Source: Agromyces badenianii (GTDB lineage Bacteria; Actinomycetota; Actinomycetes; Actinomycetales; Microbacteriaceae). From it: 64,000 bases of DNA. The DNA lies in assembly GCF_003070885.1 (NCBI RefSeq), contig NZ_CP028913.1, forward strand, positions 1,240,001 to 1,304,000, given 5' to 3'. The notes beneath the pieces were generated by a model that was not told the origin of the DNA, did not search any database, and saw only the letters and a program-made list of their open reading frames with translations. How positions within the stretch are numbered: position 1 is the stretch's first letter; the number at the start of each line of letters is the position of its first letter. Positions 1 to 64,000 of this stretch are shown here, piece by piece. The position numbers were made by a program, and so were the translations under genes.

Positions 1-2647
<2,647 letters not shown>

Positions 2648-2650
2648 GGC

Positions 2651-3253
2651 TCAGCGCACCGCGAGATGCACGACGAGCGCCGCCGCGCAGGCCCAGATGA
2701 GGCTCGCGAAGGTGCCGATGATGAAGCGCTCGCGCGCCTCGGGTGCTTCGAGCTCGGTGAAGCGGCCGACACCCTTGACGGCGACGACGATCGCCAGCGC
2801 TTCGGGAAAGCCCGCGATGATCGCGCCCGCAGAGCCGATGCGCTCGAGCACGCCGATGGTGAGTCCGCCGCGCAGCACTTCGCGTCGACCGCTGGGCTGC
2901 ACTCCTCGGTGCTCCTCATCGGCCGAGCGCTTCTCGGCGACGATGATGCCGCCGTGCAGGCCCGGTGCCACCGTCGTGCCCATCGCGAGATCGAGGGCGG
3001 TGGCCGCGGCGGGGCTGCCGCCGAAGATCGCGACGGTGAGCCCGAGCACCGTGATGAGCGGTGCGAGTCCGAACTGCGCCGGGCCGGTGGCCGATGCCGC
3101 GGCGAGGAGCGCGACGGCGAGGGTGCCGACGGCGAACCAGATGTACGTGCGGCGCGGCCGAAGGTATGCGAGCACCGAGAGGGCAGCGGCCGCGAGCAGT
3201 GAGACCACCAGAGCCGTCCAGGTGATGGCGTCGGCGACGACGATGAGATTCAT
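2651..3253 (-). CDS. Multipass membrane protein paired with SatD-type regulator
   Basis: A 200-residue integral membrane protein of unrecognised function. Hydrophobic segments lie near residues 8-30, 36-56, 62-90, 140-160 and 178-197, broken by a basic loop with KRSADEEHRG near 105. The stretch IGVLERIGSAGAI...VVAVKGVGRF...ERFIIGT resembles a conserved actinobacterial membrane family often found beside SatD genes (recollection). Its ATG overlaps the stop of the upstream SatD-like gene as ATGA, so both are made from one transcript and probably act together. No catalytic motif is visible; a sensor or transporter role would be a guess. Confidence 0.8.
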   Translation of the reverse strand: MNLIVVADAITWTALVVSLLAAAALSVLAYLRPRRTYIWFAVGTLAVALLAAASATGPAQFGLAPLITVLGLTVAIFGGSPAAATALDLAMGTTVAPGLHGGIIVAEKRSADEEHRGVQPSGRREVLRGGLTIGVLERIGSAGAIIAGFPEALAIVVAVKGVGRFTELEAPEARERFIIGTFASLIWACAAALVVHLAVR

Positions 3254-3855
3254 GCGCGGGCTCCCGTGGAGGTATCGAGGTTCTCGAGCAGCCTAGCGAG
3301 CGCGGGCACGGCGTCGAGCTCCGCACGGATGTTGGCGGATTTCATGCGCGAGCTGATCGCCGGCGCGCTCACCCCGAGCTCATCGGCGATGTCCGACTGC
3401 AGTGCACCTGCGACGATGCGGTCGTACACTTCCCACCCCTGGTCGGATCGGCGCTCGCGCAGGAGGAGGGCGAGCTTGAACAGCGCCTCGACGTGCGCGG
3501 CGTCCTCGTGCGCTGCTTCGATCGCGAGCCGTGGCGAGCTCTTCTTGGCGCGCTCGACCGCGTCGCGTGCGGCGAAGAACGCCTCGCCGCTCGCCTCCCG
3601 GATGTCGGCCGGAAGGGGCGTTCGCACCTCGCCGCAGCCGATCCCGACGCTCCACGCTCCGTCGCGTGTGAGCTCGAAGACGACGTCGACCACTGTTCGC
3701 GCGTCGGAGGTGATCAGCTGGATCTCGTCGCCCGCGTTGCGGGCGACCGGCAGGAGGAGTTCGTCGCCGTGCTCGCGCTGGATTCGATCGCGCGCGGCGC
3801 CTGCGAGATCGGCATGCGTGCGGCTGGCGACCTGGTCGGCGGTGACGACGATCAT
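3250..3855 (-). CDS. SatD-family protein with C-terminal helix-turn-helix
   Basis: About 201 residues. The N-terminus MIVVTADQVASR fits the SatD family pattern (xVxxDxVxSR). The C-terminus around residues 150-180 (IADELGVSAPAISSRMKSANIRAE) looks like a DNA-binding helix-turn-helix. I start it at 3855 because GAAGGAG sits 5 bases upstream; a longer version from 3876 would add seven residues with no ribosome site. It is first in a two-gene operon with the membrane protein at 2651. An 18-bp palindrome lies just upstream, suggesting autoregulation. SatD was first described in a streptococcal acid-tolerance locus; the function here is unknown. Confidence 0.75.
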   Translation of the reverse strand: MIVVTADQVASRTHADLAGAARDRIQREHGDELLLPVARNAGDEIQLITSDARTVVDVVFELTRDGAWSVGIGCGEVRTPLPADIREASGEAFFAARDAVERAKKSSPRLAIEAAHEDAAHVEALFKLALLLRERRSDQGWEVYDRIVAGALQSDIADELGVSAPAISSRMKSANIRAELDAVPALARLLENLDTSTGARA

Positions 3856-3879
3856 TCCGGCTCCTTCAGTATGCAAGCT

Positions 3880-3897
3880 TTATCTCGTACAAGATAA
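3880..3897. promoter_or_regulatory. 18-bp near-perfect palindrome, likely operator
   Basis: TTATCTCGTACAAGATAA is a palindrome with one mismatched pair, in an AT-rich patch 25 bases upstream of the SatD-type gene and 67 bases upstream of tyrS. The position suits a repressor site for the divergent SatD-type gene; binding by its own product is inference. Confidence 0.55.
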
Positions 3898-3951
3898 GCA
3901 TAGATCATTAATCTCGAATCGGTTAGAGGTGGAACCTAATCCATCCGCTGG

Positions 3952-3957
3952 TACCCT
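3952..3957 (+). promoter_or_regulatory. -10 box of tyrS, leaderless
   Basis: TACCCT ends 6 bases before the GTG start of tyrS, so transcription should begin at the start codon itself. No spaced Shine-Dalgarno site exists, which supports a leaderless mRNA. Confidence 0.55.
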
Positions 3958-3963
3958 GACGGA

Positions 3964-5265
3964 GTGTCAGACCCCACGATCCTCAGTACCCAGCAGAACG
4001 ACGCCTCCTTCGCAGACGTCTGGGAAGAGCTCGTCTGGCGCGGCCTCGTGCACGTGTCGACCGATCAGGCTGCGCTGAAGGAGCTTCTCGCGGGCGAGCC
4101 GATCACGTACTACTGCGGATTCGACCCGACGGCACCGAGCCTGCACCTCGGCAATCTCGTGCAGCTCCTCGTGATGCGGCGCCTCCAGCTCGCCGGCCAC
4201 AGGCCGCTCGGCCTGGTCGGCGGTTCGACGGGCCTGATCGGTGATCCGAGGCCGACGGCCGAACGCACGCTCAACACCAAGGAGACCGTCGCCGAGTGGG
4301 TCGGGTACCTCCAGGGCCAGGTCTCGAGGTTCCTCTCCGCCGAGGGCCGCAACCCCGTGCGGCTCGTGAACAACCTCGACTGGACCGGCGGGCTCTCCGC
4401 CATCGACTTCCTGCGTGACATCGGCAAGCACTACCGAGTCGGCACGATGCTGAAGAAGGACGCGGTCGCGTCGCGGCTCAACTCCGACGCCGGCATCAGC
4501 TACACCGAGTTCAGCTACCAGATCCTGCAGGGCTTCGACTACCTCGAGCTCTACCGCCAGCACGGCTGCGTGCTGCAGACCGGCGGCAGCGACCAGTGGG
4601 GCAACCTCACGAGCGGCACCGATCTCATCCATCGGGTCGAGGGCGCGAGCGTGCACGCGATCGGCACCCCGCTCGTGACCAATGCCGACGGCACGAAGTT
4701 CGGCAAGAGCGAGGGCAATGCGATCTGGCTGGATGCCTCGATGTGCAGCCCGTACGCGTTCTACCAGTTCTGGCTGAACACCGATGATGCCGATGTCATC
4801 TCGCGGCTGAAGATCTTCACGTTCCTCAGTCGAGAGCGCATCGAGCAACTCGGAGAGCTCGTCGAGACCGAGCCCTTCAAGCGCGAGGCCCAGCGGGTGC
4901 TCGCCTCGGAAGTGACCACGCTGGTGCACGGAGCCGACGCGACCGACGCGGTCATCGCGGCGTCGCGCGCACTGTTCGGGCAGGGCGATCTCGCTGCGCT
5001 CGATCCCGCAACGCTCGAGGCGGCCCTTCGCGAACTGCCGAACACGACGAGCACTGCGGATGCCTCGATCGTGCAGCTCCTCGTCGACACCGGCCTGGTC
5101 TCGAGTCAGAGCGAGGGCCGGCGCGCGATCGCGCAAGGGGGGGTGTCGCTCGACAACGTGCGCATCGACGACGAGGCGGCGACGCTCGACGGTCGCATCA
5201 CCGCCGGCGGCATGGCGGTGCTTCGTCGCGGCAAGAAGACCCTCGCGGGAATCTTCGTGAAGTAG
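3964..5265 (+). CDS. tyrS: Tyrosyl-tRNA synthetase
   Basis: Charges tRNA-Tyr with tyrosine in the cytoplasm. The 433-residue product has the usual bacterial length. The class I HIGH motif appears as HLGN near residue 60 (PTAPSLHLGNL), the KMSKS motif as KFGKS near residue 245, and tyrosine-binding segments as YYCGFDP and QILQGFDYLELY. A C-terminal S4 RNA-binding domain covers roughly residues 365-433 (SEGRRAIAQGGVSLDNVRI). It starts with GTG directly after a -10 box and is monocistronic, ending in a hairpin terminator before the rRNA operon. Confidence 0.97.
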   Translation: MSDPTILSTQQNDASFADVWEELVWRGLVHVSTDQAALKELLAGEPITYYCGFDPTAPSLHLGNLVQLLVMRRLQLAGHRPLGLVGGSTGLIGDPRPTAERTLNTKETVAEWVGYLQGQVSRFLSAEGRNPVRLVNNLDWTGGLSAIDFLRDIGKHYRVGTMLKKDAVASRLNSDAGISYTEFSYQILQGFDYLELYRQHGCVLQTGGSDQWGNLTSGTDLIHRVEGASVHAIGTPLVTNADGTKFGKSEGNAIWLDASMCSPYAFYQFWLNTDDADVISRLKIFTFLSRERIEQLGELVETEPFKREAQRVLASEVTTLVHGADATDAVIAASRALFGQGDLAALDPATLEAALRELPNTTSTADASIVQLLVDTGLVSSQSEGRRAIAQGGVSLDNVRIDDEAATLDGRITAGGMAVLRRGKKTLAGIFVK

Positions 5266-5283
5266 TCGTTTCGACGCTCTTCA

Positions 5284-5329
5284 GGGCTCCGGTCGCGCAC
5301 TTCGGTGGGCGCCCGGAGCCCTTGTTTTT
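5284..5329 (+). terminator. Rho-independent terminator of tyrS
   Basis: GGGCTCCGG pairs with CCGGAGCCC around a 20-base loop and is followed by TTGTTTTT. It lies 18 bases after the tyrS stop and separates it from the rRNA promoter. Confidence 0.85.
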
Positions 5330-5369
5330 CGGGCCTCAGCGCGCGACACGCCCGGGATGCAGCCGGAAG

Positions 5370-5398
5370 TTGCACGCCCCCCGGATTCCACGTAATGT
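5370..5398 (+). promoter_or_regulatory. rRNA operon promoter
   Basis: TTGCAC (-35) and TAATGT (-10) with a 17-base spacer form the best sigma-70-type promoter in the window. Transcription would start near 5405, giving a leader of about 370 bases before 16S. Expected control by ppGpp and growth rate is general knowledge, not seen here. Confidence 0.75.
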
Positions 5399-5775
5399 AA
5401 TCACTCGTTGCCCCACAGGAGCGGAAGAGCGGAACTGCTGAGAAGCATCCAGCTCATCCTCCTCAAGCGGCACGAAGATCCCAAACCATGAAGACATCGT
5501 CTCCATGTGTTTGAAGCTTTCGGTTCCATCCTTTCAGGATGCCCGAATGAGAACGAAAAGCTCCGGCAGTTCGATCCGATGAGGATCGAGCACCGGGTGC
5601 GTCCGTTCCTTGAGAACTCAACAGCGTGCACTATGTTCAATGCCAATTTTTGAACCCTGTCCTGGTCTTTTGGCCGGGTGGGATTCCTTTGATTGATGGA
5701 CAATTTGATTCTAAGTAGTCAGTTGTTTCTCTGTCAGTGATTGATACTCTCAATGCCTTCGGGTGTTGGAACCAG
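5399..5775 (+). other. rRNA leader with antitermination-like box and pre-16S processing arm
   Basis: No gene. It holds TTGAGAACTCAACAG near 5610, a motif typical of actinobacterial rRNA leaders that recurs as TTGAGAACT in the 16S-23S spacer near 7614 and probably recruits antitermination factors. The stretch 5624-5644 (GCGTGCACTATGTTCAATG) is largely complementary to 7391-7408 (CATTGACATAGGTGCTCG) beyond the 16S 3' end, so the two should form the RNase III processing stem enclosing 16S. Confidence 0.65.
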
Positions 5776-10886
<5,111 letters not shown>

Positions 10887-11093
10887 ACACTCACACGATT
10901 TGAACTCATTCAAGTAAAGGCCGTGTGTGTGGCCCAAGATACGCTCGCGTCCACTCTGTGGTTCCCTTCAGACGGAAACCCAACACAACACAACACAGAC
11001 ACCTGTGCACCCCCAACCCGTGTGGTTGGTGGTGTCAGGCAACCGAGACCACACACCCACCCCACAACATGTGGCGGGCGAGGTGTGGCAAGA
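10887..11093 (+). other. 23S-5S spacer with pre-23S processing arm
   Basis: A spacer of about 207 bases with no gene. Bases 10935-10956 (AAGATACGCTCGCGTCCACTCT) are complementary to 7625-7644 upstream of 23S, with a 12-base perfect core GCTCGCGTCCAC, forming the pre-23S stem. The rest is rich in CA/AC repeats (CCCAACACAACACAACACAG near 10979) and a second hairpin CCAACC...GGTTGG near 11012-11030. Confidence 0.65.
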
Positions 11094-11212
11094 GTTTCGG
11101 CGGCCATAGCGCGAGGGAAACGCCCGGACACATTCCGAACCCGGAAGCTAAGACTCGCAGCGCCGATGGTACTGCAGGGGCGACCCTGTGGGAGAGTAGG
11201 ACACCGCCGGAC
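11094..11212 (+). rRNA. rrf: 5S ribosomal RNA
   Basis: About 118 bases beginning GTTTCGGCGGCCATAGCG and ending CACCGCCGGAC, whose ends pair. It contains the conserved ACATTCCGAACCCGGAAG loop and GCGCCGATGGTACTGCAGGG. Last gene of the rRNA operon. Ends are estimated by comparison with remembered actinobacterial 5S. Confidence 0.95.
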
Positions 11213-11224
11213 AATCATTGAGGA

Positions 11225-11260
11225 GAATGGCCACCCGAAGACGGGTGGCCATTCTTCGTT
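11225..11260 (+). terminator. rRNA operon terminator
   Basis: GAATGGCCACCCG and CGGGTGGCCATTC form a perfect 13-bp stem around AAGA, followed by TTCGTT. It lies 12 bases after 5S. Confidence 0.9.
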
Positions 11261-11296
11261 AACGGGGCACCTCACAGTGTGGCCCGCATTACGGTT

Positions 11297-11313
11297 GAGT
11301 TCCATGGGAACTC
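11297..11313. promoter_or_regulatory. 17-bp inverted repeat upstream of the repeat-protein gene
   Basis: GAGTTCC ATG GGAACTC is a perfect 7+7 inverted repeat located 20 bases before the preferred GTG start at 11333, beside a TTGAGT that could act as a -35. It could be an operator or a small RNA hairpin; the binding factor is unknown. Confidence 0.4.
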
Positions 11314-11332
11314 CACACACGACGGGATTATC

Positions 11333-13168
11333 GTGAGCGACTCCAGGCAGGACTCGGCGGATCAGGGGCGTCCTGATCGGCGCGATCAGCGAAGCCAGGG
11401 CGCTGATTCGTCGGCCCGTGGATCTGCCGCTCGCGGAGGTGCCGCCGGCGGCCGGCCCGCTTCTGGACGATCGGGATCCGGAGCTCGTGACGGTTCCGCT
11501 CCGAAACGCCCGTATGGCGACCGCGACAAGAAGCCGTATGGCGACCGTGATGCGAAGCGCCCGTACGGCGACCGCGACAAGAAGCCGTATGGCGACCGTG
11601 ATGCGAAGCGTCCGTACGGCGACCGCGACAAGAAGCCCTACGGTGATCGCGACGCGAAGAAGCCGTACGGTCATCGCGATGACAAGAAGCCGTATGGCGA
11701 CCGTGATGCGAAGCGTCCGTACGGCGACCGCGACAAGAAGCCCTACGGCGATCGTGACGCGAAGCGTCCCTACGGTGATCGCGATGACAAGAAGCCGTAT
11801 GGCGACCGCGACAAGAAGCCGTATGGCGACCGCGACAAGAAGCCCTACGGCGACCGCGACAAGAAGCCCTACGGCGACCGCGACAAGAAGCCCTACGGCG
11901 ATCGTGACGCGAAGCGTCCTTACGGTGACCGCGACAATAAGCCGTACGGCGACAAGAAGCCCTACGGTGATCGCGACGCGAAGCGTCCGTACGGGGACCG
12001 TGACAAGAAGCCGTATGGCGACCGCGACAATAAGCCGTACGGCGACAAGAAGCCCTACGGTGACCGTGACGCGAAGCGTCCCTATGGTGACCGTGACGCG
12101 AAGCGTCCCTACGGCGACCGGAAGCCCTACGGCGACGCGCCCCGGGGCGGCGGCCGTACGGGTGCACGCGACGAGCAGCGTGAGGCACCGCGCGAGAACT
12201 ACGGGGCAGCCGAGCTGCAGGTGCGCCCGCGGCACGACGATCCGGAGATCGACGAGTCGATCGAAGCCCGCGATCTCGACAAGGGCGCCCGCGCCGAGCT
12301 GAAGACCCTGAGCAAGGAGAACGCGGACTGGGTCGCTCGTCACCTCGTCGCGGCATCCGAGTTGCTCGATGACGACCCCGAGCTCGCGCACCAGCACGCG
12401 CTCTCGGCTGCGCGCCGTGCCGGGCGCATCGCGGTAGTGCGCGAGACCTTGGCGATCACCGCGTACGCGACGGGCGACTTCGCGCTCGCTCTCCGCGAAC
12501 TGCGCACCTATCGGCGCATCTCGGGCAGCAACGAGCAACTGCCGCTCATGGTCGACAGCGAGCGCGGGGTCGGTCGACCCGACCGTGCGCTCGAGGTGGG
12601 CCGTGCGGTCGATCGCAGCACACTGCCGGCCGCGGTGCAGGTGGGACTCGCGATCGCGATGTCGGGCGCTCGTCTCGACCTCGGCCAGCCCGAGATCGCT
12701 CTTGCCGAACTCGAGATCCCGCAGCTCGACCCCGACCGTGCGTTCTCGTACAGCCCGGCACTCTTCTCCGCGTATGCCGAGGTGCTCGAGGAGCTCGGGC
12801 GTGCGGCGGAAGCAGCGACGTGGCGCGCTCGCGCAGACCGGGCGGAGGCGGCCCTGGGCGGCCCGGCCGAGGCCGAGTCGATCGAGATCTTCGAGGTCGA
12901 GATCGACGAGCTCCCGGATGAGGCAATCTCGGATGAGGCAATCTCGGACGAGGCATCCGTCGAACCCGACGATGCGGATGTCGCGGCACCGGCCGATTCC
13001 GGCGATGCGCCGGCGCCGGCGCCGGCGCCCGAAGCGGGCGATGACTTCGACGGTGACCCCGGCGATGTGCTCGAAGACGACGTGGCGGCGGTGCTCGCCG
13101 AGGGGGCCGCGCTCGAGGCCGATGAGAACGAGGGCACGCCCGGTGGGCCTGTTCCGCGCGAAGACTGA
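11333..13168 (+). CDS. TPR-like protein with long PYGDRD repeat N-terminus (Rv1691-like position)
   Basis: About 611 residues. Residues ~58-268 are 26 units built on K-(K/R)-P-Y-G-D-R-D, highly charged and surely disordered. Residues ~300-470 are helical, with paired-helix segments such as ASELLDDDPELAHQHALSAARRAGRIA, typical of TPR-type repeats. The last ~130 residues are acidic and Pro/Ala rich. By position (after tyrS, before the HAD gene) it matches M. tuberculosis Rv1691, a ~250-residue TPR protein, so the repeat arm is an extra. GTG 11333 is preferred; GTG 11279 would add 18 residues. The mixed basic/acidic tandem arm suggests RNA or protein binding; the function is unknown. Confidence 0.8.
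   Translation: MSDSRQDSADQGRPDRRDQRSQGADSSARGSAARGGAAGGRPASGRSGSGARDGSAPKRPYGDRDKKPYGDRDAKRPYGDRDKKPYGDRDAKRPYGDRDKKPYGDRDAKKPYGHRDDKKPYGDRDAKRPYGDRDKKPYGDRDAKRPYGDRDDKKPYGDRDKKPYGDRDKKPYGDRDKKPYGDRDKKPYGDRDAKRPYGDRDNKPYGDKKPYGDRDAKRPYGDRDKKPYGDRDNKPYGDKKPYGDRDAKRPYGDRDAKRPYGDRKPYGDAPRGGGRTGARDEQREAPRENYGAAELQVRPRHDDPEIDESIEARDLDKGARAELKTLSKENADWVARHLVAASELLDDDPELAHQHALSAARRAGRIAVVRETLAITAYATGDFALALRELRTYRRISGSNEQLPLMVDSERGVGRPDRALEVGRAVDRSTLPAAVQVGLAIAMSGARLDLGQPEIALAELEIPQLDPDRAFSYSPALFSAYAEVLEELGRAAEAATWRARADRAEAALGGPAEAESIEIFEVEIDELPDEAISDEAISDEASVEPDDADVAAPADSGDAPAPAPAPEAGDDFDGDPGDVLEDDVAAVLAEGAALEADENEGTPGGPVPRED
11501..12138 (+). repeat. In-frame minisatellite coding for 26 PYG units
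   Basis: Tandem units of 24 or 27 bases, with a few 15-18, encode KKPYGDRD, AKRPYGDRD, DKKPYGDRD or NKPYGD. Third-base differences between units show that they are not all recent copies, while runs of five near-identical KKPYGDRD units around 11800-11900 suggest recent expansion. Every indel is a multiple of three, so selection keeps the frame. The array makes long open frames on other strands and frames that are artefacts. Confidence 0.95.
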
Positions 13169-14174
13169 GTCGTCCACCCCGCTCGACGGGGTGGACGCGG
13201 TGCTCGCGGATCTCGACGGCGTGGTCTACGCGGGCGCGCACGCGATTCCGCACGCCGTCGACAGCCTGAACCTCGCGAAGCAGCACCGGGCTGTCGGCTA
13301 CATCACGAACAACGCGTCGCGCAGCGATGCATCCGTCGCCCGTCATCTCGCCGATCTCGGCCTCGATGTCGAGTCGAGCGATGTCGTGACGTCGCCGCAG
13401 GCGGCGATGACCCTGCTCGGCGAGCACGTGGCGCCGGGCGCCCTCGTGCTCGTCATCGGCGGCGAGGGCATCACCGCCGAGCTCGACAAGCGCGGGTATC
13501 GCATCACGCGTTCGGCCGACGACGGGCCCGACGCCGTCGTGCAGGGCTTCACTCCCGAGATCGGCTGGCGCGAACTGGCCGAGGCGTCATTCGCGCTGCG
13601 CGTCGAGGGCGGGCCGGATGCCGCGAACCCGGGCATTCCCTGGATCGCGACGAACATGGACTGGACGATCCCGGTCGCTCGCGGCATCGCGCCCGGTAAC
13701 GGCACCCTCGTCTCGGCAGTGCACACCGCAGTCGGGCGGTTTCCGCTGGTCGCGGGAAAGCCCGAGACGCCGATCTTCGACGAGGCCCGACGTCGCTTCG
13801 CCGCCGAGCAGCCGCTCATGGTCGGCGACCGGCTCGACACCGACATCCTCGGGGCGAGGCGTGCCGGCATGTTGAGTGCGCTCGTGCTCACCGGCATCGA
13901 CCGTGCGAAGCAGGTGCTCGCAGCGCCTGCGTCGAGTCGGCCCGACTTCATCCTCGCCGACCTCGCCGGCCTGCACGAACCGTACCCGGCGACCGAGCAG
14001 GCTCGCGGCGTGACGCGCGTCGGAGCGGCTCGCGTGCGAGTCGCGGGCAACCGCGTCGAGATCGTCGACGACGGCGGGAACCAGCTCGACCTGCTCCGCG
14101 CGGCGTGCGCGGCGATCTGGGACTCGGGGATCGGCATCCACGTGCTCGACGTTCCGGCGCGACTCTACAGCTGA
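13143..14174 (+). CDS. HAD-superfamily hydrolase, NagD/phosphoglycolate-phosphatase type
   Basis: A 343-residue phosphatase of the class IIA HAD group. Motif I is DLDGVVYAG near residues 21-29, motif II TNNAS near 60, and motif III/IV K-PE near 206 with GDRLDTDILGARRAGM near 228. The substrate is probably a small phosphorylated metabolite; homologs in this genomic position (Rv1692) are described as glycerol-3-phosphate phosphatase, which I recall rather than see. GTG 13143 overlaps the end of the TPR gene by 26 bases. A C-terminal extension of about 70 residues beyond the HAD fold (VTRVGAARVRVAGNRVEIVDDGG) is shared with actinobacterial homologs. Confidence 0.88.
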   Translation: MGLFRAKTESSTPLDGVDAVLADLDGVVYAGAHAIPHAVDSLNLAKQHRAVGYITNNASRSDASVARHLADLGLDVESSDVVTSPQAAMTLLGEHVAPGALVLVIGGEGITAELDKRGYRITRSADDGPDAVVQGFTPEIGWRELAEASFALRVEGGPDAANPGIPWIATNMDWTIPVARGIAPGNGTLVSAVHTAVGRFPLVAGKPETPIFDEARRRFAAEQPLMVGDRLDTDILGARRAGMLSALVLTGIDRAKQVLAAPASSRPDFILADLAGLHEPYPATEQARGVTRVGAARVRVAGNRVEIVDDGGNQLDLLRAACAAIWDSGIGIHVLDVPARLYS

Positions 14175-14263
14175 GCCCTACGGGCCCTCGCGACCGTCGC
14201 CGTTTTCGTCGGATCAGTCCGTGCCCGCGGTCCGGCGTTCACCGGAGCGTCGGCAGGTCGAGG

Positions 14264-14269
14264 TAGCGT
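14264..14269 (+). promoter_or_regulatory. -10 box, leaderless start of the 14276 gene
   Basis: TAGCGT ends 6 bases before GTG 14276. This would start a leaderless transcript for the small ORF-tlyA-nadK-recN operon, independent of the HAD gene. Confidence 0.5.
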
Positions 14270-14275
14270 TGAAGG

Positions 14276-14470
14276 GTGAGCGCTGAAACCGGTCGACCCG
14301 CCGAGGCTGAGACGATCGCGGCAGAGCCCGACGGGGCATCCGCGTCGGTGCCCGGTGTGCTCGCCGAGATCGAAGCGCGACCGCTCGCCGAGCGCGCCGA
14401 GGGCTACCAGGCCCTCGCCGATCAGCTGCGCACCCAGCTCGAGCACTCCGATCCCTCGCTGCGCTCCTGA
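14276..14470 (+). CDS. Small conserved protein between HAD gene and tlyA (Rv1693-like)
   Basis: 64 residues, hydrophilic. The C-terminal half (VLAEIEARPLAERAEGYQALADQLRTQLEHSD) should form an amphipathic helix pair. M. tuberculosis has a ~58-residue gene (Rv1693) in the same slot, which supports reality and conservation. The GTG start follows a -10 box by six bases and the gene ends 3 bases before tlyA. No function is known; a role with TlyA would be inference from linkage only. Confidence 0.75.
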   Translation: MSAETGRPAEAETIAAEPDGASASVPGVLAEIEARPLAERAEGYQALADQLRTQLEHSDPSLRS

Positions 14471-14473
14471 CGC

Positions 14474-15283
14474 ATGGTCGAACAACGACTCGACGCCGCC
14501 CTCGCGGCACGCGGACTCGCCAGGTCTCGCACGCACGCGGCCACGCTCATCGCATCGGGCGTCGTGACCGTCGACGGCCGGCCGGTCGTCAAGGCCGCGT
14601 CGAAGGTCGGCGACGAGGCTCTGCTCGAGGTCGCGTCATCCGATCACTACGTCAGTCGGGCGGCGCACAAGCTCATCGCCGGCCTCGACGGGTTCGGCGT
14701 CGAGGTGGCGGGCCGAGTCGCGCTCGATGCGGGCGCCTCGACCGGCGGGTTCAGCCAGGTGCTGCTCGAGCGGGGCGCCCGCCGGGTGCTCGCGGTCGAC
14801 GTCGGGCACGATCAGCTCGCCCCCGAACTCGCGGGCACGCCCGGCCTCGTGCTCGTCGAGGGATGCAACGTGCGCCACCTCGACGCCGCGCGCCTCGCCG
14901 AACTGACGGGGGTCGCCGAGCGCCCGTCGCTCGTCGTCGCCGACCTCTCGTTCATCTCTCTCACTGTGGTGCTGCCCGCGCTGCGAGCCACGGCGACGGA
15001 TGACGCGGACTTCGTGCTGCTCGTCAAGCCGCAGTTCGAGGTGGGCCGCGGGGGAGTGCGCGAGGGTGTGGTGCGCGACCCCGGTCTCCGCGCCGAGGCG
15101 GTCTCGACGGTGCTCTGGGCGGCCTTCGACGAAGGACTCGGCACCGCCGGCATCCTGTCCTCCCCAATCGCGGGCGGTCACGGAAACCTCGAATACCTCG
15201 TGCATCTGAGCGCTACGCGCGGCTCGAATCCGACAGAATGGACAGGTCTGGTCGACGAACTGACGGGGAGGGCGAAGGCGTGA
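14474..15283 (+). CDS. tlyA: 16S/23S rRNA 2'-O-methyltransferase TlyA
   Basis: Methylates ribose 2'-OH groups in rRNA; in mycobacteria C1409 of 16S and C1920 of 23S, where its loss gives capreomycin resistance. The 269 residues begin with an S4-type RNA-binding domain (RLDAALAARGLARSRTHAATLI, residues 4-60), followed by a Rossmann methyltransferase fold with the SAM motif ALDAGASTGGFSQVLL near 83-98. Catalytic K-D-K-E candidates are the lysine in YVSRAAHKL, the aspartate in VVADLSFISL, and the LLVKPQFE segment (Lys and Glu). Its stop overlaps the nadK start as GTGA. Confidence 0.93.
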   Translation: MVEQRLDAALAARGLARSRTHAATLIASGVVTVDGRPVVKAASKVGDEALLEVASSDHYVSRAAHKLIAGLDGFGVEVAGRVALDAGASTGGFSQVLLERGARRVLAVDVGHDQLAPELAGTPGLVLVEGCNVRHLDAARLAELTGVAERPSLVVADLSFISLTVVLPALRATATDDADFVLLVKPQFEVGRGGVREGVVRDPGLRAEAVSTVLWAAFDEGLGTAGILSSPIAGGHGNLEYLVHLSATRGSNPTEWTGLVDELTGRAKA

Positions 15284-16203
15284 GTGACGCACGGCGCTTC
15301 CTGGTGGTCTCGCACACCGGCCGACGATCCGCGCTCGAAGCGACGAGCGAGGTGTGCGCGCAGTTGCTCGCCGCCGGCGCAGTGCCGGTCATCGCCGCAG
15401 AGCACTGGGACGACGTGCACGACTTCGTGCCCGAGCTCAACGGTGCGGTCGAACGGTTCGAAGAGACCGATCCCACGCGAATCGAGCTCGTCATCGTGCT
15501 TGGCGGCGACGGCACGATCCTCCGGGCGGCCGAGATCATGCGCGATCACCCCGTGCCGCTCCTCGGCGTGAACCTCGGTCACGTCGGGTTCCTCGCCGAA
15601 AGCGAGCGCGACGACCTCGGGTACACCGTCGGCCGGGCGCTCGCACGTGACTACACGGTCGAAGAGCGCATGACGCTCTCGGTGCGCGCGAAGGTCGGCA
15701 ACGACGTCGTCTACGAGAGCTGGGCGCTCAACGAGGTGACCGTCGAGAAGGCCGAGCGCGAGCGCATGCTCGAGGTCGTCATCGAGGTCGACCGCCGCCC
15801 GCTCTCCTCATTCGGCTGCGACGGCGTCGTCATGTCGACGCCGACGGGCTCGACCGCCTACTCGTTCTCGGCCGGGGGGCCGGTCGTGTGGCCGAGCCTC
15901 GAGGCGCTCCTGCTCGTGCCGCTCAGCGCCCACGCCCTCTTCGCGCGGCCGCTCGTGGTCGGTCCGGAGTCATCGCTCGCGGTCGAGATCCTGCAGCGCA
16001 CCGAGGCATCCGCGGTCATCTGGTGCGACGGCCGTCGCACCTACGAGCTGCCGCCCGGTGCACGCGTGATCGTGCGCAAGTCTCCGGTGCCGGTGCGGCT
16101 CGCCCGACTGCACGAAGCGCCGTTCACCGACCGGCTCGTGAACAAGTTCCAACTCCCGGTCACCGGGTGGAGAGGGCCGGGCGTGAGCGAGGGTGGGCAA
16201 TGA
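15280..16203 (+). CDS. nadK: NAD kinase
   Basis: Phosphorylates NAD to NADP using ATP or polyphosphate. The 307-residue product shows the diagnostic GGDGTIL motif near residues 75-81 and the second conserved region DGVVMSTPTGSTAYSFSAGGP near 184-204. The start is the GTG inside the tlyA stop overlap, since the residues upstream in frame do not look like the family. Operon position between tlyA and recN is the standard actinobacterial arrangement. Confidence 0.96.
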   Translation: MSDARRFLVVSHTGRRSALEATSEVCAQLLAAGAVPVIAAEHWDDVHDFVPELNGAVERFEETDPTRIELVIVLGGDGTILRAAEIMRDHPVPLLGVNLGHVGFLAESERDDLGYTVGRALARDYTVEERMTLSVRAKVGNDVVYESWALNEVTVEKAERERMLEVVIEVDRRPLSSFGCDGVVMSTPTGSTAYSFSAGGPVVWPSLEALLLVPLSAHALFARPLVVGPESSLAVEILQRTEASAVIWCDGRRTYELPPGARVIVRKSPVPVRLARLHEAPFTDRLVNKFQLPVTGWRGPGVSEGGQ

Positions 16204-16215
16204 TCGAGGGCACCA

Positions 16216-20411
<4,196 letters not shown>

Positions 20412-20415
<4 letters not shown>

Positions 20416-21314
20416 CCCGAACGCCGGTCGACGACTACCTGCGGCATCTCGCCGTGGAGCGGGGACTTGCGCAGAACACCGTCTCCTCGTATCGACGCGA
20501 CCTCGTGATCTACGCCGATTGGCTGAGTTCCAACGGCATCGGCGGGCCTGCAGCCGTCACCGAGCAGGACCTCGGCGACTTCGTGCGGTTCCTCGGTGCC
20601 GAACGCGTGCCGCCGCTCGCGACCTCCTCCATCGCGCGGGTGCTCTCGACCGTGCGCGGTCTGCACCGATTCCTGGCGGATGAGGGGCTCGTGCCGGCCG
20701 ACGTCTCGCGTGAGCTGCGCCCCCCGAAACTGCCGATGCGGCTGCCGAAGGCCATCCCCGTCGATGACGTCGAGGCCCTCATCACCGCGGCCGGGGGCGA
20801 TGAGCCCACCGATCTGCGCGACACCGCCCTGCTCGAGCTGCTCTACGCGACCGGTGCGCGCGTCTCGGAAGCCGTCTCGCTGAACGTCGACGATCTCGTC
20901 GACCAGGAGGTGGTGCGGCTCTTCGGCAAGGGCGGCAAGCAGCGCATCGTGCCGCTCGGCAGCTACGCGCGGCGGGCCGTCGACGCCTACCTCGTGCGTG
21001 CCCGCCCTCTGCTCTCCGCGCGGGGCATCGCGACGCCCGCGCTCTTCCTCGGGGTGCGCGGCAAGCGGTTGTCGCGTCAGGCGGCGTGGGAGGCGATCCG
21101 GGATGCGGCCGAGACGGCGGGGCTCGCGACATCCGTCTCGCCGCACACCCTGCGGCACTCATTTGCAACGCATCTGCTCGAGGGCGGGGCCGATGTGCGC
21201 GTCGTTCAGGAGCTGCTCGGCCATTCTTCGGTCGCGACGACGCAGATCTACACCCTCGTCACAGCCGATACACTCCGGGAGATGTACACGGCGGCCCACC
21301 CACGTGCTCGCTAG
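20412..21314 (+). CDS. xerD: Tyrosine recombinase XerD
   Basis: Chromosome dimer resolution recombinase acting at dif with XerC at the division septum. 300 residues with an N-terminal SAM-like core-binding domain ([26 protein letters not shown]) and a C-terminal catalytic domain. Catalytic residues: Arg in ATGARVSEA near 152, [12 protein letters not shown] near 243-254 supplying H and R, and Tyr in TTQIYTLV near 280. Conserved location before parA-scpA-scpB marks it as the host XerD rather than a phage integrase. Start ATG overlaps the NUDIX stop. Confidence 0.93.
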
Positions 21315-21317
21315 AAT
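21312..21317 (+). promoter_or_regulatory. -10 box upstream of parA
   Basis: TAGAAT begins at the last codons of xerD, giving an expected start near 21324 and a 33-base leader containing GGAGAG. It would allow the parA-scpA-scpB-rluB-tyrA-cmk string to be transcribed separately from xerD. Confidence 0.45.
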
Positions 21318-21356
21318 CGACCAAGCACCCGACCGGTCCAGGAGAGAAGACGACAC

Positions 21357-22241
21357 GTGACGCACCAGAAGCACGCAGCCGAGGGAGAGGCACCGCTTCC
21401 ACCAGAGCTCGGTCCCACTGGTCGTCCCTACCGTGAATTCCCCGAGCCCGTGTCGCTCACCACGCACGGCCCCGCGCGCATCATCGCCCTCTGCAACCAG
21501 AAGGGCGGCGTCGGCAAGACGACCACGACGATCAACCTCGGCGCCACGCTCGCAGAATACGGCCGCCGAGTGCTCGCGATCGACTTCGACCCGCAGGGCG
21601 CGCTTTCCGCCGGACTCGGAGTGCCGACCCACGACGTGCCCACGATCTACGACCTGCTGCTCTCGCGCACCCTCGACCCCGCCGACGTGATCCAGAAGAC
21701 GAGCGTCGAGGGCCTCGACGTGATCCCGGCGAACATCGATCTCTCCGCCGCCGAGGTGCACCTGGTCACCGAGGTCGCCCGCGAGCAGATCCTCGCCGGC
21801 GTGCTGCGCCGGGTGTCGGCCGACTACGACGTCATCCTCATCGACTGCCAGCCGTCGCTCGGCCTGCTCACGGTGAACGCGCTCACGGCGAGCCATGGTG
21901 TCGTGATCCCGCTCGAGTGCGAGTACTTCGCGCTTCGAGGCGTCGCCCTGCTGATCGAGACGATCGACAAGGTGCGCGACCGGCTGAACCCGACCATCCA
22001 GCTCGACGGCATTCTGGCGACGATGTACGACTCCCGCACCCTGCACTCCCGAGAGGTGCTCGAGCGCGTCGTCGACGCCTTCGGCGACAAGGTGCTCGAG
22101 ACCGTCATCACGCGCACCGTGAAGTTCCCCGACGCGTCGGTCGCCGGCGCCCCCATCACCGAGTTCGCTCCCGAGCACCAGGCGTCGAAGGCGTACCGGC
22201 AGCTCGCCAGGGAGCTGGTGTTCCGTGGCGCGGTCGCCTGA
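21357..22241 (+). CDS. ParA-family chromosome partitioning ATPase
   Basis: 294 residues. Deviant Walker A CNQKGGVGKTTTTINLG near residues 46-62, with the signature second lysine, Walker A' IDFDPQGALS near 78, and Walker B VILIDCQPSLG near 161. It is the ParA paralog linked to scpAB (Rv1708-like), not the parAB pair near the origin, and no parB is present. A ~40-residue hydrophilic N-terminal extension precedes the ATPase core. Likely roles are chromosome organisation or cargo positioning. GTG start with GGAGAG upstream; the 3' end overlaps scpA by 17 bases. Confidence 0.9.
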   Translation: MTHQKHAAEGEAPLPPELGPTGRPYREFPEPVSLTTHGPARIIALCNQKGGVGKTTTTINLGATLAEYGRRVLAIDFDPQGALSAGLGVPTHDVPTIYDLLLSRTLDPADVIQKTSVEGLDVIPANIDLSAAEVHLVTEVAREQILAGVLRRVSADYDVILIDCQPSLGLLTVNALTASHGVVIPLECEYFALRGVALLIETIDKVRDRLNPTIQLDGILATMYDSRTLHSREVLERVVDAFGDKVLETVITRTVKFPDASVAGAPITEFAPEHQASKAYRQLARELVFRGAVA

Positions 22242-23160
22242 GGCGGCTTCGGCCCCCGAACAGCACGCCGCTGCCGCCCAGCTCGGCGCAGAGCCGTCCG
22301 GCGCAGAGCCGGCCACCGTGGAGCCGACCGCTGTGGAGCCGGCCACCGTGGAGCCGGCCGAAGCCGCACCACATGACGAGCAGGGGTTCCGGGTCGCCCT
22401 CACGAACTTCGAGGGTCCGTTCGATCTGCTGCTCTCGCTCATCACGAAGCACGAGCTCGACATCACCGAGGTCTCGCTGTCGGCGGTCACCGACGAGTTC
22501 ATCTCGTACCTGCGCGGCCTCGACTCCGAGGAGGAGCTCGACCGGGCGTCGGAGTTCCTCGTCGTCGCGGCGACACTGCTCGACTTGAAGGTCGCCGGGC
22601 TCCTCCCGCAGGGCGAGCTCGTCGACGCGGAAGACGTCGCCCTGCTCGAGGCACGCGATCTGCTGTTCGCGCGGTTGCTGCAGTACCGGGCGTTCAAAGA
22701 GGCCGCTCGCTGGTTCTCGGCGCACCTCGAGCGGGAATCCCTCCGGCACGCTCGCAATGTGCGCCTCGAGGAGAAGTTCCGTCAGCGCGCCCCCGAACTC
22801 CTGTGGACGCTCTCGGCCGAGGACTTCGCCGCGCTCGCGACGCTCGCGCTCACGCCGCGGGAGATTCCGGTCGTCGGCCTCGATCACCTGCACGCGCCGC
22901 TCGTGTCGATCCGCGAACAGGCCGCGCACGTCGTTGCGGTGCTCCGACGCGGAGACCCGGTCACCTTCCGCCAGCTCATCGCGGGCGTCGGTCAGCCCGG
23001 TGTCGTCGTCGCCAGGTTCCTCGCGGTGCTCGAGCTCTACCGCCACGCGGCGATCGGGTTCGAGCAACTGGAACCGCTCGGCGAACTGACGCTGCGATGG
23101 TCGGCCGAGACCTGGTCGGATGAGAACCTCGAGAGCCTGGGGGCTGACTATGACGAGTGA
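22225..23160 (+). CDS. scpA: Segregation and condensation protein A
   Basis: Kleisin subunit linking SMC heads. 311 residues. The kleisin N-terminal motif NFEGPFDLLLSLITKHELDI is at about 57-76, followed by VSLSAVTDEFISYL; a C-terminal winged-helix follows (VTFRQLIAGV...VVARFLAVLELYRH). The first ~50 residues are a Pro/Glu/Ala run with repeated (A)VEP(A/T) units, which is unusual in length and may be a linker or expansion. GTG start overlaps parA; the stop overlaps scpB. Confidence 0.93.
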   Translation: MARSPEAASAPEQHAAAAQLGAEPSGAEPATVEPTAVEPATVEPAEAAPHDEQGFRVALTNFEGPFDLLLSLITKHELDITEVSLSAVTDEFISYLRGLDSEEELDRASEFLVVAATLLDLKVAGLLPQGELVDAEDVALLEARDLLFARLLQYRAFKEAARWFSAHLERESLRHARNVRLEEKFRQRAPELLWTLSAEDFAALATLALTPREIPVVGLDHLHAPLVSIREQAAHVVAVLRRGDPVTFRQLIAGVGQPGVVVARFLAVLELYRHAAIGFEQLEPLGELTLRWSAETWSDENLESLGADYDE

Positions 23161-23845
23161 GACGGATGCATCGGCGATGACGACCGATCAAGCGCAGGGC
23201 GATGGGCCCGAACTGTCGATCTCGACGCCGCTCGACGTGCCCGGCCAGCCGCGGCTCGACCTCGACCGCGCGCTCGAGGCGATCCTCTTCATCGCCGACG
23301 AGCCGCAGAGCGTCGTCTCCCTCGCGGCCGCGGTCGCGCGCCCGGTCGCCGAGGTGCGCGCTGCGATCACGAGGCTGCGAGCCGACTACGACGGCACCGG
23401 CGGCTCGGGCGAGCCCAGAACCGATGTCGCCGAGGAGCCGGATCAGCGAAGCATCCGCCGCGGTTTCGAGCTTCGCGAGGTCGGCGGCGGCTGGCGCTTC
23501 TACGTGCGTGCCGAGTACGACACCCTCGTCGCGGACTTCGTGCTGACGCAGTCGTCGACGCGGCTCTCGCAAGCCGCGCTCGAGACGCTCTCGGTGATCG
23601 CGTACAAGCAGCCGATCTCACGATCGCAGGTGGCGTCGATCCGCGCGGTGAACGTGGATTCCGTGGTGCGCACGCTGCTCGGTCGCGGACTCGTAACCGA
23701 GGTCGACACCGACCCCGAGACCGGGGCGATCCTCTACGGCACGACGGAGCTGCTGCTCACGAACCTCGGCATCAACTCGCTCGACGAGCTGCCGCACATC
23801 TCGCCGTTGCTCGACGACGGCCAGGAAGGATTCGATTTTGACTGA
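23150..23845 (+). CDS. scpB: Segregation and condensation protein B
   Basis: Winged-helix partner of ScpA and SMC. 231 residues. Features include RALEAILFIADEPQSVVSLA near 40-60 and the hallmark second winged-helix segment LSQAALETLSVIAYKQPISRSQVASIRAVNVDSVVRTLLGRGLV near 138-182. ATG 23150 is chosen because residues before it are not family-like. Overlaps scpA by 11 bases and rluB by 8. Confidence 0.94.
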   Translation: MTSETDASAMTTDQAQGDGPELSISTPLDVPGQPRLDLDRALEAILFIADEPQSVVSLAAAVARPVAEVRAAITRLRADYDGTGGSGEPRTDVAEEPDQRSIRRGFELREVGGGWRFYVRAEYDTLVADFVLTQSSTRLSQAALETLSVIAYKQPISRSQVASIRAVNVDSVVRTLLGRGLVTEVDTDPETGAILYGTTELLLTNLGINSLDELPHISPLLDDGQEGFDFD

Positions 23846-24635
23846 CGCAACCGGTTGGGGCGGCGAACCCTCCCCCGAGGGCGTACGCCTGCAGAAGGTG
23901 CTCGCCGCGGCGGGCGTCGCGAGCCGCCGGGTCTCGGAGCAGTACATCGTCGAGGGCCGCGTCGTGGTGAACGGCGAAGTGGTCACCGAGCTCGGCCGGC
24001 GCATCGACCCCGAGACCGACCTCGTGGCGGTCGACGGAGTCGCCGTGCAGCTCGACCCCGCGAAGCGGTACTACATGCTGAACAAGCCGCGCGGCGTGGT
24101 CTCGTCGATGCGCGACGAACAGGGCCGGCCCGATCTCACCCGGTTTACGGCCGAGCTCGAGGAGCGGGTCTTCAACGTCGGACGCCTCGATGCGGAGACG
24201 AGCGGGCTGCTGCTGCTCACGAACGACGGCGACCTCGCCCACGTGCTCGCACACCCCTCGTTCGGCGTCTCGAAGACGTACATCGCGAAGGTCACCGGGC
24301 GGGTGACCCCGCAGGTCGTGCAACAGCTGAAGAACGGCGTCGAACTCGAAGACGGGCCGATCAAGGCCGACCGTGCCCGCGTGCTGCAGCAGCAGGGCGA
24401 CGACCGGCACTCGATGGTCGAACTGACCCTGCACTCCGGCCGCAACCGCATCGTGCGCCGAATGCTCGACGCCGTCGGGCATCCGGTCGTCGACCTGGTG
24501 CGTCGCAGCTTCGGGCCACTCAACCTCGGCACCCTCCGATCGGGTCAGATGCGCGAGTTGACTAAAGTGGAGCTCGGCCAGCTGCTCACCATCTCCCGCG
24601 CCGCGGACGCTGGCCGGGAGAGGAACGACACGTGA
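23838..24635 (+). CDS. rRNA pseudouridine synthase, RluB/RsuA family
   Basis: 265 residues converting a uridine of rRNA to pseudouridine. N-terminal S4 domain (VRLQKVLAAAGVASRRVSEQYI, residues 15-36) and RluB/RsuA-type catalytic core with NKPRGVVSS near 79 and the catalytic aspartate in GRLDAETSGLLLLTNDG near 116. Start is TTG 23838 with AGGAAGGA upstream, overlapping scpB. Rv1711 occupies the same slot. RluB is the likely subtype but RsuA or RluE cannot be excluded by eye. Confidence 0.92.
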   Translation: MTDATGWGGEPSPEGVRLQKVLAAAGVASRRVSEQYIVEGRVVVNGEVVTELGRRIDPETDLVAVDGVAVQLDPAKRYYMLNKPRGVVSSMRDEQGRPDLTRFTAELEERVFNVGRLDAETSGLLLLTNDGDLAHVLAHPSFGVSKTYIAKVTGRVTPQVVQQLKNGVELEDGPIKADRARVLQQQGDDRHSMVELTLHSGRNRIVRRMLDAVGHPVVDLVRRSFGPLNLGTLRSGQMRELTKVELGQLLTISRAADAGRERNDT

Positions 24636-25714
24636 CGGAATCACGCCTGACCGGCCCGGTTCGCGTGGTCGGTGTGGGGCTGCTCGGTGCGAGCATCGGG
24701 CTCGGGCTGCGCGCGAAGGGCATCGACGTGATCCTCGCCGACGCGTCGCCGACGCACCTGGCGATCGCGGTCGACTACGGAGCCGGCCGGCCCGCCGAGC
24801 CCGGTGATCGGCCGCAATTGATCGTCGTGTGCGTGCCGCCCGACGTCACCGCCGACGTCGTCGCTGCGGAGCTCGATGCGTACCCCGATGCGATCGTCAC
24901 CGATGTCGCGAGCGTGAAGCTCGCCGTCTACGAAGAGCTCAAGGCGCGCGGCGCCGACCTCTCCCGCTACATCGGCACCCACCCCATGGCCGGGCGCGAG
25001 CGCGGCGGGCCCATGTCGGGCCGCGCCGACCTCTTCGTCGGGCGCCCGTGGGTGGTCGCAGCCCACGGCGGCATCTCGTACCAAGACGGATCGGCGATCG
25101 ACGACCTCATCCTCGACCTGGGCGCCACCCTCGTGGAGCTCACGCCCGAGCAGCACGATGCCGCCGTCGCCCTCGTCTCCCACGTGCCGCAGGTCGTCTC
25201 GAGCCTCATGGCTCGGCGCCTCATCGAGGCCCCGCACGCCTCGGTGAACCTCGCCGGGCAGGGCCTCCGCGACGTCACGCGCGTCGCCGCGAGCGATCCC
25301 GAGCTCTGGGTGCAGATCCTCGGCCAGAACGCCGCACCGGTCGCCGAGATCCTCCGCGGCTACCGCGACGACCTCGACCGGTTCATCGACGCGCTCGACA
25401 ACATGGATGCCCCGGGCGCTCGACGACGCGTCGCCGAGGAGCTCTTCGGCGGCAACACCGGTGTCGAGCGGTTGCCCGGCAAGCACGGCGTCGACCGACG
25501 GTACTCGAGCCTCATCGTCATGGTCGACGACAGGCCCGGCCAGCTCGCGCGTCTCTTCAACGACGTCGGCGATGCGGGCGCGAACATCGAAGACCTGCGA
25601 CTCGAGCACTCGCCGGGCGCGCAGGTGGGCCTCGCCGAGATCTCGGTGCTTCCAGAGGTGCTGCAGCACCTCACCGACGAGCTGGCCGCGCGCGGCTGGC
25701 GGATTGCAGGTTGA
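24632..25714 (+). CDS. tyrA: Prephenate dehydrogenase
   Basis: Oxidative decarboxylation of prephenate to 4-hydroxyphenylpyruvate in tyrosine synthesis. 360 residues. N-terminal Rossmann motif [15 protein letters not shown] near 12-26, conserved [10 protein letters not shown] near 118-127 including the catalytic-region His, and [16 protein letters not shown] near 182. A C-terminal ACT-like domain (residues ~290-358, [25 protein letters not shown]) suggests feedback control by tyrosine. GTG start overlaps rluB. Its insertion between rluB and cmk is absent in M. tuberculosis but common in Micrococcales (recollection). Confidence 0.93.
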
Positions 25715-26403
25715 ACGTGCCACCCGTCATTCCGTTCGTCGTGGCCGTCGACGGCCCGGCCGGCAGCGGCAAGTCGAGCGTGTCGAAGGAGGTCGCGCGC
25801 CGGCTCGACTTCGCCTTCCTCGACACCGGGGCCGCCTACCGGGCGTTGGCATGGCACGTCGAGGCATCCGGTGTCGACACCGCTGATGCGGCATCCGTCG
25901 TCTCGTGCCTCGACTCCTTCGACTGCCGCATCGGCACCGACCCGAGCGGGTACGCCGTGCACGTCGGCGACGTCGACGTGACCGACGCCATTCGCGACCC
26001 GCAGATCTCCGCGGTGGTCAGCGCTGTGGCCCGCGTGCCCGAGGTGCGCCGGCACCTCATCGAACTGTTCCGCTCGATCATGGCGGCCACCGACGCACCG
26101 GGCATCATCGTCGAAGGGCGCGACATCACCACCGTGGTAGCCCCCGATGCCCCGGTTCGCATCCTCCTCACAGCATCCGAAGCGGTTAGAATGGGCAGGC
26201 GCTCCGCCGAACTCGCCGGATCCTCGGCCGAGGCAGTGGGGGAGCAGCTGCGGAAGCGCGATGCGGCCGATTCCAAAGTCGTGGACTTCATGACCGCGGC
26301 AGACGGCGTCACCACCGTCGATTCCACCGAACTCGACTTCGACCAGACGGTCGACGCGGTGATCGGCGTGATCCGCGCAGCGCAACCGGCGCTCGCACCG
26401 TAG
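25711..26403 (+). CDS. cmk: Cytidylate kinase
   Basis: Phosphorylates CMP and dCMP with ATP. About 230 residues. Walker [21 protein letters not shown] near residues 12-31, DTGAAYRA near 39, the CMP-binding [23 protein letters not shown] near 133-155, and the lid region RKRDAADS near 183. Start may be TTG 25711, which overlaps the tyrA stop as TTGA, or GTG 25717 two codons later; homology does not decide. 40 bases separate it from der. Confidence 0.94.
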
Positions 26404-26443
26404 TCGCGACGCGACCGGGCACACAGACTTCAGAGGAGACACC

Positions 26444-27958
26444 ATGACCGACCAGAGCGAAGACTTCGACGCTCCCGACGACGACCTCGCGGAGCGTCTC
26501 GCCGACGTCGATGACGAGCTCGCCGAGCAGCGCGCTGCCGCGTTGCGCTCGGGGCTCTCCGACTACGAACTCGACGACGACGACCTCGAGGTGCTCGAGA
26601 TCTCGGAGGAGGGCGAGGAGGGCATCCGCTACCTCCCCGCCTTGCCCGTCATCGCGATCGTCGGTCGCCCCAACGTCGGCAAGTCGGCCCTCGTCAACCG
26701 AATCCTGGGTCGCCGCGAAGCCGTCGTCGAAGACACGCCGGGTGTCACGCGCGACCGCGTGTCGTACAAGGGCGATTACCTCGACCGGCGGTTCACGCTC
26801 GTCGACACCGGCGGGTGGGAGCCCGACGCGAAGGGCATCGACGCCTCGGTCGCCGCGCAGGCCGAGGTCGCGATCGACCTCTGCGACGTCGTGCTCTTCG
26901 TGGTCGACGCGACTGTGGGCGCGACCTCGACCGACGAGCACGTCGTGCGGCTGCTCCGCAAGACGAACAAGCCCGTCTTCCTGCTCGCCAACAAGGTCGA
27001 CGACGCCCGGCAGGAGCCCGAGGCGGCCGCGCTCTGGAACCTCGGCCTCGGCGAACCGTACCCTGTCTCCGCCCTGCACGGTCGCGGCGTCGCCGACATG
27101 CTCGAAGCCGTCTTCAAGGTGCTGCCGCAGGTCTCGGCCGTCGCGAAGGACGAGTTCGGCGGCCCGCGCCGCGTCGCGATCCTCGGCCGCCCGAACGTCG
27201 GCAAGTCGAGCCTCTTGAACAAGGCGGCCGGCGAGGAGCGGGTCGTCGTCAACGAGCTCGCGGGCACCACGCGCGACCCCGTCGACGAGCAGATCGAGCT
27301 CGGCGGCAAGATCTGGCGCTTCGTCGACACCGCCGGCATCCGTCGTCGCGTGCACCTGCAGCAGGGTGCCGACTTCTACGCCTCGCTGCGCACCCAGGCG
27401 GCGCTCGAGAAGGCCGAGGTCGCGGTCGTGCTGCTGGATGTCTCGCAGCCGATCTCCGAACAAGACGTGCGCATCATCGACCTCGTGCTCGAGTCGGGTC
27501 GCGCGCTCGTGCTCGCCTACAACAAGTGGGACCTGCTCGACGACGAACGTCGCCGCTACCTCGAGCGCGAGATCGATCAGGACCTGCACCACGTCGCCTG
27601 GGCGCCGCGCGTGAACATCTCGGCGAAGACCGGCCGTCACCTCGAGAAGCTCGTGCCGGCCCTCGAAACCGCGCTCGAATCGTGGGACACCCGCATTCCG
27701 ACCGGCAAGTTCAACGCCTTCCTCACCGAGCTGACGCAGGAGCACCCGCACCCGGTGCGCGGCGGCAAACAGCCTCGAATCCTGTTCGGCACGCAGGCGG
27801 CGAGCCGCCCGCCGACATTCGTGCTGTTCACGACCGGCTTCCTCGACCCGGGTTACCGCCGGTTTATCCAGCGGCGTCTGCGCGAGATCTACGGCTTCGA
27901 GGGTTCGCCGATCGTCATCAACATGCGCGTGCGCGAGCGGCGCGAGCGCGCAAGGTAG
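26444..27958 (+). CDS. der: Ribosome biogenesis GTPase Der (EngA)
   Basis: Tandem-GTPase acting in 50S subunit maturation. 504 residues with two G domains, each opening GRPNVGKS (near 74 and 249), G3 DTGGWE and DTAGIRRR, G4 NKVD and NKWD, and a C-terminal KH-like domain that ends in [10 protein letters not shown]. An acidic N-terminal extension of ~60 residues ([20 protein letters not shown]) is typical of actinobacteria. ATG start has AGAGGAGA upstream. Last gene of the conserved block. Confidence 0.97.
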
Positions 27959-27965
27959 GTCACGG

Positions 27966-28610
27966 ATGCCGCGGCGCCCGACTCGTTCCCATGCGGGGTC
28001 GGAGCCGGGTGCCCGCGGCATCTACGTCGAGGTACTGGTGCGTGCCGAGTTCGACGAGCTGTGGCGGCTCACGCAGGATCCCGCCCTGCACCCGCGATGG
28101 GATCTTCGCTTCTCCTCGATCGTGCCGCAATCGAGTCTTCCGGGCGGTGGCCGCCGGTTCTCCTACACGCGGTCACTCGGCATGCACACCATCGAAGGCA
28201 CGGGCGTCTCGCTCGGAGAACGGTCGAATGCCGACGGTGGCGCGACGTCGGCACTGCGGTTCGACACGGATGACCGGTGGTCGCCGCTGCGTGCCGGACG
28301 AGGGTACTGGCGGTACGTGCCGACGCCCGAGGGCGTGCGGTTCATCACCAGGTACGACTATGAACCGGGTTTCGGGCCAACGGCCGACCGGGTCATCCGC
28401 CCGTTCGTTCGGTGGATGACGGCGTGGAGCTTCGACCGACTTCGGATCTGGGCGGAGACCGGCGTGGAGCCCGAACGATGGCCCGTGACATCCGTCATCA
28501 TGTTCTGGCGGCGTGATCGACCGTCGGCTCGGCGATGTCGCATGACGCCCCCACCGCGGGGTGTGTTCGCGCACCAGCCCGCTTCTCTCGCCGACCTGGA
28601 GGAGCCGTGA
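27966..28610 (+). CDS. SRPBCC-fold protein
   Basis: 214 residues. The pattern YVEVLVRAEFDELWRLTQDPALHPRWDLRFSSIVP near residues 19-53 is the classic entry of START/SRPBCC hydrophobic-cavity proteins (polyketide cyclase-like), with TRYDYEPGFG later. Substrate unknown. It starts 7 bases after der and ends in a GTGA overlap with the DUF4166 gene, so the two form a pair. Confidence 0.7.
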   Translation: MPRRPTRSHAGSEPGARGIYVEVLVRAEFDELWRLTQDPALHPRWDLRFSSIVPQSSLPGGGRRFSYTRSLGMHTIEGTGVSLGERSNADGGATSALRFDTDDRWSPLRAGRGYWRYVPTPEGVRFITRYDYEPGFGPTADRVIRPFVRWMTAWSFDRLRIWAETGVEPERWPVTSVIMFWRRDRPSARRCRMTPPPRGVFAHQPASLADLEEP

Positions 28611-29323
28611 CCGAGGCCTCCGAGCAGCTCGGCCTCTCGACCGTCGGCCCCGTGTTCCCGCGCGCACTCGGTGACGGGTTCGAGCGGCTTCACCCGATGA
28701 TGCAGCGCCGATTCGGTGTCTCGCTCGACGCCCGGTACGCCTGCATCGGCCGTGGGGTGATGACGCGCGTGCGCCGGGGCCCGTGGTGGACGGTGCCGTT
28801 TCTGCAGGTCGGGCGGCTTCGGAACATCCTGATCCCGGATGTCGGCAGCGATGTGCCGTTCACGATCGAGAACCACGCGTACCTCGACCCATTCGGTCGG
28901 GAGACCGTGACGTTCGTGCGCGAGTACCGCGTCCCAGGGCGACGGCGCGTGAGCCGCTTCGACGCGACCATGGTGATCGACCCTCGACGCGGCACGGTGG
29001 TCGACTACCTCGGCACGCACCAGCACCTGGCCGTCGACCTGGGCCTCACGGTCGAGCCCGACGGATCGCTGTTGCTGCGCTCGGGCACGCAGCGATTCCG
29101 TGAGGGATGGATCGACTTCCGGTTTCCCATGCTGTTCTCGGGGTATGCCGAGCTGCGGGAGGGGTTCGACGAGGATTCCGGGGTCTATCGGGTGAAGCTC
29201 GAAGTGCGCAATCGCGTCTTCGGCTTCCTCTTCGGCTACGAGGGCTGGTTCACGTGCGAGTTCCCCGAGGCACCCGCGGTGCCACGGCACGTGCTGCCGA
29301 AACGACATGAGTCCCGGTACTGA
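28607..29323 (+). CDS. DUF4166 domain protein
   Basis: 238 residues starting with GTG after a strong GGAGGAG site. The N-terminus PVFPRALGDGFERLHPMMQRRFGV and the central VREYRVPGRRRVSRFDATMV fit the DUF4166 family, seen elsewhere alone or fused to oxidoreductases and membrane proteins. No catalytic motif visible. Coupled to the SRPBCC protein, which suggests joint handling of a lipid or other hydrophobic ligand (inference). Confidence 0.65.
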   Translation: MTEASEQLGLSTVGPVFPRALGDGFERLHPMMQRRFGVSLDARYACIGRGVMTRVRRGPWWTVPFLQVGRLRNILIPDVGSDVPFTIENHAYLDPFGRETVTFVREYRVPGRRRVSRFDATMVIDPRRGTVVDYLGTHQHLAVDLGLTVEPDGSLLLRSGTQRFREGWIDFRFPMLFSGYAELREGFDEDSGVYRVKLEVRNRVFGFLFGYEGWFTCEFPEAPAVPRHVLPKRHESRY

Positions 29324-29387
29324 GCAAAGACTGCGATCGGTCGAGGCCAACCGGCCGAAAGTCGGATTGCTGCGGCACGGACGTGCC

Positions 29388-29393
29388 TACGAT
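29388..29393 (+). promoter_or_regulatory. -10 box, leaderless CHAD gene
   Basis: TACGAT ends 6 bases before ATG 29400. A partly fitting TTGCTG lies 15 bases upstream. This supports ATG 29400 over the upstream ATG 29307. Confidence 0.5.
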
Positions 29394-29399
29394 GGCGCC

Positions 29400-30317
29400 A
29401 TGGGCGGGGTCGATCGGGATTGCGACGCCGGCACGGCGGTGCTCGCGGCGCTGAGCGCGATCAGTCGGCGACTCGATGAACTCGAATCGCCGGCACTGGC
29501 CGACGACCCGGACGCGGTGCATCAACTGCGAACGCATGTGCGCCGGCTGCGCAGCGTGCTGGCCGCCTACGAGCCGCTGTTCGATGCGGCCGTCGTGCGC
29601 GCCCTGCGCCGCCGGTATCGGGAGCTGGGCCGTGAACTCGGCACCGTACGCGACCTTGAGGTGCGCCTGCAGGCGGCTCGGCGCAGCCTCGAGAAGGCAA
29701 GGGAGGCGGGCGACCTCGACCCTGCCGAACTCGAAGTGTCCCGGGCCAGACTCATCGATGAGGACGTCGAGGCCCACCGTCTCGCCCATGCGCGCTTCGT
29801 CGATCGGCAGCGGATGCCGCGCGCGACCGAGCGGCGCACCGCTCTCACCGAGTTCCTCACCGAGACACCGCTGATGCCGGAGGCCGATGAGCCGGCTCGA
29901 CCCGTGCTCGCCCGCCTGCTCGAACGGGAGGCACGACGAGCGGTGCGCCGCGCCTCACGCGCGAGCGCGAGCAGCGACCTGGAACGCCTGCACGCCGCCC
30001 GGAAGGCCGGCCGTCGTCTTCGCTACGTCGCGGAGGCGGTCATCGACGAGCCGGTCGCCCTCTTCGGCGACGCTGCGCAAGAGCTCGCGGATGCAGGGAA
30101 GGCTCTGCACGACGTGCTCGGCGACCATCGCGACCAGATGCTCTTCGCCGAGTACATGCGCCGGGCGGCCGCCCACGCCGCGCATGCCGGCGGACCCGCG
30201 CACGCACTGGAACAGCTCGACCCCGCAGCCGACGAACCCCTCGCCGACCGACCCCCGGGATTCGACCACGCGGTGCGGGCGCTGCGTCGTGCCGCGCGCT
30301 CGTGGTCGTCGCGCTGA
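29400..30317 (+). CDS. CHAD domain protein
   Basis: 305 residues, almost wholly helical with many His and Arg residues. The VHQLRTHVRRLRSVLAAYEPLF motif near 41-62 and a second copy RLHAARKAGRRLRYVAEAV near 197-215 are the paired conserved histidine helices of CHAD, a domain known to bind inorganic polyphosphate. No CYTH triphosphatase domain or neighbour is present, so this is a stand-alone polyP-binding candidate. The frame is open to ATG 29307, but that overlaps DUF4166 and lacks a promoter. The stop codon falls inside a 20-bp tandem repeat. Confidence 0.8.
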   Translation: MGGVDRDCDAGTAVLAALSAISRRLDELESPALADDPDAVHQLRTHVRRLRSVLAAYEPLFDAAVVRALRRRYRELGRELGTVRDLEVRLQAARRSLEKAREAGDLDPAELEVSRARLIDEDVEAHRLAHARFVDRQRMPRATERRTALTEFLTETPLMPEADEPARPVLARLLEREARRAVRRASRASASSDLERLHAARKAGRRLRYVAEAVIDEPVALFGDAAQELADAGKALHDVLGDHRDQMLFAEYMRRAAAHAAHAGGPAHALEQLDPAADEPLADRPPGFDHAVRALRRAARSWSSR

Positions 30318-30380
30318 CGCGGAATCCGTCGCGCTGACGCGGAATCCCGTCGCGCTGATGCGGAATCCCATCGCGAATCC
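30308..30380 (+). repeat. Three tandem copies of a 20-21 bp unit at the CHAD stop
   Basis: GTCGCGCTGACGCGGAATCC occurs three times in a row, the third with T for C at one position, followed by a partial copy ATCGCGAATCC. The first unit contains the last codons and stop of the CHAD gene; the rest separate it from the convergent GNAT gene. There is no stable hairpin or T-run, so it is not a clear terminator. Confidence 0.85.
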
Positions 30381-30389
30381 ATTGCGCGG

Positions 30390-31013
30390 TCAGTCGCGCA
30401 GTCGACGTTGCATGATGGCGCGATCGGCCGTGGGTCGTGCGACCTCGGTGAACCCCGCGCCCTCGAACATCGTGACGGTGCCGTGGAAGAGCGCGTCGGC
30501 CGACGTCTTCGCGCGGGCGGACGGGTCGACGGCGTAGCCCTCGAGCAGGCCGGCGCCACGACTGCGGGCGTACTCGACCGCGGCCTCGGTGAGCGCGCGG
30601 CCGACGCCGCGCCGTCGATACGCCCGCGGAACGACGAAGCACGAGACCGACCAGATGTCGGGATCGTCGAAGTCGGGGTGCGGGGTGCCGCCCGCGACGA
30701 TGCGGCTGCGACGCAGGCGCACGAGAGCGCTTCGCGGTTCGACGGCACACCAGCCGACCGGGGTCTCGCCGTCGTAGGCGAGAAGGCCCGGACCCGCACC
30801 CGGAGCCTGCATCTGCAATCGAAGCCGATCATGCAGATCTTCGTCGCCGGTGGCCCGCCAGTCACTGCCCGGGATCTTGTACCACTGGCACCAGCAGTGC
30901 GCGGGGTCGCCCCGCGTGCCGAAGACGGCTTCGACCTGGGCGAACGGCACTTCACCCGCCGGAACGACCCGCAGCGGCGCGGGATCGAGATCTTCGGTGA
31001 TGTCGGTCATCAT
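30390..31013 (-). CDS. GNAT-family N-acetyltransferase
   Basis: 207 residues. The acetyl-CoA binding motif A is SVSCFVVPRAYRRRGVGRALTEAAVEYARSRG near 122-153, with the R-R-x-G-V-G-R pyrophosphate loop. An N-terminal CWCQWYKI segment near 40 resembles a subgroup with a conserved Cys/Trp cluster. Acceptor unknown. It starts at ATG 31013 or the adjacent ATG 31010 after a GAGAG site. Divergent from the marR gene, which may control it. Confidence 0.8.
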   Translation of the reverse strand: MMTDITEDLDPAPLRVVPAGEVPFAQVEAVFGTRGDPAHCWCQWYKIPGSDWRATGDEDLHDRLRLQMQAPGAGPGLLAYDGETPVGWCAVEPRSALVRLRRSRIVAGGTPHPDFDDPDIWSVSCFVVPRAYRRRGVGRALTEAAVEYARSRGAGLLEGYAVDPSARAKTSADALFHGTVTMFEGAGFTEVARPTADRAIMQRRLRD

Positions 31014-31071
31014 CTCTCGACGCTAACGCCGACCACCGACATCCACGTAAATGTGAAGAGACGTAACAATG

Positions 31072-31077
31072 TAGTAT
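31072..31077 (+). promoter_or_regulatory. -10 box of marR in GNAT-marR divergent region
   Basis: TAGTAT lies 9 bases before ATG 31087. The divergent region 31014-31086 also has direct repeats ACGTAA (31045, 31061) and GTAT (31074, 31085), possible binding elements for the MarR protein. Confidence 0.4.
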
Positions 31078-31086
31078 CATCATGGT

Positions 31087-31560
31087 ATGACTCCCGAGAT
31101 CACCGTGCTCGACCGGCTGCTCGAGGTGAGCGAGCTCTTCCAGAAAGACATGGCCCGAGCATTCGACGGCACGCCGCTCACCCCCTCGCGCACTCGGCTG
31201 CTCTGGGAGCTCGCGGCGACCGGCCCGTCGACGCAGCACGCTCTCGCGAGCCGACTCGAGGTCAGTCCGCGCAACATCACGGGCCTCGTCGACGCCCTCG
31301 AAGCGGGCGGCTACGTCACCCGCTCGCCGCACCCGAGCGACCGCCGGGCCATCATCGTGTCGCTCACGGTCTCCGCACAGGGCATGATGCACGACATGCA
31401 GCGCGAGCATGCCGAACTCTCGGCCGAGCTGCTCGGTGCGGTCGCTCCGGCCGATCGCGCGGCGCTCCTGCGCGGCGTCGAGGCGATCAGCGGGCGGCTT
31501 CGGGAACTCATCGCGGCCGACGCCGAGCGGCAGGCTCGGAACCAGGCGGTGGGGGAGTGA
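31087..31560 (+). CDS. MarR-family transcriptional regulator
   Basis: 157 residues. Winged helix-turn-helix at about 37-95: LTPSRTRLLWELAAT, STQHALASRLEVSPRNITGLVDALEAGGYVTR, and the wing HPSDRRAIIVSLT with the conserved DRR. Dimer helices at both ends. Its stop overlaps the start of the following membrane protein as GTGA, and it is divergent from a GNAT gene; both are candidate targets. Ligand unknown. Confidence 0.9.
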   Translation: MTPEITVLDRLLEVSELFQKDMARAFDGTPLTPSRTRLLWELAATGPSTQHALASRLEVSPRNITGLVDALEAGGYVTRSPHPSDRRAIIVSLTVSAQGMMHDMQREHAELSAELLGAVAPADRAALLRGVEAISGRLRELIAADAERQARNQAVGE

Positions 31561-32213
31561 GCACCGCGACCTCGGCTCGCCCCGAGACATCCGTCTGGCT
31601 GCGCATCGGCCGCTTCCTGAAGCGAGCGCTGGTCATGGAACTCAGCATCTACGCGAGCATCGGCCGGTTCATCGCGCGGCGCCCGGCGGTGCCGCGGGGT
31701 GCCGCAGGGTTCGGCTACCACAAGCCGGTGGTGACGATCCTCATGATCTTCATCGTGCTCTCGGCCGTGGAGATTCCGATCTTCGACCTCATCGTGCACC
31801 GTTGGCCGGCCGTGCGCATCACCCTCCTCGTGCTCGGCATCTGGGGGGTCACGTGGATGTTCGGCCTCCTGTGCGCGCACCTCATGCGGCCACACACGGT
31901 CGGGCCCGAGGGCATCCGGGTGCGCGCCGGCCTCGAGACCGACGTCGCGCTGAGCTGGGACGACATCGCATCGGTCGCACGCAACCTCCAGGTCGACGAG
32001 CCCAAGTCGCCCAAGATCGTCGAGACGGATGCCTCGCGCACCCTCATGCTGCGAATGAACAACGAGACCGCTCTCGAGATCGAACTCGAACGCCCCACGC
32101 TCGTGCGGCTGCCGGGGCACGGCGTGGCGGGCGGGCGGCAGCAGATCACCGGCGTGCGCATCTGGGTCGACGACCCGGTGGCGTTCATGGACGAGGTGCG
32201 GAAGTACATCTGA
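31557..32213 (+). CDS. Membrane protein with two transmembrane segments
   Basis: 218 residues, GTG start coupled to marR. Two hydrophobic segments, VVTILMIFIVLSAVEIPIFDLIV near 58-80 and ITLLVLGIWGVTWMFGLLCAHLM near 88-110, followed by a soluble C-terminal half (SWDDIASVARNL...) that resembles a PH-like or DUF-type domain. No recognised family. Coupling suggests MarR-controlled expression. Confidence 0.75.
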   Translation: MSTATSARPETSVWLRIGRFLKRALVMELSIYASIGRFIARRPAVPRGAAGFGYHKPVVTILMIFIVLSAVEIPIFDLIVHRWPAVRITLLVLGIWGVTWMFGLLCAHLMRPHTVGPEGIRVRAGLETDVALSWDDIASVARNLQVDEPKSPKIVETDASRTLMLRMNNETALEIELERPTLVRLPGHGVAGGRQQITGVRIWVDDPVAFMDEVRKYI

Positions 32214-32228
32214 CTCCCGCCGGCGACG

Positions 32229-33983
32229 TCAGAGCCCCGGCAGATGCCGGATGTTCGACCGTGCCATCGCCACGGCCTCTGCTGCACCGCCGTGCAGCAC
32301 GGTCTTCGACATGGCGAGGGCGAAGCCCTTCACCTGATCGCCCGTGATCGCCGGCGGCAGCGAGAGCGCCCGCGGGTCGGTCACGATGTCGAGCAGGGCC
32401 GGACCGTCGTGCGAGAGGGCGGTCGCAACGGCGTCCTCCAGTGCCCGGGGGTGATCGACGCGTTCCGCGCGGAAGCCGATGGCCTCCGCGATGCCCGCGT
32501 AGTCGACCCCCGGCACGTCGACGCCGAACGATGGGAAGCCATCGACGAGCATCTCGAGCTTGACGAGCCCCAGCGACGAGTTGTTGAACACGAAGACCTT
32601 GATCGGCAGCTTGTACGTCGCCGCGGTGATGAGTTCACCGAGCAGCATCGAGAGACCGCCGTCACCGGCGATCGCGACGACCTGGCGATGCGGCTCGGCG
32701 AACTGAGCGCCGATCGCGTGAGGGACCGCGTTCGCCATCGAACCGTGGATGAACGAGCCGATGATGCGCCGGTCGGGCCCCGGCGTGACGTAGCGAGCCT
32801 GCCAGACGTTGCCCATGCCGGTGTCGGCCGTGAACACCGCGTCATGGGCTGCGGCCTGGTCGATGAGCGAGATCGCGTACTCGGGATGGATCGGCTCCGT
32901 CGCCGAGACATCGGCGTAGGTGCCGACGACGGAATCGAGGAGCTTGCGATGCTTCTTCAGCATGCGGTCGAGAAAGGCTCGGTCGGTCTTCGGTGCCACG
33001 AGCTCGGTGAGGCGGGCGATGGTCGCTCGCACGTCGCCGTGCACGGGATGCGCCACGCTGACGCGACGGCCGAGGTGCGCGGCATCCGCGTCGATCTGAC
33101 CGATCACGACCTGCGCGGGGTCGGGCAGGAACTGCTCGTACGGGAAGTCGGTGCCGACGAGCAGCAGCAGGTCGGCGTCGTGGATGCCCGCGTGCGCCGC
33201 GCCGTAGCCGAGCAGGCCCGTCATGCCGACGTCGAAGGGGTTGTTGTATTGGATCCACTGCTTGCCCCGCAGGGTGTGACCGATGGGCGCCTTGAGCAGC
33301 TGGGCGAAGGCGACGACCTCGTCGTGGGCGCCCTCGACGCCGGCGCCCGCGAAGATCGCGACGGTCTCGGCCGCGTCGATCGCCTCGGCGAGGCGACGCA
33401 CGTCGGCCTCAGCGGGAACGAGGGTCGCCGGCTCGGTGAGCACGAGTGACGGAAACGATTCGGATGCATCGAACCCCGCGACATCCCCGGGCATGATGAT
33501 CACCGACACCCCGGGGCCGGTGATCGAGTGCCGCAGCGCCGAGTTGACGACCCGCGGCGACTGCGCAGCGGTCATGATCTGCTCGCAGTAGTTCGAGCAC
33601 TCCACGAACAGGCGCTCGGGATGCGTCTCCTGGAAGTACCCCGAACCGATCTGCGCACTCGGGATGTGGCTCGCGATGGCGAGCACCGGTGCGCCCGAGC
33701 GGTGCGCGTCGTACAGTCCGTTGACGAGGTGCAGGTTGCCCGGACCGCAACTGCCGGCGCAGACCGCGAGCTTTCCCGTGAGCTGTGCCTCGGCAGCGGC
33801 CATGAAGGCGGCGGATTCCTCGTGTCGCACGTGGATCCAGTCGATGCCGCCCTTCGCGGCGCCCCCGGATCGACGCACGGCATCGACGATGGGATTCAGC
33901 GAATCCCCGACGATGCCGTAGATGTGATCGACCCCCGCATCGATGAGCTGGTCGACAAGTTGGTCGGCGATGGTGCGTGCCAC
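32229..33983 (-). CDS. poxB: ThDP-dependent pyruvate dehydrogenase (quinone)/pyruvate oxidase
   Basis: 584 residues, three-domain ThDP enzyme. The N-terminal Pyr domain includes IYGIVGDSLNPIVDAVRR and the catalytic Glu in HVRHEESAAFMAAAEAQLTG near 55. The middle domain has the FAGAGVEGA and VGTDFPYEQFLPD segments, and the C-terminal PP domain has the ThDP motif GDGGLSMLLGEL...NNSSLG near 440-470. This fits PoxB-type enzymes that decarboxylate pyruvate to acetate and feed electrons to quinone at the membrane. GTG start with GGGGGA upstream. Acetolactate synthase and similar paralogs are less likely given the N-terminal signature. Confidence 0.88.
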   Translation of the reverse strand: MARTIADQLVDQLIDAGVDHIYGIVGDSLNPIVDAVRRSGGAAKGGIDWIHVRHEESAAFMAAAEAQLTGKLAVCAGSCGPGNLHLVNGLYDAHRSGAPVLAIASHIPSAQIGSGYFQETHPERLFVECSNYCEQIMTAAQSPRVVNSALRHSITGPGVSVIIMPGDVAGFDASESFPSLVLTEPATLVPAEADVRRLAEAIDAAETVAIFAGAGVEGAHDEVVAFAQLLKAPIGHTLRGKQWIQYNNPFDVGMTGLLGYGAAHAGIHDADLLLLVGTDFPYEQFLPDPAQVVIGQIDADAAHLGRRVSVAHPVHGDVRATIARLTELVAPKTDRAFLDRMLKKHRKLLDSVVGTYADVSATEPIHPEYAISLIDQAAAHDAVFTADTGMGNVWQARYVTPGPDRRIIGSFIHGSMANAVPHAIGAQFAEPHRQVVAIAGDGGLSMLLGELITAATYKLPIKVFVFNNSSLGLVKLEMLVDGFPSFGVDVPGVDYAGIAEAIGFRAERVDHPRALEDAVATALSHDGPALLDIVTDPRALSLPPAITGDQVKGFALAMSKTVLHGGAAEAVAMARSNIRHLPGL

Positions 33984-34115
33984 GGTTCCCCCTAGAACTT
34001 GCGTACGTGGTTCCCAGTCTTGCCGGGAATGGGCTCGAGGTCGAGGGTTCCCAGCGGTTGAGGAGGATGCATGCGGCGCGAGTCGAAGGCGAGACCGACG
34101 GATGCCGCGGGTGCT

Positions 34116-34129
34116 CTCGTGTGCACGAG
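34116..34129. promoter_or_regulatory. CTCGTG-TG-CACGAG inverted repeat
   Basis: Perfect 6+6 inverted repeat with a 2-base spacer in the 203-base gap between divergent poxB and tRNA-Pro, 132 bases upstream of the poxB start. A candidate operator for poxB; nothing identifies the factor. Confidence 0.4.
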
Positions 34130-34147
34130 GACGCCCTCGGATGCCGC

Positions 34148-34153
34148 TATGAT
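34148..34153 (+). promoter_or_regulatory. -10 box of tRNA-Pro
   Basis: TATGAT is a near-consensus -10 located 34 bases upstream of the tRNA. No clear -35 is seen. Confidence 0.5.
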
Positions 34154-34186
34154 GGTCAAGTTGTCTTCGGAGGAATTCGATGGCAT

Positions 34187-34260
<74 letters not shown>

Positions 34261-34264
34261 CCAG

Positions 34265-34300
34265 AAAGTCCCGGAAACTCAAGGGTTTCCGGGACTTTTG
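34265..34300 (+). terminator. Terminator of tRNA-Pro
   Basis: AAAGTCCCGGAAAC and GTTTCCGGGACTTT form a perfect 14-bp stem around TCAAGG, ending in a T-run. It starts 4 bases after the tRNA. Confidence 0.92.
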
Positions 34301-34511
34301 AGGTTGTGTCACTTGATTCACTCATCAACAACTCATCCCTTTGAACCCTTCGGGGCCGATTTCTCGCACCAGCCCTCCGGCAGCGAACAGTTGCTTCCGG
34401 TTGTCTCCGATCGTCGGGAAGCGCCGTGCGCACCTCGTCGGTATGGACACACACGAGAACCTGCAGATCGTCTCCGCAACGGCCCCCGCCGATGCGTGGG
34501 ACCTCGAGCCA

Positions 34512-35093
34512 CTAGAACGGCGGGACGAACGGCTGCGTGTCGAGATCGCTGTCCCAGATGAGTTGGAACTCTCTGCCGGTCAGTCCGGCGTCGAGGATCG
34601 TGTCGACCAAGCCTTCGGTATATATGTAGGGGCTGATGAAACGCTGGTTCGGCGGGAGCCGGAATACGGCGACCTCTGCGGGTATCGCTTCCTCGCGGAA
34701 CGCCCACCTTCTCGGGTCGATGCTGCCCCACGATCGGTCGTGTTCGGTGTGCTCCAAGTCGATCGCGTCTATCACACGGACCACGTGCATAAACCAGATG
34801 ACCTCGTCTCCGAGGCGCAGGGGAAGGAACTCGACGTCTTCACGTGCGACCGGCTCGATCACTGCGCGGGCCCGGTCGTTCAGGAACATGTCTGACGTCA
34901 CTTGTGAGTGCAGGTCCGGGATGCGCAGGTTCTGCCTACCTAGGGTGGTCCTCAGAATGAAGTGAGGGGCGACCCAGTCGTCGGCGCGCCTGTTCGTATC
35001 TCCGTAGATCTGGTGGAAGTAGTCGTCGTCCTCGTCTGTGGCCGAGTTCACAAAAGCGAATCCCTCTGCGCTGTCAAGCTTGTAAAGCCTCAT
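34512..35093 (-). CDS. Imm11-like (DUF1629) immunity protein, copy 1
   Basis: 193 residues starting MRLYKLDS. The profile fits the Imm11/DUF1629 family of polymorphic-toxin immunity proteins: LRIPDLHSQVTSDMFLNDRARAVIEP, EDVEFLPLRLGDEVIWFMHVVRVIDAIDLEHTE, PAEVAVFRLPPNQRF and the C-terminal AGLTGREFQLIWDSD. ATG 35093 overlaps the stop of an upstream remnant frame as ATGA. It is 13 residues different from copy 2, and most differences lie in the first third. No toxin gene is visible next to it. An upstream ATG at 35111 would add six residues but ignores the overlap. Confidence 0.75.
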   Translation of the reverse strand: MRLYKLDSAEGFAFVNSATDEDDDYFHQIYGDTNRRADDWVAPHFILRTTLGRQNLRIPDLHSQVTSDMFLNDRARAVIEPVAREDVEFLPLRLGDEVIWFMHVVRVIDAIDLEHTEHDRSWGSIDPRRWAFREEAIPAEVAVFRLPPNQRFISPYIYTEGLVDTILDAGLTGREFQLIWDSDLDTQPFVPPF

Positions 35094-35229
35094 CGTCGCT
35101 GAATCCTCCATACCTTACTAGCGCTCATGGCGCTTCTGACGCGTCGCCTGTGTCCAGTGTGGAGGGTACGTGGCACCCGCCTTTGTCCTACTTTCGGGAA
35201 GAGCCGCCCGCTGAGCAGTGCCTCCTCTT
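35090..35229 (-). pseudogene. Remnant tail of an upstream partner gene, copy 1
   Basis: An open frame without its own good start, reading EEALLSGRLFPKVGQRRVPR, then TLHTGHRRRVRSAMSASKV, then WRIQRR and stop, ending in an ATGA overlap with copy 1 of the Imm11-like gene. It repeats the C-terminus of the remnant at 35819 except for a 51-base in-frame difference. Only about 45 residues survive, so it looks like the 3' scrap of a gene that once preceded the immunity gene. Confidence 0.55.
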
Positions 35230-35240
35230 CACCGGTGCTG

Positions 35241-35822
35241 TCAAAACGGCGGGACGAACGGCTGCGTGTCGAGATCGCTGTCCCAGATGAGTTGGAACTC
35301 TCTGCCGGTCAGTCCGGCGTCGAGGATCGTGTTGACCAAGCCTTCGGTATATATGTAGGGGCGGATGAAACGCTGGTTCGGCGGGAGCCGGAATACGGCG
35401 ACCTCTGCGGGTATCGCTTCCTCGCGGAACGCCCACCTTCTCGGGTCGATGCTGCCCCACGATCGGTCGCGTTCGGTGTGCTCCAAGTCGATCGCGTCTA
35501 TCACACGGACCACGTGCATAAACCAGATGACCTCGTCTCCGAGGCACACGGGAAGGAACTCGACGTCTTCACGTGCGACCGGCTCGATCACTGCGCGGGC
35601 CCGGTCGTTCAGGAACATGTCAGACGTCACTCGTGAGTGCAGGTCCGGGATGCGCAGGTTCTGCCTACCTAGGGTGGTCCTCAGAATGAAATGAGGGGCG
35701 ACCCAGTCGTCGGCGCGCCTGCTCGCATCTCCGTAGATCTGGCGGAAGTAGTCGCTGTCCTCGTCTGTGGCCGACTCCACCCAAGCGAATTCCTCTGCGC
35801 TGTCAAGCTTGTAAAGCCTCAT
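35241..35822 (-). CDS. Imm11-like (DUF1629) immunity protein, copy 2
   Basis: 193 residues, same domain as copy 1. Differences from copy 1 include G11E, F14W, N16E, D23S, H27R, T33A, N34S and Q64R, plus a few central ones such as L-R to V-C near 93. The last 28 residues are unchanged. ATG 35822 overlaps the remnant stop as ATGA. A family member would neutralise a secreted or contact-delivered toxin in the cytoplasm; which toxin is not visible here. Confidence 0.75.
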   Translation of the reverse strand: MRLYKLDSAEEFAWVESATDEDSDYFRQIYGDASRRADDWVAPHFILRTTLGRQNLRIPDLHSRVTSDMFLNDRARAVIEPVAREDVEFLPVCLGDEVIWFMHVVRVIDAIDLEHTERDRSWGSIDPRRWAFREEAIPAEVAVFRLPPNQRFIRPYIYTEGLVNTILDAGLTGREFQLIWDSDLDTQPFVPPF

Positions 35823-36005
35823 CGTCGCTGAATCCTCCATGCCCGACGTGGCGCCCGCCTTTGTCCTACTTTCGGGAAGAGCCGCCCGCTGAGCAGTGCC
35901 TCCTCGATCGTGGCGAGACCTTCCTGCACCGATCCGTTCAGCTCAGCCTCGACCATGATCTCGTTGACGAAGTCGATGTTGCTCTTTGTGTCGAGGCCGC
36001 GGTGG
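35819..36005 (-). pseudogene. Remnant tail of an unrecognised gene upstream of Imm11 copy 2
   Basis: A frame reading RGLDTKSNIDFVNEI, then MVEAELNGSVQEGLATIEE, then ALLSGRLFPKVGQRR and on to a stop at 35819. It has no start codon at its beginning; the first ATG is 35956. Codon choice is less GC-rich than neighbours. It begins within ~20 bases of the DUF4190 stop, so a deletion or insertion junction lies near 36003-36024. I could not identify the family; given its coupling it is probably the C-terminus of the cognate toxin or another locus gene. Confidence 0.5.
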
Positions 36006-36024
36006 CCGGTGGGGGCCGGTCGAC

Positions 36025-36294
36025 CTACCAGACGATGCCGCCCCCGACCGAGATGCCGCCCCACGTGAGCGCGATGAAGATCGCGGCGAACACGACGGGC
36101 GCGATGCCCTTGCCGCTGCGCGCGAGCCCCTTGAAGAGGGCGATCACGGCGAGGATTGCGGCGACGATCGAGAGGCCGCCGCCGAGGATCAGCCCGATGA
36201 ACAGCGGGATGGGCATGAGCACGAGGCCGGCCAGCGCGAACCAGAACGCGGCCCAGGCAGCCGGATTGGAGCTGCGTTCGATGGAGGAGGACAT
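36025..36294 (-). CDS. DUF4190-type small membrane protein
   Basis: 89 residues with two hydrophobic hairpins (AFWFALAGLVLMPIPLFIGLILGG and LSIVAAILAVIALFKGL...IAPVVFAAIFIALTW). The pattern matches DUF4190 proteins, of unknown function and common in actinobacteria. ATG at 36294. Codon use is host-like, unlike the adjoining remnant. Confidence 0.75.
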   Translation of the reverse strand: MSSSIERSSNPAAWAAFWFALAGLVLMPIPLFIGLILGGGLSIVAAILAVIALFKGLARSGKGIAPVVFAAIFIALTWGGISVGGGIVW

Positions 36295-36312
36295 GCTTCA
36301 TTATCTCGTGCC

Positions 36313-36341
36313 CGCAGCTCGCAGCTCGCAGCACGCAGCCC
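36313..36341 (+). repeat. Four tandem 7-bp GCAGCNC units
   Basis: GCAGCTC, GCAGCTC, GCAGCAC, GCAGCCC in the gap between the DUF4190 gene and the urea operon. A small slippage-prone microsatellite with no known role. Confidence 0.7.
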
Positions 36342-36466
36342 GGGCGATTCGGTGCCTGGGTGGCATGAGCGATGTAGGAACTCGAAACACTGCTGGGGCT
36401 CCCGAAACGCAGACTTAACAAGAGGGCAACGGCGTCGCAACCCGTGAAGTCGACGATGAACCCATC

Positions 36467-36484
36467 ACCTGTCAGCTGACAGGT
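36467..36484. promoter_or_regulatory. Perfect 18-bp palindrome heading the urea operon
   Basis: ACCTGTCAGCTGACAGGT is fully symmetric and lies 31 bases upstream of the permease ATG, in the likely core-promoter region. A half-site CCTGTCA recurs at 45130-45136 just ahead of the tetR gene that ends this operon. The size and symmetry suit a TetR-type repressor, so the linked regulator is the natural candidate (inference). Confidence 0.7.
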
Positions 36485-36515
36485 ATTGGATGTCTGTTCG
36501 CGGAAGGCCGTTCCC

Positions 36516-38108
36516 ATGAGTGCTCAGGTGCCACCCTCGCTTCACCTCGCTCCGTCCCCATCGACCAAGCTCTACCGGCAGGAGCTCCACCGGGGAGTGG
36601 GCTCGTTCGCCTCGTTCGCGGCGAGCTTCTCCTTCGTCTCGATCCTCACCACCGTGTTCCAGCTCTTCGGGCTCGGCTTCGGAATCGGCGGGGCCGCGTT
36701 CTTCTGGACGTGGCCGATCGTCTTCGCAGGACAGCTGTTGGTGGCTCTCAACTTCGCACAGCTCGCCGCGAGCTGGCCGATCGCCGGCTCGATCTTCCAG
36801 TGGGCGAGCAGACTCGCCGGGACGACGTTCGGGTGGTTCACCGGCTGGGTGATGATCGTCGCGCAGACGCTCACCGTCGCCGTCGCAGCGATCGCCGTAC
36901 AAGCTGTGCTCCCTGCCATCTGGGACGGCTTTCAGATCGTGGGCGGCCCGACGGCCGACCCGTCGCTGGCGTCCGCCACCGGGGCTCAGAACGCGGTGCT
37001 GCTCGGCGTCATTCTTCTCGTGATCACGACGGTGTTCAACATTCTGAGCGTGCGCATCATGGCCCTCACCACCAGCGTCGGCGTGCTGATCGAAATTGTC
37101 GGGGTGGTTGTGCTGGTAGCCGCGCTCATGCTGCTGCCCGCCCGAGACGCGTCGATCGTCTTCACCACTGAGGGCGCCGGCCCGACCGATGACCCCTACA
37201 TCTGGGCCTTCCTCGCATCATCGCTCATGGCCGCCTACGTGCTCGTCGGCTTCGACTCGGCGGGGGAGCTCGCCGAGGAGACCCACGCCCCGCGCAAGAC
37301 CATTCCCCTGGCGATCATTCGCGCGGTCGTCGTCTCCGGACTCGGCGGAGCGCTGCTGATCATCGCCGCTCTCGTCGCGGCACCGAGTCTGAGCGACGGC
37401 AACCTCGCGGGCGGCGGCATCGCCTATGTGGTCACCGAGCGCGTGGGCCCGGTCTTCGGCCGGCTCCTGCTCGTGGCCGTCGCGGTGGCGGTCTTCGCCT
37501 GCACCTTGGCGGTACAGACATCCGGTTCGCGGATGGTGTTCTCGATGGCCCGCGAACGCGCGCTGCCGTTTTGGCGCACCCTGGCCACGGTGTCGCCACG
37601 CACGGGCACTCCGATCGCCACGAGCATCGTGATCGGCGTGGGCGCGGCCCTCGCGTTGGCGGTCAACTTCGGCCAGAGCGCGATCTTCACCGCGCTGTCG
37701 AGCCTGTGCATCGCGATGCTGTACCTGGCTTATCTGGGCGTGACGGTACCGCTGCTCATGCGTCGGATCGCGCTCCGCGGCCAGACCTTCCCGCCCGGCG
37801 TCGACGAAGACGGCAAGTGTCTCTTCACCCTCGGCCGTTGGGGGATTCCGCTCAACGTGCTCGCGGTCGTCTTCCAAGTCGGCATGGTCGTGAACCTCGT
37901 CTGGCCACGCGCCGAGATCTACGACCTCACCGGCACGACATGGTGGCTGCAGTGGAGTGCGCTGCTGTTCATCGGCGCCACGCTCGCCGTCGGCTTCTTC
38001 GTGCACCGCCGCAATCACGCCCGCGATGGTGCGATCCAGCTCGGACACCTCCCGGCGACGGCGGTTCTCACCAGCGCCCCCGGCGACGCTGTCGCCGTGA
38101 ACGCCTAG
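36516..38108 (+). CDS. APC-family permease of the urea carboxylase operon
   Basis: 530 residues with about 12 transmembrane helices. N-terminal ELHRGVGSFASFAASFSFVSILTTVF is the TM1 region of amino acid-polyamine-organocation transporters, and FDSAGELAEETHAPRKTIPLAI near 248-269 is the conserved cytoplasmic loop motif. Homologs in this operon type are labelled urea carboxylase-related permeases; the substrate may be urea, an amide or a guanidine-like compound. ATG 36516 has GGAAGG 10 bases upstream. First gene of the operon; 68 bases to the next. Confidence 0.88.
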   Translation: MSAQVPPSLHLAPSPSTKLYRQELHRGVGSFASFAASFSFVSILTTVFQLFGLGFGIGGAAFFWTWPIVFAGQLLVALNFAQLAASWPIAGSIFQWASRLAGTTFGWFTGWVMIVAQTLTVAVAAIAVQAVLPAIWDGFQIVGGPTADPSLASATGAQNAVLLGVILLVITTVFNILSVRIMALTTSVGVLIEIVGVVVLVAALMLLPARDASIVFTTEGAGPTDDPYIWAFLASSLMAAYVLVGFDSAGELAEETHAPRKTIPLAIIRAVVVSGLGGALLIIAALVAAPSLSDGNLAGGGIAYVVTERVGPVFGRLLLVAVAVAVFACTLAVQTSGSRMVFSMARERALPFWRTLATVSPRTGTPIATSIVIGVGAALALAVNFGQSAIFTALSSLCIAMLYLAYLGVTVPLLMRRIALRGQTFPPGVDEDGKCLFTLGRWGIPLNVLAVVFQVGMVVNLVWPRAEIYDLTGTTWWLQWSALLFIGATLAVGFFVHRRNHARDGAIQLGHLPATAVLTSAPGDAVAVNA

Positions 38109-38176
38109 GCGCACCCGCACCATCTCCCGTGCCGCCACCCGTGCGAGCGGCATCCCTGACAGAAAGCGACGGCACC

Positions 38177-39025
38177 ATGCCTTCGATAGCCGACGACCAT
38201 CTCACCGACAGCGTTCTCGCTGCCCGCGCCGACGCCCGCGCGCAAGCGGAGCGCACCGCCGACTACATGCCGTACCGACCGGCGTCCACCTCCCCGTTCG
38301 CCCCTGAGGGCATCGAATCGGCCACCCTGACCTGGGCGGAGACCGTTGCCCCCGGAGGGTACACGCACAAGATCGTCGCCCGCGGCACCCGCATCCGCCT
38401 CGACGACCCGACAGGGGACGCGTGCGCCCACGTCATCCTCTTCAACGCCCTCGAGCCGAGCGAACGGTTGAACGTCGCCGACACCATCAAGATCCCTTGG
38501 CAGGCCTACCTCGGCACCGGCCACCCGCTGCTCTCCGGCGATGGTCGAGCACTGGCAACCATCACCGGAGACACCTCCGGCCGACACGACACCTTCTGCG
38601 GTACCACCACCGACGAAGCCAGTATCGCGAAATACGGATCCGCCGACCCTGAGGGGCCCGCCCCATCAGGCCGGTCCCGGTTTCTCCTCGCAGCCTCCAA
38701 ACACGGACTCACCGGCCGCGATCTTCCGCCCAGCATCTCCTTCTTCCAGGGCGTCCACGTCGAACCCGACGGGACGCTCACCTTCCAGGGCAGCGCCGGC
38801 CCCGGCTCCCATGTCGAGCTCGTCGCCGAGCTCCCGCTCCTGGTGCTCATCGTCAACGTCCCTCATCCGTTGGACCCCGCCGCCGACTACCTGGTCGGCC
38901 CCCTTCGGGTGCACGCCTGGCCAGGCAAGCCCACCCTGCCCGGCGACCCCCAGTTCGCGGCGACCCCTGAAGTGAACCGCGCCTACCTCAACTCGATCGA
39001 CTACGCGGAGGCCCGAGGGCTATGA
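38177..39025 (+). CDS. Urea carboxylase-associated protein UAAP1 (DUF1989)
   Basis: 282 residues of the DUF1989 family. Core motifs ETVAPGGYTHKIVARGTRIRLDDPTGDACAHVILFNA near 56-92 and DTFCGTTTDE near 137. Paired UAAP1/UAAP2 genes accompany urea carboxylase in many bacteria; work on other species assigns related DUF1989 proteins to carboxyguanidine deimination (recollection), which would make guanidine the true substrate of the pathway. A GTG at 38141 could extend it by 12 residues. ATGA overlap with the next gene. Confidence 0.88.
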   Translation: MPSIADDHLTDSVLAARADARAQAERTADYMPYRPASTSPFAPEGIESATLTWAETVAPGGYTHKIVARGTRIRLDDPTGDACAHVILFNALEPSERLNVADTIKIPWQAYLGTGHPLLSGDGRALATITGDTSGRHDTFCGTTTDEASIAKYGSADPEGPAPSGRSRFLLAASKHGLTGRDLPPSISFFQGVHVEPDGTLTFQGSAGPGSHVELVAELPLLVLIVNVPHPLDPAADYLVGPLRVHAWPGKPTLPGDPQFAATPEVNRAYLNSIDYAEARGL

Positions 39026-39771
39026 CGACAACGACCACCACCCATGGCAGTGGAATGCGGCGCATCCAGTCCACCGTGCCCGTGGGCGCCCAGTACACCG
39101 TCGACACCATCCTGGACCCGGCCGGGCCCCTTGCCGACGGTTCGCTGGTCAGCGATCAGACGGTGGCGCCGCTCGCGCCCTGGTCTGCCGTGCTGCGCGC
39201 CGGCCAAATCCTCACCATCGTCGATGTCGGCGGCAATCAGTCCGCCGATTTCCTCGTCTACAACGCTCATGACACCGACGAACGGTACTCGGCCACCGAC
39301 ACTCTTGCCTGGCAGGGCAACGCCTACCTTCGCGAAGGGTCCGTGCTCCGGTCGAACCTCGGCCTCCCGCTGATGACGGTCACCGGCAACGAGATCGACC
39401 GGCAGGACACCATCGGCGGGGCCTGTTCGAAGGAGTCCAACACCCTCCGGTACGGGTTCCACACCGAGCACCAGCATGGTTGCCGGGAGAACTTCCTCGT
39501 CGAAGCCGCGCGCCACGGACTCGGCGCTCGCGATCTCGTCTCCAACATCAACTGGTTCATGAACGTCCCCGTCGAGGCAGATGGCGCCCTCGGCATCGTC
39601 GACGGGATGTCTGCGCCCGGGAAGCGGGTCGCGCTGCGCGCCGAGATGGACGTGCTGGTGATCGTCTCCAACTGCCCCCAGATGAACAACCCCTGCAACG
39701 ACTTCAACTGCACGCCCCTTCGGATGATCGTCACCGACACGCTCGCCATGACCGGACCGGAGAACGCATGA
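39022..39771 (+). CDS. Urea carboxylase-associated protein UAAP2 (DUF1989)
   Basis: 249 residues, paralog of the preceding protein. WSAVLRAGQILTIVDVGGNQSADFLVYNA near 53-81, DRQDTIGGACSKESN near 126-140, and the Cys-rich end NCPQMNNPCNDFNCTPLRMIV near 215-235, whose Cys residues are family-typical and may bind metal. UAAP1 and UAAP2 probably work as a heteromer. Translationally coupled on both sides. Confidence 0.88.
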   Translation: MTTTTTTHGSGMRRIQSTVPVGAQYTVDTILDPAGPLADGSLVSDQTVAPLAPWSAVLRAGQILTIVDVGGNQSADFLVYNAHDTDERYSATDTLAWQGNAYLREGSVLRSNLGLPLMTVTGNEIDRQDTIGGACSKESNTLRYGFHTEHQHGCRENFLVEAARHGLGARDLVSNINWFMNVPVEADGALGIVDGMSAPGKRVALRAEMDVLVIVSNCPQMNNPCNDFNCTPLRMIVTDTLAMTGPENA

Positions 39772-42700
39772 ACCACGCCTTCGACACCCTCCTCATCGCC
39801 AACCGGGGGGAGATCGCACGGCGGATCATCCGCTCTGCGAGAACGTTGGGTCTGCGCACGGTCGCGGTGTATTCGGATGCCGACCGTGCGGCACCGCACG
39901 TACGCGAAGCCGACGAGGCGGTCCGCCTGGGGCCGGCGCCGGCACGCGAGTCGTACCTGGACATCGAGAAGATTCTCGAGGCGGCCAACCGTCTCGGTGT
40001 TGGTGCGATCCACCCCGGATACGGCTTTCTGTCGGAGAACCTCGACTTCGCCCGCCGGATCGAAGCCGCGGGCATCAGCTTCATCGGCCCTACCGTCGAC
40101 CAGATCGCCGCATTCGGTGAGAAGCACGCTGCACGGAAGCTCGCAGCCCTCGCCGGCGTTCCCATGCTGGCCGGCACGGGCCTGCTGTCATCCGCCGAGG
40201 AAGCAGTCGCCGAAGCAGAACGCATCGGCTTGCCCGTGATGCTGAAAGCCACCGGCGGCGGCGGAGGTATCGGCATGCAGGCATGCGCCACTGTGGAGGA
40301 GGTGCGTGAGGCGTACGACCGGGTGGCCCGGCTGGGGGAGAAGAACTTCGGCTCCGCCGGCGTGTTCCTCGAGCGACTGGTGCGCACGGCCCGTCATGTC
40401 GAGGTTCAGCTGTTCGGCGCCGGCGATGGCCGTGTCGCGGTCATCGGGGACCGCGACTGCTCACTCCAGCGCCGCAACCAGAAGGTCATCGAAGAGGCCC
40501 CCGCGCCCGCCCTCCCCGACGTCGTCCGCCGACAGTTGCACGATTCCGCCCGGTCTCTCGCCTCTTCAGTGTCGTACCGCTCTGCGGGCACCGTCGAGTT
40601 CGTCTACGACCCGATACGGGAAGAGGCATCCTTCCTCGAAGTGAACACACGCCTCCAGGTCGAGCACCCGGTCACGGAGGAGGTTTACGGGGTCGACCTC
40701 GTCGCGATGATGCTGCGCCTCGCCCGCGACGGCGCCGACGGCATCGACCCGACCATCTTCACCGCCCCGTTCGAGCCCATCGGCCACGCGTTCGAGGCGC
40801 GGGTCTACGCGGAGGATTCCGCGAAGAACGGACTGCCGAGCTCCGGCCTGGTCACACAGGCGATCTTCCCGGGCTATGGCGCACCCGACCTCAGCGGGGT
40901 CCGTATCGACGGGTGGATCGAGACCGGGCTGGAGGTCTCTCCGTACTACGACCCGATGCTCGCCAAGGTCATCGCCGCAGCTCCTACCCGCGACGCGGCC
41001 CTCGACCTGCTCCGCGAAGGCCTCGACGCCAGCCGAATCGACGGGGTCGTCACCAATCTCGGACTACTCCGTTCGCTCACCGACGAGACGACCCTGCGGG
41101 TCGCCACTCACTCGACCTCCACGCTGGACGCGACAGCAGATCCGGATCCCCGCATCGACGTCCTCGACTCCGGCGCGATGACCACCGTCCAAGACCTCCC
41201 CGGTCGCATCGGGTACTGGCAGATCGGCGTCCCGCCGAGCGGACCCATGGACGCCGTCTCGTTCACCGAGGCGAACCTCGCCGTCGGCAACCCCGCAGGT
41301 GCTCCCGGACTCGAGATCACGGCAACCGGCCCCACCCTCCGGTTCAGCGCGCCCGCCTTGATAGCGCTGGCCGGGGCACCGACCTTCGCGACCCTCGACG
41401 ACGAACCGGTTCCAATGTGGGAACCGGTCGAAGCCGCCGCCGGCAGCGTTCTGACGATCGGCACCCTCACCGGCCCGGGCCAGCGCGCATACCTCGCTGT
41501 TCGTGGCGGGATCGACGTCCCGCTCTATCTCGGCAGCGCGTCCACATTCACGCTGGGGGGTTTCGGCGGCCACGCCGGGCGTGCTTTGCTCCCCGGTGAC
41601 GTACTGCGGCCTGGGTCACCGGACTCCGACGCGCCTCACCCGGCATTCGCCGCGGGCACCCGGCTGGGACTGATCGGCGGACCCACGCCGCCCGACCGCC
41701 GCCCGGCGATAACCTCCACCTGGCAGATCGGCGTCACCGAAGGTCCCCACGGCGCCCCCGACTTCTTCACCCGCGCCGATATGGACGTCTTCTACGCCAC
41801 GGACTACGTGGTGCACTACAACTCCGCTCGCACCGGGGTCCGCCTCGACGGCCCGCGACCGGAGTGGGCCCGCGAAGACGGCGGCGAGGCCGGCCTTCAC
41901 CCGTCCAACATCCATGACAACCCCTACGCGGTCGGGGCCATCGATTTCACCGGCGACACCCCGATCATCCTCGGCCCCGACGGCCCGAGCCTCGGCGGAT
42001 TCGTCTGCCCCGCCGTCGTCGGCAGCGGCGAGTTGTGGAAACTCGGCCAGCTGCGACCGGGCGACACGATCCGATTCGTGCCCGTGCGGGAGGCCGACGC
42101 CGCTGACTTGGTCCACCACCGCTCATCCTTCACTGTGCGCAGCTCCGGCGGAGACGGCGACGACGGGGTCATCGACCGACTCGAGGCCGACGACAAGCGC
42201 CCCTCTGTGACGTACCGGCGTGACGGCGACGACAACCTCCTCGTCGAGTACGGGGACCTCACCCTCGATCTCGGCCTCCGCATGCGTGTGCACGCCCTGA
42301 TGACGAAACTGAACGAGGAATCGCCGAAGGGAGTCGTGGAACTCACCCCCGGCATCCGCTCACTCCAGATTCACACCGATTCGCTGGAGCTGAAAGCAAC
42401 AACGCTGGCGGGGATGCTGCGGGAGATCGAGGAGGACATCCCTGCTACTCACGAACTCGTCGTGCCGTCGCGCACAGTGCGCCTCCCGCTCTCGTGGGAC
42501 GACCCGGCGACACACCTCGCCATCGAGCGGTACATGAACGGCGTGCGCGCCGACGCCCCGTGGACGCCCTCGAACATCGACTTCATCCGCCGCATCAACG
42601 GGCTCGACTCGGTCGCCGACGTTCTCAAGACCGTCTTCGACGCCACATACCTCGTGCTCGGCCTGGGCGACGTCTACCTGGGAGCGCCGGTCGCAACGCC

Positions 42701-43421
42701 GCTCGACCCGCGCCACCGCCTCGTCACCACGAAGTACAACCCGGCCCGCACCTGGACGGCCGAGAACTCGGTCGGCATCGGCGGCGCCTACATGTGCATC
42801 TACGGCATGGAAGGACCGGGCGGGTACCAGTTCGTCGGGCGTACCGTACAGGTGTGGAACCGCTTCCGCCGCGGCGGGCTGTTCGCCGAGAACCCGTGGG
42901 CGCTGCGGTTCTTCGACCGCATCGAGTGGTACCAGGTCGGAGCCGACGAACTCCTCGAGCTCCGTGCTGAGACCGACGCAGGTCGAGGCGACTTCCAGAC
43001 CGAAGAAGGAACCTTCGCGATCGCGGAATATCAGCAGTTTCTCGCCGACAATTCCGAGTCGATCACCGAGTTCCGTGCCATCCAGGCACGTGCGTTCAGC
43101 GAGGAGAAAGACCGCTGGCGTGCCTCCGGCGAGTTCGACGTCCGGCCGGATGCGAAAGAGGCCCCGCCGGCTGACGCGGTTGTACTCGCCGAAGGCGCCA
43201 CCGGCGTTTCCGCACCGTTCACCTCCACCGTGTGGCAGGTCGCCGTCGAACCCGGCCAGGCGGTGAGGGTGGGGGAGAAATTGATGTCGCTCGAGGCGAT
43301 GAAGATGGAATCGTCTGTGCTCGCCACCTCGGATGGCGTCGTCGGCGAGATCTACGTTCGCCCCGGGGACCAGGTCACACCTGGCCAGATCCTTCTGTCG
43401 ACCATCGGAGCCGCATCATGA
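39768..43421 (+). CDS. Urea carboxylase, biotin-dependent
   Basis: 1217 residues. N-terminal biotin carboxylase (LLIANRGEIARRIIRSARTLG, ATP-grasp KATGGGGGIGMQACAT near 155, EVNTRLQVEHPVTEE near 290) to ~450; then KipA-like domain (DSGAMTTVQDLPGRIGYWQIG) to ~790; KipI-like domain (ELTPGIRSLQIHTD) to ~1040; and a C-terminal biotinyl domain with EAMKMES, the biotin lysine being residue 1179. This is the full architecture of urea carboxylase, converting urea (or guanidine) with ATP and bicarbonate to the N-carboxy product. Host biotin ligase is needed in trans. Coupled by ATGA to both neighbours. Confidence 0.95.
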   Translation: MNHAFDTLLIANRGEIARRIIRSARTLGLRTVAVYSDADRAAPHVREADEAVRLGPAPARESYLDIEKILEAANRLGVGAIHPGYGFLSENLDFARRIEAAGISFIGPTVDQIAAFGEKHAARKLAALAGVPMLAGTGLLSSAEEAVAEAERIGLPVMLKATGGGGGIGMQACATVEEVREAYDRVARLGEKNFGSAGVFLERLVRTARHVEVQLFGAGDGRVAVIGDRDCSLQRRNQKVIEEAPAPALPDVVRRQLHDSARSLASSVSYRSAGTVEFVYDPIREEASFLEVNTRLQVEHPVTEEVYGVDLVAMMLRLARDGADGIDPTIFTAPFEPIGHAFEARVYAEDSAKNGLPSSGLVTQAIFPGYGAPDLSGVRIDGWIETGLEVSPYYDPMLAKVIAAAPTRDAALDLLREGLDASRIDGVVTNLGLLRSLTDETTLRVATHSTSTLDATADPDPRIDVLDSGAMTTVQDLPGRIGYWQIGVPPSGPMDAVSFTEANLAVGNPAGAPGLEITATGPTLRFSAPALIALAGAPTFATLDDEPVPMWEPVEAAAGSVLTIGTLTGPGQRAYLAVRGGIDVPLYLGSASTFTLGGFGGHAGRALLPGDVLRPGSPDSDAPHPAFAAGTRLGLIGGPTPPDRRPAITSTWQIGVTEGPHGAPDFFTRADMDVFYATDYVVHYNSARTGVRLDGPRPEWAREDGGEAGLHPSNIHDNPYAVGAIDFTGDTPIILGPDGPSLGGFVCPAVVGSGELWKLGQLRPGDTIRFVPVREADAADLVHHRSSFTVRSSGGDGDDGVIDRLEADDKRPSVTYRRDGDDNLLVEYGDLTLDLGLRMRVHALMTKLNEESPKGVVELTPGIRSLQIHTDSLELKATTLAGMLREIEEDIPATHELVVPSRTVRLPLSWDDPATHLAIERYMNGVRADAPWTPSNIDFIRRINGLDSVADVLKTVFDATYLVLGLGDVYLGAPVATPLDPRHRLVTTKYNPARTWTAENSVGIGGAYMCIYGMEGPGGYQFVGRTVQVWNRFRRGGLFAENPWALRFFDRIEWYQVGADELLELRAETDAGRGDFQTEEGTFAIAEYQQFLADNSESITEFRAIQARAFSEEKDRWRASGEFDVRPDAKEAPPADAVVLAEGATGVSAPFTSTVWQVAVEPGQAVRVGEKLMSLEAMKMESSVLATSDGVVGEIYVRPGDQVTPGQILLSTIGAAS

Positions 43422-45121
43422 CCCACCCCACCGCCGTCGACCGCGTGCACGCCGCCTACCGCCGCCTCCGCGACATCGACCGACCGGAGATCTGGATCAG
43501 CCTCCGAGACATGGACGACGCCCTCGCCGAGGCCGCATCCATCGATGCCCGCGTCGCCGCAGGCGAGGATCTTCCTCTCGCCGGAACGGTCGCCGGCATC
43601 AAGGACAACATCGACGTCGAGGGGTTCGACACCACCGCCGCAGCCCCCAGTTTCCGCTACCGACCCGATAACGACGCCACCGCGGTGCGCCGACTGCGCG
43701 AGGCCGGGAGCGTGATCATCGGGAAGACCAACCTCGACCAGTTCGCCACCGGTCTCGTCGGCTCCCGCAGTCCCTACGGCGCCGTCCGGAATGCCTGGCA
43801 TCCGGAGCGCATCTCCGGCGGATCCAGCTCCGGCTCCGCCGTCGCCGTCGCCCTGGGCATCGTCGACATCGCGCTCGGCACCGACACTGCCGGCTCCGGC
43901 CGGGTGCCCGCCGCATTGAACGGGATCATCGGCGTGAAGCTCACCCGGGGCCGAATCCCCACCACGGGCGTCGTCCCCGCCTGCCGTACCCTCGACTGCG
44001 TCACCGTCTTCGCCCGCGAACTCGGCACAGCGCGACAGGCAGCTGAGCTCCTCGCCGGTCCCGACGGTATCGACCCGCTGGCCCGCACTGCCGAGGAAGC
44101 AGCGCAGCACGCGGCTGGTGCCGCGCTGTCGGCCCGTCCTCGCGTCGGCATCCCCACGGCCGACCAGCTGGACGGCCTCGCTCCCGGCTGGGCGGACGCC
44201 TTTCACGCCGCCGCACGCCGCCTGGCCGACACCGGCGTCGAGGTCGTCGAGGTGGATGTCTCCCCACTGCTGAAGGCCGCCGAGATGCTCTACAACGGGG
44301 CGTTCGTCGCCGAGCGGTACGCCGCGGTGGGCGCCCACATAGACGGGCACCGGGAACTCATCGGTACCGACCTCGACCCGTCCGTTGCGGCGATCATTCT
44401 CGGCGGCGCCGAGAAGACCGCCGTCGAACTCTTCCTGGATCGGGAGAGACTCGACCGGCTCGGAGCTGTCGCCCGCACCGCCCTCAGCGGGTGCGACGCG
44501 CTGCTCACGCCGACCACGACGTGGCACCCGACGCTCGAGGCGCTCGCGGCCGACCCGATCGGCGGCAACAGCCGGATGGGCCGGTACACGAACTTCGCCA
44601 ATCTGCTCGACTTCGCCTCCACCGCGATTCCCGCCGGAACAGTGGACGGTCTTCCGTTCGGGGTGATGATCACCGCCGCCGCCTTCCGCGACCTCGCCGT
44701 CCACCAGCTTGCCGAGCGTCTGCTCGCACCCGCCATTGAGATCCTCGTCGTCGGCGCCCATCTCACCGACCAGCCGCTCAACCACCAGCTCGTCGCCGCC
44801 GGTGGCTCCTTCGCCCGGACCGTCCAGACCAGTGCCGATTACGCCCTGTTCGCTCTCGACACGACACCCCCGAAGCCCGGCCTGCTTCGGGTCGCGACCG
44901 GCGGTGCCGCTGTCACGGGGGAGGTGTGGTCGCTGCCGGCTGCCGGATTCGGCAGCTTCGTCGCCTCACTCCCGGCGCCGATGACCATCGGGCGCGTGTC
45001 TCTCGACGACGGGCAGGCCGTCCCGGGATTTCTCTGCGAACCGGTAGCGACGGAGGGGGCGGAGAACATCAGCCGTTATGGCGGTTGGCTCGCCTGGCAG
45101 CGCGCCAGGGCCCTGTCGTAG
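43418..45121 (+). CDS. atzF: Allophanate hydrolase
   Basis: Hydrolyses allophanate to ammonia and CO2. 567 residues. Amidase-signature triad: Lys in AGIKDNIDVEGF near 65, Ser in GGSSSGSAVAVALG near 135 and the nucleophile Ser in LGTDTAGSGRVPAAL near 158. The C-terminal ~130 residues (VVGAHLTDQPLNHQL...) are the allophanate hydrolase C domain that completes the reaction. Overlaps the carboxylase stop. With no urease in the window, this is the urease-independent route. Confidence 0.94.
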   Translation: MTHPTAVDRVHAAYRRLRDIDRPEIWISLRDMDDALAEAASIDARVAAGEDLPLAGTVAGIKDNIDVEGFDTTAAAPSFRYRPDNDATAVRRLREAGSVIIGKTNLDQFATGLVGSRSPYGAVRNAWHPERISGGSSSGSAVAVALGIVDIALGTDTAGSGRVPAALNGIIGVKLTRGRIPTTGVVPACRTLDCVTVFARELGTARQAAELLAGPDGIDPLARTAEEAAQHAAGAALSARPRVGIPTADQLDGLAPGWADAFHAAARRLADTGVEVVEVDVSPLLKAAEMLYNGAFVAERYAAVGAHIDGHRELIGTDLDPSVAAIILGGAEKTAVELFLDRERLDRLGAVARTALSGCDALLTPTTTWHPTLEALAADPIGGNSRMGRYTNFANLLDFASTAIPAGTVDGLPFGVMITAAAFRDLAVHQLAERLLAPAIEILVVGAHLTDQPLNHQLVAAGGSFARTVQTSADYALFALDTTPPKPGLLRVATGGAAVTGEVWSLPAAGFGSFVASLPAPMTIGRVSLDDGQAVPGFLCEPVATEGAENISRYGGWLAWQRARALS

Positions 45122-45165
45122 TGCGTTTCCTGTCAAAGTGCCGCGATGTTGCCGAGAGTGAGAGC

Positions 45166-45891
45166 ATGGAAATCATGAACTCCGCACCACCGCCCAGCAG
45201 AGCCGGCCGTCCCCGCGCCAGCGCTGAGAACCTCAACACACGGGTCTCTTCCCGGCAGCAGATCCTCGATGCCGCCGCCGCACTGTTTTCGGAGGCGGGA
45301 TTCTCCGGATCATCGACGCGTGCGATCGCAGACCGGGTCGGCATTCGCCAGCAGTCGCTCTACTACCATTTCGCGGGGAAGGACGACATCCTCGCCGAAC
45401 TGCTCAGCGGATCCGTACGCCCCAGCATCGATTTCGTGGAGGGAATCGAGGCGTGGGTGCCCGACGAGCTCAGCCCGGCGGGTGCGTTGTTCGCCCTCGC
45501 CAGCATCGACGCGCGCACGCTCCGCCGCACCCCGCACAACATCGGCACCCTCTATCTCATGCCCGAGATACAGGACCCACGGTATGACGCGTTCCGCAAT
45601 CAGCGTCGTGAATTGCGGGCGATCTACGGACGGCTGGGGGCTGCCGCCGCCCACCCTGATGTCACCGGCACCATCACTGAGGAACGCATCGGCGCGATCC
45701 TCATCCAGCTCACCGAAGTCGTCATCCAGTTGCGGCGCGACGACCAAGGCGCAACGGGTGACGACGACGCCACGATCGCTGCGTCCTGTCTCCGCGTACT
45801 CGGGCTGTCGACAGCCGAGATCTCGGCGGCGCGCGAGGAAGCCGATCGGATCACCGCCCTCGTGCAGCGATCCGCCGCGCAACCGGCCTGA
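45166..45891 (+). CDS. TetR-family regulator of the urea operon
   Basis: 241 residues. Helix-turn-helix SSRQQILDAAAALFSEAGFSGSSTRAIADRVGIRQQSLYYHFAGKDDILAELL near 25-77 is a textbook TetR DNA-binding domain. Start is ATG 45166 with GAGAG upstream; GTG 45121 would add 15 residues and overlap atzF. Its place at the operon end, and a half palindrome at 45130, suggest it represses the operon through the 36467 palindrome. Inducer unknown; allophanate or a substrate amide would be natural guesses. Confidence 0.85.
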   Translation: MEIMNSAPPPSRAGRPRASAENLNTRVSSRQQILDAAAALFSEAGFSGSSTRAIADRVGIRQQSLYYHFAGKDDILAELLSGSVRPSIDFVEGIEAWVPDELSPAGALFALASIDARTLRRTPHNIGTLYLMPEIQDPRYDAFRNQRRELRAIYGRLGAAAAHPDVTGTITEERIGAILIQLTEVVIQLRRDDQGATGDDDATIAASCLRVLGLSTAEISAAREEADRITALVQRSAAQPA

Positions 45892-45970
45892 CTGCCGCTG
45901 AAGGGCAGGTTGCGCGGCGAAGAGCGCCACCGAAGCGCTCGCGGCCTCGGTGAGGACCGGGGGCATCCGC

Positions 45971-46453
45971 TCAGCCGCCCTGCCCGGGCAAGGCGCTGAC
46001 CGAAACGAGCGAGCCGGCCTCGTCGCACGCGCCCGCAACGTCGCCCACGGCGCGTTGGAACTGCGTGTTCTCGTAGCCGATGCCGCCTGAAGCGAGCGCT
46101 TGTTGCGCGTCCTTGATGGCCGGTGACACGTCGGTACCTCCGACGACCATGTACCTCCAGCCGTCCTCGATGGCCGCCACCCGTGATGAGTACTCGACAT
46201 CATCGATGAGTCCCTGGTCGTGCTCCCAGTCGGAGCGATACCGGATGCCCTCGAGCGCGCTCACCTGACCGCACAGGTGGGGCGCGTCGGCGTCAGGCAG
46301 CATGAGCTCGGAGTCGGCGGGAGGCTGCGTCGTCGCCGGTGCGGACTTGGACGTCGGTGCGCTTGCTCCAGGGTTCGACGTGCAGGCGCTCAAGGCAAGC
46401 GCCAGCACGCTCAGTGTGATCACCAGCGGCGCACGTTCGATCGCGTGGATCAT
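45971..46453 (-). CDS. Secreted lipoprotein of unknown function
   Basis: 160 residues. Signal peptide with lipobox: LVITLSVLALALSAC, Cys at about residue 24, followed by a Ser/Thr/Pro/Ala linker to ~45. The mature part (HLCGQVSALEGIRYRSDWEHDQGLIDD...) has two further Cys residues that could pair. It would be anchored outside the membrane. ATG 46453 overlaps the stop of a small upstream frame. Lies downstream of the two-component pair, all on the minus strand. Confidence 0.8.
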   Translation of the reverse strand: MIHAIERAPLVITLSVLALALSACTSNPGASAPTSKSAPATTQPPADSELMLPDADAPHLCGQVSALEGIRYRSDWEHDQGLIDDVEYSSRVAAIEDGWRYMVVGGTDVSPAIKDAQQALASGGIGYENTQFQRAVGDVAGACDEAGSLVSVSALPGQGG

Positions 46454-46584
46454 GCGGTCGGCTCGCTGTCGGCCGCGCGAAGGTAAGCGGTGATATCGAT
46501 CGAGGTGTGCGGCGGCATGCTGATCGCGCTCGGATCCACGCGCGGCGTGTCGCGGTCGGGCAAAGCGGCGTCGTACGGTTTCAC
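46450..46584 (-). CDS. Small 44-residue ORF coupled to the lipoprotein
   Basis: GTG 46584 to TGA 46450, beginning MKPYDAALPDRDTPRVDPSA. Its stop overlaps the lipoprotein ATG as ATGA. About 38 of 44 codons end in G or C, while the frame upstream of the GTG drops sharply in third-position GC, which supports translation from this point. No signal peptide or known domain. It could be a leader for coupled translation or a true small protein. Confidence 0.5.
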   Translation of the reverse strand: MKPYDAALPDRDTPRVDPSAISMPPHTSIDITAYLRAADSEPTA

Positions 46585-46772
46585 TTGATCTCGTCTCAGG
46601 TCGGTGACGGTAGGGCTACCGGAAACGTATGTCGCGGTCCGCTCGAAGGGCGATACGACCTTTGCAACATTCCGCCGCTGGGCCGTCTGTCCGATGGCCA
46701 GAATCAGTCACCACTCGAGTTCGCAGGAGCATCGTCCTCCAGGGTCGAGACGCCAGTGGGGCTCGCTCTTGA
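46585..46772. other. Intergenic, no gene seen
   Basis: 188 bases between the response regulator stop and the small ORF. It is less GC-rich than surrounding genes and would hold the promoter for the small ORF and lipoprotein. No hairpin terminator with a T-run was found. Confidence 0.5.
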
Positions 46773-47384
46773 TCACGGCGATTGGATCTCCCCGAGCCGT
46801 GATGCTTTCCGCACTGCGTCGGTGCGAGAGGTCGCTCCGAGCTTGCTGAAGATGTTCGTGTTGTGGCGTTTGACCGTGCCGACCGAGATCGACAACGACC
46901 GACCGATCTCGTCGTTGGACAGGCCTTGTGCGATCAACCGCATCACTTCCTTCTCGCGCAGAGACAGCACCGATGCGACGAGCTCTGGTCGGCGAATGGG
47001 GTCGGGCACGTCGATCGCAGCATGGATCGCGTCGACCAGTTCACTCGCTGGGGCCGACTTCGACACGAATCCGGCCGCGCCGGCCGCGCGCAGGTGATTC
47101 GCGAGGACCCGGTCGCGGTGCATCGTGACGATGAGGATCCGCGTCGCCGGGGCCTCGGCTCGGACCCGGCTGATCGTCGACAGCACTGGAATGCCGGGCA
47201 TCTCGACGTCGAGCAGCAGCACATCGGGTCGCGTCGCGAGCACCCGCTGGTATGCCTGGTCGTGCGTCGCGGCCTCGCCGACGACCCGCACCCCATCGGC
47301 GGCCGTGAGCATCGCCCGCAGACCGTCCCGGAAGAGCTCGTGATCGTCCGCGATGACGACGGTGACGGATGCCGCGCTCGTCAC
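46773..47384 (-). CDS. NarL/LuxR-type response regulator
   Basis: 203 residues. Receiver domain VTVVIADDHELFRDGLRAML with phospho-acceptor Asp59 in LLLDVEMPG and the conserved Lys in FVSKSAP near 110. C-terminal LuxR helix-turn-helix near 140-200: LSLREKEVMRLIAQGLSNDEIGRSLSISVGTVKRHNTNIFSKLGATSR. GTG 47384 overlaps the kinase stop as GTGA. Acts with the adjacent kinase; targets unknown. Confidence 0.93.
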   Translation of the reverse strand: MTSAASVTVVIADDHELFRDGLRAMLTAADGVRVVGEAATHDQAYQRVLATRPDVLLLDVEMPGIPVLSTISRVRAEAPATRILIVTMHRDRVLANHLRAAGAAGFVSKSAPASELVDAIHAAIDVPDPIRRPELVASVLSLREKEVMRLIAQGLSNDEIGRSLSISVGTVKRHNTNIFSKLGATSRTDAVRKASRLGEIQSP

Positions 47385-48427
47385 GTCGTGCCACTGCCCG
47401 CGAACTGCAGGGTGAGTCGGATGCCCGCAGCACTGGGGGCGTTGAGAAACTCGATCGTGGCCCCGATCGTGCGAGCACGCTCGGCTATTCCTCGCAGCCC
47501 GAACGAGGTCGGCTTGCGAGCGGTGTCGTCGTAGCCGAGCCCGTCGTCGGTGACCGTGACCTGCAGCGCGGTCGGCGACCACTCCAGTCGCGCGTTCACC
47601 GCGGTTGCCTGCTGTGCGTGAGTGCGGGCGTTACGGGTCGCTTCAGCGATGATCGTGAACAGCTCCTCGCGGGCAAGCTCACTCAGCGGCCTGACCGTGC
47701 CGACCTGCGCGACATGGACGGGCAGCGTGCCGCGTCCTCCCGTCGCGTACGCGTATTCCTCCAGGGCCTCAGCCAGTTCACTGTCACCGACCTGCGCCCG
47801 GAGGTCGACGGCGATGTCCTGCGTGTCCAAGAGCGAACCACGGAGAATCCCGATCGCCGCAGCGACTTCCTCATCCGGTCGACGCAGCTGGGCCGCCTCC
47901 AACCGCTGCACACCGGCAGCGATGCCGTGCGCGATTCGATCATGCAACTCGCGTGCGAGACGCAACCGCGCCTCGCGGTCCGATGATCGCAGTCGATCCC
48001 GAAGCACCTCCACATAGGCGATCGCGCCGGGCGGGAACCGCCGCCAGATCGCATGATGCAACGCCCGGGCAACATCCAGATCCCGTCGCCGACCCCCAGC
48101 GACGGCGACCGCATCCGCAACGAGCGGCAGCGCCACGCCGAACAGCACTTCTGCAGCCATCAGCGGCTCCGACGGATCGATGTCCAATACCGCGGACCGC
48201 TGCCCGTGCGCACTCAACACCTCGGGATCGCTGTAGTCAACCGTGACCAGGGGTGACTCGACGTCTCCGCCGAGCACCGCGAAGGTCTCCGCGAGGATCG
48301 ACCGGGCCTGAAACTCCAGCCCGCCATCGAGCACCTCGGCGGTCGCCAGCACACTCCCTCGTTCCAGTAGCCGCTCATGCAGCTCGGCGATCACCGCGCC
48401 GAAGACCGCAGGCACTTCAACCCGCAT
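47381..48427 (-). CDS. Soluble NarL-type sensor histidine kinase
   Basis: 348 residues. HisKA_3 H-box RLRLARELHDRIAHGIAAG with the phosphorylated His near residue 160, N-box EATRNARTHAQQ near 260, and G-boxes DDGLGYDD and GLRGIAERARTIGA near 300-325. There is no hydrophobic stretch long enough for a membrane segment; the first ~140 residues are a soluble region (LLERGSVLATAEVLDGG...) of unknown fold, so the signal is probably cytoplasmic. ATG 48427 is chosen because GGAGG lies 7 bases upstream; the frame is open further to 48514. Confidence 0.9.
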   Translation of the reverse strand: MRVEVPAVFGAVIAELHERLLERGSVLATAEVLDGGLEFQARSILAETFAVLGGDVESPLVTVDYSDPEVLSAHGQRSAVLDIDPSEPLMAAEVLFGVALPLVADAVAVAGGRRRDLDVARALHHAIWRRFPPGAIAYVEVLRDRLRSSDREARLRLARELHDRIAHGIAAGVQRLEAAQLRRPDEEVAAAIGILRGSLLDTQDIAVDLRAQVGDSELAEALEEYAYATGGRGTLPVHVAQVGTVRPLSELAREELFTIIAEATRNARTHAQQATAVNARLEWSPTALQVTVTDDGLGYDDTARKPTSFGLRGIAERARTIGATIEFLNAPSAAGIRLTLQFAGSGTT

Positions 48428-48624
48428 TCCGTTCCTCCACTTGCCGTTCTCCGGCATCGACCATGGGCATGCAGCGCGAGGCGCTCCCCCTGGACGGTAC
48501 CCCGAAGCGGCCATCGAATCGATACGACCTCCGGCACATCACATGCCGTGCCCGATTGTGCTCGTTGAGTAAACGGAACCTCACTCTGATTCCGGCGGGG
48601 GAGCGGCTCGAGAACGAGGCGCGC

Positions 48625-49047
48625 TCAGCCCGCTTGCGATCGCGTCTCGGCGAGCGCTCGCTCCAGCAGAGCGCGCAGCGCGCTGCGATCCACCCCCGTC
48701 AACCGCGTGAGGTAGAGGCAGACCTTGCTCGCACGATGCTTGCCGAGCCCGGCTACGAGATCGGGCCAGCGCTCCGAGAAATTCTCCGGGAGGTAGATCG
48801 TGTGCTTCGTGGGGCCTGGCGCGAAGGCGAGGCGGGGAGAGCGGCCCCCGCGCCCGCTCTCGTAGCGGTACTCGAACTCTCCGAAACCGATGATGCGGCC
48901 CGCCCACACGACCGGCTGCTCGCCGCTGATCTCGCCGAGAATCGCGAGCAGTTCGTCGGCCTCGGCGCGCCGAGGACCCGTGGCGCGGTCGAGCACTTCC
49001 TCGACCGGCAGGTCGGATGGTGACATCGCGGGCTGCTTCGCTGCCAT
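48625..49047 (-). CDS. DUF1801 domain protein
   Basis: 140 residues. The pattern RAEADELLAILGEISGEQPVVWAGRIIGFGEFEYRYESGRGG and FAPGPTKHTIYLPENF matches DUF1801, a small fold related to bacterial iron-sulfur-less YdhG-like proteins; function unknown. ATG 49047 follows GAGGAG. Upstream in-frame residues overlap the palindromic operator region of the divergent gene and are not family-like. Confidence 0.75.
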   Translation of the reverse strand: MAAKQPAMSPSDLPVEEVLDRATGPRRAEADELLAILGEISGEQPVVWAGRIIGFGEFEYRYESGRGGRSPRLAFAPGPTKHTIYLPENFSERWPDLVAGLGKHRASKVCLYLTRLTGVDRSALRALLERALAETRSQAG

Positions 49048-49136
49048 GGGGTCTCCTCGCGAACGTTCTGGACGATCCAGCGTACTGCGGCAGGCTCCCG
49101 CAGGCGTGTGCGTGGGTGAATCGCTGGACGCCGCAC

Positions 49137-49179
49137 GTAAAGCGTGCTTTACTCGTGGCATGAGTAAAGCGTACTTTAC
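49137..49179. promoter_or_regulatory. Twin palindromic operators of the XRE module
   Basis: GTAAAGCGTGCTTTAC at 49137-49152 and GTAAAGCGTACTTTAC at 49164-49179 are two 16-bp palindromes 27 bases apart, differing at one base. The second begins 2 bases after the ATG of the membrane gene, so binding would block transcription and initiation. The site suits the small XRE protein encoded second in this operon, and similar AGTAAAG..CTTTACT boxes accompany such regulators elsewhere (recollection). Confidence 0.8.
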
Positions 49180-49612
49180 CTCCACCAGCCCGAGGAGGGG
49201 CCGCGTTCCCTTCGGCCACTACGTCTTGGCGCTGGCGCTCGGCGCGGTGCTGACCATCGCCGTCGCGCTCGTCGTGGCCGCAACGAATCCAGACGATTTC
49301 TGGCTCGCCGCGGGAATCGGAGCGCTCTGTGCCGCATATCCGTCCGTGTCGCTCGGCCTGAAGGTCTTCGTCTCGAACAACACGGTCAGCCGTGACGAGC
49401 GCGGTGAGCAGAGCGTGGAACTGCTCTGGATGCGCCAAGCCGGCTCCGGTGCGTTCCTCGACGTGCTCATCGCCACGATCGTCGCCGCCGTCATCGTCAT
49501 GGTGTTTCGGTTCGAGGTGGACGCGCTCCCGGTGCTCCTCGCCCTCATCGCGTTGAGCGCGGTGGATGCCGGACTGCATTACTTCGTCATCCGCCACCGA
49601 GCGCTGAAATGA
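49160..49612 (+). CDS. Membrane partner of a small XRE regulator
   Basis: 150 residues with four hydrophobic segments near 20-42, 49-68, 99-117 and 121-140. Starts MSKAYFTSTSPRRGR; the first codons lie inside the second operator. It resembles the DUF2178-like membrane proteins that precede ~65-residue XRE regulators. Coupled to the regulator by ATGA. Function unknown. Confidence 0.75.
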   Translation: MSKAYFTSTSPRRGRVPFGHYVLALALGAVLTIAVALVVAATNPDDFWLAAGIGALCAAYPSVSLGLKVFVSNNTVSRDERGEQSVELLWMRQAGSGAFLDVLIATIVAAVIVMVFRFEVDALPVLLALIALSAVDAGLHYFVIRHRALK

Positions 49613-49800
49613 AGAACGACCTCGCCGGTCGCCGCGCCGCGCGAGACTGGACGCAGGCCGACTTGGCTGCGGCACTCGGCGTGTCGAGGCAGACGGTCAT
49701 CTCGATCGAGCGGGGCCGGTTCGATCCCTCATTGCCGCTGGCGTTCCTCATCGCCCAGACGTTCGATTGCGCCATCGAAGACATCTTCACGCCCGACTGA
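49609..49800 (+). CDS. Small XRE-family transcriptional regulator
   Basis: 63 residues, essentially just a helix-turn-helix: RRAARDWTQADLAAALGVSRQTVISIERGRFDPSLPLAFLIAQTF. The C-terminus CAIEDIFTPD is characteristic of the compact Cro/CI-type regulators paired with a membrane protein. Probably represses its own operon through the two palindromes at 49137 and 49164. Confidence 0.92.
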   Translation: MKNDLAGRRAARDWTQADLAAALGVSRQTVISIERGRFDPSLPLAFLIAQTFDCAIEDIFTPD

Positions 49801-49818
49801 TCGTCGGGATCACCGCGC

Positions 49819-50511
49819 TCAGAAGAGGAGCACCACCCCAGTGACCGCAAGCCAGAGCGACCAGGCGATGTAGGTGAACGGCGTGAGCATCGCGGCGAGC
49901 TTCCAGCCGTTCCGCTCGAAGGGGGCGACGAACTCGAACGAGCACACGACGAGCACCGCGCCGATCACGATGCCTGCCGCGCCGACGATCGGGTGCACCG
50001 CCCCGCTCTGCATGAGAGCGATGCCCGAGAGGATGCTCCACGCTCCGGTCAGCAGGAACCCCAGATGCTCTCCGACGGCGACGCCGAGGTAGCGGTTGAA
50101 GGACTGGAAGATCACGTCGATCGCCTCCCGGCGCGCGTCCGTCGCGTCGGGTTCGGCGTCGGCACGGGCCAGGTACGGCACGAGGAACGGCCAGCGGATG
50201 AGTCCGAGGAACTGCACGAGCGCCGCGAGCACGCCGACCGTGGCGCCGAGCACCAGAACCGTCGGGTCGGCGCCGTCGAGCCTGAACGCGAGCAGCACTG
50301 CGAGGGGCGCGAAGAGCACGGCCGTCATCGCGAAGCCCCACCAGAGCAGCACGAGGCCGGAATCGCCGGCCCGGAACCGAGCGAGGATCTCGCGGGTCGG
50401 CCGCCGCAGGATCTCGGGATAGTCGAAGGTCTTCGCCAGCGCCGCGAAGGCGGCGTTGAAGGCGATCGGAAGAACGATCAAGAGGATGCTCGTGGCCGGC
50501 GACGACGTCAT
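49819..50511 (-). CDS. DUF4386-type membrane protein
   Basis: 230 residues with six hydrophobic segments. The pattern PTREILARFRAGDSGLVLLWWGFAMTAVLFAPLAVLLAF near 35-75 and FQSFNRYLGVAVGEHLGFLLTGAWSILSGI fits DUF4386. ATG 50511 overlaps the SDR stop (ATGA) and has GGAGG upstream. Function unknown; coupling to an SDR may indicate shared regulation only. Confidence 0.7.
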   Translation of the reverse strand: MTSSPATSILLIVLPIAFNAAFAALAKTFDYPEILRRPTREILARFRAGDSGLVLLWWGFAMTAVLFAPLAVLLAFRLDGADPTVLVLGATVGVLAALVQFLGLIRWPFLVPYLARADAEPDATDARREAIDVIFQSFNRYLGVAVGEHLGFLLTGAWSILSGIALMQSGAVHPIVGAAGIVIGAVLVVCSFEFVAPFERNGWKLAAMLTPFTYIAWSLWLAVTGVVLLF

Positions 50512-51446
50512 CGACGACCTCCATCGCGCGCGCGCCTTTCCAAGCCGACGAGCACGGCGCTGACCCGCCACAGGCGCTCGGCATCGGCTCGATCCTCGCT
50601 GCGCTTCGACGACCTCACGCGCTTGCGGTTCGCGAAGAATCCGCCTGTGACCTGCTCGAGTTCAGGTGCCGTGGCCAGGTGCATCGAGGTCGAGGCGCCT
50701 TGAGCGGGTGACTTCATGAACGACGTGAGCAACGGCACGATGAAGCGCTGCACCGCCGCCGGATCCTTGGCACCGAACGAGGTGCGCACGACGCCGGGAT
50801 GCAGCGCGTTGGAGGTGACCCTGGTGCCCTGCAGCCGCCTGGCCAGCTCGAAGGCGAACAGCACATTCGCGAGCTTCGACTGGTCGTATGCGCGCGACCC
50901 GGAGTACACCCGTTCACCCTGGAGGTCGTCGAAATCGATGCGCCCCGTGCGGTGGGCGTTCGACGACACGGTGACGACTCTGGCCGGGGCGCTCGACCTC
51001 AACCGGTCGAGGAGGAGGTTCGTCAGCAGGAAGGGGGCGAGGTGGTTGACCGCGAATGTGCGCTCGAGGCCGTCGGCCGTGACGTGGCGGGTCTGCCAGA
51101 ATCCGCCCACGTTGTTGATGAGCACGTCGATGCGCGGCAGGCGCTGCAGCACCTCGGCTGCGAGCCGCCGTACTTCCGCCTGCGCTGACAGGTCGGCGAT
51201 GAAGGCATCCACCTTGGCACCACCGCCCGCACGGATGTCGCGTGCCGCTGCCTCGGTGCGCTGCCGATCACGTCCGACGATCGCGACGTGCGCGCCCGAA
51301 CTGGCGAGTCCGAGTGCGGTCGCCTTTCCGATGCCGCCGCTGGCGCCGGTGATGAGCACGGTTCGTGATTGCGGCGGGGGAGACTTCGGCCCCGCGGCAT
51401 CCGCTTCGATCTCGGTTCGGTCGTCGCCATCGAGTCCACGCGACAT
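50508..51446 (-). CDS. Short-chain dehydrogenase/reductase
   Basis: 312 residues. Cofactor motif TGASGGIGKATALGLASSG near 34-52, the NNVGG motif near 110, Ser in VTVSSNAHRTG near 160 and the catalytic YDQSK near 186-190. It most resembles the retinol dehydrogenase/oxidoreductase-like SDR group by the NALHPGVVRTSFG motif. NAD(P) preference and substrate unknown. Followed by DUF4386 on the same transcript. Confidence 0.9.
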   Translation of the reverse strand: MSRGLDGDDRTEIEADAAGPKSPPPQSRTVLITGASGGIGKATALGLASSGAHVAIVGRDRQRTEAAARDIRAGGGAKVDAFIADLSAQAEVRRLAAEVLQRLPRIDVLINNVGGFWQTRHVTADGLERTFAVNHLAPFLLTNLLLDRLRSSAPARVVTVSSNAHRTGRIDFDDLQGERVYSGSRAYDQSKLANVLFAFELARRLQGTRVTSNALHPGVVRTSFGAKDPAAVQRFIVPLLTSFMKSPAQGASTSMHLATAPELEQVTGGFFANRKRVRSSKRSEDRADAERLWRVSAVLVGLERRARDGGRR

Positions 51447-51476
51447 GCTCGGCTCCCTCCACTGCAGCGACCGGCG

Positions 51477-51926
51477 TCAGGGTTCGCTGTTCTCTTCGCG
51501 CCCTTCGCACAGGAAGGCGAGGCGCTGCAGCGTCTCGCGGTTGCGAACGTACAGCATCGGCTCGGTCAGAACCCTCGGCACCCATTTCCCGGGCCCGCTC
51601 GTCGGCTCCTCCTGGATGCGGACGACGCAACCGCTCGCCGACGGGCGAACCTCGATGGTCACGCGGGCCTCGCCGAGGGGCCACCCCTTCGCGCGAAACG
51701 TCGCCCGGCGCGGCGGATGCCAGAGGAGGCTCACGGTCGCGTCGTCGATGAGGAGAGGCCACACTCCGACGGAGTGGTGGAGCGCGGCGCTCTGCGCCGG
51801 CCACGCCTTGTCGACGTTCCGCATCCTCGATGCCCCGACGACCCAGCACGGATAGAGCCAGCCGTCCGCGAGGACGTCGAACACCGTCTGCGGCGAGCAG
51901 GCCATGGCCCGAGCATTGCGCGACAC
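51477..51926 (-). CDS. SRPBCC family protein
   Basis: 149 residues. ARAMACSPQTVFDVLADGWLYPCWVVGASRMRNVD near 6-40 is characteristic of small SRPBCC/polyketide-cyclase-like proteins, ending in a helix. Binds a hydrophobic ligand by family; actual role unknown. GTG start at 51926. It lies 30 bases upstream of the SDR on the same strand, so may be co-transcribed. Confidence 0.78.
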   Translation of the reverse strand: MSRNARAMACSPQTVFDVLADGWLYPCWVVGASRMRNVDKAWPAQSAALHHSVGVWPLLIDDATVSLLWHPPRRATFRAKGWPLGEARVTIEVRPSASGCVVRIQEEPTSGPGKWVPRVLTEPMLYVRNRETLQRLAFLCEGREENSEP

Positions 51927-52072
51927 GCGTACGTCCTCTCGATCGTGAGAGCCGACCCGGTCAGCCTCGTCCCACGATTATCGGAACATACGCGGTTCGC
52001 GGACAGGGGCTTGACGGACGCCCGATCGAGCGGGGTGGCGGCCGGCCGAGACCGGCTCGGGTGACGTCGAGC

Positions 52073-52106
52073 GGATGCCGCGGGTGATATTCCTCCCGCG
52101 GCATCC
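52073..52106. terminator. Hairpin between GreA-like and SRPBCC genes
   Basis: GGATGCCGCGGG and CCCGCGGCATCC form a perfect 12-bp stem with a 10-base loop, 16 bases beyond the GreA-like stop. No T-run, as is common in high-GC terminators. The 195-base gap holds no gene otherwise. Confidence 0.7.
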
Positions 52107-52121
52107 ACTCGCCGTCGTCGC

Positions 52122-52532
52122 TCAGCCGAACGGCACCGCTTCGAGTACCGTGACCCGCACGGAGCGGTTCGGCGCCTCGTAGGTGACCGCATCGCCGACG
52201 TACCGGCCGGCGATCGCGGCCCCGAGCGGTGACGTGGGCGAGTAGACATCGAGGTCGACGCTCGTGTCGAGATCGGCGAGTTCCCGGCTGCCGAGCAGGA
52301 AGCTCGTGGCCGACTCGTCGTCGTCGAAGCGCACCGTGACCCGCATGCCGGGCTCGACCAGGCCGTCGTCGGGCTTGCGGCCGACCTCGGCATTGCGCAC
52401 CATCGTGCGAAGCTCCGTGGCCCGGGCCTGTTCGATGTCGGTCAGTGTTCGTCCGGGCCGCGAGAGCTCCGCCAGTTCTGCTTCGAGCCGCTCCAGTGCG
52501 GCCGGGGTCATCCATACGGATTCCGTGTTCAT
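52122..52532 (-). CDS. GreA/GreB-family elongation factor-like protein
   Basis: 136 residues. The N-terminal part WMTPAALERLEAELAELSRPGR...TELRTMVRNAEVGRKPDDGLVEPGMRV is a short coiled coil, and the C-terminal SPTSPLGAAIAGRYVGDAVTYEAPNRSVRVTVLEA is the Gre FKBP-like domain that docks on RNA polymerase. It is ~20 residues shorter than standard GreA, and the coil tip lacks the usual paired acidic D-E residues, so transcript-cleavage stimulation is doubtful. ATG 52532 has GGAGGAA upstream. Confidence 0.8.
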   Translation of the reverse strand: MNTESVWMTPAALERLEAELAELSRPGRTLTDIEQARATELRTMVRNAEVGRKPDDGLVEPGMRVTVRFDDDESATSFLLGSRELADLDTSVDLDVYSPTSPLGAAIAGRYVGDAVTYEAPNRSVRVTVLEAVPFG

Positions 52533-52605
52533 CGGGGAATTCCTCCCTCTCGGCGACCCAGGGGTCGTCTGGCAAAGAACTTCCCATCCTAGCCGGGCGT
52601 GGCCG

Positions 52606-54078
52606 TCAGCGCCCGAGTTCCGCCAGCTCGTCGAGGCGCGGTGCGGGCACGGCCGGATCGTCGATGCCGTCGAAGATGCGAACGGTACGGCCGGCACCCC
52701 AACCGGGCCATCCCGGTTCGCCGGAGGCCGCGAAGGCGACCCAGGCATCGTGGATCGCCGAGGCGAGGACCTGCGGAGCGGATGCCCCGGCCAACGCGAC
52801 CGAGTCGGGCGCGGCCAGTCCGTCGAACACGAACCCGAGCTCGACGGCGTGCGCAGCGCCGAGCCCGCGCACCGGGCTGCGCCACGCGAACTCGTAGACC
52901 CACGTCGGCGCGCCTGCGGCTGCACGCGCATCGGCCACCCGGTACTCGGAGCGTCGCAGCAGCACGTCGGTGAGGATCGCGCCGAACACCTCGCCGTGCT
53001 TCGCCCCGGGGCGGTTGGCCCGATAGCGGCGCACCGCCGCCGCGGAGATCTTCGCGGCGCGTCGGCCGATCGCAAGGTGCAGGCGCGTGATCCTGTCAAC
53101 CGCGCCGCTCGGCACCAGCCAGAGACGGTATTCCTCGGTGGTCGTGCCGATGAGGAGCGGCACGTTCGACGAGGCGCCGGCCGCGAAGGCGTCGGCGGGG
53201 GAGGTGGGGACGAGGTCGCCGTCGATCGCGATCGTGAACGCGGGTCCGCCGCCGAGCGGAGAGCTGCCCGCGATCACCTTCGCCTGCGCCGCCGCGAGCC
53301 GCTCAGGCGCAACCGCCGCGAAGGCGTCGCGAGTGGCCGCGATGCCGAGTTCCCGGGCGATGAGCGCCGTGATCCTGCCCGCGTCGGCGGGAGTCTTCAC
53401 CTCGAGCGGCCCACTCATGACGATGGCCCGCTGCATCACCTCGTTCGCGATGGGCGACGCGGCCAGCGCCGCGACGGTCGCTCCGCCGGCCGACTGACCG
53501 AAAACCGTGACTCGGGCTGGATCGCCGCCGAACGCGGCGATTTCGCGCTGCACCCAGCGCAGCGCCGCGAGCTGGTCGTGCAGGCCGAGGTTCAGTGGGG
53601 CGCCGTCGAGCACCGAGAAGCCCTCGGTGCCGAGCCGGTAGTTCACGGAGACGAACACGACGCCGTCGCGGGCGAACGTCGTCCCGTCGTACCCGGGCAA
53701 GGCGTTCGAGCCGTGCTTCAACGAACCGCCGTGCATCCAGACCATGACGGGCAACGGCGCGCCCGCGGCATCCGTCGGCGCCCAGATGTTGACGTTCAAA
53801 ATACCCTCGCCCGGAATCGCGACCGTCGGCAGCAGTTCCCCGAGCGCACCGGCATAAGGTACCTGCGGTGCGGTCGGCCCGAAGGCTGTGGCATCGCGCA
53901 CGCCCTCCCACGGCTCGACCGGTGCAGGTAGGCGGAACCGGTGCTCGCCGAATGGCGGGGATGCGTACGGCACTCCGAGGAAGCGGGCGATGCCGTCGAT
54001 GGTCTCGCCGCGAAGGGCGCCGGTGGAGGTCTCGATGACACCCTCGAGGGGTGCTCGCTCGTCGCTGAGTGGCTGCAC
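52606..54078 (-). CDS. Type B carboxylesterase
   Basis: 490 residues of the alpha/beta-hydrolase B-type esterase family. FLGVPYASPPFGEHRFRLPAP near 33-53, oxyanion loop VMVWMHGGSLKHGS near 111, nucleophile elbow FGQSAGGATVAAL with Ser near 196, and the NYRLG signature before it. No signal peptide, so cytoplasmic. Substrate spectrum unknown. Separated by 73 bases from the GreA-like gene and not clearly co-transcribed. Confidence 0.92.
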   Translation of the reverse strand: MQPLSDERAPLEGVIETSTGALRGETIDGIARFLGVPYASPPFGEHRFRLPAPVEPWEGVRDATAFGPTAPQVPYAGALGELLPTVAIPGEGILNVNIWAPTDAAGAPLPVMVWMHGGSLKHGSNALPGYDGTTFARDGVVFVSVNYRLGTEGFSVLDGAPLNLGLHDQLAALRWVQREIAAFGGDPARVTVFGQSAGGATVAALAASPIANEVMQRAIVMSGPLEVKTPADAGRITALIARELGIAATRDAFAAVAPERLAAAQAKVIAGSSPLGGGPAFTIAIDGDLVPTSPADAFAAGASSNVPLLIGTTTEEYRLWLVPSGAVDRITRLHLAIGRRAAKISAAAVRRYRANRPGAKHGEVFGAILTDVLLRRSEYRVADARAAAGAPTWVYEFAWRSPVRGLGAAHAVELGFVFDGLAAPDSVALAGASAPQVLASAIHDAWVAFAASGEPGWPGWGAGRTVRIFDGIDDPAVPAPRLDELAELGR

Positions 54079-54134
54079 CCGCTCATCCTGCCCTTCGGGC
54101 GGCGCTTCGCGCTAGATGCGGTGGGCAGACGCAG

Positions 54135-54170
54135 TCGAGCCCCGGCGATCGTTCGATCGCCGGGGCTCGA
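54135..54170. terminator. Strong hairpin between esterase and msrA
   Basis: TCGAGCCCCGGCGATC and GATCGCCGGGGCTCGA form a perfect 16-bp stem around GTTC, 13 bases past the msrA stop. It lacks a T-run but is the likely terminator of msrB-msrA. Confidence 0.75.
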
Positions 54171-54182
54171 TGGGTGTTGCGA

Positions 54183-54704
54183 CTACGCCGCGGGCTCGCT
54201 GTCGCGCTTTGGCAGCTTCCAACCGGGCCGCACGAAGTGGCAGGTGTAGCCGTTCGGGTACTTCTCCAGGTAGTCCTGGTGCTCGGGCTCAGCTTCCCAG
54301 AACGGGCCGGCCGGGGAGACCTCGGTCGTCGCCGGTCCGGGCCAGAGGCCCGACGCGTCGACGTCGGCGATGGTCTCGTGCGCGATGACCTCCTGCTCGT
54401 CGCTCGTCGGGAAGATCGCCGAACGGTAGCTCGTGCCGACGTCGTTGCCCTGGCGGTTCCTGGTCGACGGATCGTGGATCTGGAAGAAGAACTCCAGCAG
54501 GTCGCGGTACGACTCCGCCTCGGGGTCGAACACGATCTCGATCGCCTCGGCGTGCGTGCCGTGGTTGCGATACGTGGCGTTCGGCACGTCGCCGCCGGTG
54601 TAGCCCACGCGAGTGCTGAGCACTCCCGGGCGCTTGCGGATCAGGTCCTCCATGCCCCAGAAACACCCGCCGGCGAGGATCGCGGTCTCGGTTCGTGTGG
54701 TCAT
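54183..54704 (-). CDS. msrA: Peptide methionine sulfoxide reductase MsrA
   Basis: Reduces methionine-S-sulfoxide. 173 residues with catalytic GGCFWG, Cys at residue 14, and [17 protein letters not shown] plus [14 protein letters not shown]. No C-terminal resolving Cys pair is visible, so recycling may need mycothiol or a thioredoxin (inference). Starts in an ATGA overlap with msrB. Confidence 0.96.
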
Positions 54705-55162
54705 CGTGCGTTCTCCTGGTTCTCGAACAGTGCGCGGTATCGACCGTAGCCCGCCTCGTCCAGCTCGGCGAGCGGAACGAAGCGCAGGGCAGCGGAGTTC
54801 ATGCAGTACCGAAGGCCACCGGCATCCACCGGGCCGTCGTCGAAGACGTGACCGAGGTGGCTGTCGGCGCCGGCCGACCGCACCTCGACGCGTTTCATGA
54901 ACATCGAGCGGTCGGTCTTCTCGGTGACGGCATCGGGCTCGATCGGCTTGGTGAAGCTCGGCCAGCCCGAACGGCTGTCGTACTTGTCGGTCGAGGCGAA
55001 GAGCGGCTGCCCCGAGACGACGTCGACGTAGATGCCGGGCTCGTGGTTGTTCCAGTACTCGTTTCGGAAGGCCGGCTCGGTGCCGTCCTCCTGCGTGACC
55101 CGGTACTGATTCCGGGTGAGGCGGTCGATTGCCTCGGGAGTCTTGCGGTAGTCCTGTGACAC
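54701..55162 (-). CDS. msrB: Peptide methionine sulfoxide reductase MsrB
   Basis: Reduces methionine-R-sulfoxide. 153 residues. [11 protein letters not shown] near 68-78, HVFDDGP near 110, and [11 protein letters not shown] near 123-133 with the catalytic Cys. The zinc CxxC pairs seen in many MsrB proteins are absent. GTG 55162 with GGAGG upstream; a longer frame reaches 55348 but lies in the promoter region of the divergent gene. Confidence 0.95.
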
Positions 55163-55269
55163 GGTTCCTCCAAGCTCGGCGCCGCTGGCTGCGACGCCCA
55201 CTGGGAAGAACACACGGGGCGCCGAAGCTGTTCCGGGAGGAATGCGCGAGCGCAAACGTGGATGACTTT

Positions 55270-55310
55270 CACAGGAGAACATGAGGGTCTGTCCAGAAGC
55301 TCTCGGCAGA
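55270..55310 (+). promoter_or_regulatory. Shared leader element, copy A
   Basis: A 41-base block in the leader of the wall-enzyme gene at 55402, matching 30 of 41 positions ungapped with 63318-63358 upstream of the paralog. Conserved cores are CACAGGA, TGAGG, GTCCAGAA, CTC and GGCAGA. Confidence 0.6.
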
Positions 55311-55401
55311 CTGGCCACTTCGCCCGGGCGCCCCCGCTCGTGGATCACCGATCAAGGACCGACCTGCGCTGTGCGCTGCGACGGCCCGCCCCGTGAAAGT
55401 C

Positions 55402-56334
55402 ATGCAGAACCAGCCTTCTTCCACTGAACTCAGTCGTCCTGAACCCGCCGAGAGCGAAGCCCTTCGCCCTCGGCGCAGACACCGCCCCCTCTGGCGGAGC
55501 GGCCCACTTCTCGCTGCCGGCGCCGTCGCCGCGGTCGGTGCCATGGTCGGCACCGGATTCGTGGTGCAGTCCGCTGTCGCCGCGCAGAACGAGAGCGTCG
55601 CCGCCACCTCGGCCATGACGGTCGCCGCCAACCGCGACATCGAGCAGCTCGGCTCGCACGCCGGCATCCTCGAGGCCCGAGCGGTCAAGACGGCGAACGC
55701 CACCATCGCCGCCGCGAACGACACGATCTCGGCGGCGCAGGGCAAGGCGGATGCCACGGCGCTCTCCTCCTCGGTCGCTGCGCTCGGCAACTACCGGCTC
55801 CTCGCTCCCGAACGCGTCTTCGAACTCGCCGACCGCACTGAGGAGCACCTCGCCCCGGTGCAGGCCGCCGTGGCCGAGGTCGATCGCGTCGCCGCCGAGC
55901 AGGCTGCCGCCGCTGCCGCTGCGGCCGCCGCCGCCGCTGCGGCCGCTGCCGCCGCGCAGGCTGCGGCCGAGGCCGCTGAAGAGTCGTCGGCGCCCTCGAC
56001 CGGCTCGCGTCCGACCGGCCCCGCGAACCCGAGCGGTGCGCAGGCGATCGCCCGCGACCTGATGGCCTCGATGTACGGCTGGGGCGATGACCAGTTCGGC
56101 TGCCTCGTCTCCCTCTGGAGCCGTGAATCCGGCTGGAACGTCTACGCCTCGAACTCCTCGAGCGGCGCTTACGGCATTCCGCAGGCCCTGCCGGGCAGCA
56201 AGATGGGTTCCGCCGGCGCTGACTGGCAGACCAACCCCGCGACCCAGATCAAGTGGGGACTCGGCTACATCGCCGGACGCTACGGCACGCCGTGCGGCGC
56301 ATGGGACCACTCGGAATCCGCCGGCTGGTACTGA
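55402..56334 (+). CDS. Secreted lysozyme-like/aggregation-promoting protein with coiled-coil arm
   Basis: About 310 residues. A basic N-terminus, then a signal-like hydrophobic segment (GPLLAAGAVAAVGAMVGTGFVVQSAVA, ~34-60), a helical coiled-coil with a long Ala run (E-Q-A17-type, ~155-185), a Ser/Pro linker and a C-terminal SLT-like domain (LVSLWSRESGWNVYASNSSSGAYGIPQALPG, Glu in SRESGW as likely catalytic). This matches the aggregation-promoting-factor C-terminal-like, Rpf-like group that remodels peptidoglycan. GTG 55393 could add three residues. Paralog begins at 63428. Confidence 0.85.
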   Translation: MQNQPSSTELSRPEPAESEALRPRRRHRPLWRSGPLLAAGAVAAVGAMVGTGFVVQSAVAAQNESVAATSAMTVAANRDIEQLGSHAGILEARAVKTANATIAAANDTISAAQGKADATALSSSVAALGNYRLLAPERVFELADRTEEHLAPVQAAVAEVDRVAAEQAAAAAAAAAAAAAAAAAAQAAAEAAEESSAPSTGSRPTGPANPSGAQAIARDLMASMYGWGDDQFGCLVSLWSRESGWNVYASNSSSGAYGIPQALPGSKMGSAGADWQTNPATQIKWGLGYIAGRYGTPCGAWDHSESAGWY

Positions 56335-56347
56335 CGTTCGACGGATC

Positions 56348-56400
56348 GAACGGCGGTGTCGCCGGGCTCGCGCCCGGGGCGCCGCCGTTCGGCGTTCGTC
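56348..56400 (+). terminator. Terminator-like hairpin after the wall-enzyme gene
   Basis: GAACGGCGG and CCGCCGTTC flank an inner GCCGGGCTCGCGCCCGGGG hairpin; 14 bases past the stop. No T-run. Confidence 0.7.
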
Positions 56401-56461
56401 CGCGCTCTAGCTGCGGCATCCGCATCGTGTCAACCGCCTCCGTGCGGCCTCCGCTCCTCGA

Positions 56462-56467
56462 TAACCT
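56462..56467 (+). promoter_or_regulatory. -10 box, leaderless YihY-family gene
   Basis: TAACCT lies exactly 6 bases before ATG 56474. Confidence 0.45.
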
Positions 56468-56473
56468 GACGGA

Positions 56474-57538
56474 ATGAGCGAGCACGGGGCGGACTACGGC
56501 ACCACGGCGAAGACGACGACGTCTTCGAAGGGGGGTCTCGTCGCATTCGGCAAGCGGGCGACGGCCTGGGCGCTGACGAGGAAGCCGGTTCGAGCCTTCC
56601 TCCTCTACCTGGAACATCACGGCCCCGTGCTGGCCGACAGCGTCACCTACCGCGTGCTCTTCTCAGTCTTCGCGGGGGTGTTCCTCGGATTCGCCGTCGC
56701 CGGCACCTGGCTGGCAGGCAACCCCGATGCGCTCGACGCCCTCGTCGAGACCGTCGGTGCGGCCATTCCCGGCCTCGTCGGCGAAGACGGACTGATCTCG
56801 CCCGATGACGTCGTGCAGCCGCTGACCCTCAGCATCGCCGGCATCGTCGGTCTCGTCGGTCTCGTCGGCGCGGCCATCGGCGCGATCGGATCGCTCCGCG
56901 TCGCCTTCCGCGCGATCGGCGACCAGCCCGACGACCAGACCTTCTTCCTCTGGGTGCTCCTGCGCGACCTGCTGCTGGCCATCGGGTTCGGCGCCGCGCT
57001 CGCCGCGGCCGCGGCAGTCACGTTCCTCAGCACGACCGCACTCGGCACGCTCTTCTCGTGGTTGGGCATCTCGACCCACGACGCCGTGTTCGACGCGGCC
57101 ACGAGATTCGTCTCCATCGTGGTGATCTTCGTGATCGACACGCTCGTGATCGCCGTGATGTTCCGTCTGCTCTCGGGCATGCGGCCGCGAGCCCGTTCGC
57201 TCTGGACGGGTGCCGTGATCGGCGGCGTCGGGCTGACCGTGCTGCAGCTGCTCTCGAGCCTCTTCGTCGGCGGCGCCTCCAACAACCCGCTGCTCGCCTC
57301 CTTCGGCTCGCTGATCGCCCTGCTCATCTGGCTGAACCTGTCGAGCCAGGTCATCCTGATCGCGGCCGCGTACATCGTCACGGGCGTCGATGAGGAACGC
57401 GATCGCGTGCACGCGCTTCACGGCGCACCGACACTGGCGATCCGGCGCATGCAGCATGCAGAACGACGAGCAGCGGATGCCGCGGCCGAGCTCGTGACCG
57501 CGCGCGAGGCCGTCGAGCGCGAGCGCACCGGCGCGTGA
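56474..57538 (+). CDS. YihY/BrkB-family membrane protein
   Basis: 354 residues with six hydrophobic segments. YLEHHGPVLADSVTYRVLFSVFAGVFLGFAV near 40-70, RVLRD-like WVLLRDLLLAIGFGA and SLIALLIWLNLSSQVILIAAAYI near 275-297 are typical of the YihY/virulence factor BrkB family (previously, wrongly, called RNase BN). Function unknown; it is at the inner membrane. C-terminal 50 residues form a charged helix. Confidence 0.88.
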   Translation: MSEHGADYGTTAKTTTSSKGGLVAFGKRATAWALTRKPVRAFLLYLEHHGPVLADSVTYRVLFSVFAGVFLGFAVAGTWLAGNPDALDALVETVGAAIPGLVGEDGLISPDDVVQPLTLSIAGIVGLVGLVGAAIGAIGSLRVAFRAIGDQPDDQTFFLWVLLRDLLLAIGFGAALAAAAAVTFLSTTALGTLFSWLGISTHDAVFDAATRFVSIVVIFVIDTLVIAVMFRLLSGMRPRARSLWTGAVIGGVGLTVLQLLSSLFVGGASNNPLLASFGSLIALLIWLNLSSQVILIAAAYIVTGVDEERDRVHALHGAPTLAIRRMQHAERRAADAAAELVTAREAVERERTGA

Positions 57539-57626
57539 GGGTGCGGCGGGAGCACACCGGCGAGCCGCAGCGAACGGTTGGCGGACCGCGGTGAACGAAT
57601 ACGGAGACAGCGCGAACCGGTGGCGT

Positions 57627-57632
57627 CAGAAT
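57627..57632 (+). promoter_or_regulatory. -10 box, leaderless deazaflavin-type gene
   Basis: CAGAAT lies 6 bases before ATG 57639, supporting that start over the upstream GTG 57591. Confidence 0.45.
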
Positions 57633-57638
57633 GGGCAG

Positions 57639-58145
57639 ATGCCGACCGTGCTGCAGATCGTTCGTTCCGTGGTGTCGCCGCTGACCCGCACCCGCGTCTT
57701 CCGGTGGAGTGCGCCGCGAATCCTTCCGCCGGTGGAGCGCGTGATCGCGTGGCTCACCGGCGGACGCGTGCAGCTCAGCGCCCTGCTCGTGCCGTCGCTC
57801 GTGCTGCACACGACCGGCGCGAAGTCGGGCGAGCCTCGCGATACCGCCCTCATGTACACGCCCGACGGGCAGGGGCGTGCGATCGTCGCCGGCACGAGCT
57901 TCGCGCGCGACCGGCATCCCGGGTGGACCTACAACCTGCTCGCGCATCCCGACGCGGCGATCACCGTGCGCGGTTCCCGCATGCCGGTGCGGGCGAGCCT
58001 GATCGGTGACGACGAGCGCGAGGCCGCATGGGCCCGCATCGAGGCCCAGTGGCCCGGTTATCGCGCGTACGAGCGGGAATCGGGCCGTGTGGTTCGCCTC
58101 TTCCGGCTGCAGCCCGTCGCAGACCCGCACCGCGCGTCGATGTGA
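57639..58145 (+). CDS. Deazaflavin (F420)-dependent nitroreductase-family protein
   Basis: 168 residues of the Ddn/Rv3547-like split beta-barrel family. LVPSLVLHTTGAKSGEPRDTALMYTP near 60-85 is the F420-binding hallmark, followed by GTSFARDRHPGWTYNLLAHPDAAI. F420H2 would be the reductant; natural substrate unknown, with quinones suggested in mycobacteria. Whether this organism makes F420 cannot be told here. Confidence 0.88.
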   Translation: MPTVLQIVRSVVSPLTRTRVFRWSAPRILPPVERVIAWLTGGRVQLSALLVPSLVLHTTGAKSGEPRDTALMYTPDGQGRAIVAGTSFARDRHPGWTYNLLAHPDAAITVRGSRMPVRASLIGDDEREAAWARIEAQWPGYRAYERESGRVVRLFRLQPVADPHRASM

Positions 58146-58213
58146 AGTGGCCGACGCGGGTCGCCAGAACGGTTCACGGTGCTCCGCCTCAGTGCGCACC
58201 CAGCCCTGAGGCC

Positions 58214-58219
58214 TACGCT
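58214..58219 (+). promoter_or_regulatory. -10 box, leaderless acyltransferase gene
   Basis: TACGCT lies 6 bases before ATG 58226. Confidence 0.45.
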
Positions 58220-58225
58220 GGGGTG

Positions 58226-59002
58226 ATGACGCGTCGTCCGAGTGAACCGATCTACAGCACGGCGATCGCGGCCGGGCGTGCGCTCTTCGGCTTCTGGGGG
58301 CTGAAACGACGGGTCAGCGGTGCTGAGCACATTCCCGCGACCGGTGGTGCGGTGCTCGCGATGACGCATTTTGGATACTTCGAGTTCGCGCTCGTCGAGT
58401 GGGCCGTGTGGCTCGAGAACCGCCGTCGCATCCGTTTCATGGCCAAGAAGGGCGCCTTCGACAAGCCGGTCGTCGGTCACCTGCTGCGCGGCATGAAGCA
58501 CATCTCGGTCGACATGAAGGCGGGCGCCGCGGCGTACGCGAAGGCCGTGGAAGCGCTTCGCGACGGGGAGTTGCTGGGCGTCTTCCCCGAGGCCGGCGTC
58601 AGCGCCTCCTACACCGTGCGCGAACTCAAGACGGGCGCCGCTCGACTCGCCGCCGAAGCCCGCGTGCCGATCATCCCGGTCGCGGTGTGGGGCGGTCACC
58701 GACTGCTCACCAAGGGGCATCGGGTCGGGTTCTTCGAGCGATTCGGCGTGCCGGTGACCTTCGCCTTCGGCGCCCCGATCTCCGTCGCCGCCGATGACGA
58801 CCCCCATGCGGTGACCGAACGGCTGCGCACGACGCTGCAAGGCCTCGTCGATCGGCTCCAGGCGGAGTATCCCGTCGACGGCACGGGCAAGTGGTGGCAG
58901 CCCCGAGCGCTCGGCGGCACCGCCCCCACCCCGGAAGAGGCTGCGGCCGCCGATGCGGCCCGCGATGCGGCCCGCGCTGCCCGTGCCGAATCCGATCACT
59001 GA
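58226..59002 (+). CDS. PlsC-type 1-acylglycerol-3-phosphate acyltransferase
   Basis: 258 residues. Glycerophosphate acyltransferase fold: THFGYFEF near 46-53 in place of the usual NHxSxxD, then FMAKKGAFDKPVVGHLLRGMKHISVD near 71-96 and FPEAGVSAS near 119 matching the FPEGxxS motif. The catalytic HX4D appears as HX4E, a conservative change also seen in some actinobacterial homologs. Acts at the membrane in phospholipid synthesis. C-terminal Ala/Asp-rich tail. Confidence 0.88.
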   Translation: MTRRPSEPIYSTAIAAGRALFGFWGLKRRVSGAEHIPATGGAVLAMTHFGYFEFALVEWAVWLENRRRIRFMAKKGAFDKPVVGHLLRGMKHISVDMKAGAAAYAKAVEALRDGELLGVFPEAGVSASYTVRELKTGAARLAAEARVPIIPVAVWGGHRLLTKGHRVGFFERFGVPVTFAFGAPISVAADDDPHAVTERLRTTLQGLVDRLQAEYPVDGTGKWWQPRALGGTAPTPEEAAAADAARDAARAARAESDH

Positions 59003-59066
59003 GCCTGCATCCGGCACGACGACGATCATGACGACGATGAGCTGAGACATCCTCGGCGTTGCGAGC

Positions 59067-59072
59067 TAGGCT
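59067..59072 (+). promoter_or_regulatory. -10 box, leaderless DUF2277 gene
   Basis: TAGGCT lies 6 bases before ATG 59079. Confidence 0.5.
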
Positions 59073-59078
59073 CGAGGC

Positions 59079-59366
59079 ATGTGCAGGAACATCCACACCC
59101 TCCACAATTTCGAACCGGCGACCACCGACGACGAGGTGCACGCGGCCGCGTTGCAGTTCGTGCGCAAGGTGAGCGGGTCGACCAAGCCCTCGAAGGCCAA
59201 CGCCGAGGCGTTCGATCGAGCCGTGGCCGAGATCGCGCACGTCACCCGTCACCTGCTCGACGATCTCGTGACGACCGCGCCGCCGAAGAACCGCGAGGTC
59301 GAAGCCGCCAAGGCCCGCGAGCGGTCCGCGCAACGGTACGCGTCACCGGTGGCGCAGACCGCCTGA
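59079..59366 (+). CDS. DUF2277 protein
   Basis: 95 residues. The start MCRNIHTLHNFEPATTDDEV and the VRKVSGSTKPSKAN segment are diagnostic for DUF2277, a small actinobacterial family of unknown function. Leaderless by promoter position. Confidence 0.88.
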   Translation: MCRNIHTLHNFEPATTDDEVHAAALQFVRKVSGSTKPSKANAEAFDRAVAEIAHVTRHLLDDLVTTAPPKNREVEAAKARERSAQRYASPVAQTA

Positions 59367-59404
59367 ATCCGCGAGACGACCGGGCGCGCCGCCGCCCGGG
59401 GGAG

Positions 59405-59410
59405 TAGCGT
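59405..59410 (+). promoter_or_regulatory. -10 box, leaderless LigD-type gene
   Basis: TAGCGT lies 7 bases before ATG 59418. Confidence 0.45.
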
Positions 59411-59417
59411 CGCCTCC

Positions 59418-60437
59418 ATGGCCGATGCCGTCACACTCACCGTTCCCGGTCCGCGCGGCGATCGCTCGGTGCGGATCTCCAGTCCCACCCGCGTGATCTG
59501 GCCCGAGGCGGGCATCACGAAGCTCGAACTCGCCGAGTACTTCATCGCCGTGGGCGAGCCGTTCGTCGAGGCGAACGGCGACCGGCCGGTCTCGCTGCAG
59601 CGCTTCCCCGGCGGCGTCGACGGCGAGCAGTTCTTCTCGAAGAACCCGCCGAAGGGCGCGCCCGACTGGGTGCGCTCGGTGCCGGTGACGTATCCGAGCG
59701 GCCGCACGCATCCGCAGCTCGTGATCGACGAGCCCGCCGCCGCGGTCTGGGCGGCCCAGATGAACACGATCGTCTTCCACCCGTGGGCGTCGCGGGCCGA
59801 GCGGCCCGACTACCCCGACCAGCTGCGCATCGACCTCGATCCGCAGCCCGGCACGGGGTTCGCCGAGGCGGTGCCCGTCGCGCTGGCGCTGCGCGAGCTC
59901 CTCGGCGAGGTCGGGCTCAGCGCATTCGTGAAGAGCTCGGGCAGCCGCGGCATCCATGTCTTCGCGCCAATCGAGGCCGAGCACGAGTTCCTCGACGTGC
60001 GCCACGCGGTGATCGCGCTCGGGCGAGAGCTCGAGCGCCGGATGCCCGAGGAGGTCACCACCAACTGGTGGAAGGAGGAACGCGGCGACCGGATCTTCAT
60101 CGACTTCAACCAGGCGAACCGCGACCGCACGATGGCGGGTGCGTACTGCCCCCGCCCCCTGCCGCAGGCCTCGGTGTCGTGCCCCCTCGAGTGGGACGAG
60201 CTCGAATCGACCGACCCCTCCGATCACACGGTGCGCACCGTGCCCGAGCGATTGCAGCGTCTTGGCGACCCTTGGAAGGGCATGCACGATTCATCCGGTC
60301 GCCTCGACACGCTGCTCGAGTGGTGGCAGCGCGACCTCGGCGACGGGCTCGGCGAACTGCCCTTCCCACCCGACTTCCCGAAGATGCCGGGCGAGCCGCC
60401 GCGCGTGCAGCCGAGCCGGGCCCGGCAGCAGCCCTGA
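59418..60437 (+). CDS. Stand-alone LigD-type polymerase/primase domain protein
   Basis: 339 residues of the archaeo-eukaryotic primase superfamily found as the LigD polymerase domain of bacterial NHEJ. VIWPEAGITKLELAEYF near 26-42, YPDQLRIDLDPQPGTGF with the metal-binding DLD near 139, SGSRGIHVFAPI near 174 and RTMAGAYCPRPLPQASVSCPLEWDEL near 236-261. No ligase or nuclease domain is attached, and no ku or ligD is nearby, so it may serve NHEJ or another repair synthesis role. Confidence 0.9.
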   Translation: MADAVTLTVPGPRGDRSVRISSPTRVIWPEAGITKLELAEYFIAVGEPFVEANGDRPVSLQRFPGGVDGEQFFSKNPPKGAPDWVRSVPVTYPSGRTHPQLVIDEPAAAVWAAQMNTIVFHPWASRAERPDYPDQLRIDLDPQPGTGFAEAVPVALALRELLGEVGLSAFVKSSGSRGIHVFAPIEAEHEFLDVRHAVIALGRELERRMPEEVTTNWWKEERGDRIFIDFNQANRDRTMAGAYCPRPLPQASVSCPLEWDELESTDPSDHTVRTVPERLQRLGDPWKGMHDSSGRLDTLLEWWQRDLGDGLGELPFPPDFPKMPGEPPRVQPSRARQQP

Positions 60438-60503
60438 AAGCAGCCCTGACTCACGCCGCGGCGACCGGCAGCGCGCGGCGGATGCATCGGGCCTGAGCCG
60501 TCG

Positions 60504-61280
60504 TCAGATTTCGATGCCGGGCCGGCCGTCGACCGGGTTCAGGGCCGAGCCGAGCAGCGGCCGGGGCGCCCCATGCACCTCGCGATGCAGTCGCTCCATT
60601 CGTGCGTCGAGTTCCGCGGCGGTGTGCGCGGCATCCGTCAGGCCGTCGAGCAGTTCCTGCGGCACCTGGCGCTCGTACTTGTAGTAGATCTTGTGCTCGA
60701 GGCTCGCCCAGAAGTCCATTGCGATCGTGCGGATCTGCACCTCGACGGCGACCGGGTGCGCACCCGTCGAGAGGAACACCGGAACCTCGACGATGACGTG
60801 CAGGCTCTGGTATCCGTTGGACTTCGGCTCCTTGATGTAGTCCTTGACCTGCAGCACCCGGATGTCCCGCTGCGCCGTGAGCAACTCGAAGAGTCGGTAG
60901 GCGTCCGAGACGAAGCTGCACGTGACACGCACTCCTGCGATATCGGTGATGGTGTCGCGGATCGTGTCGAACGTCGGGTCGATGCCTTTTCGCCGCATCT
61001 TCTCGATCACGCTGTCGAGGCTCTTGAGCCGGCTCGAGATGTGCTCGATGGGGTTGTAGTCGTGCGTCTGGCTGAACTCCTCGCGCAGGATCGAGAGCTT
61101 CGTGATCACCTCGTCCATGCCGAACTTGTAGCGCATCATGAAGCGCTCGGTCTCGTCGCGGAGCGCACGCATCTCGTCGAGCGTCTGACCGTCGATGGTC
61201 TCGAGCGTGCGCTGCGCACGGGCGGTGAGCATGGGGGGAGTGCCGTGCAGGGTGGGCGGAGTTCCGTCGAGCGGGGTCAC
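60504..61280 (-). CDS. Small alarmone synthetase (RelA/SpoT-like GTP pyrophosphokinase)
   Basis: 258 residues with only a synthetase domain, no HD hydrolase. LKSLDSVIEKMRRKGIDP near 90, ITDIAGVRVTCSFVSDAYRLFELL near 115-138 and KSNGYQSLHVIVEVP near 155-169, with the VEVQIRTIAMDFWASLEHKIYYK helix, are classic. It makes (p)ppGpp or pGpp. GTG 61280 is chosen, 7 bases after the -10 box; GTG 61289 would add three residues. No TGS or ACT domain. Confidence 0.92.
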   Translation of the reverse strand: MTPLDGTPPTLHGTPPMLTARAQRTLETIDGQTLDEMRALRDETERFMMRYKFGMDEVITKLSILREEFSQTHDYNPIEHISSRLKSLDSVIEKMRRKGIDPTFDTIRDTITDIAGVRVTCSFVSDAYRLFELLTAQRDIRVLQVKDYIKEPKSNGYQSLHVIVEVPVFLSTGAHPVAVEVQIRTIAMDFWASLEHKIYYKYERQVPQELLDGLTDAAHTAAELDARMERLHREVHGAPRPLLGSALNPVDGRPGIEI

Positions 61281-61287
61281 GGATGCC

Positions 61288-61293
61288 ACGCTA
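61288..61293 (-). promoter_or_regulatory. -10 box, leaderless alarmone synthetase
   Basis: TAGCGT on the minus strand, 7 bases before GTG 61280. Confidence 0.45.
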
Positions 61294-61351
61294 CGTCGTG
61301 AAGCTCTGGGTTCCCTTTGATCTGCACCGGCGTTCGCCGGCGACGCATCGC

Positions 61352-61357
61352 TAGGCT
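61352..61357 (+). promoter_or_regulatory. -10 box, leaderless metallo-hydrolase gene
   Basis: TAGGCT lies 6 bases before ATG 61364. Confidence 0.5.
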
Positions 61358-61363
61358 CGAGGG

Positions 61364-62215
61364 ATGGCAGCGTGGCTCACCGTGGCACCCGGCGTGCATC
61401 AACGCAGGTACGAACCGTTCGACATCTCGATCGTGGTGATCGAGGGTGACGACGGGCTGCTCCTCGTCGACACGCGAGCGCAGCCGAGTGAGGCCGTTGA
61501 GCTCGCCGCCGACATCGCGGCCGGATTCGACCGGCCGGTGCGCTGGGTCGTGAACACGCATGCGCATTTCGATCACACCTTCGGCAACCAGGTCTTCGGC
61601 CCCGGCACGGCGACGGATGCCGCGATCTTCGGCCACTCGGGCGTCGCCGCCCACTTCGCCGACTTCGAGGGTCCTCGCCTGGCCGCGTGGCGTGCCGATC
61701 CGACGCGTGAGCCCGATCGGCGGTGGGCCGACGTGGTGCTCACACCACCGACGCATCCGCTCGATCGGGCGCTCACGCTCGATCTCGGCGGCCGTCTCGT
61801 GGAGCTCCGGCCGCAGGCGCCGGCGCACACCGATACTGACCTCGTGCTCTTCCTGCCCGATGCGCGGGTTTGGATCCTCGGCGACCTGATCGAGGAGTCG
61901 GGCCCGGTGATGTACGGGTCCGGGAGCTACCCCCTCGGCTGGCCGGGCGTGCTCGACGCGCTCGCAGCCGAGATGCAGGCCCGCGACCTCGTCGTGCCCG
62001 GGCACGGCCGAGTCGTCGACCGTGCATTCGTGGAGCGCCAGGCGCGCGAGCTGCGGCTGATCGCCGAGCGATTCCGTGCAGCTCATGACGCCGGGCTGAC
62101 CGTGGCCGAGGCCCTGGCGGCCCACGCGTCGTGGCCGATCCCCGTCGACGGGCTCGTCGGCGCGGTCGAGCGCGCCTACCTCGCGCTCGATGCGCCGAGA
62201 GAGACCCTGTCATGA
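61364..62215 (+). CDS. Metallo-beta-lactamase fold hydrolase
   Basis: 283 residues. The HAHFDH motif near 66-71 binds zinc together with the His in RPQAPAHTDTDLV near 152 and Asp/His in WILGDLIEE and VVPGHGRVVD near 175 and 208. It belongs to the general MBL-fold hydrolase group; glyoxalase II-type or other thioester activity is possible but not shown. Stop overlaps a small frame as ATGA. Confidence 0.9.
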   Translation: MAAWLTVAPGVHQRRYEPFDISIVVIEGDDGLLLVDTRAQPSEAVELAADIAAGFDRPVRWVVNTHAHFDHTFGNQVFGPGTATDAAIFGHSGVAAHFADFEGPRLAAWRADPTREPDRRWADVVLTPPTHPLDRALTLDLGGRLVELRPQAPAHTDTDLVLFLPDARVWILGDLIEESGPVMYGSGSYPLGWPGVLDALAAEMQARDLVVPGHGRVVDRAFVERQARELRLIAERFRAAHDAGLTVAEALAAHASWPIPVDGLVGAVERAYLALDAPRETLS

Positions 62216-62364
62216 CGTCCGGAGACGACCCGTTCTCGGCGAATGGCGTCGGTGACGGTGCTCGCCCGCGCTTTAGAGGGCGAGCTCGAACCGGTGCGTC
62301 GGAGCAGGCGACCATCGCCGGTCGCAGCGCGATGACGACCCGCCAAGCCGGCGATCTGCCATGA
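62212..62364 (+). CDS. Possible 50-residue ORF coupled to the metallo-hydrolase
   Basis: Starts MTSGDDPFSANGVGDGARPR in an ATGA overlap with the preceding stop and ends just before the VOC gene. The overlap and host-like third positions suggest translation, but there is no family match and it covers the VOC promoter, so it may be incidental. Confidence 0.3.
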   Translation: MTSGDDPFSANGVGDGARPRFRGRARTGASEQATIAGRSAMTTRQAGDLP

Positions 62365-62365
62365 T
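62360..62365 (+). promoter_or_regulatory. -10 box, leaderless VOC gene
   Basis: CATGAT lies 6 bases before ATG 62372, a weaker fit than the others. Confidence 0.35.
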
Positions 62366-62371
62366 GCAGAG

Positions 62372-62836
62372 ATGACGGATGCCTCGCGCCCACCGGTCCT
62401 GCAGCTGCGAGTCGTCATCGAGGCCGAGGACTACGACCGGGCCGTGGCGTTCTATCGCGACGCGCTCGGCATGCCCGAGCTCATGGCGTACGCCGAGGGC
62501 GGCGACGACCGCGTCTCGATCCTCGACGCCGGCAGAGCGACGATCGAGATCGCGAATCCGACGCACAAGCGGGTGATCGACGAACTCGAGGCCGGCGGGC
62601 GGCCGAGTCAGCGCATCCGCCTCGCATTCGAGGTGACGGACGGCGCCGGCACCACGAGGCGACTCGCCGAGGCAGGAGCGGCGATCGTCGCCGAGCCGAT
62701 CGAGACGCCGTGGCGCTCGCTCAACTCCCGGCTGGACGCGCCCGCCGGACTGCAGATCACCGTCTTCGAGGAGCTCGAGGGCTCAGACGAGCGTGCGCTT
62801 CGCGACGGGTTCGGCACAGAGTCCGATCGCGACTGA
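62372..62836 (+). CDS. VOC/glyoxalase superfamily protein
   Basis: 154 residues with the VOC pattern: LRVVIEAEDYDRAVAFYRDALGMPEL near 10-35, VSILDAGRATIEIANP near 48-63 and APAGLQITVFEEL near 126-138. Two beta-alpha-beta-beta-beta modules; metal ligands not certain. Role may be dioxygenase, resistance or unknown. Confidence 0.85.
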   Translation: MTDASRPPVLQLRVVIEAEDYDRAVAFYRDALGMPELMAYAEGGDDRVSILDAGRATIEIANPTHKRVIDELEAGGRPSQRIRLAFEVTDGAGTTRRLAEAGAAIVAEPIETPWRSLNSRLDAPAGLQITVFEELEGSDERALRDGFGTESDRD

Positions 62837-62863
62837 GCGGCGCTGTCGCCCCGGCGATTCCGC

Positions 62864-63274
62864 TCAGGCGTCGCCGTCGACGTAGAGCCAACGCCGGCCC
62901 TCGCGAGTGAAGCGACTGCGTTCGTGCAGCACGCCCCGCTCGCCATCGGCGCGATACCGCGCACGGAACTCGACGATGCCGTCGCGATCGAAGGGGCCGC
63001 CGCGCTCGGTGTCGACGATCTCCAGTCGATACCACCGCAGCTCGGATTCGAGTTCGAGCGCGCCCGGGCGGGTGTCGGGGTGCCACGTCGAGCGAAGGTA
63101 CTCGGCGGCGCCGACCGCGAAGGCCGTGTAGCGGGAGCGCATCAGCTGCACGGCGGTCGGGGCATCCCTCGCGCCGGCGAGCAGGGGGCCGCAGCACTCG
63201 GCGAACACGGATCCGCTGAGGCAGGGGCACCGGTCGTCGGCGGCCGGAACAGGGGCGGGAACGGCGGTCGGCAT
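62864..63274 (-). CDS. YchJ-family zinc-binding protein
   Basis: 136 residues. N-terminal SEC-C-like CPCLSGSVFAECCGPLLAG near 16-34, then SRYTAFAVGAAEYLRSTWHPDTRP near 46-69 and VEFRARYRADGERGVLHERSRFTREGRRWLYVDGD near 101-135, matching the UPF0225/YchJ family. Function unknown. Divergent from the paralogous wall enzyme at 63428. Confidence 0.9.
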   Translation of the reverse strand: MPTAVPAPVPAADDRCPCLSGSVFAECCGPLLAGARDAPTAVQLMRSRYTAFAVGAAEYLRSTWHPDTRPGALELESELRWYRLEIVDTERGGPFDRDGIVEFRARYRADGERGVLHERSRFTREGRRWLYVDGDA

Positions 63275-63317
63275 CCTCCCAGTATCGCGGCCCGTGACGG
63301 CCGACGATCATGGGTTG

Positions 63318-63358
63318 CACAGGAAGAAGTGAGGAATCGTCCAGAAACTCGGGGCAGA
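63318..63358 (+). promoter_or_regulatory. Shared leader element, copy B
   Basis: Matches 55270-55310 at 30 of 41 positions. Lies 70 bases before the paralog ATG, versus 92 bases for copy A, so the spacing is not fixed. Confidence 0.6.
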
Positions 63359-63427
63359 GTGTCTGACTTGCGGCCTCGCTCGTGGGCCGCGCCCCAACAG
63401 AAACCCGATCCGAACACCCCAGAACCT

Positions 63428-64000
63428 ATGCGCAACGACACCCCACTCACGCCCGAAACCGAAACCGCCCCCGAACAGCACCCCCGACGCAGCCTCCGCC
63501 GGCGTCGCATCGGCCGCAAGCGACTCGTCGTCGCCGGCGCGATCGTCGCGACCGGCCTCACCGTCGGCACCGGGTTCGCGGTGCAATCGGCACTCGTCAC
63601 GCAGGCCGCCATCGACGCGACCGCGGCCCTCACCGATTCGACCGGACTCCGAGCCGAGCAACTCGGCGCATACAGCTCGATCGCCGAGGCCCGCACGCGC
63701 TACAGCGCGCAAGACACCATCACCGCGGCGAACGCCACCCTCGCCTCGGTCGACGGCAAGGTCGATTCCAGCGGGCTCGCCGCATCGGTCGCCTCGCTCG
63801 GTGAGTACGAGCGGCTGCCGCTCGAATCGATCGTCGACCTCACGAAGCAGACCCGCGCCGAGACGGCACGAGCAGAGGCCGCCGCGGCCGAGTTCGACCG
63901 GGTGCAGGCCGAGCAGGCCGCGGCTGCGGCTGCGGCGCTCGCGCAGGCGAACACGCCCGATGGGGCACGCGCCACCGCCCGGGCGCTCGCCGAATCGAAG
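63428..64000 (+). CDS. Paralog of the secreted wall enzyme, 5' part (cut by window end)
   Basis: 191 residues visible. Same layout as the 55402 protein: basic N-terminus RRSLRRRRIGRKRLVVAG, signal-like segment GAIVATGLTVGTGFAVQSAL near 36-55, then the helical region QDTITAANATLASVDGKVDSSGLAASVASLGEYERLPLES, aligned with the paralog, an AEQAAAAAAA run, and the start of a linker. The lysozyme-like C-terminus would lie beyond the window. Confidence 0.8.
   Translation, partial: MRNDTPLTPETETAPEQHPRRSLRRRRIGRKRLVVAGAIVATGLTVGTGFAVQSALVTQAAIDATAALTDSTGLRAEQLGAYSSIAEARTRYSAQDTITAANATLASVDGKVDSSGLAASVASLGEYERLPLESIVDLTKQTRAETARAEAAAAEFDRVQAEQAAAAAAALAQANTPDGARATARALAESK

Follow-up and report, generated by a model that had tools for sequence, protein, structure and literature searches.

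A tandem pair of Imm11-type immunity genes beside a probable AHH toxin remnant in Agromyces badenianii

Two adjacent, near-identical Imm11-type immunity genes, called here copies A and B, were found in a 64,000-nt stretch of the Agromyces badenianii contig NZ_CP028913.1 (the window). The locus probably represents the remains of a decayed AHH-Imm11 module, in which the immunity gene underwent tandem duplication and persists as two orphan copies. We propose that a toxin gene whose product ended in an AHH (HNH/EndoVII-type) nuclease domain was reduced to its ~48 last codons and that the Imm11 gene behind it survived. This Imm11 gene and the terminal 60 nt of toxin sequence would then have been duplicated in tandem. 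Since then, the copies would have accumulated differences at a roughly neutral pace, except at codons 17-40, where replacements are clustered, most of them on the side of copy A. The features of the locus are the following.

34187-34263, plus strand: tRNA-Pro (GGG), neighbour of the gene pair
34512-35111, minus strand: copy A, Imm11-type immunity gene, 199 codons; PF07791 28.4 bits
34992-35063, minus strand: patch, codons 17-40 of copy A; 10 of 19 differences between the copies, all replacements
35112-35167, minus strand: spacer between the tail piece and copy A, 56 nt vs 5 nt before copy B
35168-35227, minus strand: 60-nt repeat 5' of copy A, with one difference; carried along in the duplication
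35241-35840, minus strand: copy B, Imm11-type immunity gene, 199 codons; PF07791 25.4 bits
35846-35905, minus strand: final 60 nt of the toxin remnant, before copy B; repeat family D2, first member
35855-35998, minus strand: probable remnant of an AHH nuclease C-terminus (~48 codons); its frame continues into the start of copy B
36025-36294, minus strand: 89-aa ORF inside block 36013-36328; by its sequence, the product is probably a small membrane protein

The immunity gene pair

Several claims of an earlier note on this DNA were confirmed. The two copies are in direct orientation on the minus strand, with starts 729 bp apart, and lie just after the tRNA-Pro gene. They also belong to the family named in that note, as both pass the Pfam gathering cut-off of 22.1 bits for Imm11 (PF07791, formerly DUF1629). 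An NCBIfam scan of the two copies gave no match. The sole protein of solved structure matching copy B at E<=10 is 6a4c, MXAN_0049 (E 0.0043 with the single sequence, 6.1e-6 with a five-row profile), described as the immunity protein of the AHH nuclease MXAN_0050 of Myxococcus xanthus (PMC12077131, PMC12077181).

Both frames are intact over 199 codons, and their candidate ribosome-binding regions are identical. A second ATG is found at codon 7 of both genes, with GGAGG 11 nt before it. It may be the true start, giving proteins of 193 aa, because the annotated start of an Imm11 protein encoded on a plasmid (locus L019, see below) aligns with it. No promoter-like site was found for the gene pair. 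Terminator-like hairpins inside the imm11 genes were set aside and not counted as evidence.

Copies A and B are tandem paralogous Imm11 genes with no toxin gene between them, only the 60-nt tail piece. They represent the smallest possible case of a homogeneous polyimmunity locus.

The toxin remnant

Contrary to the earlier note, which saw no toxin in view, a putative toxin tail of ~48 codons adjoins copy B, and its last 60 nt recur before copy A. The remnant frame runs into the start of copy B and stops at 35819-35821. The segment 35177-35230, which overlaps the 60-nt repeat before copy A, matches remnant residues 31-48 at 94%. In an AHH-Imm11 module, the AHH gene is directly upstream of the immunity gene on the same strand; only the ~48-codon tail is present in that position here.

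We compared the remnant with two AHH profiles made of four or five hand-picked domains, namely those of loci L011, L018, L019 and L020, plus that of L012; L013 and L014 were left out. By whole-sequence score, the remnant frame ranks first among 984 window segments, with E values of 0.15 and 2 for the two profiles, and the match is located on the C-terminal part of the AHH profile. By itself, the remnant gives E values of 0.11 and 2.2. When the five-domain profile is used, the best single stretch of the remnant reaches 2.3 bits and is not the top one, as another segment scores 4.1 bits. The decayed AHH copy of Compostimonas described below scores 1e-11 when held out of the profile. In ungapped alignments in the same C-terminal register, shuffling yielded z-scores of 3.3 with L011, -0.4 with L018 and 2.3 with the Compostimonas remnant. 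The hhalign comparison with A4 gave the same register (P 0.0056, probability 6.5).

A Pfam scan of the remnant gave no match, and none of 20 candidates from a protein search with its frame reached E<=10. In 60 genomes, the only match outside its own genome was weak (E 0.58), and neither the remnant nor the DNA of the locus retrieved anything of use from plasmids. The GC contents of the remnant at the three codon positions (0.67/0.37/0.80) resemble those of the imm11 genes (0.62/0.42/0.78 and 0.62/0.39/0.79) rather than those of poxB (0.71/0.46/0.88). By sequence alone, the AHH assignment is weak and non-significant. Sequence and genetic context taken together make it quite likely that the remnant is the C-terminus of an AHH nuclease.

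Flanking genes

No second copy of the tRNA 3' end was found in the window, with up to 4 mismatches allowed in 20 or 26 nt. As there is no such direct repeat in the window, integration at tRNA-Pro marked by a repeat was rejected.

On its other side, the toxin remnant abuts the edge of block 36013-36328, which comprises ~310 bp, i.e. the 89-aa gene and ~35 nt before its ATG. The gene was detected by protein in 39 of the 60 genus genomes, own included, in 38 of them over at least 84 of its 89 residues. The block is 88-97% identical in DNA at all 29 loci compared, with flanks that do not match except for one 40-nt match. For 435 pairs of loci, the median longest match is 302 bp, and it exceeds 420 bp in 11 pairs. 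Past the stop codon, identity falls within ~12 nt, and on the other side it falls 30-40 nt upstream of the ATG, as determined with 28 of 30 loci, two of other length having been dropped. The dS values of the 89-aa gene to six relatives are 0.04-0.20, as opposed to 0.32-0.49 for der in the same genomes. In most species, the block looks like a lone gene present at differing sites that was moved or exchanged later than the core genome, with synonymous constraint rather than recent movement as a competing explanation for the low dS values. The ATG of the 89-aa gene is preceded by GAGATAATGAAGC, which is perhaps a promoter for a leaderless transcript.

Distribution of AHH and Imm11 genes

The genome of A. 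badenianii has no AHH match at E<=10, and copies A and B are its only Imm11-like genes by protein search, which agrees with the earlier description of the pair as orphan. With the toxin gone, they can only be orphan immunity genes or passengers. Using the Pfam profile, Imm11 was detected in one of 60 genomes of the genus and in one of 394 genomes of the class, the own genome each time; by protein, it was detected in two of 150 genomes of the family, own included. A search of ~5.8 billion proteins by a method that needs shared words identified a single relative, P0001, and an alignment query also retrieved P0002 of Compostimonas. The Imm11 gene is probably a recent arrival in this genome, since the Pfam profile found it only there among the genus and class genomes; the GC content of 0.59-0.62 at the gene pair, vs 0.63-0.70 around it, fits with this.

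The earlier note had also proposed to look for the toxin domain in relatives. AHH was found in none of 299 genomes of the family, a search in which no control genome matched either, and in four of 396 genomes of the phylum. Among five genomes of the class to which genome G767 belongs, G767 alone matched. Of two scans of genome contigs, one gave no match and the other only Compostimonas, and neither a viral scan nor a phage search with an AHH domain returned anything of use.

At the phylum locus L011, the AHH gene is followed by an Imm11 gene that scores over the cut-off, and at L014 by one below it (18.2 bits). At L012, the next gene has no Pfam match, and the same holds for the one downstream frame scanned at L013. 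We examined three of the 16 plasmid records with an AHH match; the rest, with pathogen matches among them, were left out. The AHH gene of L019 precedes an Imm11 gene (23.4 bits), and the genes after those of L018 and L020 have no Pfam match. The Imm11 genes at L011 and L019 speak for the proposed module, the AHH genes lacking one over the cut-off against it. In the alignments, the start positions of the Imm11 proteins of L009, L011, L015 and L016 were chosen by hand.

Other loci show related arrangements. At L012 (203-1438), which belongs to the same class, the AHH gene is followed by a tandem pair of paralogues that share 54% identity, as in the A/B arrangement. Unlike in the window, the AHH domain is intact by profile (40.7 bits) and neither paralogue has a Pfam match. 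They are perhaps an undescribed immunity family that is also duplicated. In Compostimonas suwonensis (L009 and L017), of the same family as A. badenianii, an intact Imm11 gene (46.1 bits) directly follows a shortened AHH stretch that seemingly lacks its middle (L009, 6500-7250), and a gene with FtsK/SpoIIIE domains adjoins. The AHH stretch scores 10.6 bits, below the AHH cut-off of Pfam. This locus may be another example within the family of an AHH-Imm11 module in decay; it differs from the window in having a single Imm11 copy, 24% identical to copy B, and in retaining the AHH motif. Lastly, two Neorhizobium galegae plasmids (L015 and L016) harbour Imm11 genes of 47.6 and 46.2 bits with no AHH motif in the upstream frames listed, and these are likely further orphan Imm11 genes.

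Divergence of the two copies

Copies A and B differ at 19 nt in sense codons and at 2 nt in the stop codon (TAG/TGA). Sixteen of the 19 differences are nonsynonymous and three are synonymous (codons 50, 73 and 199). The earlier count of about 20 bases is close to this figure, although it had only two silent changes. Thirteen residues differ, the same number as counted before; they are residues 17, 20, 22, 29, 33, 39, 40, 70, 98, 99, 124, 160 and 170. The Nei-Gojobori estimates are 0.0355 for dN and 0.0225 for dS; their ratio of 1.6 is not below 1, but the excess is non-significant (Fisher P 0.59). Under eight mutation models (kappa 1, 2, 3 or 5, each with and without doubled GC>AT), 12.7 to 14.6 replacements of 19 are expected at neutrality, and 16 or more have a probability of 0.08-0.32. 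In view of these values, the gene-wide ratio is indistinguishable from neutrality. The gene-wide replacement rate does not significantly exceed the silent rate, and we rejected the argument that a dN/dS above 1 proves selection.

Outside codons 17-40, the copies differ at 9 of 525 nt, with six replacements and three silent changes, as drift would give. The toxin-tail repeat differs at 1 of 60 nt, which is the same rate. The earlier view that the mostly replacement pattern goes beyond drift is therefore not upheld for the gene as a whole.

The differences are not spread evenly. A concentration in the N-terminal third had been claimed, and this is borne out for bases, 11 of 19 being in codons 1-66 (P 0.023), but not for residues, with 7 of 13 in positions 1-66 (P 0.10). 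The signal is sharper at codons 17-40, with 10 changes in 72 nt (scan P 0.001, for a width chosen after the patch had been seen). A Fisher test of 10/72 in the patch vs 9/525 elsewhere was likewise made after the patch had been seen. The local cluster is real. It could result from local selection or from a short exchanged tract, and no donor copy for such a tract was found in the own genome. The selection or recombination with variants invoked in the earlier note are both compatible with this patch, but neither a significant gene-wide excess of replacements nor a donor copy in the genome was found.

P0001 (DCE94_09970), an intact 199-aa protein of another A. badenianii strain and the sole relative found in the single-sequence protein search, is 96% identical to copy B and 95% to copy A. 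Relative to P0001, copy A deviates at residues 17, 20, 22, 29, 39, 40 and 124, and copy B at residues 33, 70, 98, 99 and 170. Residue 160 differs among all three, and at residue 146 it is P0001 that deviates. By this polarity, 9 of the 10 patch bases would have changed on the side of copy A and one, in codon 33, on that of copy B. The assignment is tentative because it relies on a single outgroup at the protein level. The sites that differ between A and B are variable among distant relatives, and at residue 17 the Gly of copy A is shared by four of six of them.

Origin and maintenance of the pair

The cluster raises the possibility that selection altered a toxin-facing segment of copy A at codons 17-40, allowing A and B together to deal with two variants of the toxin. 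All 10 patch changes are replacements, they are significantly clustered, most fall on A's side by the protein-level polarity and distant relatives are variable at the sites concerned. In addition, a preprint on gut bacteria (PMC12247911) reports amino-acid replacements at the interface of orphan immunity proteins. Nevertheless, the gene-wide ratio is non-significant, an all-replacement run of nine has a neutral chance of 0.03-0.09, and Gly17 suggests that the states of copy A need not all be new. We regard such selection for new specificity as possible but unlikely. No better placed is the idea that both copies are functionless leftovers of the lost toxin module that drift along with its decay. 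The equal rates outside the patch and in the tail repeat, the 6:3 ratio expected without selection, the lack of an AHH match in the genome at E<=10 and the lack of a promoter-like site all speak for it. Against it, both frames have remained open with the same candidate ribosome-binding region, the other strain keeps an intact protein, and a single difference in 60 nt is a slim basis for a neutral rate.

The pair might also stem from two separate arrivals of related toxin-immunity cassettes, each of which lost its toxin, following the displacement model for Vibrio cholerae. Such displacement leaving immunity genes behind has been described (PMC5361080), each copy has its own toxin-tail piece, and the spacers differ in length (56 vs 5 nt). 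However, both tails begin in the same 60 nt with one base different, no homology extends beyond this before copy A, and tandem duplication needs fewer steps. We consider separate arrivals distinctly improbable. Decay of an AHH-Imm11 module followed by tandem duplication and retention of the immunity gene is the reading that we favour. In that case, A and B would each probably bind and block incoming AHH nucleases, by analogy with MXAN_0049 and MXAN_0050, and we infer that they may protect against toxins of neighbours.

Relation to known systems

According to PMC12077181 and PMC12077131, Imm11 proteins of Myxococcus bind and neutralize AHH nucleases, with cross-protection down to 46% identity, and the former describes extra imm11 genes beside some M. 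xanthus toxins. MXAN_0049 and the A/B proteins share the same immunity family. In contrast with the window, where the toxin is lost and the genes are known from sequence, M. xanthus has intact toxins, and its pairs have been studied experimentally. Zhang 2012 (PMC3482391) lists Imm11 alongside Tox-AHH and among the families that form homogeneous polyimmunity loci. Those loci similarly consist of tandem paralogous Imm11 genes with no toxin gene between them. The A/B locus is distinct in that it has only two near-identical copies with a piece of toxin tail between them, and the Imm11 list given in PMC3482391 has no actinobacteria.

Retention of immunity genes after loss of the toxin is also described for the type VI secretion system of V. 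cholerae, in which orphan immunity genes remain after effector replacement (PMC5361080), and recombination between tandem immunity paralogues is reported for type VII secretion loci (PMC9484751). These arrays and paralogues belong to other families and to secretion systems of types VI and VII. Imm11 arrays and orphan immunity genes are thus already known, and the A/B pair is a small, recent, actinobacterial case.

The locus is a small natural experiment in which immunity genes outlive their toxin and then diverge. It offers in one place two copies, a third point in the protein of the other strain and, in the toxin tail, a rough yardstick for the neutral rate. Why several imm11 genes occur at some toxin loci is a question raised in a commentary (PMC12077181), and the A/B pair could serve to test it. 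One speculative answer, which we hold to be rather unlikely, is that codons 17-40 form an exchangeable recognition segment of Imm11, present in a different version in one copy of this toxin-free pair with the remainder alike, and that A and B between them cover two variants of AHH nuclease. If true, such a segment would directly explain the presence of several imm11 genes at some loci.
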